Source: Candidatus Saccharimonadota bacterium (GTDB taxonomy: Bacteria > Patescibacteriota > Saccharimonadia > Saccharimonadales > Saccharimonadaceae). Taken from it: a stretch of 64,000 bases of DNA. Made by a program: the position numbers and the translations under genes. Each line of letters opens with the position of its first letter. Within the stretch, counting starts at the first letter, position 1. Positions 1 through 64,000 of this stretch are shown piece after piece. Location: the NCBI GenBank assembly GCA_017537745.1, contig JAFYKF010000007.1, forward strand, positions 1-64,000. Direction: 5' to 3'. Under the pieces are notes generated by a model. The model saw only the letters and a list, made by a program, of their open reading frames with translations. It made no database searches and had not been told where the DNA came from.

Positions 1-436
1 AGACCGCAGTATCATTTAGGTCTACGTCTATTTCAATATCACTTGTTGTAATAGTAAGTGTTTCTTCATTTCCTGAAATATCAGCTATTGCATCAACACT
101 CTTTGTCATTTTGTCTATATTAAGTACTCCAAGTACACCAAGAAGTACTACTACGGATAACGTAGTTAATTTAGCTACTAAGTGTTTATTAGTATGGGTA
201 GTAAAGCGATTTACTTTCTTGCGGCGAGAAATTGCAACAATGATACCAGCCATAATAGCAACAACAAGTACTATTATGCCAATGATTGGTAACACCATGC
301 TAGTATTAAAGTTAACTCCGTCCGTATGCGAGACGCTAAACATACCGGTGTCTGGCGTAATAGCACCCGGTACATCAGTATCTGGCACCACCGCAGAGCT
401 AGCGTCATTTACATTGATTAATAATTTCGATGACAT
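1..436 (-). CDS. MSSKL-family membrane/surface protein, 3' end cut by window edge
   Basis: The start codon is the CAT at 434-436 and the frame stays open to base 1, giving 145 codons. Residues 1-46 form a hydrophilic N-tail with PDTG at 28-31. A first TM segment (about 47-70) is followed by RRKK (71-74), then a second TM (about 87-105) and the start of an ectodomain with the TITTSDIEIDVDLND segment. It is very close to the protein at 40488-42296 and more distant from 23276-25258, so it is one of three paralogs. By the positive-inside rule the Arg/Lys loop is cytoplasmic, placing both the PDTG tail and the C-terminal domain outside. Its function is unknown. The leader contains AAAAGGCAAAAGAC before the ATG. 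Confidence 0.85.
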   Translation of the reverse strand, partial: MSSKLLINVNDASSAVVPDTDVPGAITPDTGMFSVSHTDGVNFNTSMVLPIIGIIVLVVAIMAGIIVAISRRKKVNRFTTHTNKHLVAKLTTLSVVVLLGVLGVLNIDKMTKSVDAIADISGNEETLTITTSDIEIDVDLNDTAV

Positions 437-489
437 GTCTTTTGCCTTTTATATTTTTATGTGTTTGTTTGTAAATACTTACGGTAATA

Positions 490-517
490 ATTATAAAGCA
501 AAAGCCCTAAAAGTCAA
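490..517 (-). promoter_or_regulatory. Sigma70-type promoter of the truncated MSSKL gene
   Basis: Read on the minus strand, a -35 TTGACT (512-517) is followed by a 16-base spacer and -10 TATAAT (490-495). Transcription should start near 483, giving a leader of about 47 bases. The leader resembles that of the paralog at 42296. Confidence 0.7.
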
Positions 518-524
518 GAAACAA

Positions 525-1688
525 TTATTTCCCATCCACCTTCAAGTATTCATCAATTTTACTAATTACTTGCGCATAAGACTCCTCATCTGGCAACATA
601 ACCCAAAGCGGCATATCTTCGCCATATGTATAAGTTGGCAACATATCGCCTACACCACTAAGCCCAATCGATTCAATTTTCCAAGGCTTTCCGCTCGCTA
701 ATTGAAAGCGCAAGAATTTAGTAATGTCATCGCGTGTAAAAGAAGTCTCAAACGAATCCGCCGCAATATCAAGTATTTCTGGAAGCCTCAACAGATAATC
801 GTTCGAACTCGTCATTTTATTAATAATGGCCGTCAAAACCTCCTGTTGATTTTCGCCGCGATGCATGTCGCCTCGTCCGTAAGACTTGCGTTCTCGCGCA
901 AATCTAAGCGCACAATCACCATCAATATGTTGCGTCCCTACATAGAAATAACACATTTTGCTAGCATCAGTTTTACTATTCGCATTCAACCACAATTCCG
1001 CATCCGAATAGATATCGATTCCGTTTAATTCATCCACAACCTTTATCACTGTATCAAAACTCACTTTCACTGTATAGCTTATTTCAATCCCCAAAAAGTC
1101 TTCAAGCGTAGCTTTGCTAAGCTCAATATTATTATTTAATCCAGCATGAGTTAATTTATCACGCAGCCCCGTTGTGCCATGCAATTGCACATAAGTATCG
1201 CGCGGAATTGAAACGAGCAAGAGCTTATTATAAGCGGGGTTCACTACCATCAAAATATTTACGTCGCTGCGCGCAGTCGGATCATCCACGTTGCTCCGCG
1301 AATCACTACCAGACAAATACACAATAAATGGTTCCGCAGTAATATCCATATCAGAGATAAGCGTATTGCCATCTTCGCTCGTGGTTAAACTTACCTTATC
1401 AAGCAAATTATTAAGCGCTTGCACATAACGCAAGACGAATATGCTTCCCGCGATACAAATTATAGAGACGACCATGCTTATTATTCGCATAGCGATTATC
1501 TTTTTCTTCCGAACAAAAAACGGAATTAAGCATAGAAAAACAAGTAAAGTTAGCAGCCCTGCTGTCAATACTACAACCCACGCTTCAAAAATGTGCGTTC
1601 GAGCCAAAGCCACCACACATACAACAGAAATTACCGCTTGCGCAAGCGCAAGCACCACGCCAACAATCCGCCAAATTGATTTTTTCAT
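525..1688 (-). CDS. LytR-CpsA-Psr (LCP) family cell-wall polymer ligase
   Basis: A 387-aa protein with four hydrophobic segments in the first 90 residues and an extracellular LCP domain. Family motifs are visible: SGSDSR (126-131), RSDVNIL (140-146), SIPRDTYV (160-167), KLTHA (178-182) and RFARERK (262-268) followed by GDMHRGENQQEVL. LCP enzymes transfer lipid-linked wall polymers such as teichoic acid or capsule onto peptidoglycan, with Arg/Asp residues of these motifs holding the pyrophosphate and Mg2+. It is the last gene of the polymer operon, one base after galE, which fits a final attachment step. The extra N-terminal TM segments resemble long LCP proteins of Gram-positive bacteria. Confidence 0.92.
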   Translation of the reverse strand: MKKSIWRIVGVVLALAQAVISVVCVVALARTHIFEAWVVVLTAGLLTLLVFLCLIPFFVRKKKIIAMRIISMVVSIICIAGSIFVLRYVQALNNLLDKVSLTTSEDGNTLISDMDITAEPFIVYLSGSDSRSNVDDPTARSDVNILMVVNPAYNKLLLVSIPRDTYVQLHGTTGLRDKLTHAGLNNNIELSKATLEDFLGIEISYTVKVSFDTVIKVVDELNGIDIYSDAELWLNANSKTDASKMCYFYVGTQHIDGDCALRFARERKSYGRGDMHRGENQQEVLTAIINKMTSSNDYLLRLPEILDIAADSFETSFTRDDITKFLRFQLASGKPWKIESIGLSGVGDMLPTYTYGEDMPLWVMLPDEESYAQVISKIDEYLKVDGK

Positions 1689-1689
1689 A

Positions 1690-2694
1690 TTATCTTTTCT
1701 TCAAACAATTCAAATAATTTATCGTGTCACGCATCGCATCAGCCACAGTGAGTTCAGTCTTCCATTTTAGTTCCACTTCCGCTTTTGTAGGGTCAGCAAA
1801 AATCTTAGCGAGATCGCCCGGTCGGCGTGCAGTAATTTTGTATGGCAAAGTTTTACCGCCAGCTTCTTCAAATGCTTTAATCATTTCCATCACCGACGTC
1901 GCTTCACCAGTACCAAGGTTATAAATTTGCACACCTGGGCCCATTTTTTCAATCGCCATTACGTGTCCACGCGCCAAATCCACTACGTGAATGTAATCAC
2001 GCATACCAGTGCCGTCCGGCGTATTGTAATCGTTGCCATAGACGGAAAGTATTGGAATTTCACCAGTAGAAACTTTCATAATAACTGGCATCAAATTATT
2101 TGGGATATCATTTGGATCTTCACCGATGAAACCAGATGCATGAGCACCTACGGGATTAAAGTAACGCAAAATCGTCACTTCAAAATCTGGATTCGCCACA
2201 ACATTGTCTTTCAATATTTGCTCAATCATATACTTAGTCTGGCCGTAAGGATTTGTAATACCAATACCAGTTTGATTTTTCTCGGTTAGCTTCACACCAT
2301 CCTGGTCACCATAGACTGTAGCCGAAGATGAAAAGATAATTCTCTTAGTGCCGTGCTTTTTCATTGCCTCAAGCAGATTAATTGTGGTACCGATATTGTT
2401 GTAATAATATAACAGCGGCTTCCCCACCGATTCCCCTACCGCTTTCAAACCAGCGAAATGCATCACCGCATCATAATTATTGGATGTGAATATCTCGTCA
2501 AGCTTTTCAGTGTCGAGCAAATCTGCATGATAGAATTTTGGCTTTACACCAGTGATTTTTTCGATACCGTCTAGGACGGTAATTTTACTGTTAAAAAGAT
2601 TGTCGATAATTTCGACTTCATAGCCACGCTTAATCAGCTCCACCGCAGTATGCGAGCCAATGTATCCTGTTCCACCAGTTAATAGTATTTTCAT
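1690..2694 (-). CDS. galE: UDP-glucose 4-epimerase
   Basis: 334 aa, normal length for GalE. The Rossmann NAD-binding motif TGGTGYIGSH lies at 6-15, the catalytic Ser/Thr region at FSSSATVYG (121-129) and the YxxxK pair at Y150/K154. It interconverts UDP-Glc and UDP-Gal (or the N-acetyl forms) in the cytoplasm and so supplies sugar donors to the glycosyltransferases upstream in the same operon. A possible internal promoter (TATAAT-like) lies in the 36-base gap before it. GalE versus a related epimerase with other sugar specificity cannot be settled from motifs alone. Confidence 0.93.
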   Translation of the reverse strand: MKILLTGGTGYIGSHTAVELIKRGYEVEIIDNLFNSKITVLDGIEKITGVKPKFYHADLLDTEKLDEIFTSNNYDAVMHFAGLKAVGESVGKPLLYYYNNIGTTINLLEAMKKHGTKRIIFSSSATVYGDQDGVKLTEKNQTGIGITNPYGQTKYMIEQILKDNVVANPDFEVTILRYFNPVGAHASGFIGEDPNDIPNNLMPVIMKVSTGEIPILSVYGNDYNTPDGTGMRDYIHVVDLARGHVMAIEKMGPGVQIYNLGTGEATSVMEMIKAFEEAGGKTLPYKITARRPGDLAKIFADPTKAEVELKWKTELTVADAMRDTINYLNCLKKR

Positions 2695-2730
2695 TTCTGC
2701 TCTACAACCTCATTATATATTATTTAATCA

Positions 2731-3243
2731 TTAAAACAATGATTTAAAAAAGGTGGCAAATCTAAACTTCTTAGCGATCTTGCTTTCAGATTTCTGTCCA
2801 TTTGATATAGCATCCGTCACAGGAGTTTTATTTGATATTTTTTCACGAAGCATCGTCGAGGAAACTTTCTTGGTATATGGGAAATAAACCACATCCACAC
2901 CATACTTCTTTAATTCGGCTTCACACTTGCTGAAAAGTTCAGAACCTTTCCAGTCATCACCCACGAACATTGCGTCAAATTTATATTTGTGATAAGCAGC
3001 AATTTTATCTTTATTAAATTGTGGCACCACCTCGTCAACATACCTACAACCCCGAACAATCTCCATACGATCTTCGAGTGGAATAATAGGTGTCTTGTTT
3101 TTAGTTTTTTGCACAAGTTCATCGGTAGACACGCCCACGATCAAATAGTCGCATTGTTCTTTTGCCCGACGGAGCAAATTTAAGTGTCCAACATGGAACA
3201 TATCATAAACACCCGTAGTGTATCCAACTCTATATTTTTTCAT
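2731..3243 (-). CDS. Glycerol-3-phosphate cytidylyltransferase-like (TagD-type) nucleotidyltransferase
   Basis: 170 aa. It starts with YTTGVYDMFHVGHLNLL, where HVGH (17-20) is the HxGH nucleotide-binding signature of the cytidylyltransferase superfamily. KKVSSTMLR near residue 135 occupies the place of the second signature (RTEGISTT-type in TagD). Such enzymes make CDP-glycerol or a related CDP-alditol. The CDP-glycerol transferase-like gene two places upstream in the operon supports a glycerol-phosphate polymer. The C-terminal 35 residues extend beyond the usual 130-aa TagD domain. The exact substrate is inferred. Confidence 0.8.
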   Translation of the reverse strand: MKKYRVGYTTGVYDMFHVGHLNLLRRAKEQCDYLIVGVSTDELVQKTKNKTPIIPLEDRMEIVRGCRYVDEVVPQFNKDKIAAYHKYKFDAMFVGDDWKGSELFSKCEAELKKYGVDVVYFPYTKKVSSTMLREKISNKTPVTDAISNGQKSESKIAKKFRFATFFKSLF

Positions 3244-3292
3244 AATTATATTTTATCACCGATTTGTTAAATTGTCAATTATATTACAGAGA

Positions 3293-4732
3293 TTAAGAAC
3301 TCACCGTCTCATCAATAGTTTTATTTGTATTCTTTTTTCTAGACTTAAGCATACCAAGAATACTTTTCATATTATTACGATTCACCAGGAATACGTATAT
3401 CCCCACAAACAAAACATTCGCGACATTTAACCACATAATATCAAGATGATATGCCACAGCTGAAATAATAAAAATTACCGTAAATAATGCAAACCCTTTA
3501 TAATCAAATTTATATTTGACATACTTTTGACAATCATACACACGATAAATACCCATCGCCATATATGACGCAAGCGTCGAAATAGTGGCAGCATGAATAC
3601 CTATAAAATGTATCAGGGCCAAATCGACCACAATGTTAATTGCAGCAGAAATCATTGTGGTATTCGCAATCGCTTTAGTCTTCTTCTTTGCAACATAAAT
3701 ACCGCCAATCAAACTAATCAAAACATGCCAGCTATTAGCATAAAGAAGCACTGGGATATAGCTATAAGAAGACCGATAATCGCTTCCGATTATAATATCA
3801 AACACAATCGGAAGTACCACAAGAATAATCAAAGCAATACTCGAAAACAACATCAACAGCTGATTAATCATTTTTGTAAAGAATTCATCTCGATCTTCAT
3901 CGTCAATATGCACCGATGCAGTCTCTTGCCATGACACATTAAAAATAGAAAAAATACTATTTAATATATTTGAAAACTTACACGATACCGTATAAATACC
4001 ATTCGCAGAAGCATCCAAAAACATCCTAATAATCGTCCTGTCAGAAACATTCACCACCCACCAGGACAAAGAATTTGGAATCATTGGAATTGAGAATTTT
4101 AGGAACTCTTTAATAATCTTTTTAGAAACCAATCTGAATGATACATTTCTATATAGTTTTGCACTAAGAAAAACATACAAGAAGCAAAGAATATTTGCAA
4201 CAGAAGACGAGATTAGAATACTCTCGGCTCCACGATTCATAAATAGTATTAAAACTATGTTCGCAACTAAAGTAGTCAATCCAGTTAATACGCTCGCGAT
4301 TGCATAACGAACAATGTTGCCCATTCCTCGAAGAATTTGCAAAGTAACACCGGAAATCATGAGCACAACCAAGTTTAGGACAATCCAGAGATGGTTAGGC
4401 AAAGTTACGAAAAATGAAGCAATTAGACATATTAATAGTGCTACGACGACGGACCAAGTCAGAACAAATAGAATATTGCTTATCATTGTCTTAGTCTTCT
4501 CAGGCGACTTTCTACAATCCACCAAAAACCTAAACGTTGCACTATCCATACGGAGCGTCAAAACTGGGACAAGCAAAGTCAGATAAGACTGAATCAAATC
4601 TACAGTACCATAATCATTCGTGGCAAGTTTAGAAGTATAAAGCGGGAGCAAAAGAAGACTCATAAACTGCGTAGCAAATTTGCCAAGCAGTAAAACAAGC
4701 GTATTCTTGATGAATTCTCTTCCCTTACTCAT
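3293..4732 (-). CDS. Polysaccharide/teichoic acid flippase (MOP superfamily, Wzx-like)
   Basis: About 479 aa with roughly 12-14 hydrophobic segments and an opening (KNTLVLLLGKFATQFMSLLL) typical of RfbX/Wzx-type oligosaccharide flippases. The start was set at the Met at 4732, which has AGGGG seven bases upstream; an earlier in-frame Met at 4756 lies inside the preceding gene. The coding sequence overlaps the end of the TagB-like gene by eight bases, so translation is probably coupled. It would move the undecaprenyl-linked repeat unit across the membrane for polymerisation and LCP attachment. Confidence 0.85.
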   Translation of the reverse strand: MSKGREFIKNTLVLLLGKFATQFMSLLLLPLYTSKLATNDYGTVDLIQSYLTLLVPVLTLRMDSATFRFLVDCRKSPEKTKTMISNILFVLTWSVVVALLICLIASFFVTLPNHLWIVLNLVVLMISGVTLQILRGMGNIVRYAIASVLTGLTTLVANIVLILFMNRGAESILISSSVANILCFLYVFLSAKLYRNVSFRLVSKKIIKEFLKFSIPMIPNSLSWWVVNVSDRTIIRMFLDASANGIYTVSCKFSNILNSIFSIFNVSWQETASVHIDDEDRDEFFTKMINQLLMLFSSIALIILVVLPIVFDIIIGSDYRSSYSYIPVLLYANSWHVLISLIGGIYVAKKKTKAIANTTMISAAINIVVDLALIHFIGIHAATISTLASYMAMGIYRVYDCQKYVKYKFDYKGFALFTVIFIISAVAYHLDIMWLNVANVLFVGIYVFLVNRNNMKSILGMLKSRKKNTNKTIDETVSS

Positions 4733-5921
4733 TTTTTCCCCTACATTTATCAACAATTAAACCTGCAATAGTTTTTGAGGCATTTCCTCTTTCACAAAGA
4801 CCGATTTTCTCACTAAAAACTTGAATATTTTTCAAGTACTCTTTATAATCAAATCCTTTTATGGTATTAATTAGCTCATCTATGTTAGAAGTTTTTTTGA
4901 ATGGCAGCTCATCAAATGAAAAATATAAATCTCGCTCATTTTTCAAGTATTGCTCCAAATCTGGCACGTATAGAATACATGGTTTTTTTGCAATCATCAT
5001 ATCAAAACAACAACCTGAATAATCTGTTATTAAGTAATCAGCCGCACATATTAATTCTTGCATATCCGGATACTTTGAGGAGTTTATGATATTTGAGTTT
5101 ATCTTAGTGTCATTCATATTTGGATGCAATCTTAGAATTAAGGTATAATTACTACCCATTTTTTTTGAAAACTCGTCGCAATCAATAAATCTATCATCAA
5201 ATTTTCCATCAACGCGGAATGTCGGCGCATATAATATAATTACTTTGGTTGGATCTATGTTAAAAAAATCACATATTTTTATTCTATTTTTTCTAATTCC
5301 ATCTTTTTTTAACAAAATATCACATCGCGCTGTTCCACATTCAAGAACCTCACCATCATACCAAAAAGATTTCTTATATATATCTGTGCTAAAACGACAC
5401 CCCGAAGTTATTAAATCAATCATTCCAGAATCATGTTTACAAGTAGTAATATACTGCGGCGTCATATGCTTTAATGCATCTTTTTCAATCTTTTTCAGCC
5501 TTAACGAACTATGCCACGTTTGGATATAAAATTGATTCTTTCTTTTTACAATTCCGTAGTCAAATCTCATATTATTAATCCATATTTTCGCAGTAGCCAA
5601 ATGATAATAGTATGCCAACGATTTATATCTCGTATACTTCACTCCTTCAGGAAGACCTTTCTTTAAATTCTTCTTGACAGCACAATAAATAATCATATCT
5701 TTTTTCTTTAGTAGTTCATCCATAATATACTTTGCATTATCACCATATCCTTTACCAACAAAACTGATAAAAATAATCTTATTCTTGCAGATTGGAAATA
5801 AACGGAATAATTTTATGAACAGATAATAAATTGCACTTGAAACCCAAAACTTTATTCTACTTAAAACATAAAATAGCTTCTTATTATTTCTTAATTTATT
5901 TTTGACAATCTTTACCAACAT
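4725..5921 (-). CDS. CDP-glycerol:glycerophosphate glycerophosphotransferase family protein (TagB/TagF-like)
   Basis: 398 aa. Family features in order: IIFISFVGKGYGDNAKYI near residue 50, FYIQTWHSSLRLKKIEKD near 130, ILYAPTFR near 225, LRLHPNM near 255 and ADYLITDYSGCCFDMM near 285. This is the glycosyltransferase-B fold of teichoic acid primases and polymerases, which transfer glycerol-phosphate from CDP-glycerol. The N-terminal hydrophobic stretch fits membrane association. It sits between a GT2 enzyme and a flippase. Whether it primes (TagB) or polymerises (TagF), or uses another CDP-alditol, cannot be told from the sequence. Confidence 0.88.
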   Translation of the reverse strand: MLVKIVKNKLRNNKKLFYVLSRIKFWVSSAIYYLFIKLFRLFPICKNKIIFISFVGKGYGDNAKYIMDELLKKKDMIIYCAVKKNLKKGLPEGVKYTRYKSLAYYYHLATAKIWINNMRFDYGIVKRKNQFYIQTWHSSLRLKKIEKDALKHMTPQYITTCKHDSGMIDLITSGCRFSTDIYKKSFWYDGEVLECGTARCDILLKKDGIRKNRIKICDFFNIDPTKVIILYAPTFRVDGKFDDRFIDCDEFSKKMGSNYTLILRLHPNMNDTKINSNIINSSKYPDMQELICAADYLITDYSGCCFDMMIAKKPCILYVPDLEQYLKNERDLYFSFDELPFKKTSNIDELINTIKGFDYKEYLKNIQVFSEKIGLCERGNASKTIAGLIVDKCRGKNE

Positions 5922-5929
5922 ACTATCTC

Positions 5930-6901
5930 CTAAAGACGAACCGCCCCCTTATTCTTCAAAAATAGATAAACCTTGATTGAAATAATCCCAGCCCTAATAC
6001 CAAATATTGAAGAAATTTTATTAAACTTCCTCACTTTATAATTCAAATCGTTTTTTAAAATACCTATTATACTTTTATACTTTTTTATTTCTTCTTTTGT
6101 TGAATTGTTACGTCCAACGATAGATAACAAAATTAAATATTGGTACGCCAGATAAGACAAAAACATTTTCTTAGTTTCTTCAGCTGAATAATTATATGAA
6201 CACCACTTATTGATGACGTACCAAAGAGATTTGACTCTTTTTCGACTAACACCATTCGTAGTAGACCCATTCCTTTGTTGTCTATACACATAAACATCCG
6301 TATTCGTAATCGTCAAACTATTAATGTGTTGATAAAGACACAATGAGAAATCCAAATCTTCAGACAGAATATTTTCATTAAAGAAAATATCATTATCAGT
6401 TATAATAGAGCGTCTTATTATTTTATCACAGCCAGCAGATAAAGTACTATTCCGAATCATAACAAAAAACTTATTAAATAATATGTCGTCATTATTGCAA
6501 ATAATATCATCAACAAAATGATAGCTCTTTTTTCTTTCATAATAATATATAAATTTATACTGAAGAACATCTGGTTTTTCAGTTTTTAGTACATAAGCGA
6601 GCTTTGCTAAACAATCTTGCGAAAAAAGATAGTCATCGCTGTCAATAAACATAATATAATCACCAACGGCCTTTCTAATTCCAAAATTTCTTGCATTAGA
6701 CACTCCATAGTTTTTCCTATGAAAAACCTTGACCTGCGGCAACCCAGAAAAGGAATCACAAATTTTCCCGCTTCCATCAGTAGAGCCATCGTCAATAATC
6801 AGTAATTCATAACTATCATATGTCTGAGAAAGAATACTCTCTATACACTGCCTAACATATCTTTCAACATTATACACAGGAACAATAATACTAAACTTCA
6901 T
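5930..6901 (-). CDS. Family 2 glycosyltransferase
   Basis: 323 aa with the GT-A opening FSIIVPVYNVERYVRQCIES, the nucleotide-sugar motif IIDDGSTDGS (about 36-45) and the metal-binding DxD equivalent MFIDSDDY (about 88-95). It adds one sugar to the lipid-linked repeat unit on the cytoplasmic face. The donor is unknown. Its start overlaps the end of the polymerase-like gene by 11 bases and its stop lies eight bases before the TagB-like gene. Confidence 0.9.
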   Translation of the reverse strand: MKFSIIVPVYNVERYVRQCIESILSQTYDSYELLIIDDGSTDGSGKICDSFSGLPQVKVFHRKNYGVSNARNFGIRKAVGDYIMFIDSDDYLFSQDCLAKLAYVLKTEKPDVLQYKFIYYYERKKSYHFVDDIICNNDDILFNKFFVMIRNSTLSAGCDKIIRRSIITDNDIFFNENILSEDLDFSLCLYQHINSLTITNTDVYVYRQQRNGSTTNGVSRKRVKSLWYVINKWCSYNYSAEETKKMFLSYLAYQYLILLSIVGRNNSTKEEIKKYKSIIGILKNDLNYKVRKFNKISSIFGIRAGIISIKVYLFLKNKGAVRL

Positions 6902-8186
6902 TTTTCACTCTCCTATGATAAAATGATGCGATCATTACTAACTCCAACGGTAAAATCTTAGATCTATGCCTCATCGCCTGACCATAGTTATTCACTCCTA
7001 AACCAAAAATTATATAAGTAATCAAAATGGCCAATAGATCACAAATAAGTATTGCTTTTTTATCTTCTGTAGTTTTCTTATTCTGAATAATTGTCTTAAC
7101 AAGCAACACGAGAATAATCAATCTGGGAATACCATCAATCAACAGTGCAATGATAGTCTCAACATTATATACTTGCCAAGGTAATGGCGCAATGGCAAAC
7201 ATTAACGCTCTATAAGGAATCATGGCAATTAGCTCAATGAGATTTGTCGGATCATAAAGAATATAATTTGTATTACCACCCAATAGACTATTTGTCTTAT
7301 TAACACGCATTACAAGATCATCGCCACTTTCAATCCCAGAAAAACGCTTCGAAGCAGAAGACCATATACCGGTTGTTGAAAAAAGTGCGGTAATCGCGGC
7401 CGTAATAAAAATCATAATTGGACGAAAAATCTTTATTTTTTTCAGAAAACGTTTTTGTATAAAAATATACGAATACACAATTAAAAGGCCTAGCACTCCA
7501 GAATGCATCATCGATGCTAGTATCACGCACAATGCCGAGATAAAATAATTCCTATTTATGTCATTTTTCATATAACAAACTATATTATAAAATGACAGTA
7601 TTACTAATAGCTGGACGGGTATTTCGCGTAAAATCGACATACCGAAAATATAATTTACAGGATAGATTGAAAGAATTGTTGCACCGATGGTTGCTTTTTT
7701 CTTGTCATTGCAAATCAATTGAACAGTCTTATATGTATATAAAATAGATAAGTAAAACAATGGCAAAATATAATAATGAATTATGGAAATGTTTCTACCA
7801 AATAATTTATAAATAATCGCAATCATTCCGGAGAACAAATCTGGAGCATTACTGAATATAGAAAATAAGTTATCACTGTTCAATACGGTATTGTTAGCGT
7901 AAATATCGTAAGTCTCCCAGTCAACATTCGTAAACGGCAAGTTATGCGTAATCGAATTATAAATGTTTAAGGCCAATTGCGATAAGAGTATCAGAGAAAA
8001 AATTATAAATACCGTTTTATTACTACGTAAATAGTTCCTGTAACAAAGATGAACAACATAAAATAGAATAATATTCGGAATAATAATAGAAATAAAACTT
8101 ACACCGGAAAAATATGAAGCAATAACGCTATAAAAAAACGGGGTCAAGCCGACAAATAGCGGTACCAACGATTTTCTATTTTTCAT
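6891..8186 (-). CDS. Polytopic membrane protein, probable polysaccharide polymerase (Wzy/EpsG-like)
   Basis: 431 aa with about ten to twelve hydrophobic segments and a longer extracellular stretch after the third (around NVDWETYDIYANN). No strict signature is visible, as is usual for Wzy-type polymerases. The position between GT4 and GT2 genes, and the flippase in the operon, make a repeat-unit polymerase the best guess. A membrane GT-C glycosyltransferase is an alternative. It overlaps both neighbours by 11 bases. Confidence 0.6.
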   Translation of the reverse strand: MKNRKSLVPLFVGLTPFFYSVIASYFSGVSFISIIIPNIILFYVVHLCYRNYLRSNKTVFIIFSLILLSQLALNIYNSITHNLPFTNVDWETYDIYANNTVLNSDNLFSIFSNAPDLFSGMIAIIYKLFGRNISIIHYYILPLFYLSILYTYKTVQLICNDKKKATIGATILSIYPVNYIFGMSILREIPVQLLVILSFYNIVCYMKNDINRNYFISALCVILASMMHSGVLGLLIVYSYIFIQKRFLKKIKIFRPIMIFITAAITALFSTTGIWSSASKRFSGIESGDDLVMRVNKTNSLLGGNTNYILYDPTNLIELIAMIPYRALMFAIAPLPWQVYNVETIIALLIDGIPRLIILVLLVKTIIQNKKTTEDKKAILICDLLAILITYIIFGLGVNNYGQAMRHRSKILPLELVMIASFYHRRVKNEV

Positions 8187-9252
8187 ATATATTCCTCATT
8201 TTTAAAAGGACATAAGACATAAACCAGCCGCTAAAAGGCTCACTTAATCCTTTTTTAATGTATCCATTAATCACATCGGTGCCATTTGCTAAAACACTTC
8301 CATTTGCCTTTTCGCAAACGTCCCTGTTCCCCCTACAATCCGTCGCCACAATCGGAATGCCACGAAATGCAGCTTCAAGCAAATTAACCGGCAAACCTTC
8401 TTGACGAGATGACGATACTGCCACATCAGAAATCTGCAATAACTTTGGAATATCATTTCTAAACCCAAGAAAATGTACTTGGTTCTCCAAATCCAATTTC
8501 TTTGTGAGTTTTTGGCATTTACCATTCAAGCTATCTTTACCCGGCAATAATAGATGCATATCTTTTCTTTCATCAAACACCGGTTTCAATGTTTTAATCA
8601 ACCAAATTTGGTTTTTTCTTTTCGATAATTCCGCCGGAAAAATCAGTACGAAATCATCAGCTTTTAATCCAAGCTTCTTTCGAAGTGAAGTCTTTTCTTT
8701 CGCGCTCAACTTCTTCTCAAACTTCTTCGGATCTACACCCACGCCTGGCACATATTGGATATCTTTGCAGCGTTTACTAAACTTCTTTTTTGCACGTTCA
8801 TAGTCTTCATTATTAATCGTAATTAACGTATCCGTGTATTTAGCAAGATACCATTCCACAGGATAAAACATCAACCAAAAATGTAGTGGTGCACCTTTGT
8901 AAAAATGGAACCCATGCGCCGTATAAATCACCCTCGTGCCACTTTTCCGAGCCGACCTCGCAGCCATCCTTGCAACTACTCCACCCATCGGTGTATGACA
9001 ATGGACAATATCATATTTTTCTTCTTTTATAGTTTTGCGAAGCTTTCTAATTGCCTTATAATTTGAAATCAATTTAAACGGACTTCGTTTAATAGGCATG
9101 GAGATTTTTTTATCACAATATTTAATCGGCTTATCAGACTCAGTCGCAACCGACGTTTCCCATCCTTTCTCTTTAAACATTTTTAAAAATGGCAAATGAA
9201 AAAGCTCAATATGCGAATCCACCGTTGCCACAAATAAAACTTTTTTTGCCAT
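8176..9252 (-). CDS. Family 4 glycosyltransferase
   Basis: 358 aa from the Met at 9252 (MAKKVLFVATVDSHIELFHL), chosen over an earlier in-frame ATG at 9309 because it begins the conserved fold and has an A/G-rich site upstream. GT-B features: the HTPMGGVVAR loop, VPGVGVDPKKF near residue 173, and the C-terminal donor site SSSRQEGLPVNLLEA with the EX7E pattern. It resembles EpsD/CapM-type enzymes that add the second sugar after the lipid-linked first sugar, which fits its place directly behind the initiating transferase. Confidence 0.9.
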   Translation of the reverse strand: MAKKVLFVATVDSHIELFHLPFLKMFKEKGWETSVATESDKPIKYCDKKISMPIKRSPFKLISNYKAIRKLRKTIKEEKYDIVHCHTPMGGVVARMAARSARKSGTRVIYTAHGFHFYKGAPLHFWLMFYPVEWYLAKYTDTLITINNEDYERAKKKFSKRCKDIQYVPGVGVDPKKFEKKLSAKEKTSLRKKLGLKADDFVLIFPAELSKRKNQIWLIKTLKPVFDERKDMHLLLPGKDSLNGKCQKLTKKLDLENQVHFLGFRNDIPKLLQISDVAVSSSRQEGLPVNLLEAAFRGIPIVATDCRGNRDVCEKANGSVLANGTDVINGYIKKGLSEPFSGWFMSYVLLKMRNIYEK

Positions 9253-9367
9253 TTTTTCTATTCTTTCTTCAATAAAAAAATCCCCCTCACACCTATTATT
9301 ATACCACACTTTACCCTATTTCGTCAACTACCGGCACCATAACAAGTCAACGAAATCAAGCACAAGC

Positions 9368-9997
9368 CTACCGGCTATTCTCCGCCATCAAATCAGCAAT
9401 TTCGTTGTGCACCTTTTGCTTGCCCGCCTCGGCCCCCTCTTTCGACACCACCGTCTTTACTGTCAAAAACACCACCTTCACATCCTGCCGCAAAGAATAA
9501 TTCGCCACATATTCCAAATCATAATTAATCTTCTCGAATATCGACAGATCGTTCCTCCCCTTTGCCGCCGCCAAACCCGTAATTCCCGGTCGCACCGCCA
9601 CGCGCCCACGCTCGCGCTCATTCATATTCTCAAAATATTCCGGTACCCATGGACGCGGCCCAATAAATGCCATCTCACCCTTCACCACATTAATCAGTTG
9701 CGGCAGCTCATCAATCGAAGTCCGCCTCAAAATCTTACCAAACCTTGTATATTTATCATCACAAGACGCATCTCTCACGTCATTATCCGCCACCATGCTT
9801 CTAAATTTCACAATTCTAAACACCTTGCCGTTCTTACCGGTCCGCTCCTGCTTGAAAAACACCGGTCCCGCACTATCCAATTTAATCACCACTGCCACCA
9901 CCAAAAACAACGGCAACAAAATTAATAACATAAGCGCTGAAAAAAGCAAATCAATCCCCCTCTTGAAAGCTCCGTACTTAAAAATCGTGATAGCCAT
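9368..9997 (-). CDS. Undecaprenyl-phosphate sugar-1-phosphate transferase (bacterial sugar transferase)
   Basis: 209 aa with one N-terminal membrane helix (about 16-40) and the conserved cytoplasmic domain: KLDSAGPVFFKQERTG, FRIVKFRSM, RRTSIDELPQLINV, MAFIGPRPWVPEY and VRPGITGLAA. Members (WbaP C-domain, TuaA, EpsL, PglC) load the first sugar-phosphate on undecaprenyl phosphate. It is the first gene of the polymer operon with its own promoter, so it probably starts polymer synthesis. The sugar is not predictable here. Confidence 0.95.
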   Translation of the reverse strand: MAITIFKYGAFKRGIDLLFSALMLLILLPLFLVVAVVIKLDSAGPVFFKQERTGKNGKVFRIVKFRSMVADNDVRDASCDDKYTRFGKILRRTSIDELPQLINVVKGEMAFIGPRPWVPEYFENMNERERGRVAVRPGITGLAAAKGRNDLSIFEKINYDLEYVANYSLRQDVKVVFLTVKTVVSKEGAEAGKQKVHNEIADLMAENSR

Positions 9998-10035
9998 TTT
10001 TTAACCCAAAAAAAAATTTCACTCTTGTTTCCCCC

Positions 10036-10064
10036 ATTCTATCACTCTGTTAGCAAAAAATCAA
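10036..10064 (-). promoter_or_regulatory. Promoter of the wall-polymer operon
   Basis: Minus-strand -35 TTGATT (10059-10064), a 17-base spacer and -10 TAGAAT (10036-10041), about 38 bases before the sugar transferase ATG. The leader contains a long A/T run next to GGGTTAAAAA. Confidence 0.6.
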
Positions 10065-10123
10065 ATGCTCATGTTTAAAAAAGCCAACTTTTTTTGACAA
10101 AATCAATAAAATATTTAAAAATA

Positions 10124-11137
10124 TTACATTCCTCGTGGCATACCAGCCCCACCTGGGCCCATCTCGCCCGGATTCATCTCGCCCGGCATACCACCATTCA
10201 TTCCACCCCCACCCATAAACTGATTTGTAATTTCGTCCACTTCTACACCATTCACAATCACCGTGCCACCCGTAAAGGTCAGTTTACCATCATAGTCAAA
10301 CGGCGATTGTGCCACGATGATAATCGTACCACCAGTAATTTTAAGATCGCCATTTGAATCAATCGCATCCGTATCGCCTGCACCCATATCAATCGTTAGT
10401 TCACCACCATTGATTTCGATCATAATATCATAGGCATCAGATTTATCCCCCGCATTCATCCCGTCATCCGTCGCCTTAATACTAATTTTGCCGTCATTAA
10501 TGAGAATATATGTCGCCTCAATCCCCTCATACGAATCTAAATCAAACGTCCCACCATTTATTTCAACCTTACCTTTTGCCCTAATCCCATCGTCACGATT
10601 TTGAATTTTAAAAGTTCCACCATTAATCGTCAAATCATCTTTAGCTTTAATTCCATCATATTCGGCAATAATTTGATAGTTTCCGCCCTCTATTACTACA
10701 CTATCCCTGCCTACAATTCCATCATAATTGCTATTAATTGTTAGACTACCCTCCCCAGACAACACCAAATCTTCCTTCGAATGAATCGCCCCCTCAAATT
10801 CTTCCGTAGTGGTTGCACTAATATAATTTTCACCCTTTAGCACAATCTCCACATCACCAGACTCCTCAATATAAATCGCCGGCCCACTTTCACAAGTAAT
10901 AATCGCATTATTTAGAATTAAACGTACATCGTGTAGCGTGTTCACTTTAATGCATTGATACGAGCCGGTCAGCTCATGCGTGCCAGACACCGATATTACA
11001 TTTGATGAACCGTCCTGCTCACCATTGGATTTATCTATCCCCACGAGGAACGCCACCACCAAAATAATAACTACCAATACCCCCACCCCCACCGCGAAAA
11101 TTATTTGTCGAATTTTTGTATACTTTTCATTTACCAT
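10124..11137 (-). CDS. Carbohydrate-binding-domain surface protein (Cthe_2159-like beta-helix)
   Basis: 337 aa. A TM helix at about 12-31 is followed by a repetitive ectodomain in which short turns such as YDGIKAKDDLTINGGTF, DDGIRAKGKVEINGGTF and GDLKITGGT recur every 20-25 residues, as expected for a right-handed beta-helix of the carbohydrate-binding family typified by Cthe_2159. The last 35 residues are a Gly/Met/Pro-rich tail (MNGGMPGEMNPGEMGPGG). It is anchored by the N-terminal helix and lies next to the polysaccharide operon, so it may bind the cell's own or a host polymer. The -10 TATAAT (11145-11150) lies seven bases before the ATG, so the mRNA is probably leaderless. Confidence 0.75.
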   Translation of the reverse strand: MVNEKYTKIRQIIFAVGVGVLVVIILVVAFLVGIDKSNGEQDGSSNVISVSGTHELTGSYQCIKVNTLHDVRLILNNAIITCESGPAIYIEESGDVEIVLKGENYISATTTEEFEGAIHSKEDLVLSGEGSLTINSNYDGIVGRDSVVIEGGNYQIIAEYDGIKAKDDLTINGGTFKIQNRDDGIRAKGKVEINGGTFDLDSYEGIEATYILINDGKISIKATDDGMNAGDKSDAYDIMIEINGGELTIDMGAGDTDAIDSNGDLKITGGTIIIVAQSPFDYDGKLTFTGGTVIVNGVEVDEITNQFMGGGGMNGGMPGEMNPGEMGPGGAGMPRGM

Positions 11138-11165
11138 ACCATATATTATATACTACAACTGTCCA

Positions 11166-11193
11166 AAAAATAACCCCTTGCGGGGTTATTTTT
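11166..11193 (-). terminator. Intrinsic terminator of the ribosomal-protein operon
   Basis: A perfect 12-bp stem (11166-11177 with 11182-11193) around a four-base loop, with A/T runs at both feet. It lies 24 bases after the rpsH stop. It is symmetric and could work in both directions. Confidence 0.9.
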
Positions 11194-11217
11194 CAGTTTC
11201 TTATCAGACTCTACTAA

Positions 11218-11619
11218 TTACCAGACTTTCACTAGCAATTCGCCACCTAGTCCGTTCTTGCGAGCTTCGCGCCCGTTCATCAAACCTTTAGAAGTAGATA
11301 CAATCACCATACCTCGTCCAGATTTAACAGTTGGGATTTCGTCAGCACCGACATAAACACGGCGCCCAGGTTTTGAAACTTTTGTAATCTCGTTGATTTT
11401 AGCTACGCTACCCGGTTCGTTAATCACGATGTGAAGTAGCGCTCTTGGGCTAGCTTCGGTCACATCAGATGCCACCAAGTATCCATTCTTCACTAAAATC
11501 TCGACTACTGCCGCTTTGAGCTTGGAAGTAGGAACGAGAATTTCGGTCTTGCCAACCGTCACCGCATTACGAATACGAGTGAGAAGGTCAGCGATTTGAT
11601 CTGTAGATTGTAATGACAT
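11218..11619 (-). CDS. rpsH: 30S ribosomal protein S8
   Basis: 133 aa. It binds 16S rRNA in the central domain. It has the N-terminal DQIADLLTRIRNA segment and the C-terminal signature STSKGLMNGREARKNGLGG. It is the last gene of this operon: L6, L18, S5 and L15, which normally follow, are absent and a terminator comes next, so the usual spc block is split in this genome. Confidence 0.98.
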   Translation of the reverse strand: MSLQSTDQIADLLTRIRNAVTVGKTEILVPTSKLKAAVVEILVKNGYLVASDVTEASPRALLHIVINEPGSVAKINEITKVSKPGRRVYVGADEIPTVKSGRGMVIVSTSKGLMNGREARKNGLGGELLVKVW

Positions 11620-11634
11620 ATTTCTCCTTTCTCC

Positions 11635-11904
11635 TTACCAGCTACTCTTAGTTACACCAGGAATTTCGCCCTTGCTGGCTTTTTCCCGGAAGTTAATACG
11701 TGAAAGACCAAATCGGCGCATGTAACCACGTGGACGACCGTCCAACATGTCACGATTCTTAAGCCTTGTTGGTGAAGCATTGCGAGGAAGTTTTTGCAAA
11801 CCTTCCAAATCACCAGCGGCTTTCAGTTCTGCCCTTTTAGCCTTGTATTTTTCATTCATCTTGCGTCGTTTTTCATCACGAAGAATTGCAGATTTCTTAG
11901 CCAT
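11635..11904 (-). CDS. rpsN: 30S ribosomal protein S14 (zinc-free form)
   Basis: 89 aa from the Met at 11904, which has GGAG upstream; an in-frame extension to 11979 runs into the L5 gene and is not conserved. The protein lacks the CxxC pairs of the short zinc-binding form and matches the longer C-minus type, with [20 protein letters not shown] and the ending [21 protein letters not shown]-type tail. Confidence 0.97.
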
Positions 11905-11905
11905 G

Positions 11906-12520
11906 CTACTTATCTCCTTTCTTCTCAAACGGCATTCCAAAGAGTTCCAAAAGTTTTGTACTCCCTTCTTTCGAACCATTCTTAATTATAAACGTAACTT
12001 CAAGCCCGTGTAGAACTGCTGCATCTTCAAAAGTGATTTCTGGGAATACAGTCTGTTCTTTGAGGCCCAAATTGTAGTTACCTTGCTTATCAAATGCGTT
12101 AGCACTCACACCGTGAAAGTCGCGTACGTGAGGAAGTGCGATATTAATCAATCTATCCACAAATTCGTACATTTTATCGTTACGAAGAGTAGTAAGATAA
12201 CCAACTGGCGCACCCATTCCTTTACGAATCTTAAACGTTGCAATTGATTTCTTTGCCAATCTCGAAGTTGGTGCCTGACCAGTAATCTTCGCGATAGTAG
12301 TTTCTACCGTTTCGGTGTACTTCTTGTCTTCGCGCTTCTTACCAACGCCAGACGACACAATAACTTTCTTTAATTCTGGAACTTGATTGATATTCTTAAG
12401 TCCCAATTCTTTTTGAAGTTTCGCCTTCAACTCTTTGTCGTAAAGAGCTTTAAGGCGTGGTTGTGCTTTTAAGTCAGCTTTGCTAGCTGGCTTTTTAGCA
12501 GCCGTTTTCTTTTCCGCCAT
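11906..12520 (-). CDS. rplE: 50S ribosomal protein L5
   Basis: 204 aa. The core starts around [17 protein letters not shown], with [20 protein letters not shown] and [20 protein letters not shown]. It carries about 20 additional Lys/Ala-rich residues at the N-terminus compared with the usual 180-aa protein. It binds 5S rRNA. The start overlaps the L24 stop by one base. Confidence 0.98.
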
Positions 12521-12807
12521 TACTTAGCTCCTTTCTTTGCTTTCTTAGCAGCTTTCTTGTCTGCCTTTGCTTCAGCTTTCTTTGCTGGCTCACCAGCTTT
12601 AATCAGCTTCAAATTCGACATATCGATTCCCACATGAATTGTCTTCTTACCACCTTTAGGATTGGTATAAGATTTCTTCATATGGCGTTCAACTACACCG
12701 ATGCCTTCTAGGCAAGCTTTGCCATTTTTGCGATCGATTTTAACAATCTTCGCTTCTTTACCTTTATTATCGCCACTAATCACGCGGACTGTATCATTAA
12801 CTTTCAT
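12520..12807 (-). CDS. rplX: 50S ribosomal protein L24
   Basis: 95 aa with the KOW motif VISGDNKGKEAKIVKID at 9-25 and GVVERHMKKSYTNPKGGKK. It initiates 50S assembly. The C-terminal 22 residues are an Ala/Lys tail (EAKADKKAAKKAKKGAK). The start overlaps the L14 stop by one base. Confidence 0.97.
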   Translation of the reverse strand: MKVNDTVRVISGDNKGKEAKIVKIDRKNGKACLEGIGVVERHMKKSYTNPKGGKKTIHVGIDMSNLKLIKAGEPAKKAEAKADKKAAKKAKKGAK

Positions 12808-13175
12808 TATAGTACCTCCGGCGCAAGGCTAATAATCTTAGTAAATCCAGCATCACGTAGTTCACGAGGAATCGGGCCAAACACACGTGTACCACGTGGG
12901 GTCTTATCTTCGTTTACAAGCACAGCAGCATTTTCATCGAAACGGATGGTTGAACCATCTGGACGACGAATTGGCGCTACCGTACGCACAATCACAGCCT
13001 TCACTACGGCTTTTTTCTTAACGTTACCAGTAGGAGATGCATCCTTGACTGAGCAAGTCACAATATCTCCAACCTTGGCATACCGAGCACGTGTACCACC
13101 AAGCACCCGAATCACTCCGAGCTCCTTGGCGCCACTGTTGTCGGCAACCTTTAATCTAGTTTCTTGTTGTATCAT
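12807..13175 (-). CDS. rplN: 50S ribosomal protein L14
   Basis: 122 aa, the standard length. It begins [20 protein letters not shown] and ends [19 protein letters not shown], both typical of L14. It forms an intersubunit bridge. Confidence 0.98.
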
Positions 13176-13547
13176 TTAGGCCTCCTCCCCTTCAGACTTT
13201 TCGGCTTTTGCAGCCTCTTCAGCCTTCTTTGCCTTCGCGATTTCGTCTGCACCGACTTTCTTTTCTTCGATTACAGTGTTGACATCTTCTTTTAGCTCCA
13301 CGCGGCCACGTGCTTTTTCGATTACACGTACCAAAGTGTAAGCCTTAGTTTTGGACAAAGGACGACAAGCGGCGATTTCTACACGATCACCAATTCCAGC
13401 CTCATTCTTTTCATCATGAGCAGTGTATTTACGAGTTTTAGTGTACTGCTTACGATAAAGTGGATGAGTTTCACGAGAAACGATGGAGACGGTAATGGTC
13501 TTATCGCGCTTATCAGAAGTCACAGTTCCAATCAAAGTGTGTGCCAT
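13176..13547 (-). CDS. rpsQ: 30S ribosomal protein S17 with C-terminal extension
   Basis: 123 aa against about 85 in most bacteria. The OB-fold core ends near residue 83 (RVIEKARGRVEL) and is followed by about 38 charged residues rich in Lys, Glu and Ala (KKAEEAAKAEKSEGEEA). In the usual gene order L29 stands between L16 and S17; here only one base separates the L16 stop from this start, so L29 is missing at this place. Confidence 0.97.
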   Translation of the reverse strand: MAHTLIGTVTSDKRDKTITVSIVSRETHPLYRKQYTKTRKYTAHDEKNEAGIGDRVEIAACRPLSKTKAYTLVRVIEKARGRVELKEDVNTVIEEKKVGADEIAKAKKAEEAAKAEKSEGEEA

Positions 13548-13548
13548 T

Positions 13549-13968
13549 TTAAAACTCCTCTCTCTTAATTATCTTACATTTTACTGGCAATTTGTGTGAC
13601 GCAAGTCTCAAAGCTTCTTTTGCTTGTTCATCGGTCACGTCAGCGATTTCAAACATCACCGTACCAGCTTTCACCTTTGCTACGAAAAATTGTGGTTCAC
13701 CTTTACCAGAACCCATTTTTACATCAAGTGGTTTCTTGGTCACAGGTGTATGTGGGAAAATCCGAATCCAGATTTTACCACCACGCTTAATATAACGGGT
13801 AATTGCCTGACGAGCGGCCTCGATTTGTTTGGAAGTTACACGCTCATTGTCAAGCGACATGAGACCATAATCACCAAACGCTACCGTGTTGCAACGTGTA
13901 GCAATACCTTCGTTTTTGCCTTTGCGAACCTTGCGGTGCGCAGTTTTCTTTGGAAGTAAAATAGCCAT
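13549..13968 (-). CDS. rplP: 50S ribosomal protein L16
   Basis: 139 aa, the standard length. It has KTAHRKVRKGKNEGIATRCN near the start, IEAARQAITRYIKRGGKIWI and the C-terminal ALRLASHKLPVKCKIIKR. It lies near the A-site tRNA elbow. Confidence 0.98.
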   Translation of the reverse strand: MAILLPKKTAHRKVRKGKNEGIATRCNTVAFGDYGLMSLDNERVTSKQIEAARQAITRYIKRGGKIWIRIFPHTPVTKKPLDVKMGSGKGEPQFFVAKVKAGTVMFEIADVTDEQAKEALRLASHKLPVKCKIIKREEF

Positions 13969-13969
13969 A

Positions 13970-14596
13970 TTATTTCTCTCCCTTGTAGATCCAGACCTTT
14001 ACACCTACGATACCAGCAATGGTTGGAGCATGATGACAATGAAAATCAATGTCTGCTCTTAAGGTATGTAGAGGCACTGAACCTTCAATAAACTTTTCAC
14101 GACGGCTCATCTCAGCACCGTTCAAACGGCCAGCTACCTCGATACGAACACCTTTAGCACCAGCGTTCATCGTAGATTGAAGTGCCATCTTTACAGCGCG
14201 GCGGAAATTCATACGCTTGCCAAGTTGGAAACCGATGTTTTCAGCCACGAGCTTTGCATTAAGTTCTGGTTTTTTAACTTCTTCAACGTTGATACGGATT
14301 GGACCTTCAACGATTTTTTCAAGCTCTTTCTTGAGCTCATTGATGCCGGCACCCTGCTTGCCGATTACCGCACCAGCTTTCGCAGTGGTGATAGTAATCG
14401 TCGTAAGATTAGCCGAACGCTCAATACCGACTCGCGCAATTGTTGGACGAGCTTTGAATCTCTCCTCAATCACTTTGCGAATCTTGTCGTCTTCATAAAG
14501 CCAGCGGCGAAAGTCACTTTTGCGGGTAAACCACTTACTCGACCAGTCTTTGCTGACCTGGAGACGGTAAGAGATGGGATTAACCTTTTGACCCAT
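13970..14596 (-). CDS. rpsC: 30S ribosomal protein S3
   Basis: 208 aa. It starts MGQKVNPISYRLQVSKDWSS and contains the KH-domain loop GAVIGKQGAGINELKKEL (about 77-94) and the ARRRYFRRA-equivalent GKRMNFRRAVKMAL. It is about 10-25 residues shorter than many homologues, lacking a C-terminal tail. It lines the mRNA entry site. Confidence 0.98.
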   Translation of the reverse strand: MGQKVNPISYRLQVSKDWSSKWFTRKSDFRRWLYEDDKIRKVIEERFKARPTIARVGIERSANLTTITITTAKAGAVIGKQGAGINELKKELEKIVEGPIRINVEEVKKPELNAKLVAENIGFQLGKRMNFRRAVKMALQSTMNAGAKGVRIEVAGRLNGAEMSRREKFIEGSVPLHTLRADIDFHCHHAPTIAGIVGVKVWIYKGEK

Positions 14597-14597
14597 A

Positions 14598-15035
14598 TTA
14601 CTTTTTCTCCTTTTCTGTCTTCTTAGACTTCTTAGCCGCAGCTTTTTCGACCTTTTCTTCAGCTGGTTTTTCGGCCTTCTTTACTTTTTCTTCACCCGCA
14701 ACTTCTACAAAGATGTTGCTGCTAATTTTCTCATATGGAAGTGCGCGACCACGTGATGCTGGTACATACCTACGCATCCTGGTACCACTTGTCACAAAAA
14801 TTCTCGCAATTCGGATTGTTTTTGGATCAATCGAAACGCCAGTATTATTCAAAAGATTAGCGTTGGCTGATTGTACAGCTTTTAATACCGCTTTTGCAGC
14901 ACGGCGTGGAGTGTTTTCTAGAATCACTACCGCATCCGCTACATAGCGATCACGTACAAGCGATGCTACAATGCTAGTCTTGCGCGGCAAGCTGTCGATA
15001 CCTTTTTCATATGCATGCGCAAAATGAGTAGTCAT
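14598..15035 (-). CDS. rplV: 50S ribosomal protein L22
   Basis: 145 aa. The core contains VRDRYVADAVVILENTPRRA and the exit-tunnel loop VTSGTRMRRYVPASRGRA. The last 35 residues form a Lys/Glu/Ala extension beyond the normal 110-aa protein, as also seen in L5, L24 and S17 of this operon. Confidence 0.98.
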   Translation of the reverse strand: MTTHFAHAYEKGIDSLPRKTSIVASLVRDRYVADAVVILENTPRRAAKAVLKAVQSANANLLNNTGVSIDPKTIRIARIFVTSGTRMRRYVPASRGRALPYEKISSNIFVEVAGEEKVKKAEKPAEEKVEKAAAKKSKKTEKEKK

Positions 15036-15037
15036 AA

Positions 15038-15331
15038 TTAACTTTCTCCTTTCGCAGCAGCAGCCTCAGCAGCTTTCTTACCACCATGGCGCTTAAATTT
15101 ACGAGTTGGCGCAAACTCACCAAGCTTATGACCGACCATATTTTCTGATATAAACACAGGTACGTGAACCTTGCCGTTATGAACAGCAATTGTCCTACCT
15201 ACCATCTCTGGCGAGATGACAGATTGGCGTGCCCAAGTTTTAATCACGGTACGGTCTTCCGCGGAGAGAGCAGCAACTTTTTTCGCGAGTTTGTAGTCCA
15301 CAAATGGACCTTTCTTCATACTCCGAGACAT
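15038..15331 (-). CDS. rpsS: 30S ribosomal protein S19
   Basis: 97 aa. It starts [19 protein letters not shown] and contains [20 protein letters not shown] and the [18 protein letters not shown] tail. The start overlaps the L2 stop by one base. Confidence 0.98.
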
Positions 15332-16167
15332 TATTTCCTCTTTCCTTCGTGGCGACTGCGCACGATCATTTTATTAGTTTTCTTATTATGACGAGTTCTA
15401 TAACCAAGCGTGAGCTGACCCCATGGTGTACGAGGAGCTTTACCCGAACCGTGACGACCACCGTCACCACCACCGTGTGGGTGATCCGTAGCGTTCATCA
15501 CAACACCACGTACAGTTGGGCGAATGCCTTTGCGGCGCTTGCGACCAGCGGCACCAATCTTGATGTTCTGGTGCTGGAGGTTAGAAACCGTACCAATTGA
15601 AGCTTCACAAGTTAACAATACCTTGCGTACCTCACCAGAAGGCATCTTAAGAGTGGCGTAGCCATCTTCTTTTGCCATCAACTGTGCGGCTGCTCCAGCT
15701 GCGCGTGCCATTTGTGCACCGCGACCCGGGGTAAGTTCAATTGCATATACAAATGTACCAACTGGAATATTCTCTAGTGGCATGCGGTTGGATTCTTCTA
15801 CTTCTGCCGCCTCACCAGATTTAAAAGTAGTACCTTTTGTCATCTTGATATCAGCAAGAACGTAGTAATATACGTCGTTTTCGTCTTTTACGCGAGCAAT
15901 TCGAGCTGAACGATTTGGATCGTACTCGATTTCCTCAACCGTAAAAGTCATATTCTTCGGTAGATTGTAAGTCATGATGCGATAATGACGCTTCACACCG
16001 CCACCACGATGGCGAACAGTAATCTTACCTTGGTTGTTTTTACCCGCCTGTTGCTTTTTGGCTTTGAGGAGAGACTTCATTGGTTTCTTCGACGTAATTT
16101 GGTCGTAGTCCTCAGTCGTCTTTTGCCTCTGCGCCGGCGTAATTGGGCGATAAGCTTTAATACTCAT
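15331..16167 (-). CDS. rplB: 50S ribosomal protein L2
   Basis: 278 aa, full length. It has the peptidyl-transferase-proximal segment [18 protein letters not shown] and the ending [19 protein letters not shown]. The start overlaps the L23 stop by one base. Confidence 0.99.
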
Positions 16168-16508
16168 TATTTCTTCTCCTCTTCAAACACCTTAATGGTA
16201 TTGCCCTCAGCAAGAGTTACATAAGCATATTTCTTGTCTTGGCGATGTGTAATGCCAGGATATGCATGCTTTCCTTTGCTAAATTTAGTAGCTTTACCAT
16301 CACGAATCAAAGTCCTCACGTCGGTTACTTTGACGTTAAACTCATTTTCTACAAGTGCTTTAATAGCCTGCTTGCTCATCGAACGCTTCACTGGGAAAAC
16401 GTAAGTGCGCTTGGCTTGTTCCATGTAAGTCTTCTCGGTAGCACGTGGCTCCAACATTTGGATTTTAAGAGAAGCCGTATTCATTTCAGTAGATTTCTTG
16501 TCTGCCAT
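16167..16508 (-). CDS. rplW: 50S ribosomal protein L23
   Basis: 113 aa. After a short variable N-terminus come EPRATEKTYMEQAKRTYVF and the conserved ALVENEFNVKVTDVRTL. It forms the docking site for trigger factor and SRP at the tunnel exit. Confidence 0.96.
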   Translation of the reverse strand: MADKKSTEMNTASLKIQMLEPRATEKTYMEQAKRTYVFPVKRSMSKQAIKALVENEFNVKVTDVRTLIRDGKATKFSKGKHAYPGITHRQDKKYAYVTLAEGNTIKVFEEEKK

Positions 16509-16509
16509 A

Positions 16510-17109
16510 TTACTTCTCCTCTCCCTTTAGCCATGCGGTTGCCACTTTTAATGCTCCTTCGCTAAATACAATTGCATCAGCATTCATAATGTCAAAGACA
16601 TTAAGATAAGTTGCACGTACAAGTTTGACATTTGGAAGATTACTAACTGAGCGCATTACTTCCGGTGATTTTTCTGCTGCCACCGCAAGCACATTTTTGC
16701 CCTCAAGCTTCATATCTTTCAAAACTTTAACAGCATCTTTTGTTTTACCAGTTAATTTTACATCTGCTGGCAAGATGAAAACTGCCTTGTCAGCATTTTT
16801 CATGCTTAGAGCCTGGCATACAGCCTGACGCTTTGCACTTACTGAAATCTTCTTAGTGAAGTTCTCCTCGCCGGTACGACCAAACGCTACACCACCATGG
16901 CGCCAAATTGGGTTACGAGTAGAACCAAAACGTGCTCTACCAGTACCTTTTTGCTTCCATGGTTTCTTACCACCACCGCGCACCTCACCACGCTTCAAAG
17001 TTTTAGCATGTGAAGAACGTGAGTTAGCAAGATATGCATCGTAAGCGAGTTTCACGAGCTCGTGGTTTTCAACCTTTAAGCCAAAAATGTCTTTGTCTAA
17101 AGTAGCCAT
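16510..17109 (-). CDS. rplD: 50S ribosomal protein L4
   Basis: 199 aa. The tunnel loop is visible as RGGGKKPWKQKGTGRARFGS with RNPIWRHGGVAFG. In many bacteria L4 represses its own operon by binding the leader RNA; a structured leader is present upstream of rplC here. Confidence 0.98.
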   Translation of the reverse strand: MATLDKDIFGLKVENHELVKLAYDAYLANSRSSHAKTLKRGEVRGGGKKPWKQKGTGRARFGSTRNPIWRHGGVAFGRTGEENFTKKISVSAKRQAVCQALSMKNADKAVFILPADVKLTGKTKDAVKVLKDMKLEGKNVLAVAAEKSPEVMRSVSNLPNVKLVRATYLNVFDIMNADAIVFSEGALKVATAWLKGEEK

Positions 17110-17110
17110 A

Positions 17111-17731
17111 TTACTCCTTTCCCTCCACCGTTACGATTGATTTCTTTGGCCCAGGCACTGCGCCTTTTAGACCAATCAAATTGTTAGCAGCATCAATATA
17201 TGCTACTACGAGGTTCTTGACAGTTACTTGATCGTGACCCATACGTCCAGGCATTTTCTTGCCCTTCCAAACTTTTTGTGGATACATCGAACCGATGGAA
17301 CCAACTTTACGAATATCGCCCTTAAAACCATGGGTGTTGCGAGATTCGTTGAAGTTCCAGCGCTTTACTGTACCTGCATAACCTTTACCTTTGCTAGTAC
17401 CGGTTACTGTTACCTTGTCGCCAAGTTTAAAGCTCTCAACCGTGAGAGTATCACCTAGCTTCATACCCTCTGGGATTACGTCTGTACGGAATTCCTTGAG
17501 GACTTTAGGATTGATATTTTCACCGGCCTTTTTAGCGTGGCCAGCCACCGACTTGCTCAGATTCCGACTCGAACCATATCCCACCTGCACAGCGTTATAA
17601 CCGTCGGTTTCGACAGTTTTAATCTGAGTCACCGTGCAAGGGCCAGCTTGAAGGATAGTTACTGGCGTAACTACACCATCTTCGCCAATGATCTGAGTCA
17701 TACCAACTTTGGTGCCGAGAATGACTTGCAT
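17111..17731 (-). CDS. rplC: 50S ribosomal protein L3
   Basis: 206 aa. It starts MQVILGTKVGMTQIIGEDG and contains GTSKGKGYAGTVKRWNF and the tip region MYPQKVWKGKKMPGRMGHD. It is the first gene of this operon; S10, which usually precedes L3, is not upstream. The start has a GGAAAGGAAG Shine-Dalgarno region. Confidence 0.98.
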   Translation of the reverse strand: MQVILGTKVGMTQIIGEDGVVTPVTILQAGPCTVTQIKTVETDGYNAVQVGYGSSRNLSKSVAGHAKKAGENINPKVLKEFRTDVIPEGMKLGDTLTVESFKLGDKVTVTGTSKGKGYAGTVKRWNFNESRNTHGFKGDIRKVGSIGSMYPQKVWKGKKMPGRMGHDQVTVKNLVVAYIDAANNLIGLKGAVPGPKKSIVTVEGKE

Positions 17732-17875
17732 TGTCTTCCTTTCCTTTAAAATTTATTATTTTTTATGGAGTTTTACCTCTACGTATCAGGTAAAACTGCA
17801 CTATTAAAACTAGACGTCTAGGCTGGTTTCCAGATAATAAAATTATCCAGACCTGTCCTTCTATCTAGATTAACT
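17732..17875 (-). promoter_or_regulatory. Structured 5' leader of the ribosomal-protein operon
   Basis: About 145 transcribed bases before rplC hold several inverted repeats. A perfect 9-bp stem GTTTTACCT/AGGTAAAAC has a nine-base loop. A second region pairs around CTGGATAA/TTATCTGG and CTGG/CCAG, and a TAGACGTCTA palindrome lies between them. The length and the position resemble autoregulatory r-protein leaders, but no established leader motif was matched base by base. Confidence 0.55.
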
Positions 17876-17881
17876 TGCTAC

Positions 17882-17910
17882 ATTATATCACAGATTTTCT
17901 ATCTTGACAA
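17882..17910 (-). promoter_or_regulatory. Promoter of the ribosomal-protein operon
   Basis: Minus-strand -35 TTGTCA (17905-17910), exactly 17 bases of spacer and -10 TATAAT (17882-17887). It is one of the best consensus promoters in the window, as expected for a highly expressed operon. Confidence 0.85.
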
Positions 17911-17926
17911 TATCTTAAATTAAAAA

Positions 17927-17955
17927 CCTTGCTACGATTTTTAACCGTAGCAAGG
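17927..17955 (-). terminator. Intrinsic terminator after the InlB-repeat surface protein gene
   Basis: A perfect 10-bp stem CCTTGCTACG/CGTAGCAAGG with a nine-base loop, followed on the minus strand by TTTTTAATTT. It ends the transcript of the gene at 17981-19150 before the ribosomal promoter. Confidence 0.9.
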
Positions 17956-17980
17956 AAACGAAAGGTTATCTATTCAAACT

Positions 17981-19150
17981 TTAGCGCTTTTTTGTGAAAT
18001 TAACTTTCTTAGAAGTAGCTCTTTTCACCATCCAACCACAAATCAGTAGAGCAGTTGGAACCGCTACATAGATAGCGACGTTATTAATTTTACCAGCTTG
18101 ATCACCATCAGTAGTCATTATACCAGTATCAGGCACTGGAATTGGTGTAGCCTCCTTCCAAACTGCATAAAGCATTAATGATTGACCATCAATGTGAGTC
18201 GTCGTTGCGGCTTTTGTTTCAACGGCTTTTGTTTCAGTGGCTTTCCTTGTTTTTGGCCCCCGCACCACTTCACCACGGCCAGCGCCGCCGAAGGTCAGAA
18301 TATCACCAGGATTAAATGCTACAGTTGTAGTATCGTTAATTGTTGCCCAACCAAGAAAATCGTAACCATCCCTCGTTGGAACTTTTTCTGGAATTGTGAT
18401 GTTACACTCACCATAAGTAGTAGTATCCGAATGGCACGTTAACACTTCCGTACCACCAGTCTTATCATTTAAATTGAAAATTACACTATAAACCGGTGCC
18501 CAAATTGCATAAACCGTAGTTGATACAGAAATTGTATACTTTTCACCAGGATGCGTAACGGCTTCCGTAGAAGTACTCGCTTCGCCCCAACCTAAGAAGA
18601 AATATCCATCCCGTGTTGGCGTATCAGATTGGATCGTTACATTGCATAAATAATCCGATTCACTCAAATCTTCCTCAGCTACACCGTAAACTGCAGAAGC
18701 AGGTTGGCAGAACTGTGGTTTTATATCACCATATCCACCGTTTAAATCAAACGAAAGCTGATTGCTCCAAACTGCATAAAGATCGGTCTGATAAGAATGC
18801 GCCACAAGCGTATCACCAGGATAGTATTCTGGCTCTACAGCCTCACGCGTTGTAGCCCAACCCCAAAAGTCAAACCCCTCCCTAAGCATAATCGTATCCG
18901 AAACGACGAATTCACAAGATTTCTCTTCATTCGCACCTACTTCAGGAGTACAGAACTGCGGCTCTGGCACATTACTACCAAAATGGTTAGTACCATTGTT
19001 GGTGTGATAAATCAACATCCATGTATCCCACGCATTTGCGCCACTAGAATTAATAATCCCTATGCCAGTAATCAAAGCCACTGGCAAGAACAACGCCATG
19101 GCAAAAACCAGCCTAGCGATGTGCTTATTTTTAAATATTGACCTTAGCAT
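17981..19150 (-). CDS. PDTG-anchored surface protein with InlB-type B repeats
   Basis: About 389 aa from the Met at 19150 (AAAGG site upstream; the track could start at 19201 but that part is Lys-rich and lacks a ribosome site). A signal/TM segment is followed by three Listeria-Bacteroides repeat units, recognisable by GFDFWGWATTRE, GYFFLGWGEAST and GYDFLGWATIND, each closed by LYAVW or VYAIW. Each unit carries one Cys pair (for example QFCTPEVGANEEKSC), suggesting disulphides. The C-terminus has PVPDTG, a hydrophobic helix and a Lys/Arg tail (KKVNFTKKR), a sortase-type anchor with PDTG for LPxTG. The third repeat holds a low-complexity Thr/Lys insertion. Probable role is adhesion, perhaps to the host bacterium. 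Confidence 0.82.
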   Translation of the reverse strand: MLRSIFKNKHIARLVFAMALFLPVALITGIGIINSSGANAWDTWMLIYHTNNGTNHFGSNVPEPQFCTPEVGANEEKSCEFVVSDTIMLREGFDFWGWATTREAVEPEYYPGDTLVAHSYQTDLYAVWSNQLSFDLNGGYGDIKPQFCQPASAVYGVAEEDLSESDYLCNVTIQSDTPTRDGYFFLGWGEASTSTEAVTHPGEKYTISVSTTVYAIWAPVYSVIFNLNDKTGGTEVLTCHSDTTTYGECNITIPEKVPTRDGYDFLGWATINDTTTVAFNPGDILTFGGAGRGEVVRGPKTRKATETKAVETKAATTTHIDGQSLMLYAVWKEATPIPVPDTGIMTTDGDQAGKINNVAIYVAVPTALLICGWMVKRATSKKVNFTKKR

Positions 19151-19242
19151 TTTAGCCTTTCGTTTTTTTTGTTTAGTTTTTGTTTGAATAGAATCCAACA
19201 CCTACTATTATACATAAGCATTAATATAATGTCAACACTTTT

Positions 19243-20316
19243 TTAAGCTTTTTCTAAAAATGCGTTGATGAATTCATCGATTTCGCCATCCAACACTGCA
19301 TCTACATCCGATGTCTCAAAATCCGTCCGCGTGTCTTTCACCAATTTATATGGCTGCATTACGTAATTTCGAATCTGCTGGCCCCAACTCGCCGACTCTC
19401 CTGCCCGCAATTCACCAATTGTTTCTGCATGTTGCTCCATTTTCATTTGCGCCAATTTACCACGCAAAATTTCCATCGCTTTTTCCTTATTTTGTAGCTG
19501 CGAACGCTCATTTTGAATCGCTACTACCGTATTTGTTGGTAAATGCGTAATTCGCACCGCCGAATTCGTCGTGTTGACAGACTGCCCACCATGTCCACCG
19601 GAATGATAAACATCAATCCTTAAATCTTTATCATCAATCTGGACGTCCGTATCGGCTTTCAAAATCGGTAAGACTTCTACAAGCGCAAATGACGTCTGTC
19701 GCAAATTATTTGCATTAAATGGCGAAAGCCTCACAAGTCTATGCACACCATGCTCAGATTTCAGAGTACCATAAACATTTGTTCCAATCACTTCATAAAC
19801 CGCAGTTTTAATGCCGGCTTCTTCGCCCTCCACTCGTTCAATCAATGCTACTTTCCAACCTTTTTTCTCAAAAAACCTGAGATACATTCGTTCGAGCATT
19901 CCAGCCCAGTCCATCGCCTCGGTGCCACCGGCACCAGAAGTTAATCTCACAATTGCACCCGCGCCATCGTATTTGCCATTAAATCGTAAGGCTTTCTTTA
20001 ACTCCGTTAATTGCTCTTCCATCGCCGTAAGTTGTCCGTCAATTTCTTCTTTCAAGCTCTCATCCGACAATTCCAATAATTCCTTCAAATCCTGAATTTG
20101 CGTTTTTAATAGTTGCCAAGGTTGCACTTCGTCATTTAATCTCGCAAGTTCTTGATTTTTTTCGGTTGCTAGCTTCACATCTTTCCAAATTTCCGGCTCC
20201 GCCACTTCTTTTTCTAACTCCGCCACCTGCTCTAATTTCACATCAACATCTAGTTTTTCCCAAACCTTCAAAAAATCAGCCTCTAAGATGTCCAATCTTT
20301 TTGTCAAATCCTGCAT
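19243..20316 (-). CDS. prfB: Peptide chain release factor 2
   Basis: 357 aa. The stop-codon recognition tripeptide SPF (198-200) marks RF2 (UAA/UGA) rather than RF1, and the peptidyl-hydrolysis loop is HSGGHGGQSVN with GGQ at 243-245. The coding frame is uninterrupted, so the classical autoregulatory +1 frameshift of many prfB genes is absent. Its presence and the use of TGA stops show that UGA terminates in this organism. The -10 TATAAT (20324-20329) is seven bases before the ATG, predicting a leaderless mRNA. Confidence 0.96.
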   Translation of the reverse strand: MQDLTKRLDILEADFLKVWEKLDVDVKLEQVAELEKEVAEPEIWKDVKLATEKNQELARLNDEVQPWQLLKTQIQDLKELLELSDESLKEEIDGQLTAMEEQLTELKKALRFNGKYDGAGAIVRLTSGAGGTEAMDWAGMLERMYLRFFEKKGWKVALIERVEGEEAGIKTAVYEVIGTNVYGTLKSEHGVHRLVRLSPFNANNLRQTSFALVEVLPILKADTDVQIDDKDLRIDVYHSGGHGGQSVNTTNSAVRITHLPTNTVVAIQNERSQLQNKEKAMEILRGKLAQMKMEQHAETIGELRAGESASWGQQIRNYVMQPYKLVKDTRTDFETSDVDAVLDGEIDEFINAFLEKA

Positions 20317-20348
20317 ACCAACAATTATATCACACCCAATCTACAAAA

Positions 20349-20374
20349 AATTAGCACCCCGCAGGGTGCTAATT
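20349..20374 (-). terminator. Intrinsic terminator after 20390-21310
   Basis: An 11-bp stem AATTAGCACCC/GGGTGCTAATT with loop CGCA and a T-run on the minus strand. The stem is repeated almost exactly at 21356-21384 after the paralogous gene. Confidence 0.88.
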
Positions 20375-20389
20375 GTAAGACAAATCATA

Positions 20390-21310
20390 TTATTGTTTCT
20401 GAATATCACTTAGCACATAATGCCCATCATCTTTTACAAATGTCATCGTGTAGATTGGAATATCGTCCGCAAATTCAGAAATTAGATCACTCATATTATA
20501 TTGGTCAACAGAATTAACAACTGCGTTCTGCAATCCTCCTGCGTCGATACAATATCCATCATTAGTATCTTCCTCAAAACAAATAGATACTAAATCGTGG
20601 TAAACTTGCACTATTATACTTCCATCATCATAATTTGCGCTTTTAACAACACTGAACATCGCCTTGCCCGCACCACCGCCATAAAATGGTAGCACATCAT
20701 AGTATTCACCATTATCATCAGAATAAGAAAAAGATATAGAATGCCCTGCATCATAATCCTTCTTCTCAAGAGATTTAGAACTACCAAACATTTCTTTATA
20801 TTTGTCGTTCAAACTATTATAATAAACCTTATATAATTCAAAGCCATTTTCACCATCATGACTATGTGCCCCATACGGATTAATATTTTGAAACGCCACA
20901 ATTATTTTAGCATCATCATCAAAAGAATAATCCAATAAATTATTTAAATAACCGAAACTTTCCAAATATGGATTAATTAAAGTCTGTGCCAAATCATTCG
21001 TAATCACATTTTTCACAATTTCAGTCGAAGTACCATCTGGACAAGCTACGGTAACATTTTCAGTACTATCATCACCTGCATTTGCACAATTCGCCACTTG
21101 TGTCTTTAAATCTGCAATTTTCGCATCTTTATTTTGGCCTTGCATCATTTCCCAAACACCAAACCCTACACCGCCAATTGCAATGAGAGCAAGTAGCACC
21201 ATACCAATAATTAATCCAGTCGGAGTGGATTTTTTGTTATCGCCATGAAACACCGGCTCAGCAGTATCTACCGGCGCTTCAGTTTTTGCTTGTGGTTGTT
21301 CGTTATTCAT
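20390..21310 (-). CDS. Membrane-anchored protein of unknown function, MNNEQ family
   Basis: 306 aa. A 30-residue cytoplasmic start (MNNEQPQAKTEAPVDTAEPV) precedes one TM helix (TGLIIGMVLLALIAIGGVGF, about 32-51), a short coiled stretch and a Cys/ACPDGT motif near residues 94 and 109. The remaining 200 residues are acidic, contain two Cys (SICFEEDTNDGYCID) and probably form an extracellular domain. The first 110 residues are nearly the same as in the next gene (21406-22203), while the ectodomains are unrelated by eye. I do not recognise the domain. Confidence 0.8.
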   Translation of the reverse strand: MNNEQPQAKTEAPVDTAEPVFHGDNKKSTPTGLIIGMVLLALIAIGGVGFGVWEMMQGQNKDAKIADLKTQVANCANAGDDSTENVTVACPDGTSTEIVKNVITNDLAQTLINPYLESFGYLNNLLDYSFDDDAKIIVAFQNINPYGAHSHDGENGFELYKVYYNSLNDKYKEMFGSSKSLEKKDYDAGHSISFSYSDDNGEYYDVLPFYGGGAGKAMFSVVKSANYDDGSIIVQVYHDLVSICFEEDTNDGYCIDAGGLQNAVVNSVDQYNMSDLISEFADDIPIYTMTFVKDDGHYVLSDIQKQ

Positions 21311-21355
21311 TGTGCCCTTTCAAAAAAAATAGTTATATTAAACCAATTATACCAT

Positions 21356-21384
21356 AAAAAATTAGCACCCCGCAGGGTGCTAAT
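21356..21384 (-). terminator. Intrinsic terminator after 21406-22203
   Basis: A 10-bp stem ATTAGCACCC/GGGTGCTAAT with loop CGCA, followed on the minus strand by a T-run. It is the same stem-loop as at 20349, so gene and terminator were duplicated together. Confidence 0.88.
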
Positions 21385-21405
21385 CCCTAAAAAGTCCGAA
21401 AAAAC

Positions 21406-22203
21406 CTATTCTAGCATCGAAGTGTCATATTTTTTGTAGCTTCCATCAGACAATACAAACATCGACGACACGTAACCACCGTACCCTCTTTCCAAGTCCA
21501 TCACATTAATATCAATCACATCAACTACATAACCTTCAATATTCACGCTTCCTTTTATACTGAAATCATTGCTGGTCACGGCATCATAAAGCGGAAAATA
21601 CTTTACAGTACCATCCGTCATTATAAACCCAATACTATTATCCACATTTACTTGTCCAGCACCGAATTCAACAACCTTATATATTTCACCAGTCAAACCA
21701 GTAATATTACAGTCACCGAGGCTAACCGCTCTAGAACCACCATTTTCAAAATATTCCTTATCCATCAATGTACAACTTGTTATGCGACCATCTTTAACTG
21801 ATATATTAACACTATCAACTTCACTACCCTGAATGGCACTAGACTGAAAACCAATGCTATACGCTTCTGAATCGGTAGATTCTATTACAGGATTCTTGTA
21901 TTCTGAAACTTTTTTATCAACATCAATCACGGTTCCATCCGGGCAAGTGACGGTAACATCTTCAGCTTTATCATTATTTGCACTAGCACAATTTGCTACT
22001 TGCGTTTCCAAATCTTTTACTTTTTGGCCCTGTGAAACCATTTCCCAAACGCCAAACCCTACACCGCCAATTGCAATGAGCGCTAGTAGCACCATGCCAA
22101 TAATTAGACCTGTTGGCGTAGATTTATTACTGTTATCATGAAATACCGGCTCATTCGTATCTACCGGCGCTTCAGCTTTTGCTTGTGGTTGTTCGTTGTT
22201 CAT
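21406..22203 (-). CDS. Membrane-anchored protein of unknown function, MNNEQ family paralog
   Basis: 265 aa. It shares with its neighbour the start MNNEQPQAKAEAPVDTNEPV, the TM helix, the VKDLETQVANCAS segment and the TCPDGT motif. The C-terminal 160 residues differ and are rich in Asp/Ser with a few beta-like stretches and two Cys. The leader has GAAAGGGCACA before the ATG and a TATAAT box about 35 bases further up. Tandem duplication with replacement or fast divergence of the outer domain is the simplest reading. Confidence 0.8.
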   Translation of the reverse strand: MNNEQPQAKAEAPVDTNEPVFHDNSNKSTPTGLIIGMVLLALIAIGGVGFGVWEMVSQGQKVKDLETQVANCASANNDKAEDVTVTCPDGTVIDVDKKVSEYKNPVIESTDSEAYSIGFQSSAIQGSEVDSVNISVKDGRITSCTLMDKEYFENGGSRAVSLGDCNITGLTGEIYKVVEFGAGQVNVDNSIGFIMTDGTVKYFPLYDAVTSNDFSIKGSVNIEGYVVDVIDINVMDLERGYGGYVSSMFVLSDGSYKKYDTSMLE

Positions 22204-22340
22204 TGTGCCCTTTCAAAAAATAATTGTTATGTTTAAAACCATTATAGCACAGAATTAATCCAGTTTTTCATCAACTTGCAGATAATTATTTAATTTGATA
22301 TAAAAAACGCAAGCCTATTAATCCTCCGCTCAAACTAACA

Positions 22341-22370
22341 TAAAATCAGCCCCTTGCGGGGCTAATTTTA
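22341..22370 (-). terminator. Intrinsic terminator overlapping the stop of 22368-22619
   Basis: A 13-bp stem (22341-22353 with 22358-22370, one mismatch) around TTGC with A/T-rich feet. Its upstream arm includes the TAA stop codon of the small gene. Confidence 0.85.
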
Positions 22371-22619
22371 TTGTGTGAGGTACCAAGATAAATCGCGCGA
22401 GTTGAACTCAAGTCGCATTTTATCTCGGCCAACCAGAACGTCGAAAACGTGAAGCGCCACCTGCCCCACAAAACGCACTTGCGTTCTGAGAAGCTCAGTG
22501 ACTTCAGTTTCTCGCTGATCGCCACGTCGCCGAAAACTTAGCGGCTGGCACGGCGTCATCTCGTAACCGAAAAGCGCCATCACCTCGACCCTTTCTGTGT
22601 TGTTTGTTAAAGTTTTCAT
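22368..22619 (-). CDS. Small GC-rich protein of unknown function
   Basis: 83 aa from the Met at 22619, chosen because GGAG lies eight bases upstream; an in-frame ATG at 22655 has no such site. The protein has a basic centre (SFRRRGDQRETEVTELLRTQ) and a hydrophobic stretch (VGQVALHVFDVLVG). Base composition is clearly richer in G+C than the neighbours. Promoter, structured leader, gene and terminator form a compact single-gene unit. I do not recognise the family. Confidence 0.6.
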   Translation of the reverse strand: MKTLTNNTERVEVMALFGYEMTPCQPLSFRRRGDQRETEVTELLRTQVRFVGQVALHVFDVLVGRDKMRLEFNSRDLSWYLTQ

Positions 22620-22650
22620 AATTGACTCCTTCAAATAATTAATTGTTAGA

Positions 22651-22703
22651 GTCATTTATGTGAGCCTCTATTTTATTGGCTCATAGTTACGACCATAAAT
22701 GAC
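22651..22703 (-). promoter_or_regulatory. Structured leader element upstream of the 83-aa gene
   Basis: Nested inverted repeats: an outer 10-bp stem GTCATTTATG/CATAAATGAC (22651-22660 with 22694-22703) encloses an inner 6-bp stem TGAGCC/GGCTCA (22661-22666 with 22678-22683). A ten-base one-sided bulge TAGTTACGAC lies between them. It lies about 30 bases before the start codon and downstream of a TATAAT box at 22766-22771. It looks like a cis-acting RNA element, but no known class was matched. Confidence 0.55.
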
Positions 22704-22793
22704 AATAGCCGCAACCTTAAACTTTTCTCATTGCCAGTGACCGAAGTATAGCATGAGACACTTTTATTATAACATACAAAAAACCATGAAAAA

Positions 22794-22818
22794 GCCTCGG
22801 CTGGCAGCCAGCCGAGGC
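22794..22818 (-). terminator. Intrinsic terminator of the first 82-aa cassette
   Basis: A perfect 11-bp stem GCCTCGGCTGG/CCAGCCGAGGC with a three-base loop and T-run on the minus strand. The equivalent stem at 27196-27218 differs by a compensating C-G to T-A change. Confidence 0.92.
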
Positions 22819-22873
22819 AGTCTAAGGATTGAATTGCTTATTGAGCTTTCTTATAATGCTAACCATTAGGATA

Positions 22874-23122
22874 CTAAACCAAATCCTCGATATCAATCGT
22901 AGCGCCGTATTCAGTGAGTTCATCATAGTGTCGAACCACGTCATCACGCGACAACAACATCGCCACAAGGTCAGCATCGAAACCAGCTTCCAAAAAATCT
23001 TTGTAGTATTCTTCCGCTTCCGCATTAATGTCGTATAGTTCCAGTGCATCCGCTTCCTCGAATTCATCCAACAGGGTTTCGAAACGCGATTTTAAAAACG
23101 CTTCCTGCTCCAACTCATCCAT
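22874..23122 (-). CDS. 82-aa acidic protein of unknown function (copy 1)
   Basis: It starts MDELEQEAFLKSRFETLLDE and ends ATIDIEDLV. It is strongly acidic and mostly helical by composition, with YYKDFLEAGFDADLVAMLLS in the centre. A paralog of equal length lies at 27279-27527 with well over half of the residues identical. AGGAGG abuts the ATG with no spacer, whereas a TTG at codon 4, present in both copies, lies nine bases away; the real start is therefore uncertain. No TM or signal peptide is present. Function unknown. Confidence 0.75.
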   Translation of the reverse strand: MDELEQEAFLKSRFETLLDEFEEADALELYDINAEAEEYYKDFLEAGFDADLVAMLLSRDDVVRHYDELTEYGATIDIEDLV

Positions 23123-23128
23123 CCTCCT

Positions 23129-23173
23129 CTACAGAACTATTCCGTCATAATCGAAAAACATCTAATAAAGCAT
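23129..23173 (-). other. Two in-frame micro-ORFs before the 82-aa protein (copy 1)
   Basis: On the minus strand the codons read ATG CTT TAT TAG, then ATG TTT TTC GAT TAT GAC GGA, ATA GTT CTG TAG, then AGG AGG ATG of the main gene, all in one frame. This gives a 3-residue and a 10-residue peptide (MFFDYDGIVL), and the second TAG touches the Shine-Dalgarno AGGAGG. The other cassette encodes MFYDYDGIIL at the same place. They may be leader peptides for translational coupling, or remnants of an N-terminal extension. Confidence 0.5.
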
Positions 23174-23275
23174 CTTTCTTCATTCTTTTTATTAATATAC
23201 TAGGCATATCCGCTTTTAGACGGCGCCAGTATTCATATCATAGCACAAAATACCAGAAAATCAATGTGGAATAAC

Positions 23276-25258
23276 CTAGCTCATGTAATATGTAGCATTC
23301 AAATCAACAGTCTGTCCCCTTAGAAATTCAAAATTACTCTCTAAATATTCTATTACATTCAATTCACCAGAAAAACTATCAAATTCATCATGAGATACCA
23401 CTCCCCAAGTATCCCAATCGTTATAATCGGCCGGATCATACACGCCATTTTTAGTAGAAAAATCATAAACCAAAACCGGAACTGAACCCTCACGTTCCTC
23501 ATTATAAATTGGATAGCCTCGCATATAATAACCATATGTTTCAACATAATTCACATCGGAACGATAAAGATTTATGCCAATAGTCGCACTATTGCCACCT
23601 ATATAAAATCTTCCGGATTCCAAAAGAAACATATCTTCATCCAAGTAATAATATTCAAAAGGACGACTCCAGTGATACCAAGTCCCCTTCCCGAGCATTA
23701 ATCTCCGATTGCCATCAGCATTAACACCGTACTTCACATCAACCACCAACCTATCGGCGCCAGGAGCAATAATGGAATCGTAAATTGAATCATTATCCAA
23801 ATCATATGTACTCACCTTATTACCATCATCATCAATATTGCTACTCTTTGCGATAAAACAGTTTTCGTAATCAATTGTACTGACATCAGATGGCTTTTTT
23901 ACATACACGGGCGTAATCTTTGCATAATAACCATAGCTAGCACCAGTATATCCATCACTGCCACCAGAAGTAGTAGATAAACCAATAACATTTGAATCAT
24001 AGTTAAAAACAATCGTTGTAGTTTCTCGATTTACATCCCAATTCTGATTACTACCAAATTCACCAAATAAATGAGTCCAATCACCCGAACCCTTATAGAT
24101 CTCAACTCTAGAAGTATAACGAAAACCGTAGGTCAACTCAACACGCAAATAATCTGCATCAACAAATTCAATATAATTAGGTTCATCATTAGAAGTCATC
24201 ATTAATTCTAGCATAGTACCATCATCGTCTATATTGTATGACTTCAATATTTGTGGCTCACCCAAATATTCAGTCGAACAACCATCATAATAATAAGCAA
24301 CTCTAGGTTTAAAATTATAAACAACCGTATTAGTTCTAGCACTCGAACCACCTCCAATATGATACCTCACCGTCACCACATCAGTATTGACATTTGCCAA
24401 CGCAACATAATTAATCGTAACACCACCGTAAGTGCCATAATCCAAATCCGGAGTAATGTAAGCCCCATAATAGAAAGTCGACTCGTCTCCAGCCGCCGTA
24501 GCTTCACTAGTAGCTTTAAGTGTTATAATTTCTTTTTCCGTAGTAGGCAACCCTCTAAACAAAACATCTTCTTCGGAATTTGGCTTAGAAATAGCCATGC
24601 CCCACGTATTATCAGTAAGAGCTTGCGAATAAGAAGTTTCCAACATAGAAATAGTACTCGTAGAAGATGTATCTGTTTCGTTTTTCAAATTAGTCGAAGC
24701 GCTATCTACATAAGCCATCAAGGTATAACCAGCAGTAGTGGCCGAATCAATCGACACCACACTCTCACCTACACCAAAAACTTTATCATCTTCTAGGTCC
24801 AGATTAATGGCGATGTCATTAGTAGTGATAGATAAAGCATTGACACTGTCATGGATACTTGCTTTAGTACTCGAGTCACCCCCAAAAAGCAAAGCGCTAA
24901 CCGACCCAGAATCGCTATTCAGATTCGCAATCGCGAAAAGACCGAGTAGTAACACAATTGAAAGAGAAGCCACTTTGGCCACCAAATGCCGTGAAGTATG
25001 TACCGAAAACTTATTAACTTTGCGCCGACGAATAGCAGCAGCAATAATAGTCACCACAATTATCACCGCAAGAACCGCAGTCCCCACAATCGGCAAAACC
25101 ATACTAACACCATTATCACTAATATTCTTAGTGTCAAGAATCGTATTACCACCAGTATCTGGAATCACAATTGGTTCAACATCCGTAGGCTCATCCGGTA
25201 CATCCGGAGTAACCGGAGCATTTGGATCATTAACGTTTACAGATAACTTTGATGACAT
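23276..25258 (-). CDS. MSSKL-family surface protein with two CUB-like repeats
   Basis: 660 aa. N-tail with PDTG at 33-36, TM1 about 52-76, RRRK 77-80, TM2 about 94-112, then a large ectodomain. Residues about 150-300 share with the paralog at 40488 the pattern DSATTAGYTLMAYVDS and NTWGMAISKP. Further on two repeats start with NIDDDG, contain LRVELTYGF or LVVDVKYGV and a KGxxxW motif, reminiscent of CUB-like adhesive domains. The C-terminus ends in NATYYMS without an anchor. The gene begins 14 bases after the PDTG adhesin gene and is probably co-transcribed with it. Confidence 0.8.
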   Translation of the reverse strand: MSSKLSVNVNDPNAPVTPDVPDEPTDVEPIVIPDTGGNTILDTKNISDNGVSMVLPIVGTAVLAVIIVVTIIAAAIRRRKVNKFSVHTSRHLVAKVASLSIVLLLGLFAIANLNSDSGSVSALLFGGDSSTKASIHDSVNALSITTNDIAINLDLEDDKVFGVGESVVSIDSATTAGYTLMAYVDSASTNLKNETDTSSTSTISMLETSYSQALTDNTWGMAISKPNSEEDVLFRGLPTTEKEIITLKATSEATAAGDESTFYYGAYITPDLDYGTYGGVTINYVALANVNTDVVTVRYHIGGGSSARTNTVVYNFKPRVAYYYDGCSTEYLGEPQILKSYNIDDDGTMLELMMTSNDEPNYIEFVDADYLRVELTYGFRYTSRVEIYKGSGDWTHLFGEFGSNQNWDVNRETTTIVFNYDSNVIGLSTTSGGSDGYTGASYGYYAKITPVYVKKPSDVSTIDYENCFIAKSSNIDDDGNKVSTYDLDNDSIYDSIIAPGADRLVVDVKYGVNADGNRRLMLGKGTWYHWSRPFEYYYLDEDMFLLESGRFYIGGNSATIGINLYRSDVNYVETYGYYMRGYPIYNEEREGSVPVLVYDFSTKNGVYDPADYNDWDTWGVVSHDEFDSFSGELNVIEYLESNFEFLRGQTVDLNATYYMS

Positions 25259-25272
25259 ATTATATCTCCACT

Positions 25273-27117
25273 TTAATCAAACATTTTACGTCTTATTATT
25301 CTATATGCAAAATGTGTAAGAATCGCACCACCAATTATCCCACATCCAACCAACACGATACCAAGCACATTTTTAACAAAATCCTCGCCAGTATTAGAGA
25401 AGGCACCAGTATCCGGCACTAAGATATCCTCATCTTCCTCGTCAACACCTTCCTTAATTTGCATCAACACAATCACGCCTTCTTCATCATTTGCATTAAT
25501 TGCGAAATCTTCAGAATAGACCAATCCGTCTTCCTCGTCATAGCCCTCACTTTGTTTTCTACTATATCCTTCCGGGGGTGTAACCTGGGCGAATCTGTAG
25601 ACCCCAACACCTAGATTTGAAAACAGAACTACACCCTCATCATCAACAGTCCTAATTAACTCACCACCATCGCTTGCTTTGTAATCAGTATATTCACCAT
25701 CCTGTCCTTTCAATTGCAATTTATAAGTCCCACCAGCCACCACTTCGCCTGAATCAGCATCAGCCTGCATCAGCAGAGCAGAAAAGCTACCTACTTCAAT
25801 CGATGATGAAATACCAACCAACGTAGCACTACCATTCATAGTAGTTGGCACACCATCATATGTATAAATAGCATCGGAGGAAAGAATGCGTTCTTCCAGA
25901 GCTAATGGGTACGTTGCGCTAATGAAAATATTAAAAGTCGCCACCGCTTCATGAGCCACGGAGTTACGTCCAAAACTCGCTGTTAATCTATTTGCCAAAG
26001 CAGAACTCTGCTCTTCAGGATAATAACCATTACTGATTATTTTATCAACAGCCGAATTAATATAATTCTCATCAATATCCCTCCATAAAGGACCGTCCGC
26101 CCCAATTTCTCCAAAATAAACAACCACCGAGAATAATCCATCACTAGATTTATAAACGCCATACTGCAACGGTGCTCCAGCTACTCTCGCTTTAAAACTA
26201 CTATATGTTTCCCCATCTCGTTGAGTCACTTCCGTAAAAAAGGATTCAACATTAAAAGTGTATCCAAACGAAGCACCACCACTTCCGTTTTCCAAGGTCA
26301 ACGGAGCAGGCAAGAGTGCCTGTATCCTTCCAATCGAAACATTGGTTGCCTCTTCATAGCTATCCTCAAAAAGACCATCGACAATATCTCCAGAAGCACC
26401 ATTGGAACTTAGTAAAGAATTACTCAGAGATGTTCCAATTCTATAAGCCCAAGATACATAATTGTTTGAAAAAGCACCACTCTGCCACCGAGCATCTATC
26501 AATCGATGAAGATTTTGGCCACTAATCTTAAAATAAAAAGTCTTATCCCCAATCGTCATCTGGCCAACCCTAGCATAGCCAATCTGCCATGATCTTATAC
26601 TTCCGTCCAAAAAGGCAAGTTCAAACGGTTGCATCACACTCATACCAACTGCATTTTCATTGAATATACCAACAATGTTGCCGCCCTCAACTCTCCACTG
26701 CCCAATATTAACATTGCCATTAGATAGATCAACGTAGCCAGTGCTACTTGGAAAAGAAAGGTCTGAGGCGTTCCCCGTAATGTGTGTTTGAACTTGCACA
26801 GTAAAATGGTCGCCATTTTGCAAAGTCTCACCAGTCGGCAATTGCATCGAAAGCGTCAAAACAGCAGCGTTCACAGTCGCAGCATCAACTGTATAATCCT
26901 CTGGATTCGAAGATGCCGACGCACCAGTTTGAATGTCTACTTCAGTACCATCCGGAAGAGTTAAGACCAAATTATCTACATTAATATAATTACTAATGTC
27001 CCTTCCTTCATCAGCAAAAGCATTGCCCATACTAAGGCAACTAATCGCAAGAGCTATTACCGGAACAAAAAGCATAGCGACGCGCTTCAACATTCCAAAA
27101 CTTTTTTTATTTTTCAT
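25273..27117 (-). CDS. PDTG-anchored adhesin with SpaA/CnaB domain
   Basis: 614 aa. A signal peptide ends near residue 35 (SMGNAFADEG). The region about 45-400 has an Ig-like adhesin character (LQNGDHFTVQVQTHITG). Residues about 460-520 form a SpaA/CnaB-type domain (GGTYKLQLKGQDGEYTDYKA ending YRFAQVTPPEGYS). The C-terminus has ILVPDTGAFSNTG, a hydrophobic helix and RRK, a sortase-like anchor. It has a strong promoter and heads a two-gene unit with the MSSKL protein at 23276. Likely role is adhesion to a host cell; the ligand is unknown. Confidence 0.83.
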   Translation of the reverse strand: MKNKKSFGMLKRVAMLFVPVIALAISCLSMGNAFADEGRDISNYINVDNLVLTLPDGTEVDIQTGASASSNPEDYTVDAATVNAAVLTLSMQLPTGETLQNGDHFTVQVQTHITGNASDLSFPSSTGYVDLSNGNVNIGQWRVEGGNIVGIFNENAVGMSVMQPFELAFLDGSIRSWQIGYARVGQMTIGDKTFYFKISGQNLHRLIDARWQSGAFSNNYVSWAYRIGTSLSNSLLSSNGASGDIVDGLFEDSYEEATNVSIGRIQALLPAPLTLENGSGGASFGYTFNVESFFTEVTQRDGETYSSFKARVAGAPLQYGVYKSSDGLFSVVVYFGEIGADGPLWRDIDENYINSAVDKIISNGYYPEEQSSALANRLTASFGRNSVAHEAVATFNIFISATYPLALEERILSSDAIYTYDGVPTTMNGSATLVGISSSIEVGSFSALLMQADADSGEVVAGGTYKLQLKGQDGEYTDYKASDGGELIRTVDDEGVVLFSNLGVGVYRFAQVTPPEGYSRKQSEGYDEEDGLVYSEDFAINANDEEGVIVLMQIKEGVDEEDEDILVPDTGAFSNTGEDFVKNVLGIVLVGCGIIGGAILTHFAYRIIRRKMFD

Positions 27118-27146
27118 TTTTGTTTTTTATGACCTTTCCTACTATA

Positions 27147-27175
27147 ATGATAAAGCTTATTTATATTTTTGTCAA
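27147..27175 (-). promoter_or_regulatory. Promoter of the adhesin/MSSKL pair
   Basis: Minus-strand -35 TTGACA (27170-27175), 17 bases and -10 TATCAT (27147-27152), leaving a leader of about 23 bases with AGGAAAGG. Confidence 0.75.
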
Positions 27176-27195
27176 TACAAAAAACAAGAAAAAAA

Positions 27196-27218
27196 CCTCG
27201 GTTGGCGACCAACCGAGG
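27196..27218 (-). terminator. Intrinsic terminator of the second 82-aa cassette
   Basis: A perfect 10-bp stem CCTCGGTTGG/CCAACCGAGG with a three-base loop and T-run on the minus strand. Covariation against copy 1 shows the stem is kept by selection. Confidence 0.92.
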
Positions 27219-27278
27219 CAGTCTTGCTTAGGATTGAAATTGTTCGCGGAAATATTTGAGGGACTCTTCGTCCAAATG

Positions 27279-27527
27279 CTACAACAAGTCTTCGATGTCA
27301 AGCGTAGCACCGTACTCGGTAAGCTCCTCGTAATGTTCCACCCGGCTCTCCGGTGAGAGCAACATTGCCACGAGGTCAGGGTCAAAACCGGCCTCCAGGA
27401 ATTCTTTGTAGTATTGCTCCGCTTCGACATAAATCGAATCACGCTCGAACTCATCAGTTTCATCGAGCTGATCAACCAAAGTGTCGAAACGATCCTGCAG
27501 AAAATCCGCCCACGCCAATTCGTCCAT
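27279..27527 (-). CDS. 82-aa acidic protein of unknown function (copy 2)
   Basis: It starts MDELAWADFLQDRFDTLVDQ and ends ATLDIEDLL. It matches copy 1 (22874-23122) along its entire length, with the same YYKEFLEAGFDPDLVAMLLS core. The AGGAGG again abuts the ATG and codon 4 is again TTG. Composition is G+C-rich relative to the surrounding genes. It follows the 102-aa gene at 27608 and may be co-transcribed with it. Function unknown. Confidence 0.75.
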   Translation of the reverse strand: MDELAWADFLQDRFDTLVDQLDETDEFERDSIYVEAEQYYKEFLEAGFDPDLVAMLLSPESRVEHYEELTEYGATLDIEDLL

Positions 27528-27533
27528 CCTCCT

Positions 27534-27578
27534 CTACAGAATTATTCCGTCATAGTCATAAAACATCTAATAAAACAT
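27534..27578 (-). other. Two in-frame micro-ORFs before the 82-aa protein (copy 2)
   Basis: On the minus strand ATG TTT TAT TAG is followed directly by a 10-codon ORF (MFYDYDGIIL) ending in TAG, then AGGAGG and the main ATG, all in the same frame. AAGGAG eight bases before the first ATG would allow its translation. Compared with copy 1, the differences in the 10-codon ORF are synonymous or conservative (GAT/GAC, F/Y, V/I). Confidence 0.5.
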
Positions 27579-27607
27579 ATATCTCGCTCCTTATAATTTA
27601 TTTAGGC

Positions 27608-27916
27608 TCATCCACTAATCGGACGTCGCCTCTTGAATGTCGCGTAATATACTCTTTTGACTTCCTCGTCGCTCATCGAGCTAATGTGACGAATCTCCTG
27701 AATCGACACATCGGTCTCTCGGTCCATTTTTTCCATGGCCCACTCAGTGTACGAATGCTGCAACGTCACTCCATTTCTCAGTGCGTCCATCACCGTCTCT
27801 GAATACTCCTTGAGCAGTTTTATACTCGATTCGTTCAGGCGCTCGCTACAAGCATCCATCAACTCAGCTTTCATTTTTGTGATTTCATCCTGCTGCTGTT
27901 TTTTGCTAAGGAACAT
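27608..27916 (-). CDS. 102-aa hydrophilic protein of unknown function
   Basis: Starts MFLSKKQQQDEITKMKAELM after a very strong ribosome site GGAGGGGGTG. It is charged and mostly helical, with basic RVYYATFKRRRP near the end. It lies between the Erm-like gene and the second 82-aa cassette. A TATAAT box at 27945-27950 gives a leader of about 23 bases. No family recognised. Confidence 0.7.
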   Translation of the reverse strand: MFLSKKQQQDEITKMKAELMDACSERLNESSIKLLKEYSETVMDALRNGVTLQHSYTEWAMEKMDRETDVSIQEIRHISSMSDEEVKRVYYATFKRRRPISG

Positions 27917-27996
27917 TTGTTCACCCCCTCCAAAATATATGTATATTATAACATATTTTTTAAAACATTAAAACCCCACCTACTTAGCGGGCGATT

Positions 27997-28554
27997 TTAT
28001 TCACTTTTTCTCTTTGCTTCAAAAAACACACACGGTACCGCCGGTGGCGGCGTAAAATCACTTGGTCTTAGAGGCAATCGAATTTTAGTTTCATAGTCTT
28101 CCGTCAACCGAAATCCCAATTGCGAAGTATAATGTCTAGTATTATTCAAAAGCTTCAGCGCAAATTGCTTCTGTAAAATCAAATAAATCGCCTCTGGCGG
28201 ATTTTTCGCCTCAATCAACTTATGAAGAATCTCCGAACTAATATGAAACGGCGGATTTGCAAAGACTTTATACGGTTCATCCGGCAGTTCAAAATCTTGA
28301 AATTCTTTTGCCACCACTTTCACATTGGTAATCCCTCTTTTCGACATATTCTCTGTTAATTTTGCTACACTTGTAGCATCTGGCTCAATTGCAATCACCT
28401 GCCTCACGCGTTTCACCAGTGCGCTCGTAATCACACCAGACCCCGCCCCAATCTCCACCACCAAATCTCTTTTTTTGAGATTCGAATGCCCGATCAACAT
28501 TAGCGCCAGCCTCGGCGACCTCAAAAAATGCTGTGACAATCTATAATCCCGCAT
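27997..28554 (-). CDS. Erm/KsgA-family rRNA adenine methyltransferase-like protein
   Basis: 185 aa. It has the N-terminal SQHFLRSPRLALMLI, the SAM-binding VVEIGAGSGVIT (32-43), the acidic AIEPD (55-59) and the catalytic motif ANPPF (99-103), where RsmA has NIPY. It lacks the C-terminal helical domain of RsmA (248 aa in this window). The family dimethylates adenines in 16S or 23S rRNA. Because a complete rsmA exists at 38626, this paralog could be an Erm-type 23S enzyme. It overlaps the dus stop by 14 bases. Confidence 0.75.
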   Translation of the reverse strand: MRDYRLSQHFLRSPRLALMLIGHSNLKKRDLVVEIGAGSGVITSALVKRVRQVIAIEPDATSVAKLTENMSKRGITNVKVVAKEFQDFELPDEPYKVFANPPFHISSEILHKLIEAKNPPEAIYLILQKQFALKLLNNTRHYTSQLGFRLTEDYETKIRLPLRPSDFTPPPAVPCVFFEAKRKSE

Positions 28555-29584
28555 CTTCTATCACTTTCCACGCCTCTTCCACCGAGTGCGTCTCCATCAA
28601 CTTTGCCCGAATCTCCCCCGCCCCCGGAAAATTATTGATATAAATTTTGAAAAAATGCTTTAGCGGCTCATATGGAAGAATATGATGATAAGGTTCTGAG
28701 GAGCATAATCGCCGACGGGGCGATTTCGGAGCGACCGAAGCCCGTGACGACGGGCCTGAGGGAGCGTTCCGAAGAACCTTATTATCATATTCTGCATACA
28801 ACCTCAAATGCAATTTCAAAAGTTCTATCAAATCTTCCCGCGTCGGTTGATATTCGGTAAAGCAATACGGATTCGCAAACACCCCTCGCCCAATCATAAA
28901 CCCATCCACCTCTGGATATTGTTGATGCAATTCTAAAGCCTGCGCTCTATCCTTAATGTCCCCATTAATAATTAGTTTTGTCTCTGGGCTAATTTCATCG
29001 CGTAATCGCACAATTTCCGGTATCAATTCATAATGAGCCGGCACCTTGCTCATCTCTTTTTTCGTCCGCAGATGCACCGTCAAAGCCACTGGATGTTCCC
29101 TTAATAGTACCGGTAACCACTCTTTATATTCATCAACCCGGCTCCACCCCAATCGCGTTTTTACTGAAACCGGCAAATTTGTCGCTTTTTTAGCATTCTG
29201 AAGACATTCCACTGCTAGTTCCGGTGTTTTTATCATTGCTGCACCACCCCCAGCCCGATTTACATTCTTATCTGGACAACCAAAATTAATATCTACCCCA
29301 GCAAACCCTAGCCCCTCTAAAGCGCCTGCTACTACTGCAAAATGCTCAGGATTTTTGCCCCAAATCTGCGCAATAATAGGTGAATCCGTCGGTGCTATTT
29401 CAAGCCTCTCTAGAGCATTAGCTCGCCCCTTTTCTGAAGCATAAGATGAAACATTGGTAAATTCCGTAAAAAAGAGGTCCGGCCGACCAGCTTTTGCCAC
29501 CACCTGCCGAAAAATCACATCTGTTACCCCTTCCATCGGGGCCAAAATCAAAAACGGCTTTGGTAATTTATCCCAGATATTCAT
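28541..29584 (-). CDS. dus: tRNA-dihydrouridine synthase with in-frame palindromic insertion
   Basis: 347 aa from the Met at 29584 (MNIWDKLPKPFLILAPMEGV). Family motifs: LAPMEGVTD, INFGCPDKNVNRAGGGA with the catalytic Cys, VKTRLGW and the FMN-binding IINGDIKD and FMIGRGVFANP. It reduces uridine in the tRNA D-loop with FMN/NADPH. Around residues 264-303, in the C-terminal helical domain between LRLYAEYDN and LPYEPLKHFF, an insert rich in Pro/Ser/Arg matches a palindromic DNA element. The -10 TATAAT (29592-29597) is seven bases before this ATG, so the mRNA is probably leaderless and upstream in-frame Mets are not used. Confidence 0.92.
   Translation of the reverse strand: MNIWDKLPKPFLILAPMEGVTDVIFRQVVAKAGRPDLFFTEFTNVSSYASEKGRANALERLEIAPTDSPIIAQIWGKNPEHFAVVAGALEGLGFAGVDINFGCPDKNVNRAGGGAAMIKTPELAVECLQNAKKATNLPVSVKTRLGWSRVDEYKEWLPVLLREHPVALTVHLRTKKEMSKVPAHYELIPEIVRLRDEISPETKLIINGDIKDRAQALELHQQYPEVDGFMIGRGVFANPYCFTEYQPTREDLIELLKLHLRLYAEYDNKVLRNAPSGPSSRASVAPKSPRRRLCSSEPYHHILPYEPLKHFFKIYINNFPGAGEIRAKLMETHSVEEAWKVIEDAGL
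28677..28793. repeat. In-frame palindromic element inside dus
   Basis: Outer arms 28677-28697 and 28773-28793 pair over 21 positions with one wobble. Inside the arms come a GA/GA tandem mismatch and short GGA/TCC pairing, then three small hairpins: TCGCC/GGCGA, TTCGG/CCGAA and GCCCGT-GACG-ACGGGC (28740-28755). On the + strand it folds like a stem with three branches. It is translated without stop on the minus strand. Confidence 0.85.
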
Positions 29585-29634
29585 ATCCATTATTATACCA
29601 CAATTTCCCATCTTAGAAAAACATGCCATAAATA

Positions 29635-29663
29635 TTGACTTTTTAAACAGTTTATGCTATAAT
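29635..29663 (+). promoter_or_regulatory. Promoter of the GC-rich membrane protein gene
   Basis: -35 TTGACT (29635-29640), 17 bases, extended -10 TGCTATAAT (29655-29663). The leader is about 48 bases with GAGGGAGG before a TTG start. It stands back to back with the leaderless dus promoter. Confidence 0.85.
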
Positions 29664-29717
29664 TAAAGTACAGTTGAGGGGGCAAAAACTTGAACATTTA
29701 CAGAGGGAGGAATTATT

Positions 29718-31322
29718 TTGAAGAAGACTATTCTGAAAAACGCAGCAGTCATCCTGCTACCCGTGGCGATCGTCGCCATCGTTATGTTCTGCATCTGGTA
29801 TTTGGCCCTGCCGGCCATCACCCTGCAAAGCAAGGGTTTCGCATGGTTCATCGCAGTGACGCTGCTCCTTCTGACGGCCGGATTGACCTTCGTCATCCGA
29901 ATGGAAGATTGGAGCGAAACCGCCGAACAAATCCTCTGGGGAATCTTGGCACTAGTGGTTCTCGCGATCATTATTACGTCTATCGTTTCATGGACCTGCT
30001 TCCACGCCACAAAAGCATGCGCAGTAGCAGATATCACCGTGAACGAAGCAACCATTACCGATGATTTCCCTGACCTGACGGAAGCCGAAAACGTCGCCAA
30101 CCTAGCGCTAGTCGACCTCGACACCGCTCGCATGCTCGGCGACAAAAAAATCGCCGGACTGAAGAACTCTTCGTGGTATGAGGTCGACACCGAGTACAAC
30201 CTTATCAAGTACAACGGAAAGTACTACCGTTTGTCGTTCCTCGACTACGGAGGCTATCTCAAGTATCGCAAGGCCAAGCACGAGGGAATCCCCGGCTATA
30301 TCCTGGTAGAATGCACGCCCAGCGGCGGCATCGTTACCCAGAATGCCACCCTCGTAGAATTGAATGAGCCAATCAAGTACTCTGAAGGTGCTTATTGGGG
30401 CTATGACCTCAAGAGACACCTGAGGTACCAGTATCCCGGATACATGTTCGACACATCTTTTCCCGAAATCGATGAGGAAGGCGTGCCCTACTACGTAACC
30501 GGAGTGCTCCGTCCCACCGCAGTCTGGGGAATAAAGACAATTAAATCGTTCATCCTCACCAACGCGCAAACCGGCGAATCTACCGAATATTGGGTCAACG
30601 AAGCACCAAACTGGATTGACCATGTCTTCTCGCTCAACTATCTCACCACCATCGCGGAATGGCATTATACCCTCCGCAACGGCTGGTGGAACTCGGTGAC
30701 TGCCAAAACTGGAGTCTGGCATACCTCGTATCACTACAGAAGTTCACACATGAACAGCGATGACGGCAAATACGCCATCTTCCACGGATACAGCTCCGCG
30801 GTTATCGATGGCAACGTCCAGTTCTACACTGGGCTCACTGCCGCCAACGCGGCAGAGTCCAACCTCGGCTGGCTCCTAATCGACACCAGCACCGGGAAAA
30901 TGACCCAGTACGCAGTAGTTGGCGCCGAGGAAAGTTCTGCACAGGCAGCTGTCGAGCAGTTGGTATCCGCCTACCGCTATCAGGCAACGTTCCCGTTGCC
31001 GGCCAATATCAACGGCGAGGCCTCGTATATCATGTGCCTCAAAGGAGATGCTGGCCTGGTCCAAGCGTACGCTATTTGCAACGTACAGAACTACGCCATC
31101 GCGGTTCAGGCAGAAACCCTGCCCAAGGCAATCGAACTCTACCTCAATAAACTGGGGTATGTCGTGCCCGAAGCAACGGCCGACAACGAGTCGACCGCGG
31201 ATTATCCGCAATTCGACCCCGACGACATCGTGGGCGTCCACACCGTCGAAGTAAATGGCACCACGCAGTGGTATTACGAGATGGCAAACGGCGAACTCTA
31301 TGTCGTCGTCAAAGTCAAGTAA
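29718..31322 (+). CDS. Large membrane-anchored protein, family of unknown function
   Basis: 534 aa. The start is TTG at 29718 with GAGGGAGG upstream. Three hydrophobic helices (about 9-30, 41-60, 74-95) precede a large extracellular domain with ARMLGDKKIAGLKNSSWYEV, YDLKRHLRYQYPGYMFDTSF and NYLTTIAEWHYTLRNGWWNS. From memory this domain pattern occurs in uncharacterised large membrane proteins of Firmicutes; I could not check it. The gene is clearly G+C-richer than its neighbours and has its own promoter and terminator, which suggests horizontal acquisition. Function unknown. Confidence 0.8.
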   Translation: MKKTILKNAAVILLPVAIVAIVMFCIWYLALPAITLQSKGFAWFIAVTLLLLTAGLTFVIRMEDWSETAEQILWGILALVVLAIIITSIVSWTCFHATKACAVADITVNEATITDDFPDLTEAENVANLALVDLDTARMLGDKKIAGLKNSSWYEVDTEYNLIKYNGKYYRLSFLDYGGYLKYRKAKHEGIPGYILVECTPSGGIVTQNATLVELNEPIKYSEGAYWGYDLKRHLRYQYPGYMFDTSFPEIDEEGVPYYVTGVLRPTAVWGIKTIKSFILTNAQTGESTEYWVNEAPNWIDHVFSLNYLTTIAEWHYTLRNGWWNSVTAKTGVWHTSYHYRSSHMNSDDGKYAIFHGYSSAVIDGNVQFYTGLTAANAAESNLGWLLIDTSTGKMTQYAVVGAEESSAQAAVEQLVSAYRYQATFPLPANINGEASYIMCLKGDAGLVQAYAICNVQNYAIAVQAETLPKAIELYLNKLGYVVPEATADNESTADYPQFDPDDIVGVHTVEVNGTTQWYYEMANGELYVVVKVK

Positions 31323-31340
31323 CCCCCCCTCAAACCGAAA

Positions 31341-31367
31341 AGGAGGCCCTCCGGGACCTCCTTTTTC
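31341..31367 (+). terminator. Intrinsic terminator after the GC-rich membrane protein gene
   Basis: Stem AGGAGGCCC/GGGACCTCCT (one mismatch) followed by TTTTTC. It starts about 18 bases after the stop codon. Confidence 0.85.
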
Positions 31368-31427
31368 AATCTCTAAACACTTAGCCACTAGCACCTCAGC
31401 GCCTAGTTTTTATGCTATAATGATACT

Positions 31428-32654
31428 ATGAAAATCTTACTATTAGGCTACGGCGTAGAGGGGAAAGCCGCGGAAAATTATTTTAAATCTCACTTTGAAG
31501 ACGCCAAAATCGATATCTTAGAAAATTTCGCACCAGCAGAAATCAAACAGGGAGATTATTCATCCTATGATATTATTATGCGAAGCCCATCCGTCCCACC
31601 CCTGAATCTGCCCAACGAATCATCTGTCACTAAATACTTTTTCGACCACTGCCCATGTCCAATCATTGGAGTTACCGCCACTAAAGGCAAAGGCACCACC
31701 TGTTCGTTCATTAAATCACTCTTAGAAGCGCACAACGAAGACGCCTATCTCGTCGGCAATATCGGTGAACCTGCTATCAATACCCTAGATAATCTTAAGC
31801 CCACTTCTGTCGTAGTCTACGAAATGTCCAGCTTCCAGCTTTGGGACTTGCAAAAATCTCCCCACATTGCCATTGTTGGACAAATCGAACCAGATCATTT
31901 AAATGTTCATGACGGTTACGACGACTATCTAAACGCCAAAGGCAACATTTGCCGCCACCAATCGGCCGATGATTATTGTGTATACTACAAAGACAATCCA
32001 GAATCCATCAAACTCGCCGACCTCTCTACGGCAAAGAAAGTTTCCTTCCCATTTGAAATCCCAGATGATGTCAAAAATGCCATCACAATTCCAGGTGAAC
32101 ACAATGTTAACAATGCTCTTGCTGCCATTGCGGCTGTCGCTTGCTACAAAAATATCTCACCAGACGAATATATAAGAGCAAACAAAACCGAAATTATTAA
32201 AGGCCTTAGTAACTTCCGCGGTCTTCCCCATCGCCTAGAATTTCTCCGTGAACTTAACAATGTAAAGTATTACGACGACAACTTCTCCACCAACCCATCT
32301 TCTACACGCGTCGCCGTAAATGCCTTTCCAAATGACAACCTCGTCGTTATCGTTGGTGGCCGCGATAAAACCGAGAACAAAGACATCCCCGAAATCTACG
32401 AAATCCTTAAGTCGCCTCAGATTAAAGACATTATTCTAATGGGCGAATCCGGCCACGAACTCGCGAATCGTTATGATGACACCCGCTTCACCGTAGTAGA
32501 ATCACTTGAAGAAGCCGTCAAAACCGCCCGTGAAAAAGCCGAAAAACAAGCTCCCTCCATCGTTTTGATGTCCCCTTCCGCCGCCTCCTTTGACATGTTC
32601 GAAAACGTCTACGACCGCGGAACCCAATATAAACTTCTAATTAGTAATTTTTAA
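31428..32654 (+). CDS. murD: UDP-N-acetylmuramoylalanine-D-glutamate ligase
   Basis: 408 aa. It has the ATP-binding GVTATKGKGTTCSF (about 80-93), EMSSFQLWDL, the HLNVHDGYDDY metal/substrate segment, GLPHRLEFL, and the MurD-specific C-terminal signature LMSPSAASFDMFENVYDRGT. It adds D-Glu to UDP-MurNAc-L-Ala in the cytoplasm. TATAAT (31416-31421) ends six bases before the ATG, predicting a leaderless transcript. The last seven codons lie in the arm of a long inverted repeat shared with the convergent peptidase gene. Confidence 0.95.
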   Translation: MKILLLGYGVEGKAAENYFKSHFEDAKIDILENFAPAEIKQGDYSSYDIIMRSPSVPPLNLPNESSVTKYFFDHCPCPIIGVTATKGKGTTCSFIKSLLEAHNEDAYLVGNIGEPAINTLDNLKPTSVVVYEMSSFQLWDLQKSPHIAIVGQIEPDHLNVHDGYDDYLNAKGNICRHQSADDYCVYYKDNPESIKLADLSTAKKVSFPFEIPDDVKNAITIPGEHNVNNALAAIAAVACYKNISPDEYIRANKTEIIKGLSNFRGLPHRLEFLRELNNVKYYDDNFSTNPSSTRVAVNAFPNDNLVVIVGGRDKTENKDIPEIYEILKSPQIKDIILMGESGHELANRYDDTRFTVVESLEEAVKTAREKAEKQAPSIVLMSPSAASFDMFENVYDRGTQYKLLISNF

Positions 32655-32794
32655 GCATTGAGCAAACCCGAGAATTAAAAAATAATTTCACAGATTTGAA
32701 TCCTGTACTGTTAATACAGGTGAAAATCTGCCTGAAATTATTTTTTAATTCCCGGCGTGCAGCGAACCGCGAAAAAATTACTAATTAGAAGTTT
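32631..32794. repeat. 164-bp inverted repeat between convergent murD and M16 peptidase genes
   Basis: Perfect 22-bp outer arms (32631-32652 with 32773-32794), then perfect 18-bp arms (32672-32689 with 32734-32751), a 7-bp pair CAGATTT/AAATCTG and an apical hairpin CCTGTA/TACAGG with a seven-base loop. The outer arms include the 3' coding ends of both genes. It can serve as a two-way terminator but is far longer than needed. Confidence 0.88.
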
Positions 32795-34056
32795 AACTTA
32801 GTTTCCAGCTGCGATATCACTGCTTTTTCAACCGAAGACACCGTGGCAAATCCCTTAATTCCGGACCCTGCAAACTCGCGTGCGAGTTCAATCATTTTAG
32901 CCTTGTCAATCGAGCGAATTAATCCCGGCATATCATCATACCGTTCCACTGACTCATTCACAAAATAATTCTCAGCATAATAATCCGCAATTTGCCCCAC
33001 CGTTTGCGCCCCCATCTGGAATCGCCCCAGCGCATACGATTTTGCCGCTTCAAAATCCGCATCCGAAATTTCACCATTTAAAGCCTTCATCATTTCTGCC
33101 TGAATCAAACTAAACAACGCGTCGGCATTTTCAACGTTTACTTCCCCCTCAAAATCCCAATAAGTATCATTCGTATTAACATTAATCGAGCTTCCCATCC
33201 CATAAACTAACCCTTGTTTTCGCGCCTTACCAAAAATCTTCGAATTTGTCGTTCCGTTCAAAATATGGTTCAAACACCCCATAATCGCTGCTTCACCCGG
33301 GCTCAAATACCGATGTGTCACCAAAGAAAAACCGAATGTAATATTTGAAGCGTCTTTCCGCCTTATCGACACTGCTTCCCCAGAATGTAACTCTGCATAC
33401 GGAATATCAAATTTCTCTCCCGGTTTTAACGGCCATTTCTCGAGTTCACGAATTATTTTGTGTTTCCGCCCTCGAATTCTTCCAGCAATAATAAATAGCA
33501 TATTGGCAGCTGTGTGTGTCCGGCGATAATGTTCACGAATGTCTTTTAACTCAATATTCGAAATCGTGTCGCGCCGCGCCGTTAAATCCAATACCGGCTC
33601 ACCTACCGCCTGCTGCACTCTTGGCCATAACAACCGATAATAATCATTCATGTAGCCAGTTAATTCACTTCGCACGTTGGATTTTTCGGACTTTAACTCT
33701 TCCTCATTAAATCTCGGCTCACAAATGGAAACCTTTTGTAGCTCCATGATTCTTTCCCATTCAAAATCTGCACATTCCGTCTCATAGCACACCGAAACAT
33801 CCGACGTCCAAGCGTTATGGTAAGCTCCATTTTTTGTGAACTCCGCTTCAAAAGCCTGTTCATCACGATATTTAGCATTCGCGCCAAATGCCAAATGTTC
33901 CACCACGTGTGGCAGTTCATACACATTGGGATTTTTTGCATAAAGCATTCCGGCTCGAAATTCAACCCTCGTCGCCATCACGCTAGCCCCGGGGATATCT
34001 ATCAGGAGCCCACTTGCTCCATTCTTAAGCCTTACCTCCTCTACTGAATGCTTCAT
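32785..34056 (-). CDS. M16-family metallopeptidase
   Basis: 423 aa. The inverted zinc motif HxxEH appears as HVVEH (50-54) and the third ligand region as NEEELKSEKSNVRSEL (about 116-131). The C-terminal half matches the inactive M16 domain (LVTHRYLSPGEAAIMG; GLVYGMGSSINVNTNDTYWD). M16 peptidases degrade peptides in the cytoplasm or act as processing enzymes. No signal peptide is present. Only 36 bases separate it from the upstream secA stop. Confidence 0.9.
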   Translation of the reverse strand: MKHSVEEVRLKNGASGLLIDIPGASVMATRVEFRAGMLYAKNPNVYELPHVVEHLAFGANAKYRDEQAFEAEFTKNGAYHNAWTSDVSVCYETECADFEWERIMELQKVSICEPRFNEEELKSEKSNVRSELTGYMNDYYRLLWPRVQQAVGEPVLDLTARRDTISNIELKDIREHYRRTHTAANMLFIIAGRIRGRKHKIIRELEKWPLKPGEKFDIPYAELHSGEAVSIRRKDASNITFGFSLVTHRYLSPGEAAIMGCLNHILNGTTNSKIFGKARKQGLVYGMGSSINVNTNDTYWDFEGEVNVENADALFSLIQAEMMKALNGEISDADFEAAKSYALGRFQMGAQTVGQIADYYAENYFVNESVERYDDMPGLIRSIDKAKMIELAREFAGSGIKGFATVSSVEKAVISQLETKLNF

Positions 34057-34091
34057 GTTTTCACCAAAATACAGTTACGATAAAGGGATAC

Positions 34092-36959
34092 TTACTTCCT
34101 TCTTTTACCAGACTTCTTTTTCTTCTTAGATTTCTTCGAAGCTTTTCTTGACGACAACCTCTTAGCAGATGCTACCCCACCATTATTCTCCTTGAATTCA
34201 TCATCCAAATTACGCTCACCCTTTGAAATCTCATTTACACCCCGTTCAGTTTGGCCCTCTGCCATCTTGGTAAGTTCTGATTCGTATTCCTTACCATCGG
34301 TTACATCTTCAGCTGCTGCCTCAGACGGCGTAATCGTGAGCAATATCTTCAAAACTTCTTCACGTAGGTTTCTTTGCAAACCGTCAAACAATTTCTGCGA
34401 TTCGCTACGATATTCCACCAACGGATCACGTTGACCCACACTTCGCCAGTGAATTCCCTCGCGCAAATGCTGCATATTTTCCAAGTGTTGCATCCATAGA
34501 GTATCCAAAACTTTAAGGTAAACTTCACGCTCCACTTTTCGCATTGTTTCTGCACCGAACTTTTCTTCCTGCGCCTCGTAAGCCTCTTCCACCGCTTCAA
34601 GTGCCAGTTTCTCACGGTCTTTCTCTTTGCGCTTCATTCCAATTTCGTGGATCAAATCGCTATCAAAATCAAATACAGCCCCAAATTCTTCGTCAAAATT
34701 CTTATTAACTTTGCTCGGAAACACCGTTAATGCTTTTACTTCATCTCGCATCAACCGCTTAATCTCTGGTTCGATATCCTCACCTTCGAGAATCTTGCGT
34801 CGCATCATGTAAACCACTTTACGATGACGATTAATAACGTTATCGTACTGTACCACGTTCTTACGTGAATCAAAGTTAAATCCTTCGATTCGCTTTTGCG
34901 CCGATTCCAAAGTTTTCGAAATCGACTTAGTCTGAATTGGCATATCGTCTGGCAGACCAAGCCTCGTCATTAACATTTTTACTCTATCACCCTGGAAAAT
35001 TCGCATCAAATCATCTTCGCAGCTTACAAAGAACTGTGTTGTGCCCGGATCCCCCTGACGGCCGCCACGACCACGTAGCTGATTATCTACCCGCCTTGAA
35101 TCATGCCGTGCCGAGCCAATTACTACTAAACCACCCAATTCTTTTACACCTTCGCCTAGCTTAATATCAGTACCACGACCTGCCATATTCGTCGCAAGCG
35201 TAATAGCACCTTTTTCACCAGCTTTAGCAATAATTGCCGCCTCACGCTCATTGTTCTTCGCGTTCAAAATTTCATACGGCAAACCATACTGATCCAAATA
35301 TCGCGCAATCTCCTCATTATTTGCAATGGAGTCAGAACCCACTAGCACTGGCTGCCCTTTTGCATGATATTTAGAAATTTCTTCAGCAATTGCTTTAAGC
35401 TTGCCAGCCTTAGTTTTATAAATTAAATCGTCCTTGTCTACACGAATAATCGGACGATTAGGTGGAATCTGAATTACATCCAAAGCATAAATCTGCTGGA
35501 ATTCTTCTGCTTCCGTAAATGCCGTACCAGTCATACCAGACAATTTCTTATACAAACGGAAGAAATTCTGGAACGAAATCGTTGCCAGCGTCATCGACTC
35601 CTGCTTTACCGCCACACCTTCTTTGGCTTCGATTGCCTGGTGCAAACCTTCATTATAACGGCGCCCCTGCATCAAACGGCCAGTGTGTTCGTCAACAATG
35701 ATTACTTCACCGGAATTCGTCACCACATAGTCTTTATCACGCTTAAACAGCACTTCGGCACGCAGAGCTTGCTCCATATGATAAACTAGTGGCGTATTCT
35801 TCACCGAATACAGGCTGTCCACGCCCAACATTTCTTGAACTTTTTCAATTCCTACGTCGGTCAAAGTCACACTACGGCGCTTTTCATCCAAGATGTAATC
35901 ATCCGGAGTCAATCTCGATGCTACCTTTGCAAACTGATAATAAGCTGCCGGGTTATCGCCTGCCGGTGCAGAAATAATTAATGGTGTCCGCGCCTCATCA
36001 ATCAAAATTGAGTCTACCTCGTCTACGATTGCAAAGTTAAGCTCTCTCTGACGCAAATATTGCACTTCACTCGTCATATTGTCACGCAAATAGTCGAACC
36101 CAAATTCGTTATTCGTACCATAAGTAACATCGGCGTTATAAGCTTCCTTACGAGTTGCTGGACGTAGATGACGGAATCTCTCATCATCATGTTCCTCGTT
36201 TTCATATTCTGGATCATAAACAAATGAAGCTTCATTAATAATTACACCCACAGACACACCCAAGAAATTATAAACCGGACCATTCCACCCAGCATCACGT
36301 TGCGCCAAGTAATCGTTCACCGTCACAATATGCACGCCACGCCCAGTCAAAGCATTAAGATAAGCCGGCAACATTGCCACCAAAGTTTTACCTTCACCAG
36401 TCTTCATTTCGGCCACCGCACCCATATTGAGTACCATGCCGCCAATCAGCTGTACATCATAAGGCCGCATCCCAAGCAAACGCTTCGAAGCCTCTCTCAC
36501 CACCGCAAATGCCTCTGGCAAAAGTTCATTCAAAATTTTTGCATCACTCAAAGGGGCTTTTTTCTTGACTTTCTTAGCTTTTTTGCCCTTCTTGTTGGCT
36601 TTCTCCGCTTCGGCCTTCGCTTCCTCAGTCCGTGCTTGCTTCAAAGCTTTATCAATCTTTTCTTTAAAAATCGCAGTTTGAGCCTGGAGCTCTTCATCGC
36701 TCATCGCTTCATATTTTGGCTCTAGTTTACCAATCTCTTGCGCCCGCTTCCACATCTTCCGAAGTATTTTTTTCTGCGCATCGCCAAAAACACCCTGCAA
36801 AAACTTCGTCAGAGCAGTTTTATCCGCCAACTTATCAGTCGGTCTCTTCTCCTTCGGGGCTTTTACTTTTTTAACTTTTTCGGACTTAACCTTTTTAACT
36901 TTCTCAGTTTTCAGCTTTTCAGCCTTAGCCTTCTCGGCTTTCTCAGTCTTTTTCACCAT
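34092..36959 (-). CDS. secA: Preprotein translocase ATPase SecA
   Basis: 955 aa from the Met at 36959, which has GGAG six bases upstream. It has Walker A MKTGEGKTLVAML (around residue 185), the DEAD-type IVDEVDSILIDEARTPLIIS, and the NBD2 signature TNMAGRGTDIKLGEG. It powers export through SecYEG, needed for the signal-peptide proteins in this window. Unusual parts: a Lys-rich N-terminal extension of about 45 residues, a Lys/Ala insertion near 110-140, and a Lys/Ser-rich C-terminus without the Cys zinc-binding tail. Confidence 0.97.
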   Translation of the reverse strand: MVKKTEKAEKAKAEKLKTEKVKKVKSEKVKKVKAPKEKRPTDKLADKTALTKFLQGVFGDAQKKILRKMWKRAQEIGKLEPKYEAMSDEELQAQTAIFKEKIDKALKQARTEEAKAEAEKANKKGKKAKKVKKKAPLSDAKILNELLPEAFAVVREASKRLLGMRPYDVQLIGGMVLNMGAVAEMKTGEGKTLVAMLPAYLNALTGRGVHIVTVNDYLAQRDAGWNGPVYNFLGVSVGVIINEASFVYDPEYENEEHDDERFRHLRPATRKEAYNADVTYGTNNEFGFDYLRDNMTSEVQYLRQRELNFAIVDEVDSILIDEARTPLIISAPAGDNPAAYYQFAKVASRLTPDDYILDEKRRSVTLTDVGIEKVQEMLGVDSLYSVKNTPLVYHMEQALRAEVLFKRDKDYVVTNSGEVIIVDEHTGRLMQGRRYNEGLHQAIEAKEGVAVKQESMTLATISFQNFFRLYKKLSGMTGTAFTEAEEFQQIYALDVIQIPPNRPIIRVDKDDLIYKTKAGKLKAIAEEISKYHAKGQPVLVGSDSIANNEEIARYLDQYGLPYEILNAKNNEREAAIIAKAGEKGAITLATNMAGRGTDIKLGEGVKELGGLVVIGSARHDSRRVDNQLRGRGGRQGDPGTTQFFVSCEDDLMRIFQGDRVKMLMTRLGLPDDMPIQTKSISKTLESAQKRIEGFNFDSRKNVVQYDNVINRHRKVVYMMRRKILEGEDIEPEIKRLMRDEVKALTVFPSKVNKNFDEEFGAVFDFDSDLIHEIGMKRKEKDREKLALEAVEEAYEAQEEKFGAETMRKVEREVYLKVLDTLWMQHLENMQHLREGIHWRSVGQRDPLVEYRSESQKLFDGLQRNLREEVLKILLTITPSEAAAEDVTDGKEYESELTKMAEGQTERGVNEISKGERNLDDEFKENNGGVASAKRLSSRKASKKSKKKKKSGKRRK

Positions 36960-36990
36960 AAATAACTCCAATTTTCTCTATTGTATCACA

Positions 36991-37353
36991 TCAATGCCTC
37001 TTAATAAAGAGGTTTTTGAGGCTTTTCTTCTGTCGATGTGGTTGAGCTTCAAGTTTGTAACGACGAATCTGGCCAGTCAACTTCGCATCCACCAAATCCA
37101 CCCCAGCAAACACATTAGCACACTCATCTTTTGCTGCAATTACCTTGCCACCAGGAATATCCATTGCCGCCGACACTTCATATTTCTCGCCCCGGCTTTT
37201 CCCAATTTCTGTCACTATTACACTTACCACCACATCTTTTTTAGAACCCCTCGGCAAATATCTATCTAATTTACCAATCTTTTTCTGTATATGCTTTTTC
37301 AGACTCTCTTCGATTTTGTAGCCGTTGCCAGTAATTTCAATCTTTTCTATCAT
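36991..37353 (-). CDS. hpf: Ribosome hibernation promoting factor (HPF/RaiA, short form)
   Basis: 120 aa, beginning IEKIEITGNGYKIEESLKKH with the VTEIGKSRGEKYEVSAAMD and IAAKDECANVFAGVDLVDAK segments of the family. It binds the 30S subunit and inactivates ribosomes in stationary phase. It lacks the dimerisation domain of long HPF. AAAGGAGG is four bases before the ATG. It stands between serS and secA, the secA neighbourhood also seen in Firmicutes. Confidence 0.9.
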   Translation of the reverse strand: MIEKIEITGNGYKIEESLKKHIQKKIGKLDRYLPRGSKKDVVVSVIVTEIGKSRGEKYEVSAAMDIPGGKVIAAKDECANVFAGVDLVDAKLTGQIRRYKLEAQPHRQKKSLKNLFIKRH

Positions 37354-37364
37354 TTAGCCTCCTT

Positions 37365-38609
37365 TTATAGCTCTTCTTTGCCACCCAAATATGGACGCAA
37401 GACCTCTGGCACTTTCAATTTGCCATCAGGAGTTGCAAAATTTTCTATCATCACCACCAGTGCACGCGCAAGCGGAATCGCTGTCCCGTTCAAAGTATGC
37501 ACAAATTCTACCGTGCCATCTTTGCGACGCACCCGCACATTACAAGCTCGCGCCTGAAAATCTGTACAGTTCGAGCAAGAAGTGATTTCTTGATATTTTT
37601 GATTCACTGGCGACCAATATTCCATATCATATTTCTTTGCCGCCGGCGCGCCCAAATCACCCGCCGCGATATTAATAATATGGTAAGGCACACCCAAACC
37701 TTGCCAAATGTCTTCCTCAATCGCCAAAATCTTTTCATGAATTTCTTTGCTCTGTTCTGGCAAACAAAATGCGTACATCTCTAATTTATTAAACTGATGC
37801 ACTCGGAACAAACCACGTGTGTATTTACCATAAGTCCCTGCTTCCTTGCGGAAACATGCCGAATAGCCAGCATAGAATAATGGCAACTTGTCTTCATCGA
37901 TAATCTCATCCATATGATAACCGGTTAATGGCATTTCGGCCGTTGCAATCATCGCAAGATCTTCGCCCTCAATATAGTATTCATCAGACTGCTCCGAAGT
38001 TCGTGGACTAAACCCACAACCTTCCAACACCCGCGAAGACACCATATCCGGTACCGTCATAAATGTAAATCCATGTTCCAAAACTTTCGACAGCCCATAC
38101 TGCAAAAGCGCATTCTCTAGTAAAGCCAAACCATCCTTCAAATAATAAAACTTCGCACCTGCCACCTTTGCCCCGCGCTCAAAATCTACCCAATCACGAC
38201 TCACAGCATAATCCAAATGATCTACACCAGTCTTGTGATTTTTGCCCCACTTCTTAATCTCCACCGAGCATTCTTCACCACCTAGCGGCACATCGTCAAA
38301 AATAATATTTGGCACTTTTTTAACCATTTCATTAAGCTCACGCTCCGCTTTTTCAAGCGCCTCTTCTTTTTCCGCCAATTCCTCTTTGATCGCCTTACCT
38401 TCATTAATCAATTCTTGAGAAGGCTTACCGCCTTTCATCTTGCCCGAAATCTCATTCCGCCTCGCCCGCAAAGCTTCTACATCAGCAAGAACTTTCTTGC
38501 GAGTATCGTCGAGCTTCACTAGCTTTTTTATATCAACCTTATACCCCTTTTCACGCGTGGATTTTTCCACGAGCCCCAAGTTTTCTCTAATGAATTTCAC
38601 ATCTAACAT
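37365..38609 (-). CDS. serS: Seryl-tRNA synthetase
   Basis: 414 aa from the Met at 38609 (MLDVKFIRENLGLVEKSTRE), with GGAGG four bases upstream; the longer frame to 38696 overlaps the region of rsmA and is rejected. The N-terminal coiled arm (about 27-105) and class II motifs are visible: motif 2 FRKEAGTYGKYTRGLFRVHQ, the EITSCSNCTDFQARA loop and motif 3 LNGTAIPLARALVVMIEN. It charges tRNA-Ser in the cytoplasm. Confidence 0.96.
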   Translation of the reverse strand: MLDVKFIRENLGLVEKSTREKGYKVDIKKLVKLDDTRKKVLADVEALRARRNEISGKMKGGKPSQELINEGKAIKEELAEKEEALEKAERELNEMVKKVPNIIFDDVPLGGEECSVEIKKWGKNHKTGVDHLDYAVSRDWVDFERGAKVAGAKFYYLKDGLALLENALLQYGLSKVLEHGFTFMTVPDMVSSRVLEGCGFSPRTSEQSDEYYIEGEDLAMIATAEMPLTGYHMDEIIDEDKLPLFYAGYSACFRKEAGTYGKYTRGLFRVHQFNKLEMYAFCLPEQSKEIHEKILAIEEDIWQGLGVPYHIINIAAGDLGAPAAKKYDMEYWSPVNQKYQEITSCSNCTDFQARACNVRVRRKDGTVEFVHTLNGTAIPLARALVVMIENFATPDGKLKVPEVLRPYLGGKEEL

Positions 38610-38625
38610 AATACCTCCAATTATA

Positions 38626-39369
38626 TCACTTATTATATATTTTGTCGTATAATCTCTGCCAATCAGAGAGATGTAAGTCCGCCGGCCGCGCATCAATATT
38701 AATATTTAGCTTTATAAAAACATCTTTAAGCTCATCTCTTGGCAAAATCATCGCGAGGTTTTTGGTTAACTTCTTCCGTGGCTGAGCAAAACCTTTCTTA
38801 ATCAAATCAAACACTTTGTCTTCCACCACTGGTTCGTGCGGCATCAAGACAATCACTTGCGAATCAACTTCAGGCGGAGGCGTAAACTCGTCTTTTAGGA
38901 CTACTGGCCCCAGCATAATATCAGCTCGATTCTTCACCGTCAACGATAACACAGATTCTCTTTCGCTTGCAATCCGCTCCGCCACTTCTTTTTGCATCAA
39001 CAGCACAATCCTAGCCGGCACATTCTCAGCCGAAACAAGCTTCTCTACAATCGGGCTAGTTATATAATATGGTATATTTCCACATACCACATATTCTTGC
39101 GGCATGTTGGATAAATCATATTGCAAAATATCCTCATTTACCACCTCCAGATTCTTCCCTGGAAACGACGCTGGCAATTTCGTCGCCAGATTCTTATCAT
39201 ATTCAACCGCCACTACCTTCTTAAATCTTTTTAACAATGAAGAAGTCAAGGTCCCAAGTCCCGGGCCAATCTCAAGACATACCTCACCTTCACCCGCCAA
39301 ATCCGCAATCTCCTCTAAAATCGCCCGGTTTTTCAGCCAATGCTGGCCAAGTGCCTTGTTAGTTGCCAT
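38626..39369 (-). CDS. rsmA: 16S rRNA (A1518/A1519) dimethyltransferase RsmA
   Basis: 247 aa from the Met at 39369 (MATNKALGQHWLKNRAILEE). It has the SAM-binding CLEIGPGLGTLTSSL, the catalytic NIPYYITS and the C-terminal KKGFAQPRKKLTKNL region. It dimethylates two adenines of the 3' helix of 16S rRNA. The start overlaps the end of the G5/3D gene by 11 bases, so the two are translated from one mRNA. Confidence 0.95.
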   Translation of the reverse strand: MATNKALGQHWLKNRAILEEIADLAGEGEVCLEIGPGLGTLTSSLLKRFKKVVAVEYDKNLATKLPASFPGKNLEVVNEDILQYDLSNMPQEYVVCGNIPYYITSPIVEKLVSAENVPARIVLLMQKEVAERIASERESVLSLTVKNRADIMLGPVVLKDEFTPPPEVDSQVIVLMPHEPVVEDKVFDLIKKGFAQPRKKLTKNLAMILPRDELKDVFIKLNINIDARPADLHLSDWQRLYDKIYNK

Positions 39370-40441
39370 TACGATTGGTCCAATCCGTTGCCAGGTCAAA
39401 CTGTTCAGGGTTATTTTGTGTAAAAGTCCCTGTGTCATAAACCCGACCCAAACCCAAAGAAGTTTCTACCACCGAACACCTCGGATAACGAGTCAAATCC
39501 GCCGCCACCAGCACATAGCCCTCAGCATCCACTTTTACGCCATCTTCACGCACCGTATAGTACGCTTCCACTCCGCACTCACGCGCCGCAATCGACATCA
39601 CGCCTTTCATCGGCAAATCGTAATAAGTTTCTTTTCTTTCAATTATTACTCCGTTCACATTGACAGTATATATATTCACCCCGCGCGATGCCGTAAGCGG
39701 TGTTCTCTCAATTTCACTCGCGCCCACCGCCACAATTCTCGCCACCGGCTCACGCTTTACTACATCAGACTTAAGCTCTCGCTTTACCTCGACATTATTC
39801 TCATAAAACACTTCATAAGTTAATTCCCTCACACCAGTCTCACCAAGCTGTTGCACCGCACGCTGTCCTGGCTCCAAGTTATAATCTTTTACCGTCTCCT
39901 CTGCAAACGGTATTTCCTCTTCTTCTGTTACCGTACGTCCACCATTACGGGTAATTTCATAGATAGTTGCCACTCCGGTCTCCAAAAAACTTTGTACTGG
40001 CGCCATCCCAATTTCATCTCCATCATAAACCGTTATGCCGGCTTCACGCGCCACAGCCCGCAAATCATAACTTGCCGTCATGATATATTTGCTAGTCACC
40101 CCATCTCTTATCACCACCGGTCGCGCACGATAAATGTTAATAAAGAAATTATCCGCATTAATTTCGGTATCTACACCCGGATCAACAATGTCACTTTCAT
40201 TAATGATTATACCGGCTCTTTTTATAGCTTCACCCACCGTTGGCGCATCAGTTCTCACGGTCAATTTATTGCCTTCATCATAAAAACTCACAAAGTATTC
40301 GGTCGAATCAGCATAAATACCATCCTCATTATTCGCAAAAGTGTCAAAATTATTGCGATTTGCACCAAAACCTAGCACGAACGCTAAGATGAACACGGTC
40401 GCAACCATTAGAGCCTTATCCGTAAATCGAGGAAGTCTCAT
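39359..40441 (-). CDS. Secreted cell-wall protein with DUF348, G5 and 3D domains (RpfB/YabE-like)
   Basis: 360 aa from the Met at 40441. An N-terminal TM/signal helix (about 10-26) is followed by two DUF348-type ubiquitin-like modules (DEGNKLTVRTDAPTVGEAIK; VTSKYIMTASYDLRAVAREA), a G5 domain ending ERTPLTASRGVNIYTV, and a 3D domain whose three Asp are in VAADLTRYP, RVYDTGTF and FDLATDW. YabE/RpfB relatives are wall-remodelling enzymes (lytic transglycosylase type). TATAAT (40448-40453) ends six bases before the ATG, so the message is probably leaderless. Confidence 0.88.
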   Translation of the reverse strand: MRLPRFTDKALMVATVFILAFVLGFGANRNNFDTFANNEDGIYADSTEYFVSFYDEGNKLTVRTDAPTVGEAIKRAGIIINESDIVDPGVDTEINADNFFINIYRARPVVIRDGVTSKYIMTASYDLRAVAREAGITVYDGDEIGMAPVQSFLETGVATIYEITRNGGRTVTEEEEIPFAEETVKDYNLEPGQRAVQQLGETGVRELTYEVFYENNVEVKRELKSDVVKREPVARIVAVGASEIERTPLTASRGVNIYTVNVNGVIIERKETYYDLPMKGVMSIAARECGVEAYYTVREDGVKVDAEGYVLVAADLTRYPRCSVVETSLGLGRVYDTGTFTQNNPEQFDLATDWTNRNGN

Positions 40442-40487
40442 AGCACAATTATAACACAACTATTATATTAATACAAAGTAAGCAAAA

Positions 40488-42296
40488 CTACACACTAAGT
40501 TCGGGATCCGACCAAGAGGAAACAACCGGACGAGCGACGCAACGGACTGAGAGGCCGTAATCGCGATAGTCTCCGTACGATGGATCGGCGTAGCCACCCG
40601 TATCGAAGCCCGCGTAGCCAGCGCGCACCTCATTGTAGGCAATAGAAGACCAGAAACCGCCACCACTCCCAACGTCACCTAAGCCACCATACCAGTTGCC
40701 ACTAACGGCGAAGAATAGTGGTTTTTCCCATAAGGCATGACGCCCGTCGTACCAATAATAAGAATCGCCCTCAAAATAATACATATACCACAAGGAGTAG
40801 AATGAATCGTCGCCATTGCCTGCTCGTGGAAGTGTCCAGCCAGCTGGACAGATAGATTGTTCTATTAAGCTACCGTCGTAATAATTAGAACTGTCGTTCA
40901 TAGCTACAGCCGCCGTCCAATTATAATAATTACCTAGATGGTACTGTGGAATACCAGTAGATGATACATAGGTCGAAGTAGGATTAAGCGACTCATTGCA
41001 ATTATATGGCATATCGTTAGAGTCCCAACTACAAGTTTGCCAATAAGAAGCCCATTCGTCAAAATTCCCTTCTCTACCATTCCAATATATATCACCTGGG
41101 TCAAAGGATTCTGGAGTAATATATGAGCTTCTCCGAGTAGTAATGCCAGTAGTATAAGTAGATAGGCTTGGCGTCCAAGAGGCGGATTCATACTGCCCAG
41201 TACGCGGATTATAACCTAGGTCTGTATCTTCATTAGTATAGGTAGTGTTGGAATCTAAGTCTAAGTCTAAGTTCTGAGTCATCCAGACGCCATATTTCCA
41301 ACCATCTACACTACCAACAGAGCGTTGTCCAAATTTTGCGATGGTATAAGACTTCTCATCACGCTTATCAATAAGCGTATATTGTGTTTCAGGCGTCATA
41401 GAATCTACGATTTGGTCACGGTTAGGACCAGCGAAGTCTTGTAAACATTTAGCTTCTTGTATGGTAGTAGCATTTGGATTACATGGATCAACATAATTAG
41501 CAATTGCAATATATGTAATAGTAGTACCAGAATAAGTACCATAGTCTAAGTCCGGAGTAATATAAGTACCATAGTAGAAAGTAGATTTGTCGTTAGCAGT
41601 GGTAGCTTCTTCTGTAGTTTTAAGTGTCATTGCGGTATCTTGTGTAGTAGGAAGACCAGTAAAGACTGTTGAGGTTTGGTCTGTTGGTTTCGTAGTTGCT
41701 ATACCCCAGGTATTGTCTGTTAGGGCTGTTGGTTCATTGGAGCTTAACATGGAAATAGTACTTTTAGAAGATTTATTGGTTTCATTTGTTAAGTCTGTAG
41801 TAGTACTATCTACATAGGCCATGAGTGTATATCCTGCAGTAGTTGCAGAATCTACTGTAACTACACTTTCTCCAGTAGCAAATACTGCAGTGTCGTTTAA
41901 GTCTACGTCTATTTTAATATCACTAGCAGTAATAGTAAGTATATCTTCTTCTGAATTATCTGCCGCATTAACCATACTAGTTAATTTATCTGCATTTAAT
42001 ACACCTAATGTACCTAGTAATACTACTACGGATAATGTAGTTAATTTAGCTACTAAATGTTTATTAGTATGCGTAGTAAAACGATTTACTTTCTTGCGGC
42101 GAGAAACCGCTACAACCGTTCCTGCGACAATAACAATTATTAAAACAGCAATACCAATAATTGGTAGTACCATACTAGTATTAAAGCTCACTCCGTCCGC
42201 ATGAGAGACACTAAACATACCAGTATCTGGTGCACTAGTGTCTGGTACTACAGTTGGCGTAGCATCGTTTACATTAATTAAGAGTTTTGATGACAT
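40488..42296 (-). CDS. MSSKL-family surface protein with FISUMP domain
   Basis: 602 aa. N-tail with PDTG at 23-26, TM1 about 42-65, RRKK 66-69, TM2 about 83-101, then the family module (DSATTAGYTLMAYVDS). From about residue 330 a FISUMP-type (Fibrobacter succinogenes major paralogous) domain is recognisable: KYGVWMTQNLDLDLD, SICPAGWTLPRAGNGDD, GGFWSSIAYN and YGLSVRCVARP. FISUMP domains are extracellular and probably adhesive. The leader has AAAAAGGTAAAAGACAT and a strong promoter. It is the closest relative of the truncated gene at 1-436. Confidence 0.85.
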   Translation of the reverse strand: MSSKLLINVNDATPTVVPDTSAPDTGMFSVSHADGVSFNTSMVLPIIGIAVLIIVIVAGTVVAVSRRKKVNRFTTHTNKHLVAKLTTLSVVVLLGTLGVLNADKLTSMVNAADNSEEDILTITASDIKIDVDLNDTAVFATGESVVTVDSATTAGYTLMAYVDSTTTDLTNETNKSSKSTISMLSSNEPTALTDNTWGIATTKPTDQTSTVFTGLPTTQDTAMTLKTTEEATTANDKSTFYYGTYITPDLDYGTYSGTTITYIAIANYVDPCNPNATTIQEAKCLQDFAGPNRDQIVDSMTPETQYTLIDKRDEKSYTIAKFGQRSVGSVDGWKYGVWMTQNLDLDLDSNTTYTNEDTDLGYNPRTGQYESASWTPSLSTYTTGITTRRSSYITPESFDPGDIYWNGREGNFDEWASYWQTCSWDSNDMPYNCNESLNPTSTYVSSTGIPQYHLGNYYNWTAAVAMNDSSNYYDGSLIEQSICPAGWTLPRAGNGDDSFYSLWYMYYFEGDSYYWYDGRHALWEKPLFFAVSGNWYGGLGDVGSGGGFWSSIAYNEVRAGYAGFDTGGYADPSYGDYRDYGLSVRCVARPVVSSWSDPELSV

Positions 42297-42342
42297 ATGT
42301 CTTTTACCTTTTTGTGTTTGTGTTTATAAACTTTATAAAAAC

Positions 42343-42371
42343 ATAGTAGCACAGCAAAAAACAGATGTCAA
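42343..42371 (-). promoter_or_regulatory. Promoter of the FISUMP/MSSKL gene
   Basis: Minus-strand -35 TTGACA (42366-42371), 17 bases, -10 TACTAT (42343-42348). The -35 box directly follows the T-run of the preceding candidate RNA. Confidence 0.8.
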
Positions 42372-42372
42372 T

Positions 42373-42549
42373 AAAAAAAGAACCAAATAAATATCTGATT
42401 CTAAACAACTCAAATATAACCAAACATCCACCCCTCAAGCGATCATAACATTTTTTCTAGGCGGTACATAACCATATAACACACACTGGCCACCCTACAC
42501 TTTACCTCCGGTTCCGGCCTCTCTCAACGGATTGATTTGGTCTGAACCT
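42373..42549 (-). ncRNA. Candidate non-coding RNA of about 175 nt, class unknown
   Basis: Within the 420-bp gap 42297-42716 a strong promoter and an intrinsic terminator (GAATCA/TGGTTC, 42380-42401, then seven T) delimit a transcript without an ORF. Internal pairs include TCAA-TCCG-TTGA, CCGG-AA-CCGG, a TAGG(G)TGG/CCGCCTA stem and a 7-bp pairing of the ends (ACCAAAT with ATTTGGT). Length and end pairing recall 6S RNA, but I could not match it to 6S, SRP RNA, RNase P or tmRNA signatures. The rest of the gap up to 42716 is AT-rich and shows nothing further. Confidence 0.55.
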
Positions 42550-42555
42550 ACTTCC

Positions 42556-42583
42556 ATTTTAGCATATGCTAATACGTTGTCAA
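42556..42583 (-). promoter_or_regulatory. Promoter of the candidate 175-nt RNA
   Basis: Minus-strand -35 TTGACA (42578-42583), 16 bases, -10 TAAAAT (42556-42561) with an extended TATGC before it. Confidence 0.8.
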
Positions 42584-42716
42584 TATTGATTTTCAACATT
42601 TTTAATGTTCTAATTAAAAGTTTTCCACAACCAGAAATCGATTCGAAATCGCGAAAATAACAGAGACAAATTCAAAAAACCGAACACTAGATGCTTGACA
42701 AAACTACAAATATATT

Positions 42717-43436
42717 TTAACTATCTAATCCTGCATCAAAGTACATTAACACATGATCCCAGCCCCAGCTCAAATCAAAACCAGAAAGCACATATGAATT
42801 GAACTTAAAATATGGCAAACCGTTTACATATTGCACCATCCGCTTGGCATCTTCCTTCACTTGTGCCACGGTTTCATCGTTTTTCACACATTGCTCAAAA
42901 TCCTCACCTAGCCCCACGCTTTTACCCATTTCTATCCAATAATCTCTCCCCATCTTGTTAAACTCCGAGAAAGAAGACTTACCCGTACCCTTAAACCACT
43001 CATTCCACACCTTAGTAACAGCCAAATCATAATACTCCCAAAACTTTCCCCTATCCCGCGCACAATAAGTCGCCACCGCCGAATAGCGTGATTCGATCGG
43101 CATCGATTCACCATATTCAAACAAGAAATCTGTTGCTCTTACTTCAATCAAAATATCATTTGCCTCTATATATTGCTCTAGCTCTTCCTGATGTTCGATC
43201 ATCGCATTCTCGAATGCAATACAATATGGGCACGCGATATCTGAATAGATAATAAAATGGTTTTTGGCGTTCAAATCACCCATCGTCATCTCTTCGTACC
43301 ATACTTCTCTCGGTGTCGAGTCTCCACCACCACCCATACTTGCCACAATTGCCGCCCCAATCGCAAAAATAATTACAACAATCAGTACAATTCTACCTAC
43401 CACGCCCGCTACGTTTGACTTCTCGCTCGTTTCCAT
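42717..43436 (-). CDS. DsbA/BdbD-like thiol oxidoreductase, membrane-anchored
   Basis: 239 aa. One TM helix (about 12-33) is followed by a thioredoxin-like domain with the redox motif CPYC (69-72) after FIIYSDIA, an inserted helical region and the cis-Pro loop NGLPYFKFN near residue 205. Family members oxidise or isomerise disulphides in exported proteins, consistent with the Cys pairs in surface proteins of this window. It overlaps the upstream CPTC membrane protein gene by 44 bases, a strong hint that the two function together. Confidence 0.87.
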   Translation of the reverse strand: METSEKSNVAGVVGRIVLIVVIIFAIGAAIVASMGGGGDSTPREVWYEEMTMGDLNAKNHFIIYSDIACPYCIAFENAMIEHQEELEQYIEANDILIEVRATDFLFEYGESMPIESRYSAVATYCARDRGKFWEYYDLAVTKVWNEWFKGTGKSSFSEFNKMGRDYWIEMGKSVGLGEDFEQCVKNDETVAQVKEDAKRMVQYVNGLPYFKFNSYVLSGFDLSWGWDHVLMYFDAGLDS

Positions 43437-44052
43437 CTAACTCCTCTACTCTTTTAGCTTTCTTGGCTAAATATTTTTCATTAATTATTATAGCATACAT
43501 TTCGAGCCCCATCCGTTTTAAAGATAAAATCGCAATTACTACCGCTAAAACCGTCACCACACTAGACACTACACCGGCTATTGCAAGACTCCCAGTCGAA
43601 AAAATCATCCCAAGAAACGGCGTAATCAGCGTAGTGCCACAAGTCGGGCAACCAGCTCCAAGCGCAATTAATCCCGTAATAATCCCGACTTTCTGCACAT
43701 TCTCTGAGTTTCTGTTTTTCTTATTCCAAAGTAACACAATTAACCCAATCAAAATCCCTTGCAATAACGAAATGAAAAACACAAAAATCCAATTTGAAAA
43801 TATCATATTAACACCGAATATCCCAACAATCGCCTCGGCAATAATTCGCAAATTCTTCGGGAATCCAAGTGCCCCCATCAACTCAAACTTTGTTAGTCCA
43901 TTGGACAACAGATTCATCAAGGTCCCAAAGAACAAAAAAGCAATGATAAATCCTACCCAGAATTTCCTTTCTTTTGTTGCGAGCAGAATCCCCTTCCCCG
44001 CCAACACAAATTCATCGCACCACTTGCGCCAATTAAACCTAATTTTTTTCAC
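43393..44052 (-). CDS. Polytopic membrane protein with CPTC motif, candidate redox partner
   Basis: 219 aa with about five hydrophobic segments. A conserved-looking loop GAGCPTCGTTLITPFLG (132-148) has two Cys (135, 138) at the start of a helix, similar in style to membrane electron carriers of the DsbD/CcdA or DsbB/VKOR type, though no such family was recognised. The long gene overlap with the DsbA-like gene suggests that it re-oxidises or reduces that protein. The C-terminus is cytoplasmic and very basic. Confidence 0.65.
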   Translation of the reverse strand: MKKIRFNWRKWCDEFVLAGKGILLATKERKFWVGFIIAFLFFGTLMNLLSNGLTKFELMGALGFPKNLRIIAEAIVGIFGVNMIFSNWIFVFFISLLQGILIGLIVLLWNKKNRNSENVQKVGIITGLIALGAGCPTCGTTLITPFLGMIFSTGSLAIAGVVSSVVTVLAVVIAILSLKRMGLEMYAIIINEKYLAKKAKRVEELDGNEREVKRSGRGR

Positions 44053-44073
44053 CCTACCTCCACTAATTAGTTT

Positions 44074-45351
44074 TTACTTAAATTCTTTGACCACGTATTT
44101 TCCTGTAGCAGCCTCATTCTCGCCAATCACAATTCCAGCTTTTGCTACAGAAGCAGCATATTTCAATTTGTCACCTATATTTTTACCGGCATAAATCACA
44201 TCAACTCGATTGCCCTCCGCACGCAATTTTTGCGCCACCTCCGTGGCGAACGGTATCTCAGCATCCGTAATTGGACAAACGCAGTAGTCAAGCAAACCTC
44301 CAAATTTTTCTTCATCAATCAGCCCATATTCGTTCAAAATATAAAATAGTCGTGTCAAACCAATCGAAATCCCCACCCCTGGTAGTTGCTGTTCAGTATA
44401 ATAACTAGCCAAATTATCATATCGCCCACCAGAACAAATCGAGCCAATTTCCTTGTGTTCTGGTATCACAGTTTCAAACACCGAACCGGTATAATAGTCT
44501 AAGCCTCTCACAATCATCATATCGGCAATCACTTTACCATTCAGGCCTTGAGCCTCAATTAAACCTAAAATGGCCTTCAGTTCAGAAATCCCCTCTGCCA
44601 ACAACTCGCCGCCAACCTTATCGCGAATTATTTCAAGCTTCGGTAACACCTCATCAAGCGAACCGTGAATCTCGGTAAATTCCTTTAATGTCTCAATCTG
44701 TGAATCATCCAGGCCCTCTTCAGCGTATGCCTCTAGAGTTTTCTCTATCGGCACCTTTTCAGCGTGATCAATTATACCAAAAACCTCATCAGACTTATCT
44801 GCAAGACCAAGCCCAACCAACAGACCACCTAGAATCTTCCTATTTGATATTCGCACTAATATCTCTGGTTTTACAAATGTCTTCAGAGCCTCATATGCCG
44901 TCATTACCACATCAGCATCATAAGACAAAGGTAGCTTCCCACGCCCAATTACGTCTATATCACATTGATAAAATTCACGAAAACGCCCCTTTTGCGCTCT
45001 TTCCCCCCGAAAATTCCGCCCAATTTGCGTCACCTTAAATGGAAATTTCAAATCATTTTCATGCTCCACTACGTATCTTGCCAAAGGCACAGTATGGTCA
45101 AACCGCAGCGCTTGGTCAGCATCATCGGCAGTCTCGTTGGTTTTTATTACCCTATAAATCTGTTTCTCTGTATCTCCACCAGCCTTAGCTAGTAAAATCT
45201 CTGTTCTATCTATTAGGGGTGTTTCAATTGAAAGAAACCCATGTGCATGATAAACATTCGCAATCTGAATCAAAAGGTTATTAAAAATAGCCTGTTTATT
45301 AGGTAATAATTCTTGCATGCCAGATATCGGCGAAGTATTTATCTTTTTCAT
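44074..45351 (-). CDS. hisS: Histidyl-tRNA synthetase
   Basis: 425 aa from the Met at 45351 (MKKINTSPISGMQELLPNKQ). It has class II motif 2 GRNFRGERAQKGRFREFYQ, HisA motif VRGLDYYTGSVFE, motif GSICSGGRYDNLASYY and motif 3 GVGISIGLTRLFYIL. The ATG is seven bases after TATAAT (45359-45364), predicting a leaderless mRNA; Mets upstream lie in or before the -10 box and are not used. Confidence 0.96.
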   Translation of the reverse strand: MKKINTSPISGMQELLPNKQAIFNNLLIQIANVYHAHGFLSIETPLIDRTEILLAKAGGDTEKQIYRVIKTNETADDADQALRFDHTVPLARYVVEHENDLKFPFKVTQIGRNFRGERAQKGRFREFYQCDIDVIGRGKLPLSYDADVVMTAYEALKTFVKPEILVRISNRKILGGLLVGLGLADKSDEVFGIIDHAEKVPIEKTLEAYAEEGLDDSQIETLKEFTEIHGSLDEVLPKLEIIRDKVGGELLAEGISELKAILGLIEAQGLNGKVIADMMIVRGLDYYTGSVFETVIPEHKEIGSICSGGRYDNLASYYTEQQLPGVGISIGLTRLFYILNEYGLIDEEKFGGLLDYCVCPITDAEIPFATEVAQKLRAEGNRVDVIYAGKNIGDKLKYAASVAKAGIVIGENEAATGKYVVKEFK

Positions 45352-45382
45352 ACTTTTCATTATAGCACAGATGTGGTACAAT

Positions 45383-45471
45383 ATGAATATTGGCGCTGGT
45401 CACTAACGCTCCCAGCACCACGTTCGGGCCAAGAACCGAAAAGCAAGCTTTTCGCTTCTCGCCCTTCACTC
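45383..45471. other. Palindrome-rich spacer between hisS and tRNA-Phe
   Basis: It contains CGAAAAGC-AA-GCTTTTCG, a GCTGG/CCAGC pair around CACTAACG, and a GGTTC/GTTC-type repeat. A possible + strand -10 TACAAT at 45377-45382 would start the tRNA precursor here. No ORF is seen. Confidence 0.4.
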
Positions 45472-45547
45472 GGCGCTGTAGCTCAGTTGGTAGAGCAGAG
45501 GCCTGAAGAGCCTTGTGTCACTGGTTCAAGTCCAGTCGGCGCCACCA
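45472..45547 (+). tRNA. tRNA-Phe (GAA)
   Basis: 76 nt with encoded CCA. Acceptor GGCGCTG/CGGCGCC, D-arm GCTC/GAGC, anticodon loop CTGAAGA (GAA), T-arm ACTGG/CCAGT with TTCAAGT loop. All four arms fold. Confidence 0.97.
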
Positions 45548-45643
45548 ATTCGCTTCGCGAATTGACGAGACTAACGTCTCATTTTTTCTTGCTACGCAAG
45601 AAAAAGTGTCGCCTCTACCGCCTTCGGCGGGCGGCGCCACCAA
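45546..45643. repeat. Row of four perfect hairpins after tRNA-Phe
   Basis: Successive stems: CAATTCGC-TTC-GCGAATTG (45546-45564, starting in the CCA end), GAGAC-TAAC-GTCTC, TTTTTCTTGC-TAC-GCAAGAAAAA and CCGCC-TTC-GGCGG. The last is followed by CGGCGCCACCAA, a 12-base copy of the tRNA-Phe 3' end. This may be trailer and terminators plus a remnant of an integration site. Confidence 0.6.
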
Positions 45644-45741
45644 ACCGTATCTAACTCGGCATTTTGGCCGATTTTTTAGTAGTAAATTCCTGTTAAGTAC
45701 CCTACAAAAATAGGTTGCAGAATTTCAGCATTTTTGCAGCA

Positions 45742-45767
45742 AAAAACCGCCAAAAAAAGCGGTTTTT
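45742..45767 (+). terminator. Intrinsic terminator in the spacer after tRNA-Phe
   Basis: Stem AAAAACCGC/GCGGTTTTT with an eight-base A-rich loop and T-run. The spacer 45644-45810 also repeats CCTGTTAA(G)TACCCTA near 45692 and 45783. Confidence 0.8.
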
Positions 45768-45811
45768 GCCTCTGTTAAAATGCCTGTTAATACCCTAAAC
45801 AATTTGGTCTA

Positions 45812-45843
45812 AAAAGCACTATGAGCTAAACTATAGTGCTTTT
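45812..45843 (-). terminator. Intrinsic terminator after 45864-46475
   Basis: An 11-bp stem AAAAGCACTAT/ATAGTGCTTTT with a ten-base loop, about 20 bases after the stop codon on the minus strand. Confidence 0.85.
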
Positions 45844-45863
45844 CTGAAATTCTTAAGTTTGTA

Positions 45864-46475
45864 CTAGGAATTCTTGTATACGTTTCCATCAATATCAATC
45901 AAATGAGCATACAAATCACCACCGCCAAAAATTGAAACAATTTTTTCATAACCATCCAAGTTCTCAATAGTTCTAGCACCATTTTTGGATATATCTATAC
46001 GCGCCACACTACCATCTTTCTTAATTATGTACACATAAGGAACACTACCGTTGCCTATTTTAACTAAATATACACTTATGATGTTGTCGGATTCAGCAAA
46101 GATAGATTTACCACCTCTTCCATCTACATTAAAGTCAGAAATAGTAAGATGAGAATTCTCAACATCAATTGATACGCCATCTTCCCCATCATAACTAAAA
46201 AGATGTGCTTCATAATTGTTAGCAAGATTATCTGCAAATTTTTCATAACTACCATCAGCAGCTATCTCTTCATTAGTATTTTCAATTTGAGTTTTCAAAA
46301 CAGAAACCTGTTTATCTTTTTCAGAACACTGTATCATGCTATAAGCACCAAACCCAATACCACAAACCGCCACAATACACGCAATCACAGTAGCAATTTT
46401 TAATCCATTTCCACTTTTTTGCTTACTATCTACCACTGGCACTACTGGCACTCCAGTATCTGCGTTCTGTTCCAT
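45864..46475 (-). CDS. Membrane-anchored protein of unknown function
   Basis: 203 aa. A short cytoplasmic N-terminus (MEQNADTGVPVVPVVDSKQK), one TM helix (about 26-46), a coiled stretch (KDKQVSVLKTQIENTNEE) and an extracellular part with YIIKKDGSVARIDISKNG and HLIDIDGNVYKNS repeats. It has the same plan as the MNNEQ proteins at 20390 and 21406. AAAGGA precedes the ATG. No family recognised. Confidence 0.75.
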   Translation of the reverse strand: MEQNADTGVPVVPVVDSKQKSGNGLKIATVIACIVAVCGIGFGAYSMIQCSEKDKQVSVLKTQIENTNEEIAADGSYEKFADNLANNYEAHLFSYDGEDGVSIDVENSHLTISDFNVDGRGGKSIFAESDNIISVYLVKIGNGSVPYVYIIKKDGSVARIDISKNGARTIENLDGYEKIVSIFGGGDLYAHLIDIDGNVYKNS

Positions 46476-46524
46476 TAAGTTTCCTTTCTATAATACTTAT
46501 GTCTATATTATAACATGGTTTAAC

Positions 46525-46570
46525 TTTTCCTGAATATCCTCTCTATAGATTGTTAATGTCTAAACAATTC
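46525..46570. repeat. 46-bp direct repeat, left copy, flanking the nuclease cassette
   Basis: Matches 47107-47152 at 45 of 46 positions. It contains the small palindrome ATTGTT/AACAAT. The gene at 46627 lies between the two copies. Confidence 0.9.
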
Positions 46571-46591
46571 GCCCCCACCAATTTACCAGAG

Positions 46592-46620
46592 TTGGCAAGA
46601 GGTAACCTCTGTGATAAAAT
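46592..46620 (+). promoter_or_regulatory. Promoter with embedded palindrome for the nuclease gene
   Basis: -35 TTGGCA (46592-46597), 17 bases, -10 TAAAAT (46615-46620), then six bases to the ATG, so leaderless. The spacer begins with a perfect 13-base palindrome AGAGGTAACCTCT (46598-46610), a good candidate operator. Confidence 0.65.
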
Positions 46621-46626
46621 ATTGAA

Positions 46627-47022
46627 ATGAGTAATTTTAGACAAAAGGGTAAAATTATTATTCCAGCTGGTCGTAACCCATGGCCGCATGAGTTACGCAT
46701 TGCTAATATTTTAGCGATGGCTGGACATAATATAGAATTCTTACCAGAGTCAAACATAAGCACTGCCGACATCCTACTAGACGGCGTTGAATATGAAATG
46801 AAATCTCCTTTTACTAATAAGTCAGACAAATTGGAACGCAATATTAAACGTGGACTTAAACAATCCAAAAACATTATTCTTGACTCATCTAGAATAAAAG
46901 ACATGCGAGACGATAACCTTAGGCGGTTTTTAGTTAGAAAAGCTAAAGAGCAGAAACAGATTGGCGAGCTCATTTTTATTACGAAACGTGGCAAAATTAT
47001 TGACGTTAAATCCTTAATTTGA
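46627..47022 (+). CDS. Stand-alone CdiA C-terminal-like tRNA nuclease domain protein
   Basis: 131 aa. It contains WPHELRIANILAMAGHNIEF, ADILLDGVEYEMKSP with a PD-(D/E)XK-like D48...E57-x-K59 arrangement, ERNIKRGLKQSKNIILDSSR and LIFITKRGKIID. By motif memory it resembles the C-terminal tRNA nuclease domain of contact-dependent inhibition toxin CdiA and related single-domain proteins of mobile elements. No signal peptide, delivery domain or adjacent immunity gene is seen. It is flanked by 46-bp repeats inside a tRNA island, which suggests a mobile cassette. Domain assignment is likely; toxicity is inferred. Confidence 0.75.
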   Translation: MSNFRQKGKIIIPAGRNPWPHELRIANILAMAGHNIEFLPESNISTADILLDGVEYEMKSPFTNKSDKLERNIKRGLKQSKNIILDSSRIKDMRDDNLRRFLVRKAKEQKQIGELIFITKRGKIIDVKSLI

Positions 47023-47028
47023 TATAAT
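47000..47028 (+). promoter_or_regulatory. Promoter within the end of the nuclease gene
   Basis: -35 TTGACG (47000-47005), exactly 17 bases, -10 TATAAT (47023-47028). It points to the short RNA that follows. Confidence 0.7.
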
Positions 47029-47035
47029 TATAGGT

Positions 47036-47086
47036 AATGAAGTTCTTGCACGGGGCAGTATGCTCCTACCGCAGGAGCTTCTTTTT
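47036..47086 (+). ncRNA. Candidate short structured RNA (about 51 nt) ending in a terminator
   Basis: Eleven pairs join 47039-47049 with 47071-47081 (two G-U), enclosing a six-pair stem GGGGCA/TGCTCC with loop GTA, then a run of five T. A near-consensus promoter lies upstream. It could be a small RNA gene or only the terminator of the nuclease gene. A 20-codon ORF (47037-47099) also covers it. Confidence 0.5.
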
Positions 47087-47106
47087 ATCTCATTATTAAG
47101 TTCAGT

Positions 47107-47152
47107 TTTTCCTGAATGTCCTCTCTATAGATTGTTAATGTCTAAACAATTC
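47107..47152. repeat. 46-bp direct repeat, right copy
   Basis: One mismatch to 46525-46570 (G for A at the twelfth base). It ends where the hydrophobic reading frame at 47146-47229 begins. Confidence 0.9.
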
Positions 47153-47229
47153 TCCTGGGGGTCATCTTTCTGGCCATTCTCACCTGGCTCCTGGTCGAAG
47201 GGCTGATCGCCGTCGTGAGACGGATCTAA
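47146..47229 (+). pseudogene. Hydrophobic micro-ORF or gene remnant
   Basis: The frame after TAA at 47143 reads TILLGVIFLAILTWLLVEG, then LIAVVRRI and stop at 47227. It is one membrane helix with a basic end but no ATG, GTG or TTG start. Codons are G+C-rich unlike the neighbours. It may be the tail of a gene cut by the repeat, or a small membrane peptide with a rare start codon. Confidence 0.35.
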
Positions 47230-47239
47230 ACCCACGCAT

Positions 47240-47261
47240 GCGACGCTTCGACGTCGCTTTT
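47240..47261 (+). terminator. Intrinsic terminator after the hydrophobic remnant
   Basis: Stem GCGACG/CGTCGC with a six-base loop followed by TTTTCC. Confidence 0.75.
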
Positions 47262-47325
47262 CCTTACATAGATTTTTTGTGCTTTTTCCAATTTTTGTGG
47301 TATAATAATGAAGAGAACCAATCAT

Positions 47326-47402
47326 GGGTCGGTAGCTCAGCTGGTTAGAGCACGGGCCTTTTAAGCCCGGTGTCGAGGGTTCGAGCCCCTCCCGACTCAC
47401 CA
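47326..47402 (+). tRNA. tRNA-Lys (TTT)
   Basis: 77 nt with encoded CCA. Acceptor GGGTCGG/CCGACTC, D-arm GCTC/GAGC, anticodon stem CGGGC/GCCCG with loop CTTTTAA (TTT), T-arm GAGGG/CCCTC. TATAAT at 47301-47306 is a plausible -10. Confidence 0.97.
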
Positions 47403-47424
47403 AATTGCAAAGCAATTTGGTGAG
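47396..47424 (+). other. 13-bp hairpin that begins inside tRNA-Lys
   Basis: CTCACCAAATTGC (47396-47408) pairs perfectly with GCAATTTGGTGAG (47412-47424), loop AAA. The 5' arm covers the last acceptor bases and the CCA. It may guide 3' processing or stop transcription; there is no T-run. A GCAC-GTTA-GTGC hairpin follows. Confidence 0.6.
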
Positions 47425-47463
47425 ATAGCGAGCACGTTAGTGCAAGCGTCCTCACCAAGTTTT

Positions 47464-47540
47464 GGGCGGTTAGCTCAGTTGGCTAGAGCGCGTCTTTGAC
47501 GTAGACGAGGTCAGAGGTTCAACTCCTCTATCGCCCACCA
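47464..47540 (+). tRNA. tRNA-Val (GAC)
   Basis: 77 nt with encoded CCA. Acceptor GGGCGGT/ATCGCCC, anticodon stem CGTCT/AGACG with loop TTGACGT (GAC), T-arm AGAGG/CCTCT. It is followed by AGGCTC-CGAC-GAGCCT and a T-rich stretch that can terminate transcription. Confidence 0.97.
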
Positions 47541-47594
47541 TTCAACAGGCTCCGACGAGCCTTATTTTGTTAGGAACCTCTGGAGCTTCGCAAA

Positions 47595-47623
47595 CAGAGG
47601 TTCAACTCCTCTATCGCCCACCA
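47595..47623 (+). repeat. Duplicated 29-base 3' end of tRNA-Val (att-like)
   Basis: Identical to 47512-47540, covering the T-arm, acceptor 3' strand and CCA. Such copies are left when an integrase uses a tRNA 3' end. Only 54 bases lie between the copies and no integrase is present, so it would be an empty remnant. Confidence 0.8.
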
Positions 47624-47624
47624 C

Positions 47625-47852
47625 CTACTTAATAATTTCGACCACCTTCTGGTGGCTTTTTTGTCCTCGGCGTATCGTAACACAACTTTTTGCCACATGA
47701 TAGTATTCCGCCAAAGCCCGCACGAGCGCTTCATTTGCCTCTCCATCATGCGCCTTCTCTCGCAAATAGACTACCAAACCATCAAAAGAAGGAGCCGCCT
47801 CTACGAGCGGCCCCTTCTTGCTTCCAGGTTTTACTAAAACCGAAACAATCAT
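47625..47852 (-). CDS. DUF167 (YggU) family protein
   Basis: 75 aa with VLVKPGSKK at the start, VYLREKAHDGEANEALVRAL in the centre and CVTIRRGQKSHQKVVEI at the end, the whole DUF167 domain. The function is unknown in general. It overlaps the upstream gene by one base, and its stop codon touches the duplicated tRNA-Val end. Confidence 0.9.
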   Translation of the reverse strand: MIVSVLVKPGSKKGPLVEAAPSFDGLVVYLREKAHDGEANEALVRALAEYYHVAKSCVTIRRGQKSHQKVVEIIK

Positions 47853-48250
47853 TATTTCTTAGTGTTGTTAGCAATATCCTGAGTGTTGCGCCAAATCATG
47901 ATAAACATCATCAAACCTTCATAGGCAAGACGGACCAAGACTGGACCAAGGATAAGCATTAGTAAGAATGAGAGGAAGCTAAAACTAATCATCGAGAACG
48001 AAGCAAGAATCACATAAATCGTTGCAATGTAGTAAATAATCTTTAGCAAAGTTTCAATCCACATAATCTTGAAGGCAAGAAATTCCTTCAACCATTTCAT
48101 GAACTTGCCTTTTGGTTCGTTCTTGCCTTTGACAAACAAGAAATGGACCAAAATGCCACCTACTAATGCGATAATCGCTGCAATGATTAGCCAAATACCG
48201 GCGTCAGCAGCAGACGACCCTGTTGAGTAAGTTGATGTATATGTTGGCAT
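47852..48250 (-). CDS. DUF4282-like membrane protein
   Basis: 132 aa with three hydrophobic segments (about 19-40, 74-96, 97-118). The first follows a Ser/Thr-rich start. FLAFKIMWIETLLKIIYYIA and the final IMIWRNTQDIANN resemble DUF4282. GGAG is found before the ATG. Function unknown. Confidence 0.6.
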   Translation of the reverse strand: MPTYTSTYSTGSSAADAGIWLIIAAIIALVGGILVHFLFVKGKNEPKGKFMKWLKEFLAFKIMWIETLLKIIYYIATIYVILASFSMISFSFLSFLLMLILGPVLVRLAYEGLMMFIMIWRNTQDIANNTKK

Positions 48251-48333
48251 TTTAATAACTCCTTTACTTAAATGTTACCTCAATTTTAGCTTAAAAAATT
48301 TAATTTGTAAAGACTTTTTGCTATAATTGTCTC

Positions 48334-49512
48334 ATGAATCGAGTTCCGTTGGCTGAACGCATGCGCCCAACCAAATTAAACGATGTTCTTGGTCAAGAAG
48401 AAATTATTGGCAAAGGCAAAATTTTAACTGAAATCGTAAAAAAAGGTGAGCCAGTTAACCTAATTTTTTGGGGCCCACCAGGTACTGGCAAAACCACCCT
48501 CGCCCGTATTTTAGCACGCGAATTTAAAGCAGACTTTGTAGAAATTTCCGCCGTTACCGCCGGCAAAAAAGACATCGAGGAAGTCGTTAAACGTGCTAAA
48601 ACTAACTGGAATTTGAAAACCCGCACCGTATTATTTGTAGATGAAATCCATCGTTTTAATAAGGCCCAGCAAGACGCATTTTTGCCACACGTCGAATCAG
48701 GGCTCATTACATTAATTGGCGCCACTACCGAAAACCCATCATTCGAAGTTATTTCCCCACTCCTTTCCCGCTCCCGCGTCGTTATCGTCAAACCACTCAG
48801 TAAATCCGCCATCCTTAAAGTCCTAAAGCGCGCCTGTGCAGCCGAAGGCGTCAAAGTAAAGAATGACGCTATTGACTACATAGCCGAGCTCTCCGGCGGC
48901 GACGCTCGCAGCGCTCTTGGCGATTTGGAACTCGCTTTATCACTTACAAAGAATGTCACCAAAGACACCGTTATCGAAGCTGCTGGCCGAAAACTTCCCG
49001 GCTATGATAAAAAAGGCGACAATCATTATGACACAATTTCTGCCTTTATTAAATCCATGCGCGGCTCCGACGTAGACGCAGCATTGTACTATCTAGCTCG
49101 CATGGTTCAGGCTGGCGAAGATCCCAAATTCATCGCTAGGAGAATGGTGATTTTTGCCTCCGAAGATATCGGACTTGCCGGCAACGGCGCTCTAAGCCTT
49201 GCTACCGCTTGTTTCCAAGCCGTCGAACGCGTCGGCATGCCAGAATCCGGCCTCATTCTTGCCCATGCGGTCGTAGCCCTCAGCCTCTCCAAAAAATCTC
49301 GCGCCACTACCGACGCTTGGTTCAAAGCTCAAGACCTCGCCAAACAAACTATGAACGAACCAGTTCCTATCTGGCTCCGCAACGCCCCCACCAAACTCAT
49401 GAAAGACCTCGGCTACGGCAAGGGCCAAAAATGGGAATCCGGCTTTCACCTAGACAAAAACTACCTACCAGATAGCATCAAAGACGTAACTATCTGGAAT
49501 AAAAATAAATAG
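48334..49512 (+). CDS. rarA: Replication-associated recombination protein A (RarA/MgsA AAA ATPase)
   Basis: 392 aa. It begins PLAERMRPTKLNDVLGQEE and has Walker A WGPPGTGKTT, Walker B VLFVDEIHRF, sensor 1 LIGATTENPS and sensor 2 GGDARSAL. The C-terminal tetramerisation region includes GSDVDAALYYLARMVQAGED. RarA acts at stalled replication forks. TATAAT (48322-48327) is six bases before the ATG, so leaderless. It converges with the ABC transporter gene with only two bases between the stops. Confidence 0.96.
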   Translation: MNRVPLAERMRPTKLNDVLGQEEIIGKGKILTEIVKKGEPVNLIFWGPPGTGKTTLARILAREFKADFVEISAVTAGKKDIEEVVKRAKTNWNLKTRTVLFVDEIHRFNKAQQDAFLPHVESGLITLIGATTENPSFEVISPLLSRSRVVIVKPLSKSAILKVLKRACAAEGVKVKNDAIDYIAELSGGDARSALGDLELALSLTKNVTKDTVIEAAGRKLPGYDKKGDNHYDTISAFIKSMRGSDVDAALYYLARMVQAGEDPKFIARRMVIFASEDIGLAGNGALSLATACFQAVERVGMPESGLILAHAVVALSLSKKSRATTDAWFKAQDLAKQTMNEPVPIWLRNAPTKLMKDLGYGKGQKWESGFHLDKNYLPDSIKDVTIWNKNK

Positions 49513-49514
49513 AT

Positions 49515-51257
49515 TTATTCTAAAAAAGCTCCACTTTGACGGTTCCAAAGCTTCGCGTATTCACCATCTTTCGCCAACAATTTTTTATGCGAACCTTGCT
49601 CCACGATTTTCCCTTTATCAAGCACTACAATAGAATCTAACCCCGCAATCGTCGACAACCGATGTGCCACTACGATCGTAGTTCTACCCTCCATCAAATT
49701 CGCCAACGCTCCTTGGATCAAGGCTTCCGACTCCGAATCAAGCGCCGAAGTCGCTTCATCAAGCACCAAAATTGGCGCATCTTTCAAAATTGCCCGCGCA
49801 ATCGCAATTCTCTGCCTTTGCCCACCAGAAAGTTTCACCCCTCGCTCGCCCACCATCGTATCATAACCATCTGGCAAACCGGCAATGAATTCATCCGCAT
49901 TTGCAAGCCGCGCCGCTTCATACACCTCTTCATCTGTCGCATCCGGCCGCCCATATGCAATATTTTCAAAAATCGATCTATGAAACAGCGAAGACTCTTG
50001 TGGCACATAAGCAATTGCCTCACGAAGAGATTGCTGAGTCACGTCGCGAATATCTTGCCCGTCAATGTAAATTGCACCTTTTTTCACATCATCAAATCGA
50101 AGCAGCAGTTTCGTCAAGGTTGTTTTACCAGAACCAGACACTCCTACTAGACCCACACTTTCACCTGGCGAAATCTCCAAATTGAAATCCTCAAATAACT
50201 TCCCCCTCTGTTTTTCATGACTAAAACTCACATGGCTAAATTCAATTTTCGCATCAGAAACTTTAAGTGGTTTATCGGTCTTATCATCCACAATGTATGG
50301 CAGATCCAAAATCGAAACCATTTCCTTTGCATCACCAAATGATTTATTGATATCTCGTAAAATATGATTAATCGTCCAGACATTAGACAATAATAAATTC
50401 GAAACCGAATACAAAAATACTACATTTGCAATCGTAAGCCCAAACAAATTATGACTCAAAATAATTAGAATTATCAGCGCCACAAAAGCCACAATATTTA
50501 CCACATTCATTGAAAAATTACGAACAAATGAAACTTTCGCCACCCGCATCGTCGCATCCTGAGTCCGACCCGCCACTCGTTCAAAACGTGAACGTTCAAA
50601 CCTTTCGCGCGCATATGATTTTACCGAAATTTCATTCGTAATCGAATCTGCCAATTGCCCAGTTTGTTTATTTTCCGCATCGGCCAAACCCGCATCCACA
50701 TTCATCGTCTTATAGTAAGTAATTATCGCCACTGCCATATAAATAATAGTACAAACACCCAAAATCAATGCAAATGGCACGCATACGAATGCAGCACTAC
50801 CCACCGAAAAAATCACTGTCAAAATCAACGGGTAACCTTCCCATACAAAATTTGATTTTAGTCTAATGAATGCATTTGGTAATTTGTTCGCTGCACTCGT
50901 CAGAGATCCCGAAAACCGATTATTGTGAAATGTCATCGACTGATTTACAACCGCATCAAAAGCAAGTAACGCCAAATACTTGCCACATTTTGCATCCAAA
51001 GTCCAGTCCAACCAATCAATTAACCGAATAACCAACAAATTATTAATCACTACCGGAATTAACATTACCAAAAGAAGCCCCACATAATTTGCAATTTCAA
51101 AATCCCCCTCGGATAATCTACCAATAATCTCCGAAACACCATACGGCTCCCAAACATTTGATACAAAAATCCGCACCGTCACAAAAACAAAAATCAAAAT
51201 AGTACGCAATTTATATTGCATAAAAGCTTTCCAAAAATAATACAGCGTACGCTTCAT
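49515..51257 (-). CDS. ABC transporter, fused permease and ATP-binding domains
   Basis: 580 aa. Six membrane segments in residues 15-320, then an ATPase domain: Walker A GVSGSGKTTLTKL, Q-loop AYVPQESSLF, signature VKLSGGQRQRIAIARAIL, Walker B PILVLDEATSALDSE and the H-loop IVVAHRLST. It is a type IV half-transporter that presumably dimerises and exports a lipid, peptide or drug. The substrate is unknown. Its -10 (51264-51269) is six bases before the ATG, and the divergent ppa promoter lies immediately beyond. Confidence 0.93.
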   Translation of the reverse strand: MKRTLYYFWKAFMQYKLRTILIFVFVTVRIFVSNVWEPYGVSEIIGRLSEGDFEIANYVGLLLVMLIPVVINNLLVIRLIDWLDWTLDAKCGKYLALLAFDAVVNQSMTFHNNRFSGSLTSAANKLPNAFIRLKSNFVWEGYPLILTVIFSVGSAAFVCVPFALILGVCTIIYMAVAIITYYKTMNVDAGLADAENKQTGQLADSITNEISVKSYARERFERSRFERVAGRTQDATMRVAKVSFVRNFSMNVVNIVAFVALIILIILSHNLFGLTIANVVFLYSVSNLLLSNVWTINHILRDINKSFGDAKEMVSILDLPYIVDDKTDKPLKVSDAKIEFSHVSFSHEKQRGKLFEDFNLEISPGESVGLVGVSGSGKTTLTKLLLRFDDVKKGAIYIDGQDIRDVTQQSLREAIAYVPQESSLFHRSIFENIAYGRPDATDEEVYEAARLANADEFIAGLPDGYDTMVGERGVKLSGGQRQRIAIARAILKDAPILVLDEATSALDSESEALIQGALANLMEGRTTIVVAHRLSTIAGLDSIVVLDKGKIVEQGSHKKLLAKDGEYAKLWNRQSGAFLE

Positions 51258-51275
51258 AAAAATATTATAACATGA

Positions 51276-51281
51276 TATAAT
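51276..51281 (+). promoter_or_regulatory. -10 box of ppa, divergent to the ABC transporter promoter
   Basis: TATAAT at 51276-51281 on the + strand lies only six bases from the reverse -10 at 51264-51269. The two promoters overlap and may compete for polymerase. Confidence 0.65.
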
Positions 51282-51305
51282 ATAAAAAACTAATAAGGAG
51301 AAATC

Positions 51306-51836
51306 ATGGCAGACTTTAATAAAGTTTTAACACCTGGCGATTACGAAAATGGCGAATTAAATGTCGTTATCGAAATCCCAACTGGCAGCAATCATAAAAT
51401 TGAATGGGACCGCAAGCACGCCTGTTTCATGCTTGATCGCGTCGAACCGATTGCGTTTGCAAAACCCTGCAATTATGGTTTTATTCCACAAACCTTAGAT
51501 GAAGATGGCGACGAACTTGATGTCCTCATGATCACCGATCAGCCTCTTACCACTGGCATCTGGATGAAAGCTAAAATTCTCGGCGTTATGAAATTTGTCG
51601 ATAGCGACGAAGTCGATGACAAAATCATCTGTGTCCCAGCCGACGACCGCAACAACGGCGACATGTACAATACTTTAGAAGATTTACCAAAACAAACGCT
51701 AAAGCAAATCGAATATCACTTCAATCACTACAAAGATCTCAAAAAGCCAGGTTCTACTGAAGTTAAATCATTTGAAGGCCTCGATACAGCCAAAAAAGTT
51801 ATTGCTGCCGCTATCGAACGCTTCAAAAAACAATAA
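51306..51836 (+). CDS. ppa: Inorganic pyrophosphatase (family I)
   Basis: 176 aa. Active-site segments are NVVIEIPTGSNHKIEWDRK, YGFIPQTLDEDGDELDVLMI and KFVDSDEVDDKIICVPADD, with the metal-binding Asp residues. It hydrolyses pyrophosphate in the cytoplasm. Unlike most operon heads here it has a real leader with AAGGAG seven bases before the ATG. Confidence 0.97.
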   Translation: MADFNKVLTPGDYENGELNVVIEIPTGSNHKIEWDRKHACFMLDRVEPIAFAKPCNYGFIPQTLDEDGDELDVLMITDQPLTTGIWMKAKILGVMKFVDSDEVDDKIICVPADDRNNGDMYNTLEDLPKQTLKQIEYHFNHYKDLKKPGSTEVKSFEGLDTAKKVIAAAIERFKKQ

Positions 51837-51846
51837 CAATTTCAAC

Positions 51847-51879
51847 AAAAAAATAACCCCGAAAAGGGGTTATTTTTTT
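51847..51879. terminator. Bidirectional terminator between ppa and 51888-52490
   Basis: Stem AAATAACCCC/GGGGTTATTT around GAAAA with A-run before and T-run after, so it works for both convergent genes. Confidence 0.92.
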
Positions 51880-51887
51880 AAAGCTCT

Positions 51888-52490
51888 TTATTCCTCAGCT
51901 TCCTCAGTTTCCTCAGATTCAGCTTCATTGGCTTCGCTAGAGTTTAAGATTTGTTCATAAAACTCAACATAGGCCTTTATTTCTGACGCAGTAGTGTCCG
52001 CATAATCATCCTCATCGGCAATTGCGATTACATACTTCCCACTCAATTTGTAATTGCCAGATTCTTCATCGCTTTCACCAAGACTAGACACAAGATCGTA
52101 GAACGTTTTTGCAGCTACACTATCCTTAAATTCATAATAATATTCCGCACCAGTAATAGCATCATCCTTATAATAATACACCGCATGAGTTCCCACTACG
52201 CCATCTTCGTTCTCATCAGCAGGAACATTTAACACGTACTTAGTAGCATCAGACACAAAGAAATTATCACCTATCACTTGACTTTTCAAAGCAATCGCCG
52301 CAGCAACAACTAAAATCGCAACAATAGCCACACAAAGACAAACAATCTTACCGATTGCTGGCTTGTCCCAACCACCATCCTTCTTGCCAGTCACCGACGA
52401 CTTAATTGTAGGTTCTTTTGTAGCCCGTTTAGTTGTAGTTTTTGTAGCAGTTTTTTTACTGTTTGTAGTTTTTTTAGCTTTCGCAGCCAT
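51888..52490 (-). CDS. Membrane-anchored protein of unknown function, FFVSD family
   Basis: 200 aa. A Lys/Thr/Ala-rich cytoplasmic start of about 48 residues, a TM helix (about 48-70) and an extracellular domain with DNFFVSDATKYVLNV, AVYYYKDDAITGAEYYYEF and YKLSGKYVIAIAD, ending in an acidic tail. The domain is shared with the protein at 53967-54434. Function unknown. Confidence 0.75.
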   Translation of the reverse strand: MAAKAKKTTNSKKTATKTTTKRATKEPTIKSSVTGKKDGGWDKPAIGKIVCLCVAIVAILVVAAAIALKSQVIGDNFFVSDATKYVLNVPADENEDGVVGTHAVYYYKDDAITGAEYYYEFKDSVAAKTFYDLVSSLGESDEESGNYKLSGKYVIAIADEDDYADTTASEIKAYVEFYEQILNSSEANEAESEETEEAEE

Positions 52491-52587
52491 AATATACTCC
52501 TTTTATAGAAAACATTATATCATGCTTATGCTAAAAAATCTACAAAATATCCCAAAAATCAATCACCAAAAAGTCAAATTAACAGAC

Positions 52588-53940
52588 TTATAACTTGCTG
52601 ATTTTAACGCGTTTTTGTTTGGTGGTATCACGATCACGTACTGTTACCGTATCGTCATTCAAAGTATCAAAATCAATCACGACGCACTTAGGCGTGCCAA
52701 TCTCATCTTGCTTGCGATAACGCTTGCCAATATTTCCAGAATCATCCCAAGTTACATACACATATTTCTTGCGAAGTAATTCATATACTTCCTTAGCCTT
52801 CGCTACAAGCTCTGGCTTATTCTTAAGTAGCGGTGAAACACAAAATCTGTAAGGAGCGAGATTCTCAGGCAACTTCAAAACTACACGCTTTTCACCATTG
52901 ACCTCGTCCTCTGTATATGCATTTGAAAGAACCGCTAAGAAAAGTCTCTCCACGCCAATCGAAGGCTCAATTACGTGCGGAATAAAGCTTTCACCAGTGT
53001 TTTTATCGCGATATTCCATCGACTTCCCAGACTCACGCTGAATATTTGATAAATCAAAATCGGTACGATAAGCCAAGCCCATCAATTCTTCTTCACCGTT
53101 TGGATAATCATACATAAAATCGATTGTACGTTTACTGTAATGAGCACGGTCTTCCTTTGGAACATCCAATTCATGAATATTTTCAGGCTTCAAACCAATC
53201 ACATTCTCAAGAAAATCATGCTGTAATAAACGCATTTTCTCAAAATTCTCTTCCCAAGTATCAGGTGCTACAAAATATTCAATTTCCATCTGAGAGCATT
53301 CACGATCACGCAGAATAAAATCGCGTGGACTAATCTCATTACGAAATGCCTTCCCCTGCTGACAAAGGCCAAACGGAATGCTTGGATAAATCGTATCAAT
53401 CACATTCTTATAATTAGTGAAAATACCTTGGGCAGTCTCAGGGCGTAAATATGCAGTGTTCTTCTCAGCAAGTTCCGGGTTTTCCGAAACATCTTCCGGA
53501 AGCACTGCACCAACGTGAGTACTGAACATCATATTAAACTTACGAATCGGCCCCCAATTTTCCTTACCACAAGTTGGGCACTTAGTATGTGTAGCTAAAA
53601 ACTCTTCAGTAGTAACAGACTCGGAAATTCCGTCAGCAATTTTATCAGCACGGAAACGCGATTTGCATTCTTTGCATTCTACCAGCGGATCAGCAAAGGT
53701 AGCCACATGCCCAGAAGCAACCCAAGTTTTAGGATTCATTATGATGGCAGCGTCAATCCCGTACATATCATCACGTGATTCAACAAAATAATTCCACCAC
53801 ACATCCATTATTTTTTTCTTAGTCATGACACCAAGCGGACCAAAATCCCAAGTACCAGACATCCCCCCATATACATCACTTCCCGGGAAAATAAATCCCC
53901 GCCTTTTACATAAGCTTACTATATCATCCAATTTACTCAT
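52588..53940 (-). CDS. glyS: Glycyl-tRNA synthetase (class II, single chain type)
   Basis: 450 aa. It has a DDIVSLCKRRGFIFPGSDVY start, a zinc site with CKECKSRF and CPTCGKENW, motif 2 FRNEISPRDFILRDRECSQM and motif 3 HVIEPSIGVERLFLAVL, then an anticodon-binding domain. It is the homodimeric archaeal/Gram-positive form, not the alpha2beta2 type. The ATG is six bases after TATAAT (53947-53952), so leaderless. Confidence 0.95.
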   Translation of the reverse strand: MSKLDDIVSLCKRRGFIFPGSDVYGGMSGTWDFGPLGVMTKKKIMDVWWNYFVESRDDMYGIDAAIIMNPKTWVASGHVATFADPLVECKECKSRFRADKIADGISESVTTEEFLATHTKCPTCGKENWGPIRKFNMMFSTHVGAVLPEDVSENPELAEKNTAYLRPETAQGIFTNYKNVIDTIYPSIPFGLCQQGKAFRNEISPRDFILRDRECSQMEIEYFVAPDTWEENFEKMRLLQHDFLENVIGLKPENIHELDVPKEDRAHYSKRTIDFMYDYPNGEEELMGLAYRTDFDLSNIQRESGKSMEYRDKNTGESFIPHVIEPSIGVERLFLAVLSNAYTEDEVNGEKRVVLKLPENLAPYRFCVSPLLKNKPELVAKAKEVYELLRKKYVYVTWDDSGNIGKRYRKQDEIGTPKCVVIDFDTLNDDTVTVRDRDTTKQKRVKISKL

Positions 53941-53966
53941 TACTATATTATAACATATTTTGGACG

Positions 53967-54434
53967 TTATTGTTCCAAATCAGCATCCTTATCAATACCA
54001 AGCGCTTCTTTCAATAAGTCCACACTTAAACCACTCCACGACTTCCTATTTGTGTTAAAGATAATATATTTACCGTTCAACTTACGACCAGTCGCCCAAG
54101 CTTTACCATCCATTGTAATGTTTTTGTTTGCTTCACGCGCCTCATCCTCGTTGTTATAGCTATAGAAAATTCGAACATCAGTTATATCGTCACCATTATA
54201 ATAATACACAACATATGTCACATCCGATTCATACTCACGTGATTCAAAATCCGATGATTCTTTCGAAAGCGTAAGTACCATTTTATTGTTGTCCGAAACA
54301 AAATAATCATCGTCAATCGGTTCATAATAAGACCCGCTAGCCAGTATTGCCACTAGCACCACTATGAACAACGCTACTGCAGCAATTATCACTATCCTAC
54401 GATTCTTCTTTATAAATTGTTTAAACTTTTCCAT
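53967..54434 (-). CDS. Membrane-anchored protein of unknown function, FFVSD family paralog
   Basis: 155 aa. A basic start (MEKFKQFIKKNRR), a TM helix (about 14-34) and the domain with DDYFVSDNNKMVLTL, VVYYYNGDDITDVRIFYSY and RKLNGKYIIFNTN, matching 51888-52490. The two genes flank glyS. AAGGAG is ten bases before the ATG. Function unknown. Confidence 0.75.
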   Translation of the reverse strand: MEKFKQFIKKNRRIVIIAAVALFIVVLVAILASGSYYEPIDDDYFVSDNNKMVLTLSKESSDFESREYESDVTYVVYYYNGDDITDVRIFYSYNNEDEAREANKNITMDGKAWATGRKLNGKYIIFNTNRKSWSGLSVDLLKEALGIDKDADLEQ

Positions 54435-54453
54435 TATAATGCTTCTCCTTATT

Positions 54454-55137
54454 TTATTTTACCATAATTCTCACCAAGTTTAAGACCTTATCTATCCAAC
54501 AATCTAGGTTTTTCACCCTTGACACCAATTTCAACTCCGCCGTCGTCATCAATCTCATAATTTTAATTTCCTCCGCTCCATACTCACCATTTTCTTTTGG
54601 CAAATATGCTTTTTCCATTACATCGTAATCATAGTGCATATCTACCGAAAGTTTATTGCCATCCCCGTCACGGTATAAATTCACTTCCTCGCCACTTGCT
54701 TTGGACAAATTAATCAAAAACCACGCTTCAACCACACGTTTATCAATCCCCTCGTCTAAGCCTTCCAAACTTCCTTTAGTAATCCGAAAAAAATCAGCAT
54801 TTATCGCCCCCTCCGCCGCTCTATTAATCTTCTTTAGTATTTCTGCCGCAAGCTCCATTTTATCCAAACTCGTTACCAAACTACTATAATACTTCAGCAT
54901 CCGCGCGCTCGTCACCGTGCCAAGCTCGCTTTTCCCTTGATGAATATTTAATTCGATCAACGAAAACATTTCCACGCCACCCGCCAATTTAGATTTTTCC
55001 TTCCGGACACCTTTTGCAATTGCTGACATTTTTCCATTAGGAGTAATCAAATTCAAAATCCGGTCCGCCTCACCATAATTTGTTCGCCGAAGTACATATG
55101 CCAAAGTTTTAATATCACTGTGCGTATTTTGTGACAT
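54454..55137 (-). CDS. recO: DNA repair protein RecO
   Basis: 227 aa from the Met at 55137; an in-frame Met at 55149 with an abutting GGAGG is an alternative. The N-terminal OB fold shows YVLRRTNYGEADRILNLITP and GKMSAIAKGVRKEKSKLAGG, followed by the helical domain without Cys zinc ligands. RecO works with RecR to load RecA on gaps. It overlaps the receiver gene by 23 bases. Confidence 0.9.
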   Translation of the reverse strand: MSQNTHSDIKTLAYVLRRTNYGEADRILNLITPNGKMSAIAKGVRKEKSKLAGGVEMFSLIELNIHQGKSELGTVTSARMLKYYSSLVTSLDKMELAAEILKKINRAAEGAINADFFRITKGSLEGLDEGIDKRVVEAWFLINLSKASGEEVNLYRDGDGNKLSVDMHYDYDVMEKAYLPKENGEYGAEEIKIMRLMTTAELKLVSRVKNLDCWIDKVLNLVRIMVK

Positions 55138-55462
55138 ACTTCCTAACATCCTCCGGCTTCATTGTATCCTTATTTAGAACTCCCACCACCCCATAAATAT
55201 CCAAATTATACTTTTCCAAGTCCAACGCGCTTGCCACTACCACGGGCACCTTAGACGTATCTTCATAACTAATTAATTCGTTCAAAAACGAAAAACCATC
55301 TGGCCCCGTCAACATTACGTCCATAAAAATCAATTCCGGCAGTTCGCCACTAAGCCCTTGCATTGCTTCAATAGCATTATGAAAAATTCTTACTTCGTTA
55401 TTTTCGCATGCTCTTACTATACAGTCAGCCATTTCCACATTACTATCTATTACAAAAATCAT
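55115..55462 (-). CDS. Single-domain response regulator (receiver only)
   Basis: 115 aa from the ATG at 55462 (overlapping the kinase TGA by one base). Receiver residues: D6 in FVIDSN, phospho-acceptor D48 in IFMDVML, S78 in VVVASAL and K98 in VLNKD. No output domain. The second acidic residue normally next to D6 is replaced (DS), which may weaken metal binding. It is coupled to the kinase-like gene upstream. Confidence 0.85.
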   Translation of the reverse strand: MIFVIDSNVEMADCIVRACENNEVRIFHNAIEAMQGLSGELPELIFMDVMLTGPDGFSFLNELISYEDTSKVPVVVASALDLEKYNLDIYGVVGVLNKDTMKPEDVRKYVTKYAQ

Positions 55463-56142
55463 CAAAATAATCTCGCTTGTTTAGAAACTGTAAGATCCAC
55501 ATAAAAGCTCGTTCCGTCACGATGCCTCACTGCCCCTATCTCCGCTCCCATATACCGCGAAAATCTCGACGCAATATAAAGTCCCAGTCCACCAGTCCCC
55601 GGCCGCATCGCGATTGAAGTCGGTTTTTCAACAAAACCCCGCTTCATCTCTCTCCATACATCCACCGGCAAAGCCGGCCCAAAATCTCTCACCAATACTC
55701 GCACTTTATCACGAATATCTTTTACTACTAGTTCAGACTTCACTCCATCACCAGTATAATAAACTGCATTCAAAAGATAATTATATATAATACTCTTCAA
55801 TAACTCATAATTTGCCGTCACGAGTCGCGCGCGATTAGAATATCTAATAAACAAATCCCTCTTATTAAAATGAAACAAGTATTGCAATTCCCTCGTCACC
55901 TCATCGCAAACACCTCTTACCGCTACGGGCTCCATTTCAAAAAGTCTCTCATTCAGTTTTCCGATTTTCATCAAATCATTCACCTGCCGAATCGCCCTAT
56001 CCGATACCACTACCATATCATCGCGCAAAGATTCATTATTGCTATCAAGATTGTCAAAAGAAAGTGCCATTTGTCGAAGCGTTGCAAGCGGGCTTTTTAA
56101 TTCCGCCGCCACCAACAAAATATTGTTCACCTCCTCTTCCAT
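55462..56142 (-). CDS. Histidine kinase-like protein lacking the phospho-accepting His
   Basis: 226 aa, no TM. The H-box position reads AAELKSPLATLRQ (12-24), with Ala13 where the His of H-E-L-x-x-P should be. The HATPase domain is present: N-box NYLLNAVYYT (about 130-140), G1 RDFGPALP and G2 RPGTGGLGLYIASRF. Without the His it cannot autophosphorylate in the usual way and may be a pseudokinase or ATP sensor controlling the receiver. TATAAT (56149-56154) is six bases before the ATG. Confidence 0.85.
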   Translation of the reverse strand: MEEEVNNILLVAAELKSPLATLRQMALSFDNLDSNNESLRDDMVVVSDRAIRQVNDLMKIGKLNERLFEMEPVAVRGVCDEVTRELQYLFHFNKRDLFIRYSNRARLVTANYELLKSIIYNYLLNAVYYTGDGVKSELVVKDIRDKVRVLVRDFGPALPVDVWREMKRGFVEKPTSIAMRPGTGGLGLYIASRFSRYMGAEIGAVRHRDGTSFYVDLTVSKQARLF

Positions 56143-56159
56143 GCCCCCATTATAGCATA

Positions 56160-56981
56160 CTACTCGTTGAAATGGACCGTCGCAAGCAAAGCGTCAAAAT
56201 CGCTAATAAATAGTCTCGCATCGGTTTGCATAATTACAGTTTTGTCACGAATTTTAAAAATAACGATTACACCATTTAAATCAGTACCCGGAATTGTACC
56301 CGTAAAACGCAACCCAGCGCTACCATTTACAGTTATCGATTCAACAGACAAATTTGAGTCTTCATCTCCTACTATATCTTTGTACTGACCCACCACATTA
56401 TCATACGCATTATCAAGAATAAACACCCTTAGTGCATTAACCGTCGAGCCAGAAACTGCCTCCACAATTAAAGGATTGAAGTATGCTTCAAAATCACCAC
56501 CTCTCGATGCATCCGCAGCCACATATACACTCCAAGTTTTAGGATATTCAAAAGAAAGTTCACCATAGTCTACAGGTCCAGCAAAAGTTCGAAGCGGATA
56601 TTTTTCTTCTTCTGCAAATTGCGCCAAGTCCTTCGCTTCTTGTTCATACTTCGCATCCGCAACCGCGACTGCGATTTTGTTTTCAACATCTGTGCTAACT
56701 TCAGTATATTGGTTATTTATCCAAATGAATAACCCTACAAATGTAGCCGTAGTAAGAAAGAGGATAACGATAATTATTATCATGATAATACTTGTCGTCT
56801 TACTCTTTTTCTCAAGCAACATTGCCCTAGCCTCCGCCTGTCTCACATTCGGATCAGAAGATATCGTTGGTTGCACTTGTGGCATCGCAGTAGCCTGACC
56901 AGCCTGTGGCGTTTGTGTTGCGGCAGGAACCGGCGATACCGGCTGCGCTTGTGGCATTTGTGGAACTTGATTATTATCCAT
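56160..56981 (-). CDS. Membrane-anchored protein with Pro/Gln-rich N-terminus, function unknown
   Basis: 273 aa. Residues 1-55 are rich in Pro, Gln and Ala (MDNNQVPQMPQAQPVSPVPA). A TM helix (about 64-88) leads to an external domain with YGELSFEYPKTWSVYVAADA and SITVNGSAGLRFTGTIPGTD, reminiscent of PsbP-like folds often found behind a TM helix. Leaderless by the -10 at 56988-56993. Function unknown. Confidence 0.75.
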   Translation of the reverse strand: MDNNQVPQMPQAQPVSPVPAATQTPQAGQATAMPQVQPTISSDPNVRQAEARAMLLEKKSKTTSIIMIIIIVILFLTTATFVGLFIWINNQYTEVSTDVENKIAVAVADAKYEQEAKDLAQFAEEEKYPLRTFAGPVDYGELSFEYPKTWSVYVAADASRGGDFEAYFNPLIVEAVSGSTVNALRVFILDNAYDNVVGQYKDIVGDEDSNLSVESITVNGSAGLRFTGTIPGTDLNGVIVIFKIRDKTVIMQTDARLFISDFDALLATVHFNE

Positions 56982-56996
56982 AAGAATATTATACCA

Positions 56997-57197
56997 CTAT
57001 TTTGAAAAATCTTCCGATAATACTTTAATTTCGTTCGTAAGTTCCGACAAGTCTTTCTGTAATTCCTTAGCCAGCGCAATTGCTTTGTTATATTTAGCCA
57101 CCGCCTCGTCCAAATTAAAGTCGTCCGAATAAAACCACTCGCTATCCTTCTCAAGTTCTAGCAATTTTTCACTTAATTTTTTTGGTTTTTCACTCAT
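56997..57197 (-). CDS. xseB: Exodeoxyribonuclease VII small subunit
   Basis: 66 aa, the normal size. SEKLLELEKDSEWFYSDDFN and LDEAVAKYNKAIALAKELQK correspond to the helical XseB fold. It overlaps xseA by eight bases. Confidence 0.9.
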   Translation of the reverse strand: MSEKPKKLSEKLLELEKDSEWFYSDDFNLDEAVAKYNKAIALAKELQKDLSELTNEIKVLSEDFSK

Positions 57198-58329
57198 CCT
57201 TACTCCTTTTTATTATTTCTTGAATCGACGCCGTAATTTCATTCTCATATGTTGTAATTTTCACAACACCACCAGGAGATATTTTTCCAGAAACAATCGC
57301 ATACCCCTGCTGTAAAACTCTCTCCGGGTTTTGTGCTGCTATCATTTTAATTTGGTTTGACAAAATCTTACGATAATCTGTTATTTTTGTCTCAACCAAG
57401 TTCTTAATTTGAATTATCTTTTCTTTTTGTATCCGTTTTTCACTATTAATTCTATTAGTAAGCACTTCCTCGAGATTAGAAATTATCATACTCACACCAA
57501 TATCAATATTTTCACGATCTGGTGTCAGTTTCTCAGCCGCATTAGAAGGTGTTGAAGCCCGAATGTCCGCCGCAAGATCGCATAAAGACTCGTCTACTTC
57601 GTGCCCAATCCCAGTAATAACTGGAATTTTGCTAGCCGCCACGGCTCGCACCAATTGTTCATCGTTAAAGCACGCTAAATCATCCGCGCTACCACCACCG
57701 CGCAGAATTGCAATTACCTGTACATCAGTTCGTTCATTAAAATATTTCAGTGCTCTTATAATTTGGTCCGGCGCATCCATCCCTTGCACCTGAGTATGCG
57801 CAACCATCACCTCCATTCCGCCCCACCTCGCATTTATAATCTTAATAAAATCTGCATACCCCGCTGCCTGCGTAGATGATATCACGCCAATCTTATCCAA
57901 ATACTTTGGAATACTGCGTTTTCTCTCTGGATCAAATAATCCCTCATCAGAAAGTTTCTTTTTCAAAATCTCGTATGCTTTCTTGAGAGAACCTTCCCCA
58001 ACCGGTTGCACCTGCGAAACCGTCAATGAGAACTTTCCCCACTTTGTCAATTTTGGTACCCCACGCACCACCACTTTCATTCCATCCTCAAGCGGTTGTC
58101 TCATCGACCAAAGCGTCATAAAGCACGATATGCTAGATTCTTCATCCTTAAGATCAAAAAACACCCACTTGCCCTGATTAACTTTGAAACTTGCCACTTC
58201 CCCCACAATCGTCACTCCAGAATACGCATATTCTAGCGTCTGATTAACAACCGCGATAAACGATGAAGGAGTAAAAGCATCAACTCCGGATAAGTCATTT
58301 TCAACTATCTTCTTTATTGTCGTGGTCAT
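57190..58329 (-). CDS. xseA: Exodeoxyribonuclease VII large subunit
   Basis: 379 aa, slightly shorter than the common 400-450. OB-fold start SFIAVVNQTLEYAYSGVTIV with GEVASFKVNQGKWVFFDLKD, then the catalytic domain with GVISSTQAAGYADFIKIINA, LRGGGSADDLACFNDEQLVR and TGIGHEVDESLCDLAADIRA. It degrades single-stranded DNA with XseB. Confidence 0.95.
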   Translation of the reverse strand: MTTTIKKIVENDLSGVDAFTPSSFIAVVNQTLEYAYSGVTIVGEVASFKVNQGKWVFFDLKDEESSISCFMTLWSMRQPLEDGMKVVVRGVPKLTKWGKFSLTVSQVQPVGEGSLKKAYEILKKKLSDEGLFDPERKRSIPKYLDKIGVISSTQAAGYADFIKIINARWGGMEVMVAHTQVQGMDAPDQIIRALKYFNERTDVQVIAILRGGGSADDLACFNDEQLVRAVAASKIPVITGIGHEVDESLCDLAADIRASTPSNAAEKLTPDRENIDIGVSMIISNLEEVLTNRINSEKRIQKEKIIQIKNLVETKITDYRKILSNQIKMIAAQNPERVLQQGYAIVSGKISPGGVVKITTYENEITASIQEIIKRSKDE

Positions 58330-59365
58330 CTTTCCCTCGAATCACCTTATAATACGGCACAGTGCCGGTAATAATCGTAAAGATCAAAGTAAACACCCTC
58401 GTCATTACCGTAACAATAGTTGCAGTTGGAAAATCCACTCCGAGCGCAATCATCACACCCGCCATCCCAAGCTCATAAAGCCCATAGGGCACAATTCCAT
58501 CAAACACCGAGCCAATTGCTTCGCCAACTAAAATAAATGGCAAGAGCTCCGGCCGTCCTAACGAAATTGCCACAATCCAATACGTCGCAATTTCAAAAAA
58601 GGAGTATATGAAACCCCACAGTACTGGCGTTCTTAAATATCTCTTATTGTCCTTTGCAATTTTTACACTCTCATGAATGTCTGCAAAATAATCACTAATC
58701 TTTTCATCTCTAATAAAATGATTCCTATGACCAAATGTTGTAATTTTTACGACAGTATTTACTAATTTTGCAACAATCCGCGAGAAGAAACCAATTCGTT
58801 TTTTGCTACTTGCCACATAAACAATCAAACCTAACCCCAACGCCACACCAAAATTCATTAAGAGCGACACCGGTATCACCCACATTGCACTATCTGGAAT
58901 CAAATTTAGTGCAAGTAGTACTAAAATTGCCACCAAAGCCTGCGCATAATTCACTACCGTCGTTACAGCATAACGAAAAATATACAAAAAACTTGCCTGC
59001 CCCGCCGTTACATTAAATGGCCTCAAACGATAGGTTAAATATGCCAAACCACCAAGCCCACCAGCTGGCACCGCATGATTCACGAAATTAAGTTCCGTCG
59101 AAATGGTTAAAATTTCCTTTGCCGAAAATTCCTTCACATTCTTACGATTCCGAAGATACGAAAAGAAAATCTGTCCACAAGCATAATACATAAACAACTG
59201 TTCCGGCACCAGCAGCAACAAGACGAACAAATTTGTTTCACCCAAATGATGAAAAGTATCTACGATGTCCGGCCAATTTTGATACACTACATATCCCACT
59301 AAAATTACAGTCAAAATAGACAAAATTGCCCGCACAGAAATCAGCTTACGCTTTTTTTTCGCCAT
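58301..59365 (-). CDS. UPF0104/lysylphosphatidylglycerol synthase-like membrane protein
   Basis: 354 aa from the Met at 59365 (MAKKKRKLISVRAILSILTV), seven bases after TATAAT (59373-59378). Eight or so hydrophobic segments. NFVNHAVPAGGLGGLAYLTY and IVPYGLYELGMAGVMIALGV are typical of the flippase-type domain shared by YbhN/AglD and the MprF membrane part. The long open extension to 59668 is antisense to the next gene and is rejected. Possible lipid transport role. It overlaps xseA by 29 bases. Confidence 0.8.
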   Translation of the reverse strand: MAKKKRKLISVRAILSILTVILVGYVVYQNWPDIVDTFHHLGETNLFVLLLLVPEQLFMYYACGQIFFSYLRNRKNVKEFSAKEILTISTELNFVNHAVPAGGLGGLAYLTYRLRPFNVTAGQASFLYIFRYAVTTVVNYAQALVAILVLLALNLIPDSAMWVIPVSLLMNFGVALGLGLIVYVASSKKRIGFFSRIVAKLVNTVVKITTFGHRNHFIRDEKISDYFADIHESVKIAKDNKRYLRTPVLWGFIYSFFEIATYWIVAISLGRPELLPFILVGEAIGSVFDGIVPYGLYELGMAGVMIALGVDFPTATIVTVMTRVFTLIFTIITGTVPYYKVIRGKDDHDNKEDS

Positions 59366-59402
59366 ATAATTCATTATACCACGTTTATGATATAATAACC
59401 TT

Positions 59403-60662
59403 ATGAAATATCTTGCCGTTCTTGGTCGTGAACCAGTCATTTCCCTAGCGGAACTCTCCAGTCTTTTTGATAACATTGAGCAAATCTCCAGTAATCTTGC
59501 ATTATTAAATATTAGGACGGGTGACAGATCTGGAGGGGGTCCCCCGCTAAGCTTGCGAAGTGGGGGAGGAGAAGGTCCGGCAGGACCCGTCCCAAATATT
59601 AATAGGCTGGGCGGCTGTTTAAAGCTAGCAGAAAAACTCGACACCACACCACTAGATTTTTTGCGCAATTTGCCAGATGGTAAAATTACTATCGGTGTAT
59701 CAGATTATTCCAAAAATGCCAGCAAAAGAACTGCCACCACCGAAGCTTTAAAACTTAAAAAAATCCTCGTCCGTCACGGCCGCTCTGTTCGGGTTGTCGA
59801 AAATAAAGACGCCACCCTCTCTACCGCCACCTCACTCCATAATGGATTGTCCGGCAAAAACGACCGCAAAATCGAATTAATCAAATATAATTCCGACTGG
59901 TATAAAGTAATCGGCATCCAAGATATCGACGCCTACACCAAACGCGATCAAGCTCGCCCAGCTCGCGATGCCCGTGTTGGCATGCTTCCACCCAAACTAG
60001 CCCAAATTCTTATTAATCTTTGTGGCCCGTTACCAGAAGGCTCTCGCATTCTTGACCCCTTTTGCGGCACCGGAGTCGTCCTTCAAGAAGCTCTCCTCAT
60101 GGGCTACCGCGCCTACGGCACCGACCTCAGCGAAAAAATGGTCGACTACTCACAAAAAAACTTGAAATGGTTACTTAAAGAAACTTGGAAAAGGTCTTTC
60201 GAAGGGTCTCCGGAGCCTGGCAAGGCGAGGTGTAGCGCGCCGTCCCCGTGGCGACGGGCGACGGCGACGCGGCCCGAGAAAGATCCTTTTCAAGTTTCTT
60301 TAGGCGATGCAACCACATTTCAATGGATTCAGCCTATCGATGCCGTCGCCTGCGAAGGCTACTTAGGCCAGCCCATGTCGCAGATCCCATCCGAAGTAAA
60401 GCTAAAAGAACAACAACAAGAATGCAGTAATATCATTTTAGGTTTTCTAAAAAATCTATCCACTCAAATTAAATCCGGCACCCCAGTTGTCATTGCTGCC
60501 CCCGCCTGGCTCCGTCAAAACGCCACCTATGAACGCCTAAATATACTTGACGATATCGAAAATATGGGGTATAATGTTAATAAATCATCTCGTGATGGTC
60601 TACTTTATCATCGTGAAAACCAGATTGTCGCAAGAGATATAATAATATTGAGGAAAAATTAA
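59403..60662 (+). CDS. Trm11/TrmG10-like RNA or DNA methyltransferase with two palindromic insertions
   Basis: 419 aa. The SAM motif ILDPFCGTGVVLQEALLMGY lies near residue 217, with YGTDLSEKMVDYSQKNLKW after it and a catalytic-site equivalent DAVACEGYLGQPM near 312 in place of DPPY. The N-terminal part resembles a THUMP-like region. Residues about 36-66 (Gly/Pro/Ser-rich) and about 259-300 (Arg/Pro/Ser-rich) are encoded by palindromic DNA elements and interrupt otherwise smooth segments (NLALLN...NINRLGG; LKWLLKE...VSLGDATTF). TATAAT (59391-59396) is six bases before the ATG. The gene ends directly at the rpmA start. Confidence 0.82.
   Translation: MKYLAVLGREPVISLAELSSLFDNIEQISSNLALLNIRTGDRSGGGPPLSLRSGGGEGPAGPVPNINRLGGCLKLAEKLDTTPLDFLRNLPDGKITIGVSDYSKNASKRTATTEALKLKKILVRHGRSVRVVENKDATLSTATSLHNGLSGKNDRKIELIKYNSDWYKVIGIQDIDAYTKRDQARPARDARVGMLPPKLAQILINLCGPLPEGSRILDPFCGTGVVLQEALLMGYRAYGTDLSEKMVDYSQKNLKWLLKETWKRSFEGSPEPGKARCSAPSPWRRATATRPEKDPFQVSLGDATTFQWIQPIDAVACEGYLGQPMSQIPSEVKLKEQQQECSNIILGFLKNLSTQIKSGTPVVIAAPAWLRQNATYERLNILDDIENMGYNVNKSSRDGLLYHRENQIVARDIIILRKN
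59505..59604. repeat. In-frame palindromic element 1 in the methyltransferase gene
   Basis: Arms AATATT-A-GGACGGGT (59508-59522) and ACCCGTCC-CA-AATATT (59585-59600) pair; inside are CAGATCTG, CCCCCGCT/AGTGGGGG and GGTCC-GGCA-GGACC hairpins. It lacks the CCCGTRRCGACGGG core of the other three, so it may be a divergent type. Confidence 0.7.
60177..60301. repeat. In-frame palindromic element 2 in the methyltransferase gene
   Basis: Arms 60177-60200 and 60278-60301 pair at 23 positions with one bulge on each side. A GA/GA tandem mismatch and GGG/CCC follow, then GCCT-GGCA-AGGC and CCCGT-GGCG-ACGGG (60245-60258). The + strand is also the coding strand here. Confidence 0.85.
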
Positions 60663-60935
60663 ATGTCACACGTAAAAGCTGGCGGTACCGCCAAAAACGT
60701 CCATAACAATGCTGGCCAGCGCCTTGGCGTCAAGCGCTTCGGTGGCCAAAAGGTCAAAAAAGGTGAAGTGTTAGTTCGTCAAACTGGCGCCACCAAACTC
60801 GCAGGCGAAGGCACATATATGTCTCGCAATTTTACCATCCACGCCGCCAAAGATGGCGTAGTCACTTTTGTCAAAACCAAAAAAACCCACTTCTCCGGTA
60901 AAAGCTTACCAAGAATAAGAGTAGAAGTAAGATAA
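60663..60935 (+). CDS. rpmA: 50S ribosomal protein L27
   Basis: 90 aa. It starts SHVKAGGTAKNVHNNAGQRL and has GVKRFGGQKVKKGEVLVRQ, the L27 signature. The N-terminus lacks the cleavable extension seen in Firmicutes. The ATG follows directly on the methyltransferase stop codon. L21, the usual neighbour, is not adjacent. Its 3' end lies in a long inverted repeat shared with tyrS. Confidence 0.97.
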   Translation: MSHVKAGGTAKNVHNNAGQRLGVKRFGGQKVKKGEVLVRQTGATKLAGEGTYMSRNFTIHAAKDGVVTFVKTKKTHFSGKSLPRIRVEVR

Positions 60936-61117
60936 TTAAATAAGTTTTTATGAGCATAAATGAGATTTAGACCAGATTTTTGAACGTAATTTTTATCAAT
61001 TTAACTACGAAAAAATGTCCCATAGCCCGAAGGGCGACTAAGGACATTTTTTCTAGACTTAAATTGTAAAAATTACAGGTTCAAAAGTCCAAGCGAATAA
61101 AAACTTATTTAATTATC
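60931..61117. repeat. 187-bp inverted repeat between convergent rpmA and tyrS
   Basis: Perfect 21-bp outer arms (60931-60951 with 61097-61117) include both stop codons. Further imperfect arms pair GATTTTTGAAC, TAATTTTTA and CAATTTAA with their complements, and the tip is a perfect 11-bp stem AAAAAATGTCC/GGACATTTTTT (61010-61020 with 61042-61052) holding GCCC-GAA-GGGC. The tip alone could terminate both transcripts. Confidence 0.88.
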
Positions 61118-62370
61118 ACAAATTTATTTTTACCTTTTTTCACAATGGCAGTTTGATTAATTGCAATATCTTCTTGTACTTTTATGCCATTAATCGAAAT
61201 AGCTCCTTGTGCCACAAACTCACGTGCCTTTTTCTTGCTTTCAGCAAGCCCCGTAGACATCAAAACGTCAATCAACATCGTTCCTTTTGCTACTACCGGA
61301 AGGTACGCCGCAAATTCCGTCAACTCATCTTCCGAAAACTCCGAAAAATCCGTATCGCGATTAAATAAAGTCTCAGTTAAAGTTTCCACCGCTTCAGCCG
61401 CTGCTGCACCGTGCACCACAGTAGTTGCACCTCGCGCCAAAGCTTTCTGTGCAACACGCTTTTCCGGAGCCTCTTTGTGGCGCTTCAATATATCTTCAAT
61501 TTCTTCCTTTGATAGTAGTGTATAAATCTTAATCAAATATTCAACCGCCTCATCCGGCTGGTTCATCCAAAATTGATAAAAATCAAAGATTGAAGTGTAA
61601 TTACCCGAACCATTATCAGTTCCAGCTAACCAAACCGCATTGCCTTCCGATTTGCCAAATTTCCGTCCTGTTACTGGGTCAATTACAAGTGGCGTACTCC
61701 ACACATCCGCATCCGCATCCTCTAGGCGTTTAATTAAATGGATACCAGAAGTACAGTTACCATACTGATCCGCTCCGCAAAGCTGCAAATTAACCCCATA
61801 TTCACGATATAGATGCAAGAAATCATACCCCTGAATCAAAGTATACGAAAACTCCGCATAAGAGATACCCGAACCACCTTCACCAATTCTATTTTGCACA
61901 AACTGCCTATCGAGAAGCTGAGTCATCGAAAATGCTTTGCCCACCTCGCGCAAAAACGAAAGATAATTCATATCTTTAAACCAATCATAATTATCCACCA
62001 TCGTCAAACCTGGCGTCTTGAAATCTTTTACATTTCCATCACCTACATTTATTACACGCTCAATCTGCTCACGAATGCATTTTTTATTATGCTCTACTTC
62101 ATCTAAACTCTTCAAATCTCTTTCACCGTTCTCTTTTGGATCACCAATTTGCCCAGTCGCGCCACCAACCAAAAGGTATGGCTCATAACCATGTCGCACA
62201 AAGCACGCGCACATCATAAGTGCAGCCAAATTCCCAATCGTAAGCGAGTCTGCTGACGGATCCGCCCCCCAATAGAATTTCTTCACTGCCCGAGTATCCA
62301 AATCCTCCGGCTTCTCAATTGTCGTTTCCGCTACAAACCCCCGATATAATAATTCCTCTGATAGTTTCAT
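61105..62370 (-). CDS. tyrS: Tyrosyl-tRNA synthetase
   Basis: 421 aa from the Met at 62370 (MKLSEELLYRGFVAETTIEK). The class I HIGH-like motif is SADSLTIGNLAALM and the KMSKS equivalent is KFGKSEGNA. The substrate site GYDFLHLYREYGVNLQLCGADQ-type region is present, and the C-terminus has an S4 RNA-binding domain (KKKAREFVAQGAISINGIKV). A TATATT box (62377-62382) is six bases before the ATG, so the message is probably leaderless. Confidence 0.95.
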   Translation of the reverse strand: MKLSEELLYRGFVAETTIEKPEDLDTRAVKKFYWGADPSADSLTIGNLAALMMCACFVRHGYEPYLLVGGATGQIGDPKENGERDLKSLDEVEHNKKCIREQIERVINVGDGNVKDFKTPGLTMVDNYDWFKDMNYLSFLREVGKAFSMTQLLDRQFVQNRIGEGGSGISYAEFSYTLIQGYDFLHLYREYGVNLQLCGADQYGNCTSGIHLIKRLEDADADVWSTPLVIDPVTGRKFGKSEGNAVWLAGTDNGSGNYTSIFDFYQFWMNQPDEAVEYLIKIYTLLSKEEIEDILKRHKEAPEKRVAQKALARGATTVVHGAAAAEAVETLTETLFNRDTDFSEFSEDELTEFAAYLPVVAKGTMLIDVLMSTGLAESKKKAREFVAQGAISINGIKVQEDIAINQTAIVKKGKNKFVIIK

Positions 62371-62450
62371 ATATATAATATACCACATTTCCCATCTTTT
62401 TTCACCACCCCAACCTATAAACCGACCGTAATTTGTGTTATAATTAAGTT

Positions 62451-63059
62451 ATGTTAATCACAGCAAGTAAATTTATCGGTACTCCAATTCTCAGCATGCA
62501 AGCTAGCGGCCCAATTGGTCAAGTAACCGATTTTGTTATCGAACCAGAATCATTAAAAGCAATCGCCTTTATTGTTTCTGGCCCTGGTATCAACCCAGAA
62601 ACAAATATTCTAGACACTAAATCCATCCGCGAATATTCCAGCTATGGCCTAGTTATTGATTCAGAAGACGACTTAGCTGCACGCGGCGACATCATTCGCG
62701 TCGACAAAGTTCTCAAACTAGATTTTGCGCTAAATGATCTTAAAGTTGAAACCAAAAAAGGTAGTAAACTTGGCCATATCATTAATTTTACTATGGCCAG
62801 CGACGATTTTACCGTTCAACAATTAATAGTCAGACGTCCAAAGCTAAAAGCTATTATTGATGCCGAGCTCACCATCCCGAGAAACGAGATAGTTGAGGTA
62901 ACAGACGATAAAATCATTGTCAAAGACGAAGAAAAAGTCATTAAAGCCCGCGCCGAAAAAGAAGATTTTATTCCAAATTTTGTGAATCCATTCCGTAAGA
63001 CTGAACTTTCTCGCGCGCCAGCTCAAACGAAAAACCCTGACGACATAGATATTGAATAA
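62451..63059 (+). CDS. PRC-barrel domain protein
   Basis: 202 aa with two PRC-barrel units: ASGPIGQVTDFVIEPESLKA near residue 20 and TKKGSKLGHIINFTMASDDF near 103. PRC-barrels bind RNA or proteins in diverse processes. The C-terminal 30 residues are polar. TATAAT (62439-62444) is six bases before the ATG. The last 92 bases overlap recX on the other strand. Confidence 0.82.
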   Translation: MLITASKFIGTPILSMQASGPIGQVTDFVIEPESLKAIAFIVSGPGINPETNILDTKSIREYSSYGLVIDSEDDLAARGDIIRVDKVLKLDFALNDLKVETKKGSKLGHIINFTMASDDFTVQQLIVRRPKLKAIIDAELTIPRNEIVEVTDDKIIVKDEEKVIKARAEKEDFIPNFVNPFRKTELSRAPAQTKNPDDIDIE

Positions 63060-63720
63060 GTTTTTCATCGTCCGCATATCGCATCCGTTTTTTTGCAATT
63101 ATCTTTTCAATTTCTGCTTCATCATCGCGCGCATCCAACACCTCATCAATGATATTCTTTGAAATTCCTTTTTTTAACAATTCCATTCGAAGTCTTTTTT
63201 GCGAAACCCCCTTCTTCACAAAACGATTCTCCACCCACCATTCCGCGAACTTTTGATCATCCACATACCCGCGAGCGACAAGTCTGTTGAAAACGTTCTT
63301 AAGAAGTTCAGAATCGTCTTCTGAGGAGGTTTTCGCGACAACGGGAGCGAATGGAGCGCCGCGCTCCCCGTAACGACGGGCGAGCGCAAGCGTCTCCGAA
63401 GAAGACATTCTGAGCTTCTTGCAAAGGTATTCTTTCAACTCTCTTTCGCTTCGCGGCCTTGTGAGAGACCACTCGAGTGCTCTTTGATAAAGTTTCCCAA
63501 ATTCACTAGCACTTTTTAACTCATTAAGTTCTTCTTCAGAAATTTTCTTCCCAACTTTTAACTTGAAATCCACCACCTGCGAAACATCCAATGAAAAAGA
63601 AAATTTATCATTTACAAAAACATTGACACGATCTGGATTTTTCACCCCCTGCTTCAAATCGGTAATTATCAAAGCCTTTACATTGTCAACCGTAAAATCT
63701 TTTAACTTATAGATTTCCAT
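62968..63720 (-). CDS. recX: Regulatory protein RecX with in-frame palindromic insertion
   Basis: 250 aa. An N-terminal region of about 75 residues precedes the RecX helices: SLTRPRSERELKEYLCKKL, LLKNVFNRLVARGYVDDQKF, AEWWVENRFVKKGVSQKRLR and LIQYLCRQGFSFELAREKV. RecX modulates RecA filaments. Residues about 101-140 (ALARRYGERGAPFAPVV and flanks) come from a palindromic element between the first and second repeat. It overlaps the upstream Nudix gene by 14 bases. Confidence 0.87.
   Translation of the reverse strand: MEIYKLKDFTVDNVKALIITDLKQGVKNPDRVNVFVNDKFSFSLDVSQVVDFKLKVGKKISEEELNELKSASEFGKLYQRALEWSLTRPRSERELKEYLCKKLRMSSSETLALARRYGERGAPFAPVVAKTSSEDDSELLKNVFNRLVARGYVDDQKFAEWWVENRFVKKGVSQKRLRMELLKKGISKNIIDEVLDARDDEAEIEKIIAKKRMRYADDEKLIQYLCRQGFSFELAREKVQSYGMDSQNLE
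63301..63420. repeat. In-frame palindromic element inside recX
   Basis: Arms 63301-63328 and 63394-63420 pair apart from one mismatch, one bulge and a GA/GA tandem mismatch. Inside are TTCGC/GCGAA, GGAGCG-CCG-CGCTCC and CCCGT-AACG-ACGGG (63367-63380). It is translated on the minus strand. Confidence 0.85.
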
Positions 63721-64000
63721 TCTGTAAAAACCATTCTCTAAGCAATTCGAAAGTTAATTTTTCTTTTTTAAGTGGAGCTTTGGCGTATTTTGAACAAAAA
63801 TCTATCGCCTCCGCAAACGGAACCCACTTCACTTCCGACACCTCTTCATCGTTAAAATGAAAATCATCTTCTTTTCCAGTCCAATCTGTCATAAAAACCC
63901 ACGCAAAACGATTTCTGTTAAAAGGCCGCATCGTCACAAACCTTAAATCATCAGTATTAATTTCCGCTCCAATCTCTTCATGACACTCTCGCACCGCACC
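63707..64000 (-). CDS. NUDIX hydrolase, 5' end cut by window edge
   Basis: The open frame continues beyond base 64000. The second half of the Nudix box is visible as AVRECHEEIGAEI (R-E-x2-E-E), followed by MRPFNRNRFAWVFMTDW and EEVSEVKWVPFAEAIDF, the usual strand and helix after the box. Such enzymes hydrolyse nucleoside diphosphates linked to another group. The substrate is unknown. Confidence 0.85.
   Translation of the reverse strand, partial: GAVRECHEEIGAEINTDDLRFVTMRPFNRNRFAWVFMTDWTGKEDDFHFNDEEVSEVKWVPFAEAIDFCSKYAKAPLKKEKLTFELLREWFLQNGNL

Follow-up and report, generated by a model that had tools for sequence, protein, structure and literature searches.

A large surface-protein family of gut Saccharibacteria carries a putative sortase-type sorting signal, P-x-T-G followed by a transmembrane segment and basic residues, at the N-terminus. 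The mechanism that we favour for it, with a confidence somewhat above even, is a split domain, in which sortase would anchor the detached first strand of the ectodomain and this strand would hold the remainder of the ectodomain non-covalently. The proposed precursor order is a beta strand, a flexible linker, P-x-T-G, a first transmembrane segment (TM1), a basic loop, a cleavable signal peptide and the remaining ectodomain, so that the sorting signal would in effect interrupt the domain after its first strand. The short acidic tail would be pushed outward while TM1 inserts N-out, as its charge suggests; the second hydrophobic segment (TM2) would export the ectodomain and signal peptidase I would cut after A-x-A, as the site suggests; the N-terminal strand is predicted by AlphaFold to dock into the ectodomain beta sheet, where it would remain without a covalent link; and sortase would cut between T and G of PxTG and attach the tail to the wall or to some other amine, as motif and enzymes suggest. 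The outcome would be an ectodomain held on the wall through its own first strand. Order, conservation, charge, sites and enzymes are taken from sequence and the docking from structure prediction, and we infer the processing steps and the wall target.

The window, the whole stretch of 64,000 nucleotides that was analysed, belongs to an 838 kb genome of Candidatus Saccharibacteria in 11 contigs, which was covered by searches and by the reading of stretches. As the original prediction had it, three proteins, all encoded by minus-strand open reading frames (ORFs), have in common the order PDTG, TM1, RRKK or RRRK, second hydrophobic segment and ectodomain, an arrangement referred to below as the N-module, and two further proteins carry PDTG, a transmembrane segment and basic residues in the ordinary position at the C-terminus. 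The features are as follows.

40488-42296, minus strand: main N-module surface protein, 602 aa (ORF)
42264-42293, minus strand: N-terminal beta strand of the main protein, aa 2-11, SSKLLINVND (AlphaFold; strand pattern of representative tails)
42219-42230, minus strand: PDTG of the main protein, aa 23-26, proposed sortase site (motif)
42093-42170, minus strand: TM1 of the main protein, aa 43-68 (hydropathy; AlphaFold helix)
42090-42101, minus strand: RRKK of the main protein, aa 66-69, start of the basic, putatively cytoplasmic loop (charge statistics)
41982-42062, minus strand: TM2 of the main protein, aa 79-105, signal-peptide-like (AlphaFold; signal peptidase site pattern)
41964-41972, minus strand: VNA of the main protein, aa 109-111, proposed signal peptidase I site (site pattern; paralogue alignment)
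41496-41939, minus strand: ectodomain 1 of the main protein, all-beta, query of the tail-blind search (domain model, AlphaFold)
40491-41378, minus strand: C-terminal FISUMP domain (TIGR02145) of the main protein, first matched residue to the end (45.5 bits, cut-off 41.65)
23276-25258, minus strand: second N-module protein, 660 aa (ORF)
25151-25162, minus strand: PDTG of the second N-module protein, aa 33-36 (motif)
24392-24835, minus strand: ectodomain 1 of the second N-module protein (domain-1 model)
2-436, minus strand: third N-module protein, cut by the contig start (open ORF)
344-355, minus strand: PDTG of the third N-module protein, aa 28-31 (motif)
25273-27117, minus strand: ordinary C-terminally anchored protein with a weak SpaA match (PDTG-TM-basic at the C-terminus)
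17981-19201, minus strand: ordinary C-terminally anchored protein with List_Bact_rpt (PDTG-TM-basic at the C-terminus)

The third ORF is incomplete because the contig starts there, and the second N-module protein has no TIGR02145 match. Pfam and NCBIfam returned no informative match to the N-module or to domain 1. With regard to gene order, the gene at 25273-27117 shares its strand with the second N-module gene and ends 14 bp before it, the two possibly forming one operon, and a gene for a G5 plus DUF348 protein (39359-40459) adjoins the main gene.

Beyond the three window copies, a genome search found more than 20 N-module paralogues in the window genome, a copy number that is approximate because several contig ends of the assembly fall within N-module genes (window 2-436; L012, L015, L016, L021-L023 and L026), as is expected where near-identical paralogues break assembly. 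Signals of the N-terminal kind were thereby found in more than 20 proteins of this genome, versus about 10 of the C-terminal kind. A second genome, G139, has 24 matches to domain 1, and the relatives found are metagenome-assembled genomes (MAGs) of Candidatus Saccharibacteria, including some from the gut of goat, yak and sheep. In a search of 343 genomes of the class, strong full-length N-module matches were confined to this genus; many of the weaker matches outside it, which were partly read, contain internal stop codons and resemble ordinary C-terminal signals. Median identity between paralogues is 0.48 for the N-module, 0.64 for domain 1 and 0.35 for the remainder, and one may speculate that, with the front constant and the end variable, the end could be swapped without loss of the anchor. 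One paralogue (L012, near 28677 of its contig) shows a frame shift between its NVNDATP and PDTG parts, which may stem from phase variation, from decay or, a contig end being close, from misassembly.

In order to avoid circularity, conservation of the motif was assessed with a query consisting of the first ectodomain alone, a model of 148 positions without the tail, against 118 congeneric genomes; the N-termini of a sampled part of the domain-1 matches were then read, in a pool that also included loci from the window-genome paralogue searches. P-x-[TS]-G with variable x precedes TM1 in 73 of 74 two-TM precursors, versus 0 of 30 one-TM relatives with a plain signal peptide (Fisher p = 2.6e-25, only indicative because the sequences are related); the lone exception, L024, has PDAG. 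Within 35 representative tails less than 60% identical to one another, PxTG or PxSG is present in 34, far above the 2.7 expected from shuffling each tail. In a 22-row alignment of diverse modules, whose rows were found tail-blind, the motif's P and G are the same in every row and its T in nearly every one.

The surroundings of the motif likewise match those of an ordinary sortase signal. Residue x may be D, N, G, E, S, Y or K, variable as in LPxTG, and the usual residue before P is V, A or T in N-modules and in the genus's C-terminal anchors alike. A hydrophobic residue at +2 and S or T at +3 are each found in 27/35 N-terminal and 11/15 C-terminal signals. The N-terminal PxTG, too, is followed by a hydrophobic segment and then basic residues, at a spacing to the TM of roughly 10-20 residues that is similar for both kinds. 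A profile comparison of N-module with C-terminal anchor gave 97% probability over 22 columns around the motif, and a profile built from C-terminal anchors only retrieves the N-modules of the window genome. Position sets the two apart: in representative tails the motif lies within the first 60 residues, with hundreds of residues downstream, and not at the C-terminus, and the proteins have no signal peptide ahead of the tail and TM1, the signal-peptide-like segment coming after TM1. Motif, flanks and sortases thus support the original view of the N-terminal PxTG as a sortase-type sorting signal. Several trivial readings were considered and rejected. A DTG active site of an aspartic protease fits poorly with a 25-residue tail whose x and flanks vary as in LPxTG; an internal start leaving a plain signal peptide is disfavoured because the valine encoded by the candidate GTG start is not conserved in the alignment; and a sequencing error or frameshift fusing two genes is at odds with a frame that is open in many genomes.

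The enzymes needed are encoded. The window genome has two sortases with catalytic His, Cys and Arg intact, which resemble class C/E and class F at scores below the class cut-offs, and a sortase is present in 118/118 congeneric genomes; signal peptidase I and YidC are encoded in the genome, and SecA in the window. The long sortase of the genome (L001) is extended at its N-terminus by about 150 residues ahead of the membrane segment, as are those related long sortases that were read (L110, L112 and L113). As regards topology, the median net charge is -4 for the tail and +7 for the loop, and 34/35 proteins have more K+R in the loop; an acidic tail and a basic loop place the tail probably outside, in line with what had been proposed from the window. 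In one relative, L128, the N-terminal strand and PDTG are separated by a CBM_X2-like domain, scoring 25.2 bits against a Pfam cut-off of 28.9 and thus below it, and its presence there suggests that this tail is exported. None of the three outcomes that would have told against the original view, namely loss of the motif among homologues, a genome devoid of sortase and a tail on the inner side, emerged.

TM2 resembles a cleavable signal peptide. An A-x-A-like signal peptidase site follows it in 74/74 two-TM precursors (a permissive pattern, counted without a shuffled control), and A111 is invariant in 18 aligned paralogues, so that TM2 is probably cut and the ectodomain probably leaves the membrane. 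This speaks against the original suggestion that the C-terminal domain stays there. Since 59/59 complete N-module proteins have no hydrophobic segment after domain 1, the N-module would be the only evident anchor if TM2 is cut; on the other hand, it would then no longer be covalently joined to the ectodomain.

The predicted structure of the tail offers a way in which the two could stay together. In the AlphaFold model of aa 1-269 of the main protein, a strand spans residues 2-11 (residues 1-10 average pLDDT 94), the linker at 25-40 is below 50 and domain 1 is about 95; for a yak MAG query that is 36-37% identical, a strand is predicted at 2-10 with pLDDT 93. The two alignments are shallow (20 and 9 rows) with sequences in common, and the predictions were read as secondary structure and pLDDT. 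A lone strand rarely reaches such high pLDDT, and the N-terminal strand is therefore presumably packed on the ectodomain. All 35 representative tails show the strand pattern, a count biased because start codons were selected using that pattern. A strand pattern lies after the signal peptide and ahead of the domain in 18/29 one-TM relatives versus 1/35 two-TM proteins (p = 1.4e-7), some one-TM relatives being without it. These counts fit a relocation of the first strand ahead of the sorting signal in two-TM proteins, the likeness of the tail strand to the one-TM strand being one of hydrophobic pattern between remote relatives (22-50 bits). Foldseek returned no match to the model at E<=0.001; the best pilin match had E 0.066, and the donor-strand pilins PapG, FimH and EcpA matched non-significantly at E 0.07-0.3.

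Other readings of these data have to be weighed. The tail was originally taken for a mere peptide of 25-35 residues, which sortase would cut at PxTG and attach or release as the actual product, TM2 remaining uncut and the ectodomain standing on a membrane hairpin. The motif, the topology and the intact sortases would suit this too, and the hydrophobic core of TM2 could serve as an anchor; we nevertheless regard it as unlikely, given the signal peptidase-like site in every two-TM precursor, the strand at pLDDT 93-94, which gives the peptide a structural role, and the difficulty of explaining why an unrelated peptide should be kept in the same gene. A membrane hairpin is also implied if the strand docks but sortase takes no part, PxTG having some other role or being left over as a relic when a C-terminal anchor became fused to a following signal peptide. 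Chains with just such a fusion-like order, signal peptide, ectodomain, PNTG, TM, signal peptide and ectodomain, exist in L132, L209 and L210. A relic would decay, however, and here PxTG and its flanks are conserved whereas the linker is not, which leaves this reading a rather small chance. With regard to these chains, L132 and L209 each comprise what look like two exported units, namely a signal peptide, an ectodomain and PNTG-TM-basic residues, and then a second signal peptide and a large second ectodomain, which in L132 contains an HEFGH motif.

Docking could also take place in a neighbouring molecule. Wall-anchored strands would then be shared sockets with which the more than 20 paralogues pair in trans, forming an exchangeable, mixed coat or a donor-strand polymer that sortase fixes to the wall. 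The strand and domain that these paralogues have in common, the long flexible linkers and the weak pilin matches are compatible with such pairing, but docking is already satisfied in the single-chain prediction and nothing points to filaments, so that we consider it improbable, with a probability near the bottom of our range. The split domain with docking in its own ectodomain remains the reading that we favour.

It was originally supposed that an N-terminal sorting signal had not been described. This does not hold, because an N-terminal LPXTG that sortase A recognises is common to all M26 IgA1 metalloproteases (PMC9637739), and an N-terminal LPxTG signal is reported for these and for Zmp-type proteins (PMC9637739, PMC2705793); the pneumococcal N-terminal LPNTG is attributed to Bender and Weiser 2006, as cited in PMC9637739. 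The mature enzyme starts downstream of the motif, by 56 residues in one account (PMC9637739), and mature residues are given as 154-1963 in another (PMC7695701). The M26/Zmp proteins of streptococci and Gemella are like the window family in having an LPxTG-type motif near the N-terminus; they differ, as far as published descriptions rather than sequences are compared, in being proteases of very large size that contain G5 and M26 regions, neither of which has a Pfam match in the window N-module proteins. In the latter, by contrast, the motif is not preceded by a signal peptide, a docking strand is predicted, and the C-terminal domain is FISUMP or a different one. Peptidase_M26_N had no match in the genome at E<=10, and control genomes were likewise without one. 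What is new here is hence the proposed split-domain mechanism, the N-terminal sorting signal itself being already known; a search of the open literature found no paper on N-terminal sorting in Saccharibacteria.

Two further systems invite comparison. Ordinary C-terminal sortase anchors share with the window family PxTG, the hydrophobic segment, the basic residues, the local motif and intact sortases, whereas the signal of the window family is N-terminal, lacks a preceding signal peptide and has a signal-peptide-like segment and then the ectodomain downstream of it. Chaperone-usher donor-strand pilins are alike in a short strand of alternating hydrophobic residues, which in the window family is predicted to complete a beta domain lacking it; in contrast, a single precursor supplies both strand and domain in the window family, the bacterium is a monoderm, nothing in the arrangement calls for a chaperone or usher, and the fold matches are not significant.

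The streptococcal N-terminal LPxTG proteases pose a puzzle, in that their signal lies upstream of the mature protein and yet anchors it, and the window family suggests a testable answer in the form of a split domain with its first strand as the anchor. If the mechanism is true, a short strand together with a sorting peptide would make a useful display tag. Cultivated Saccharibacteria live on other bacteria, and their surface chemistry is poorly known; the mechanism, if true, would be a new route of display on a monoderm surface, in Saccharibacteria.
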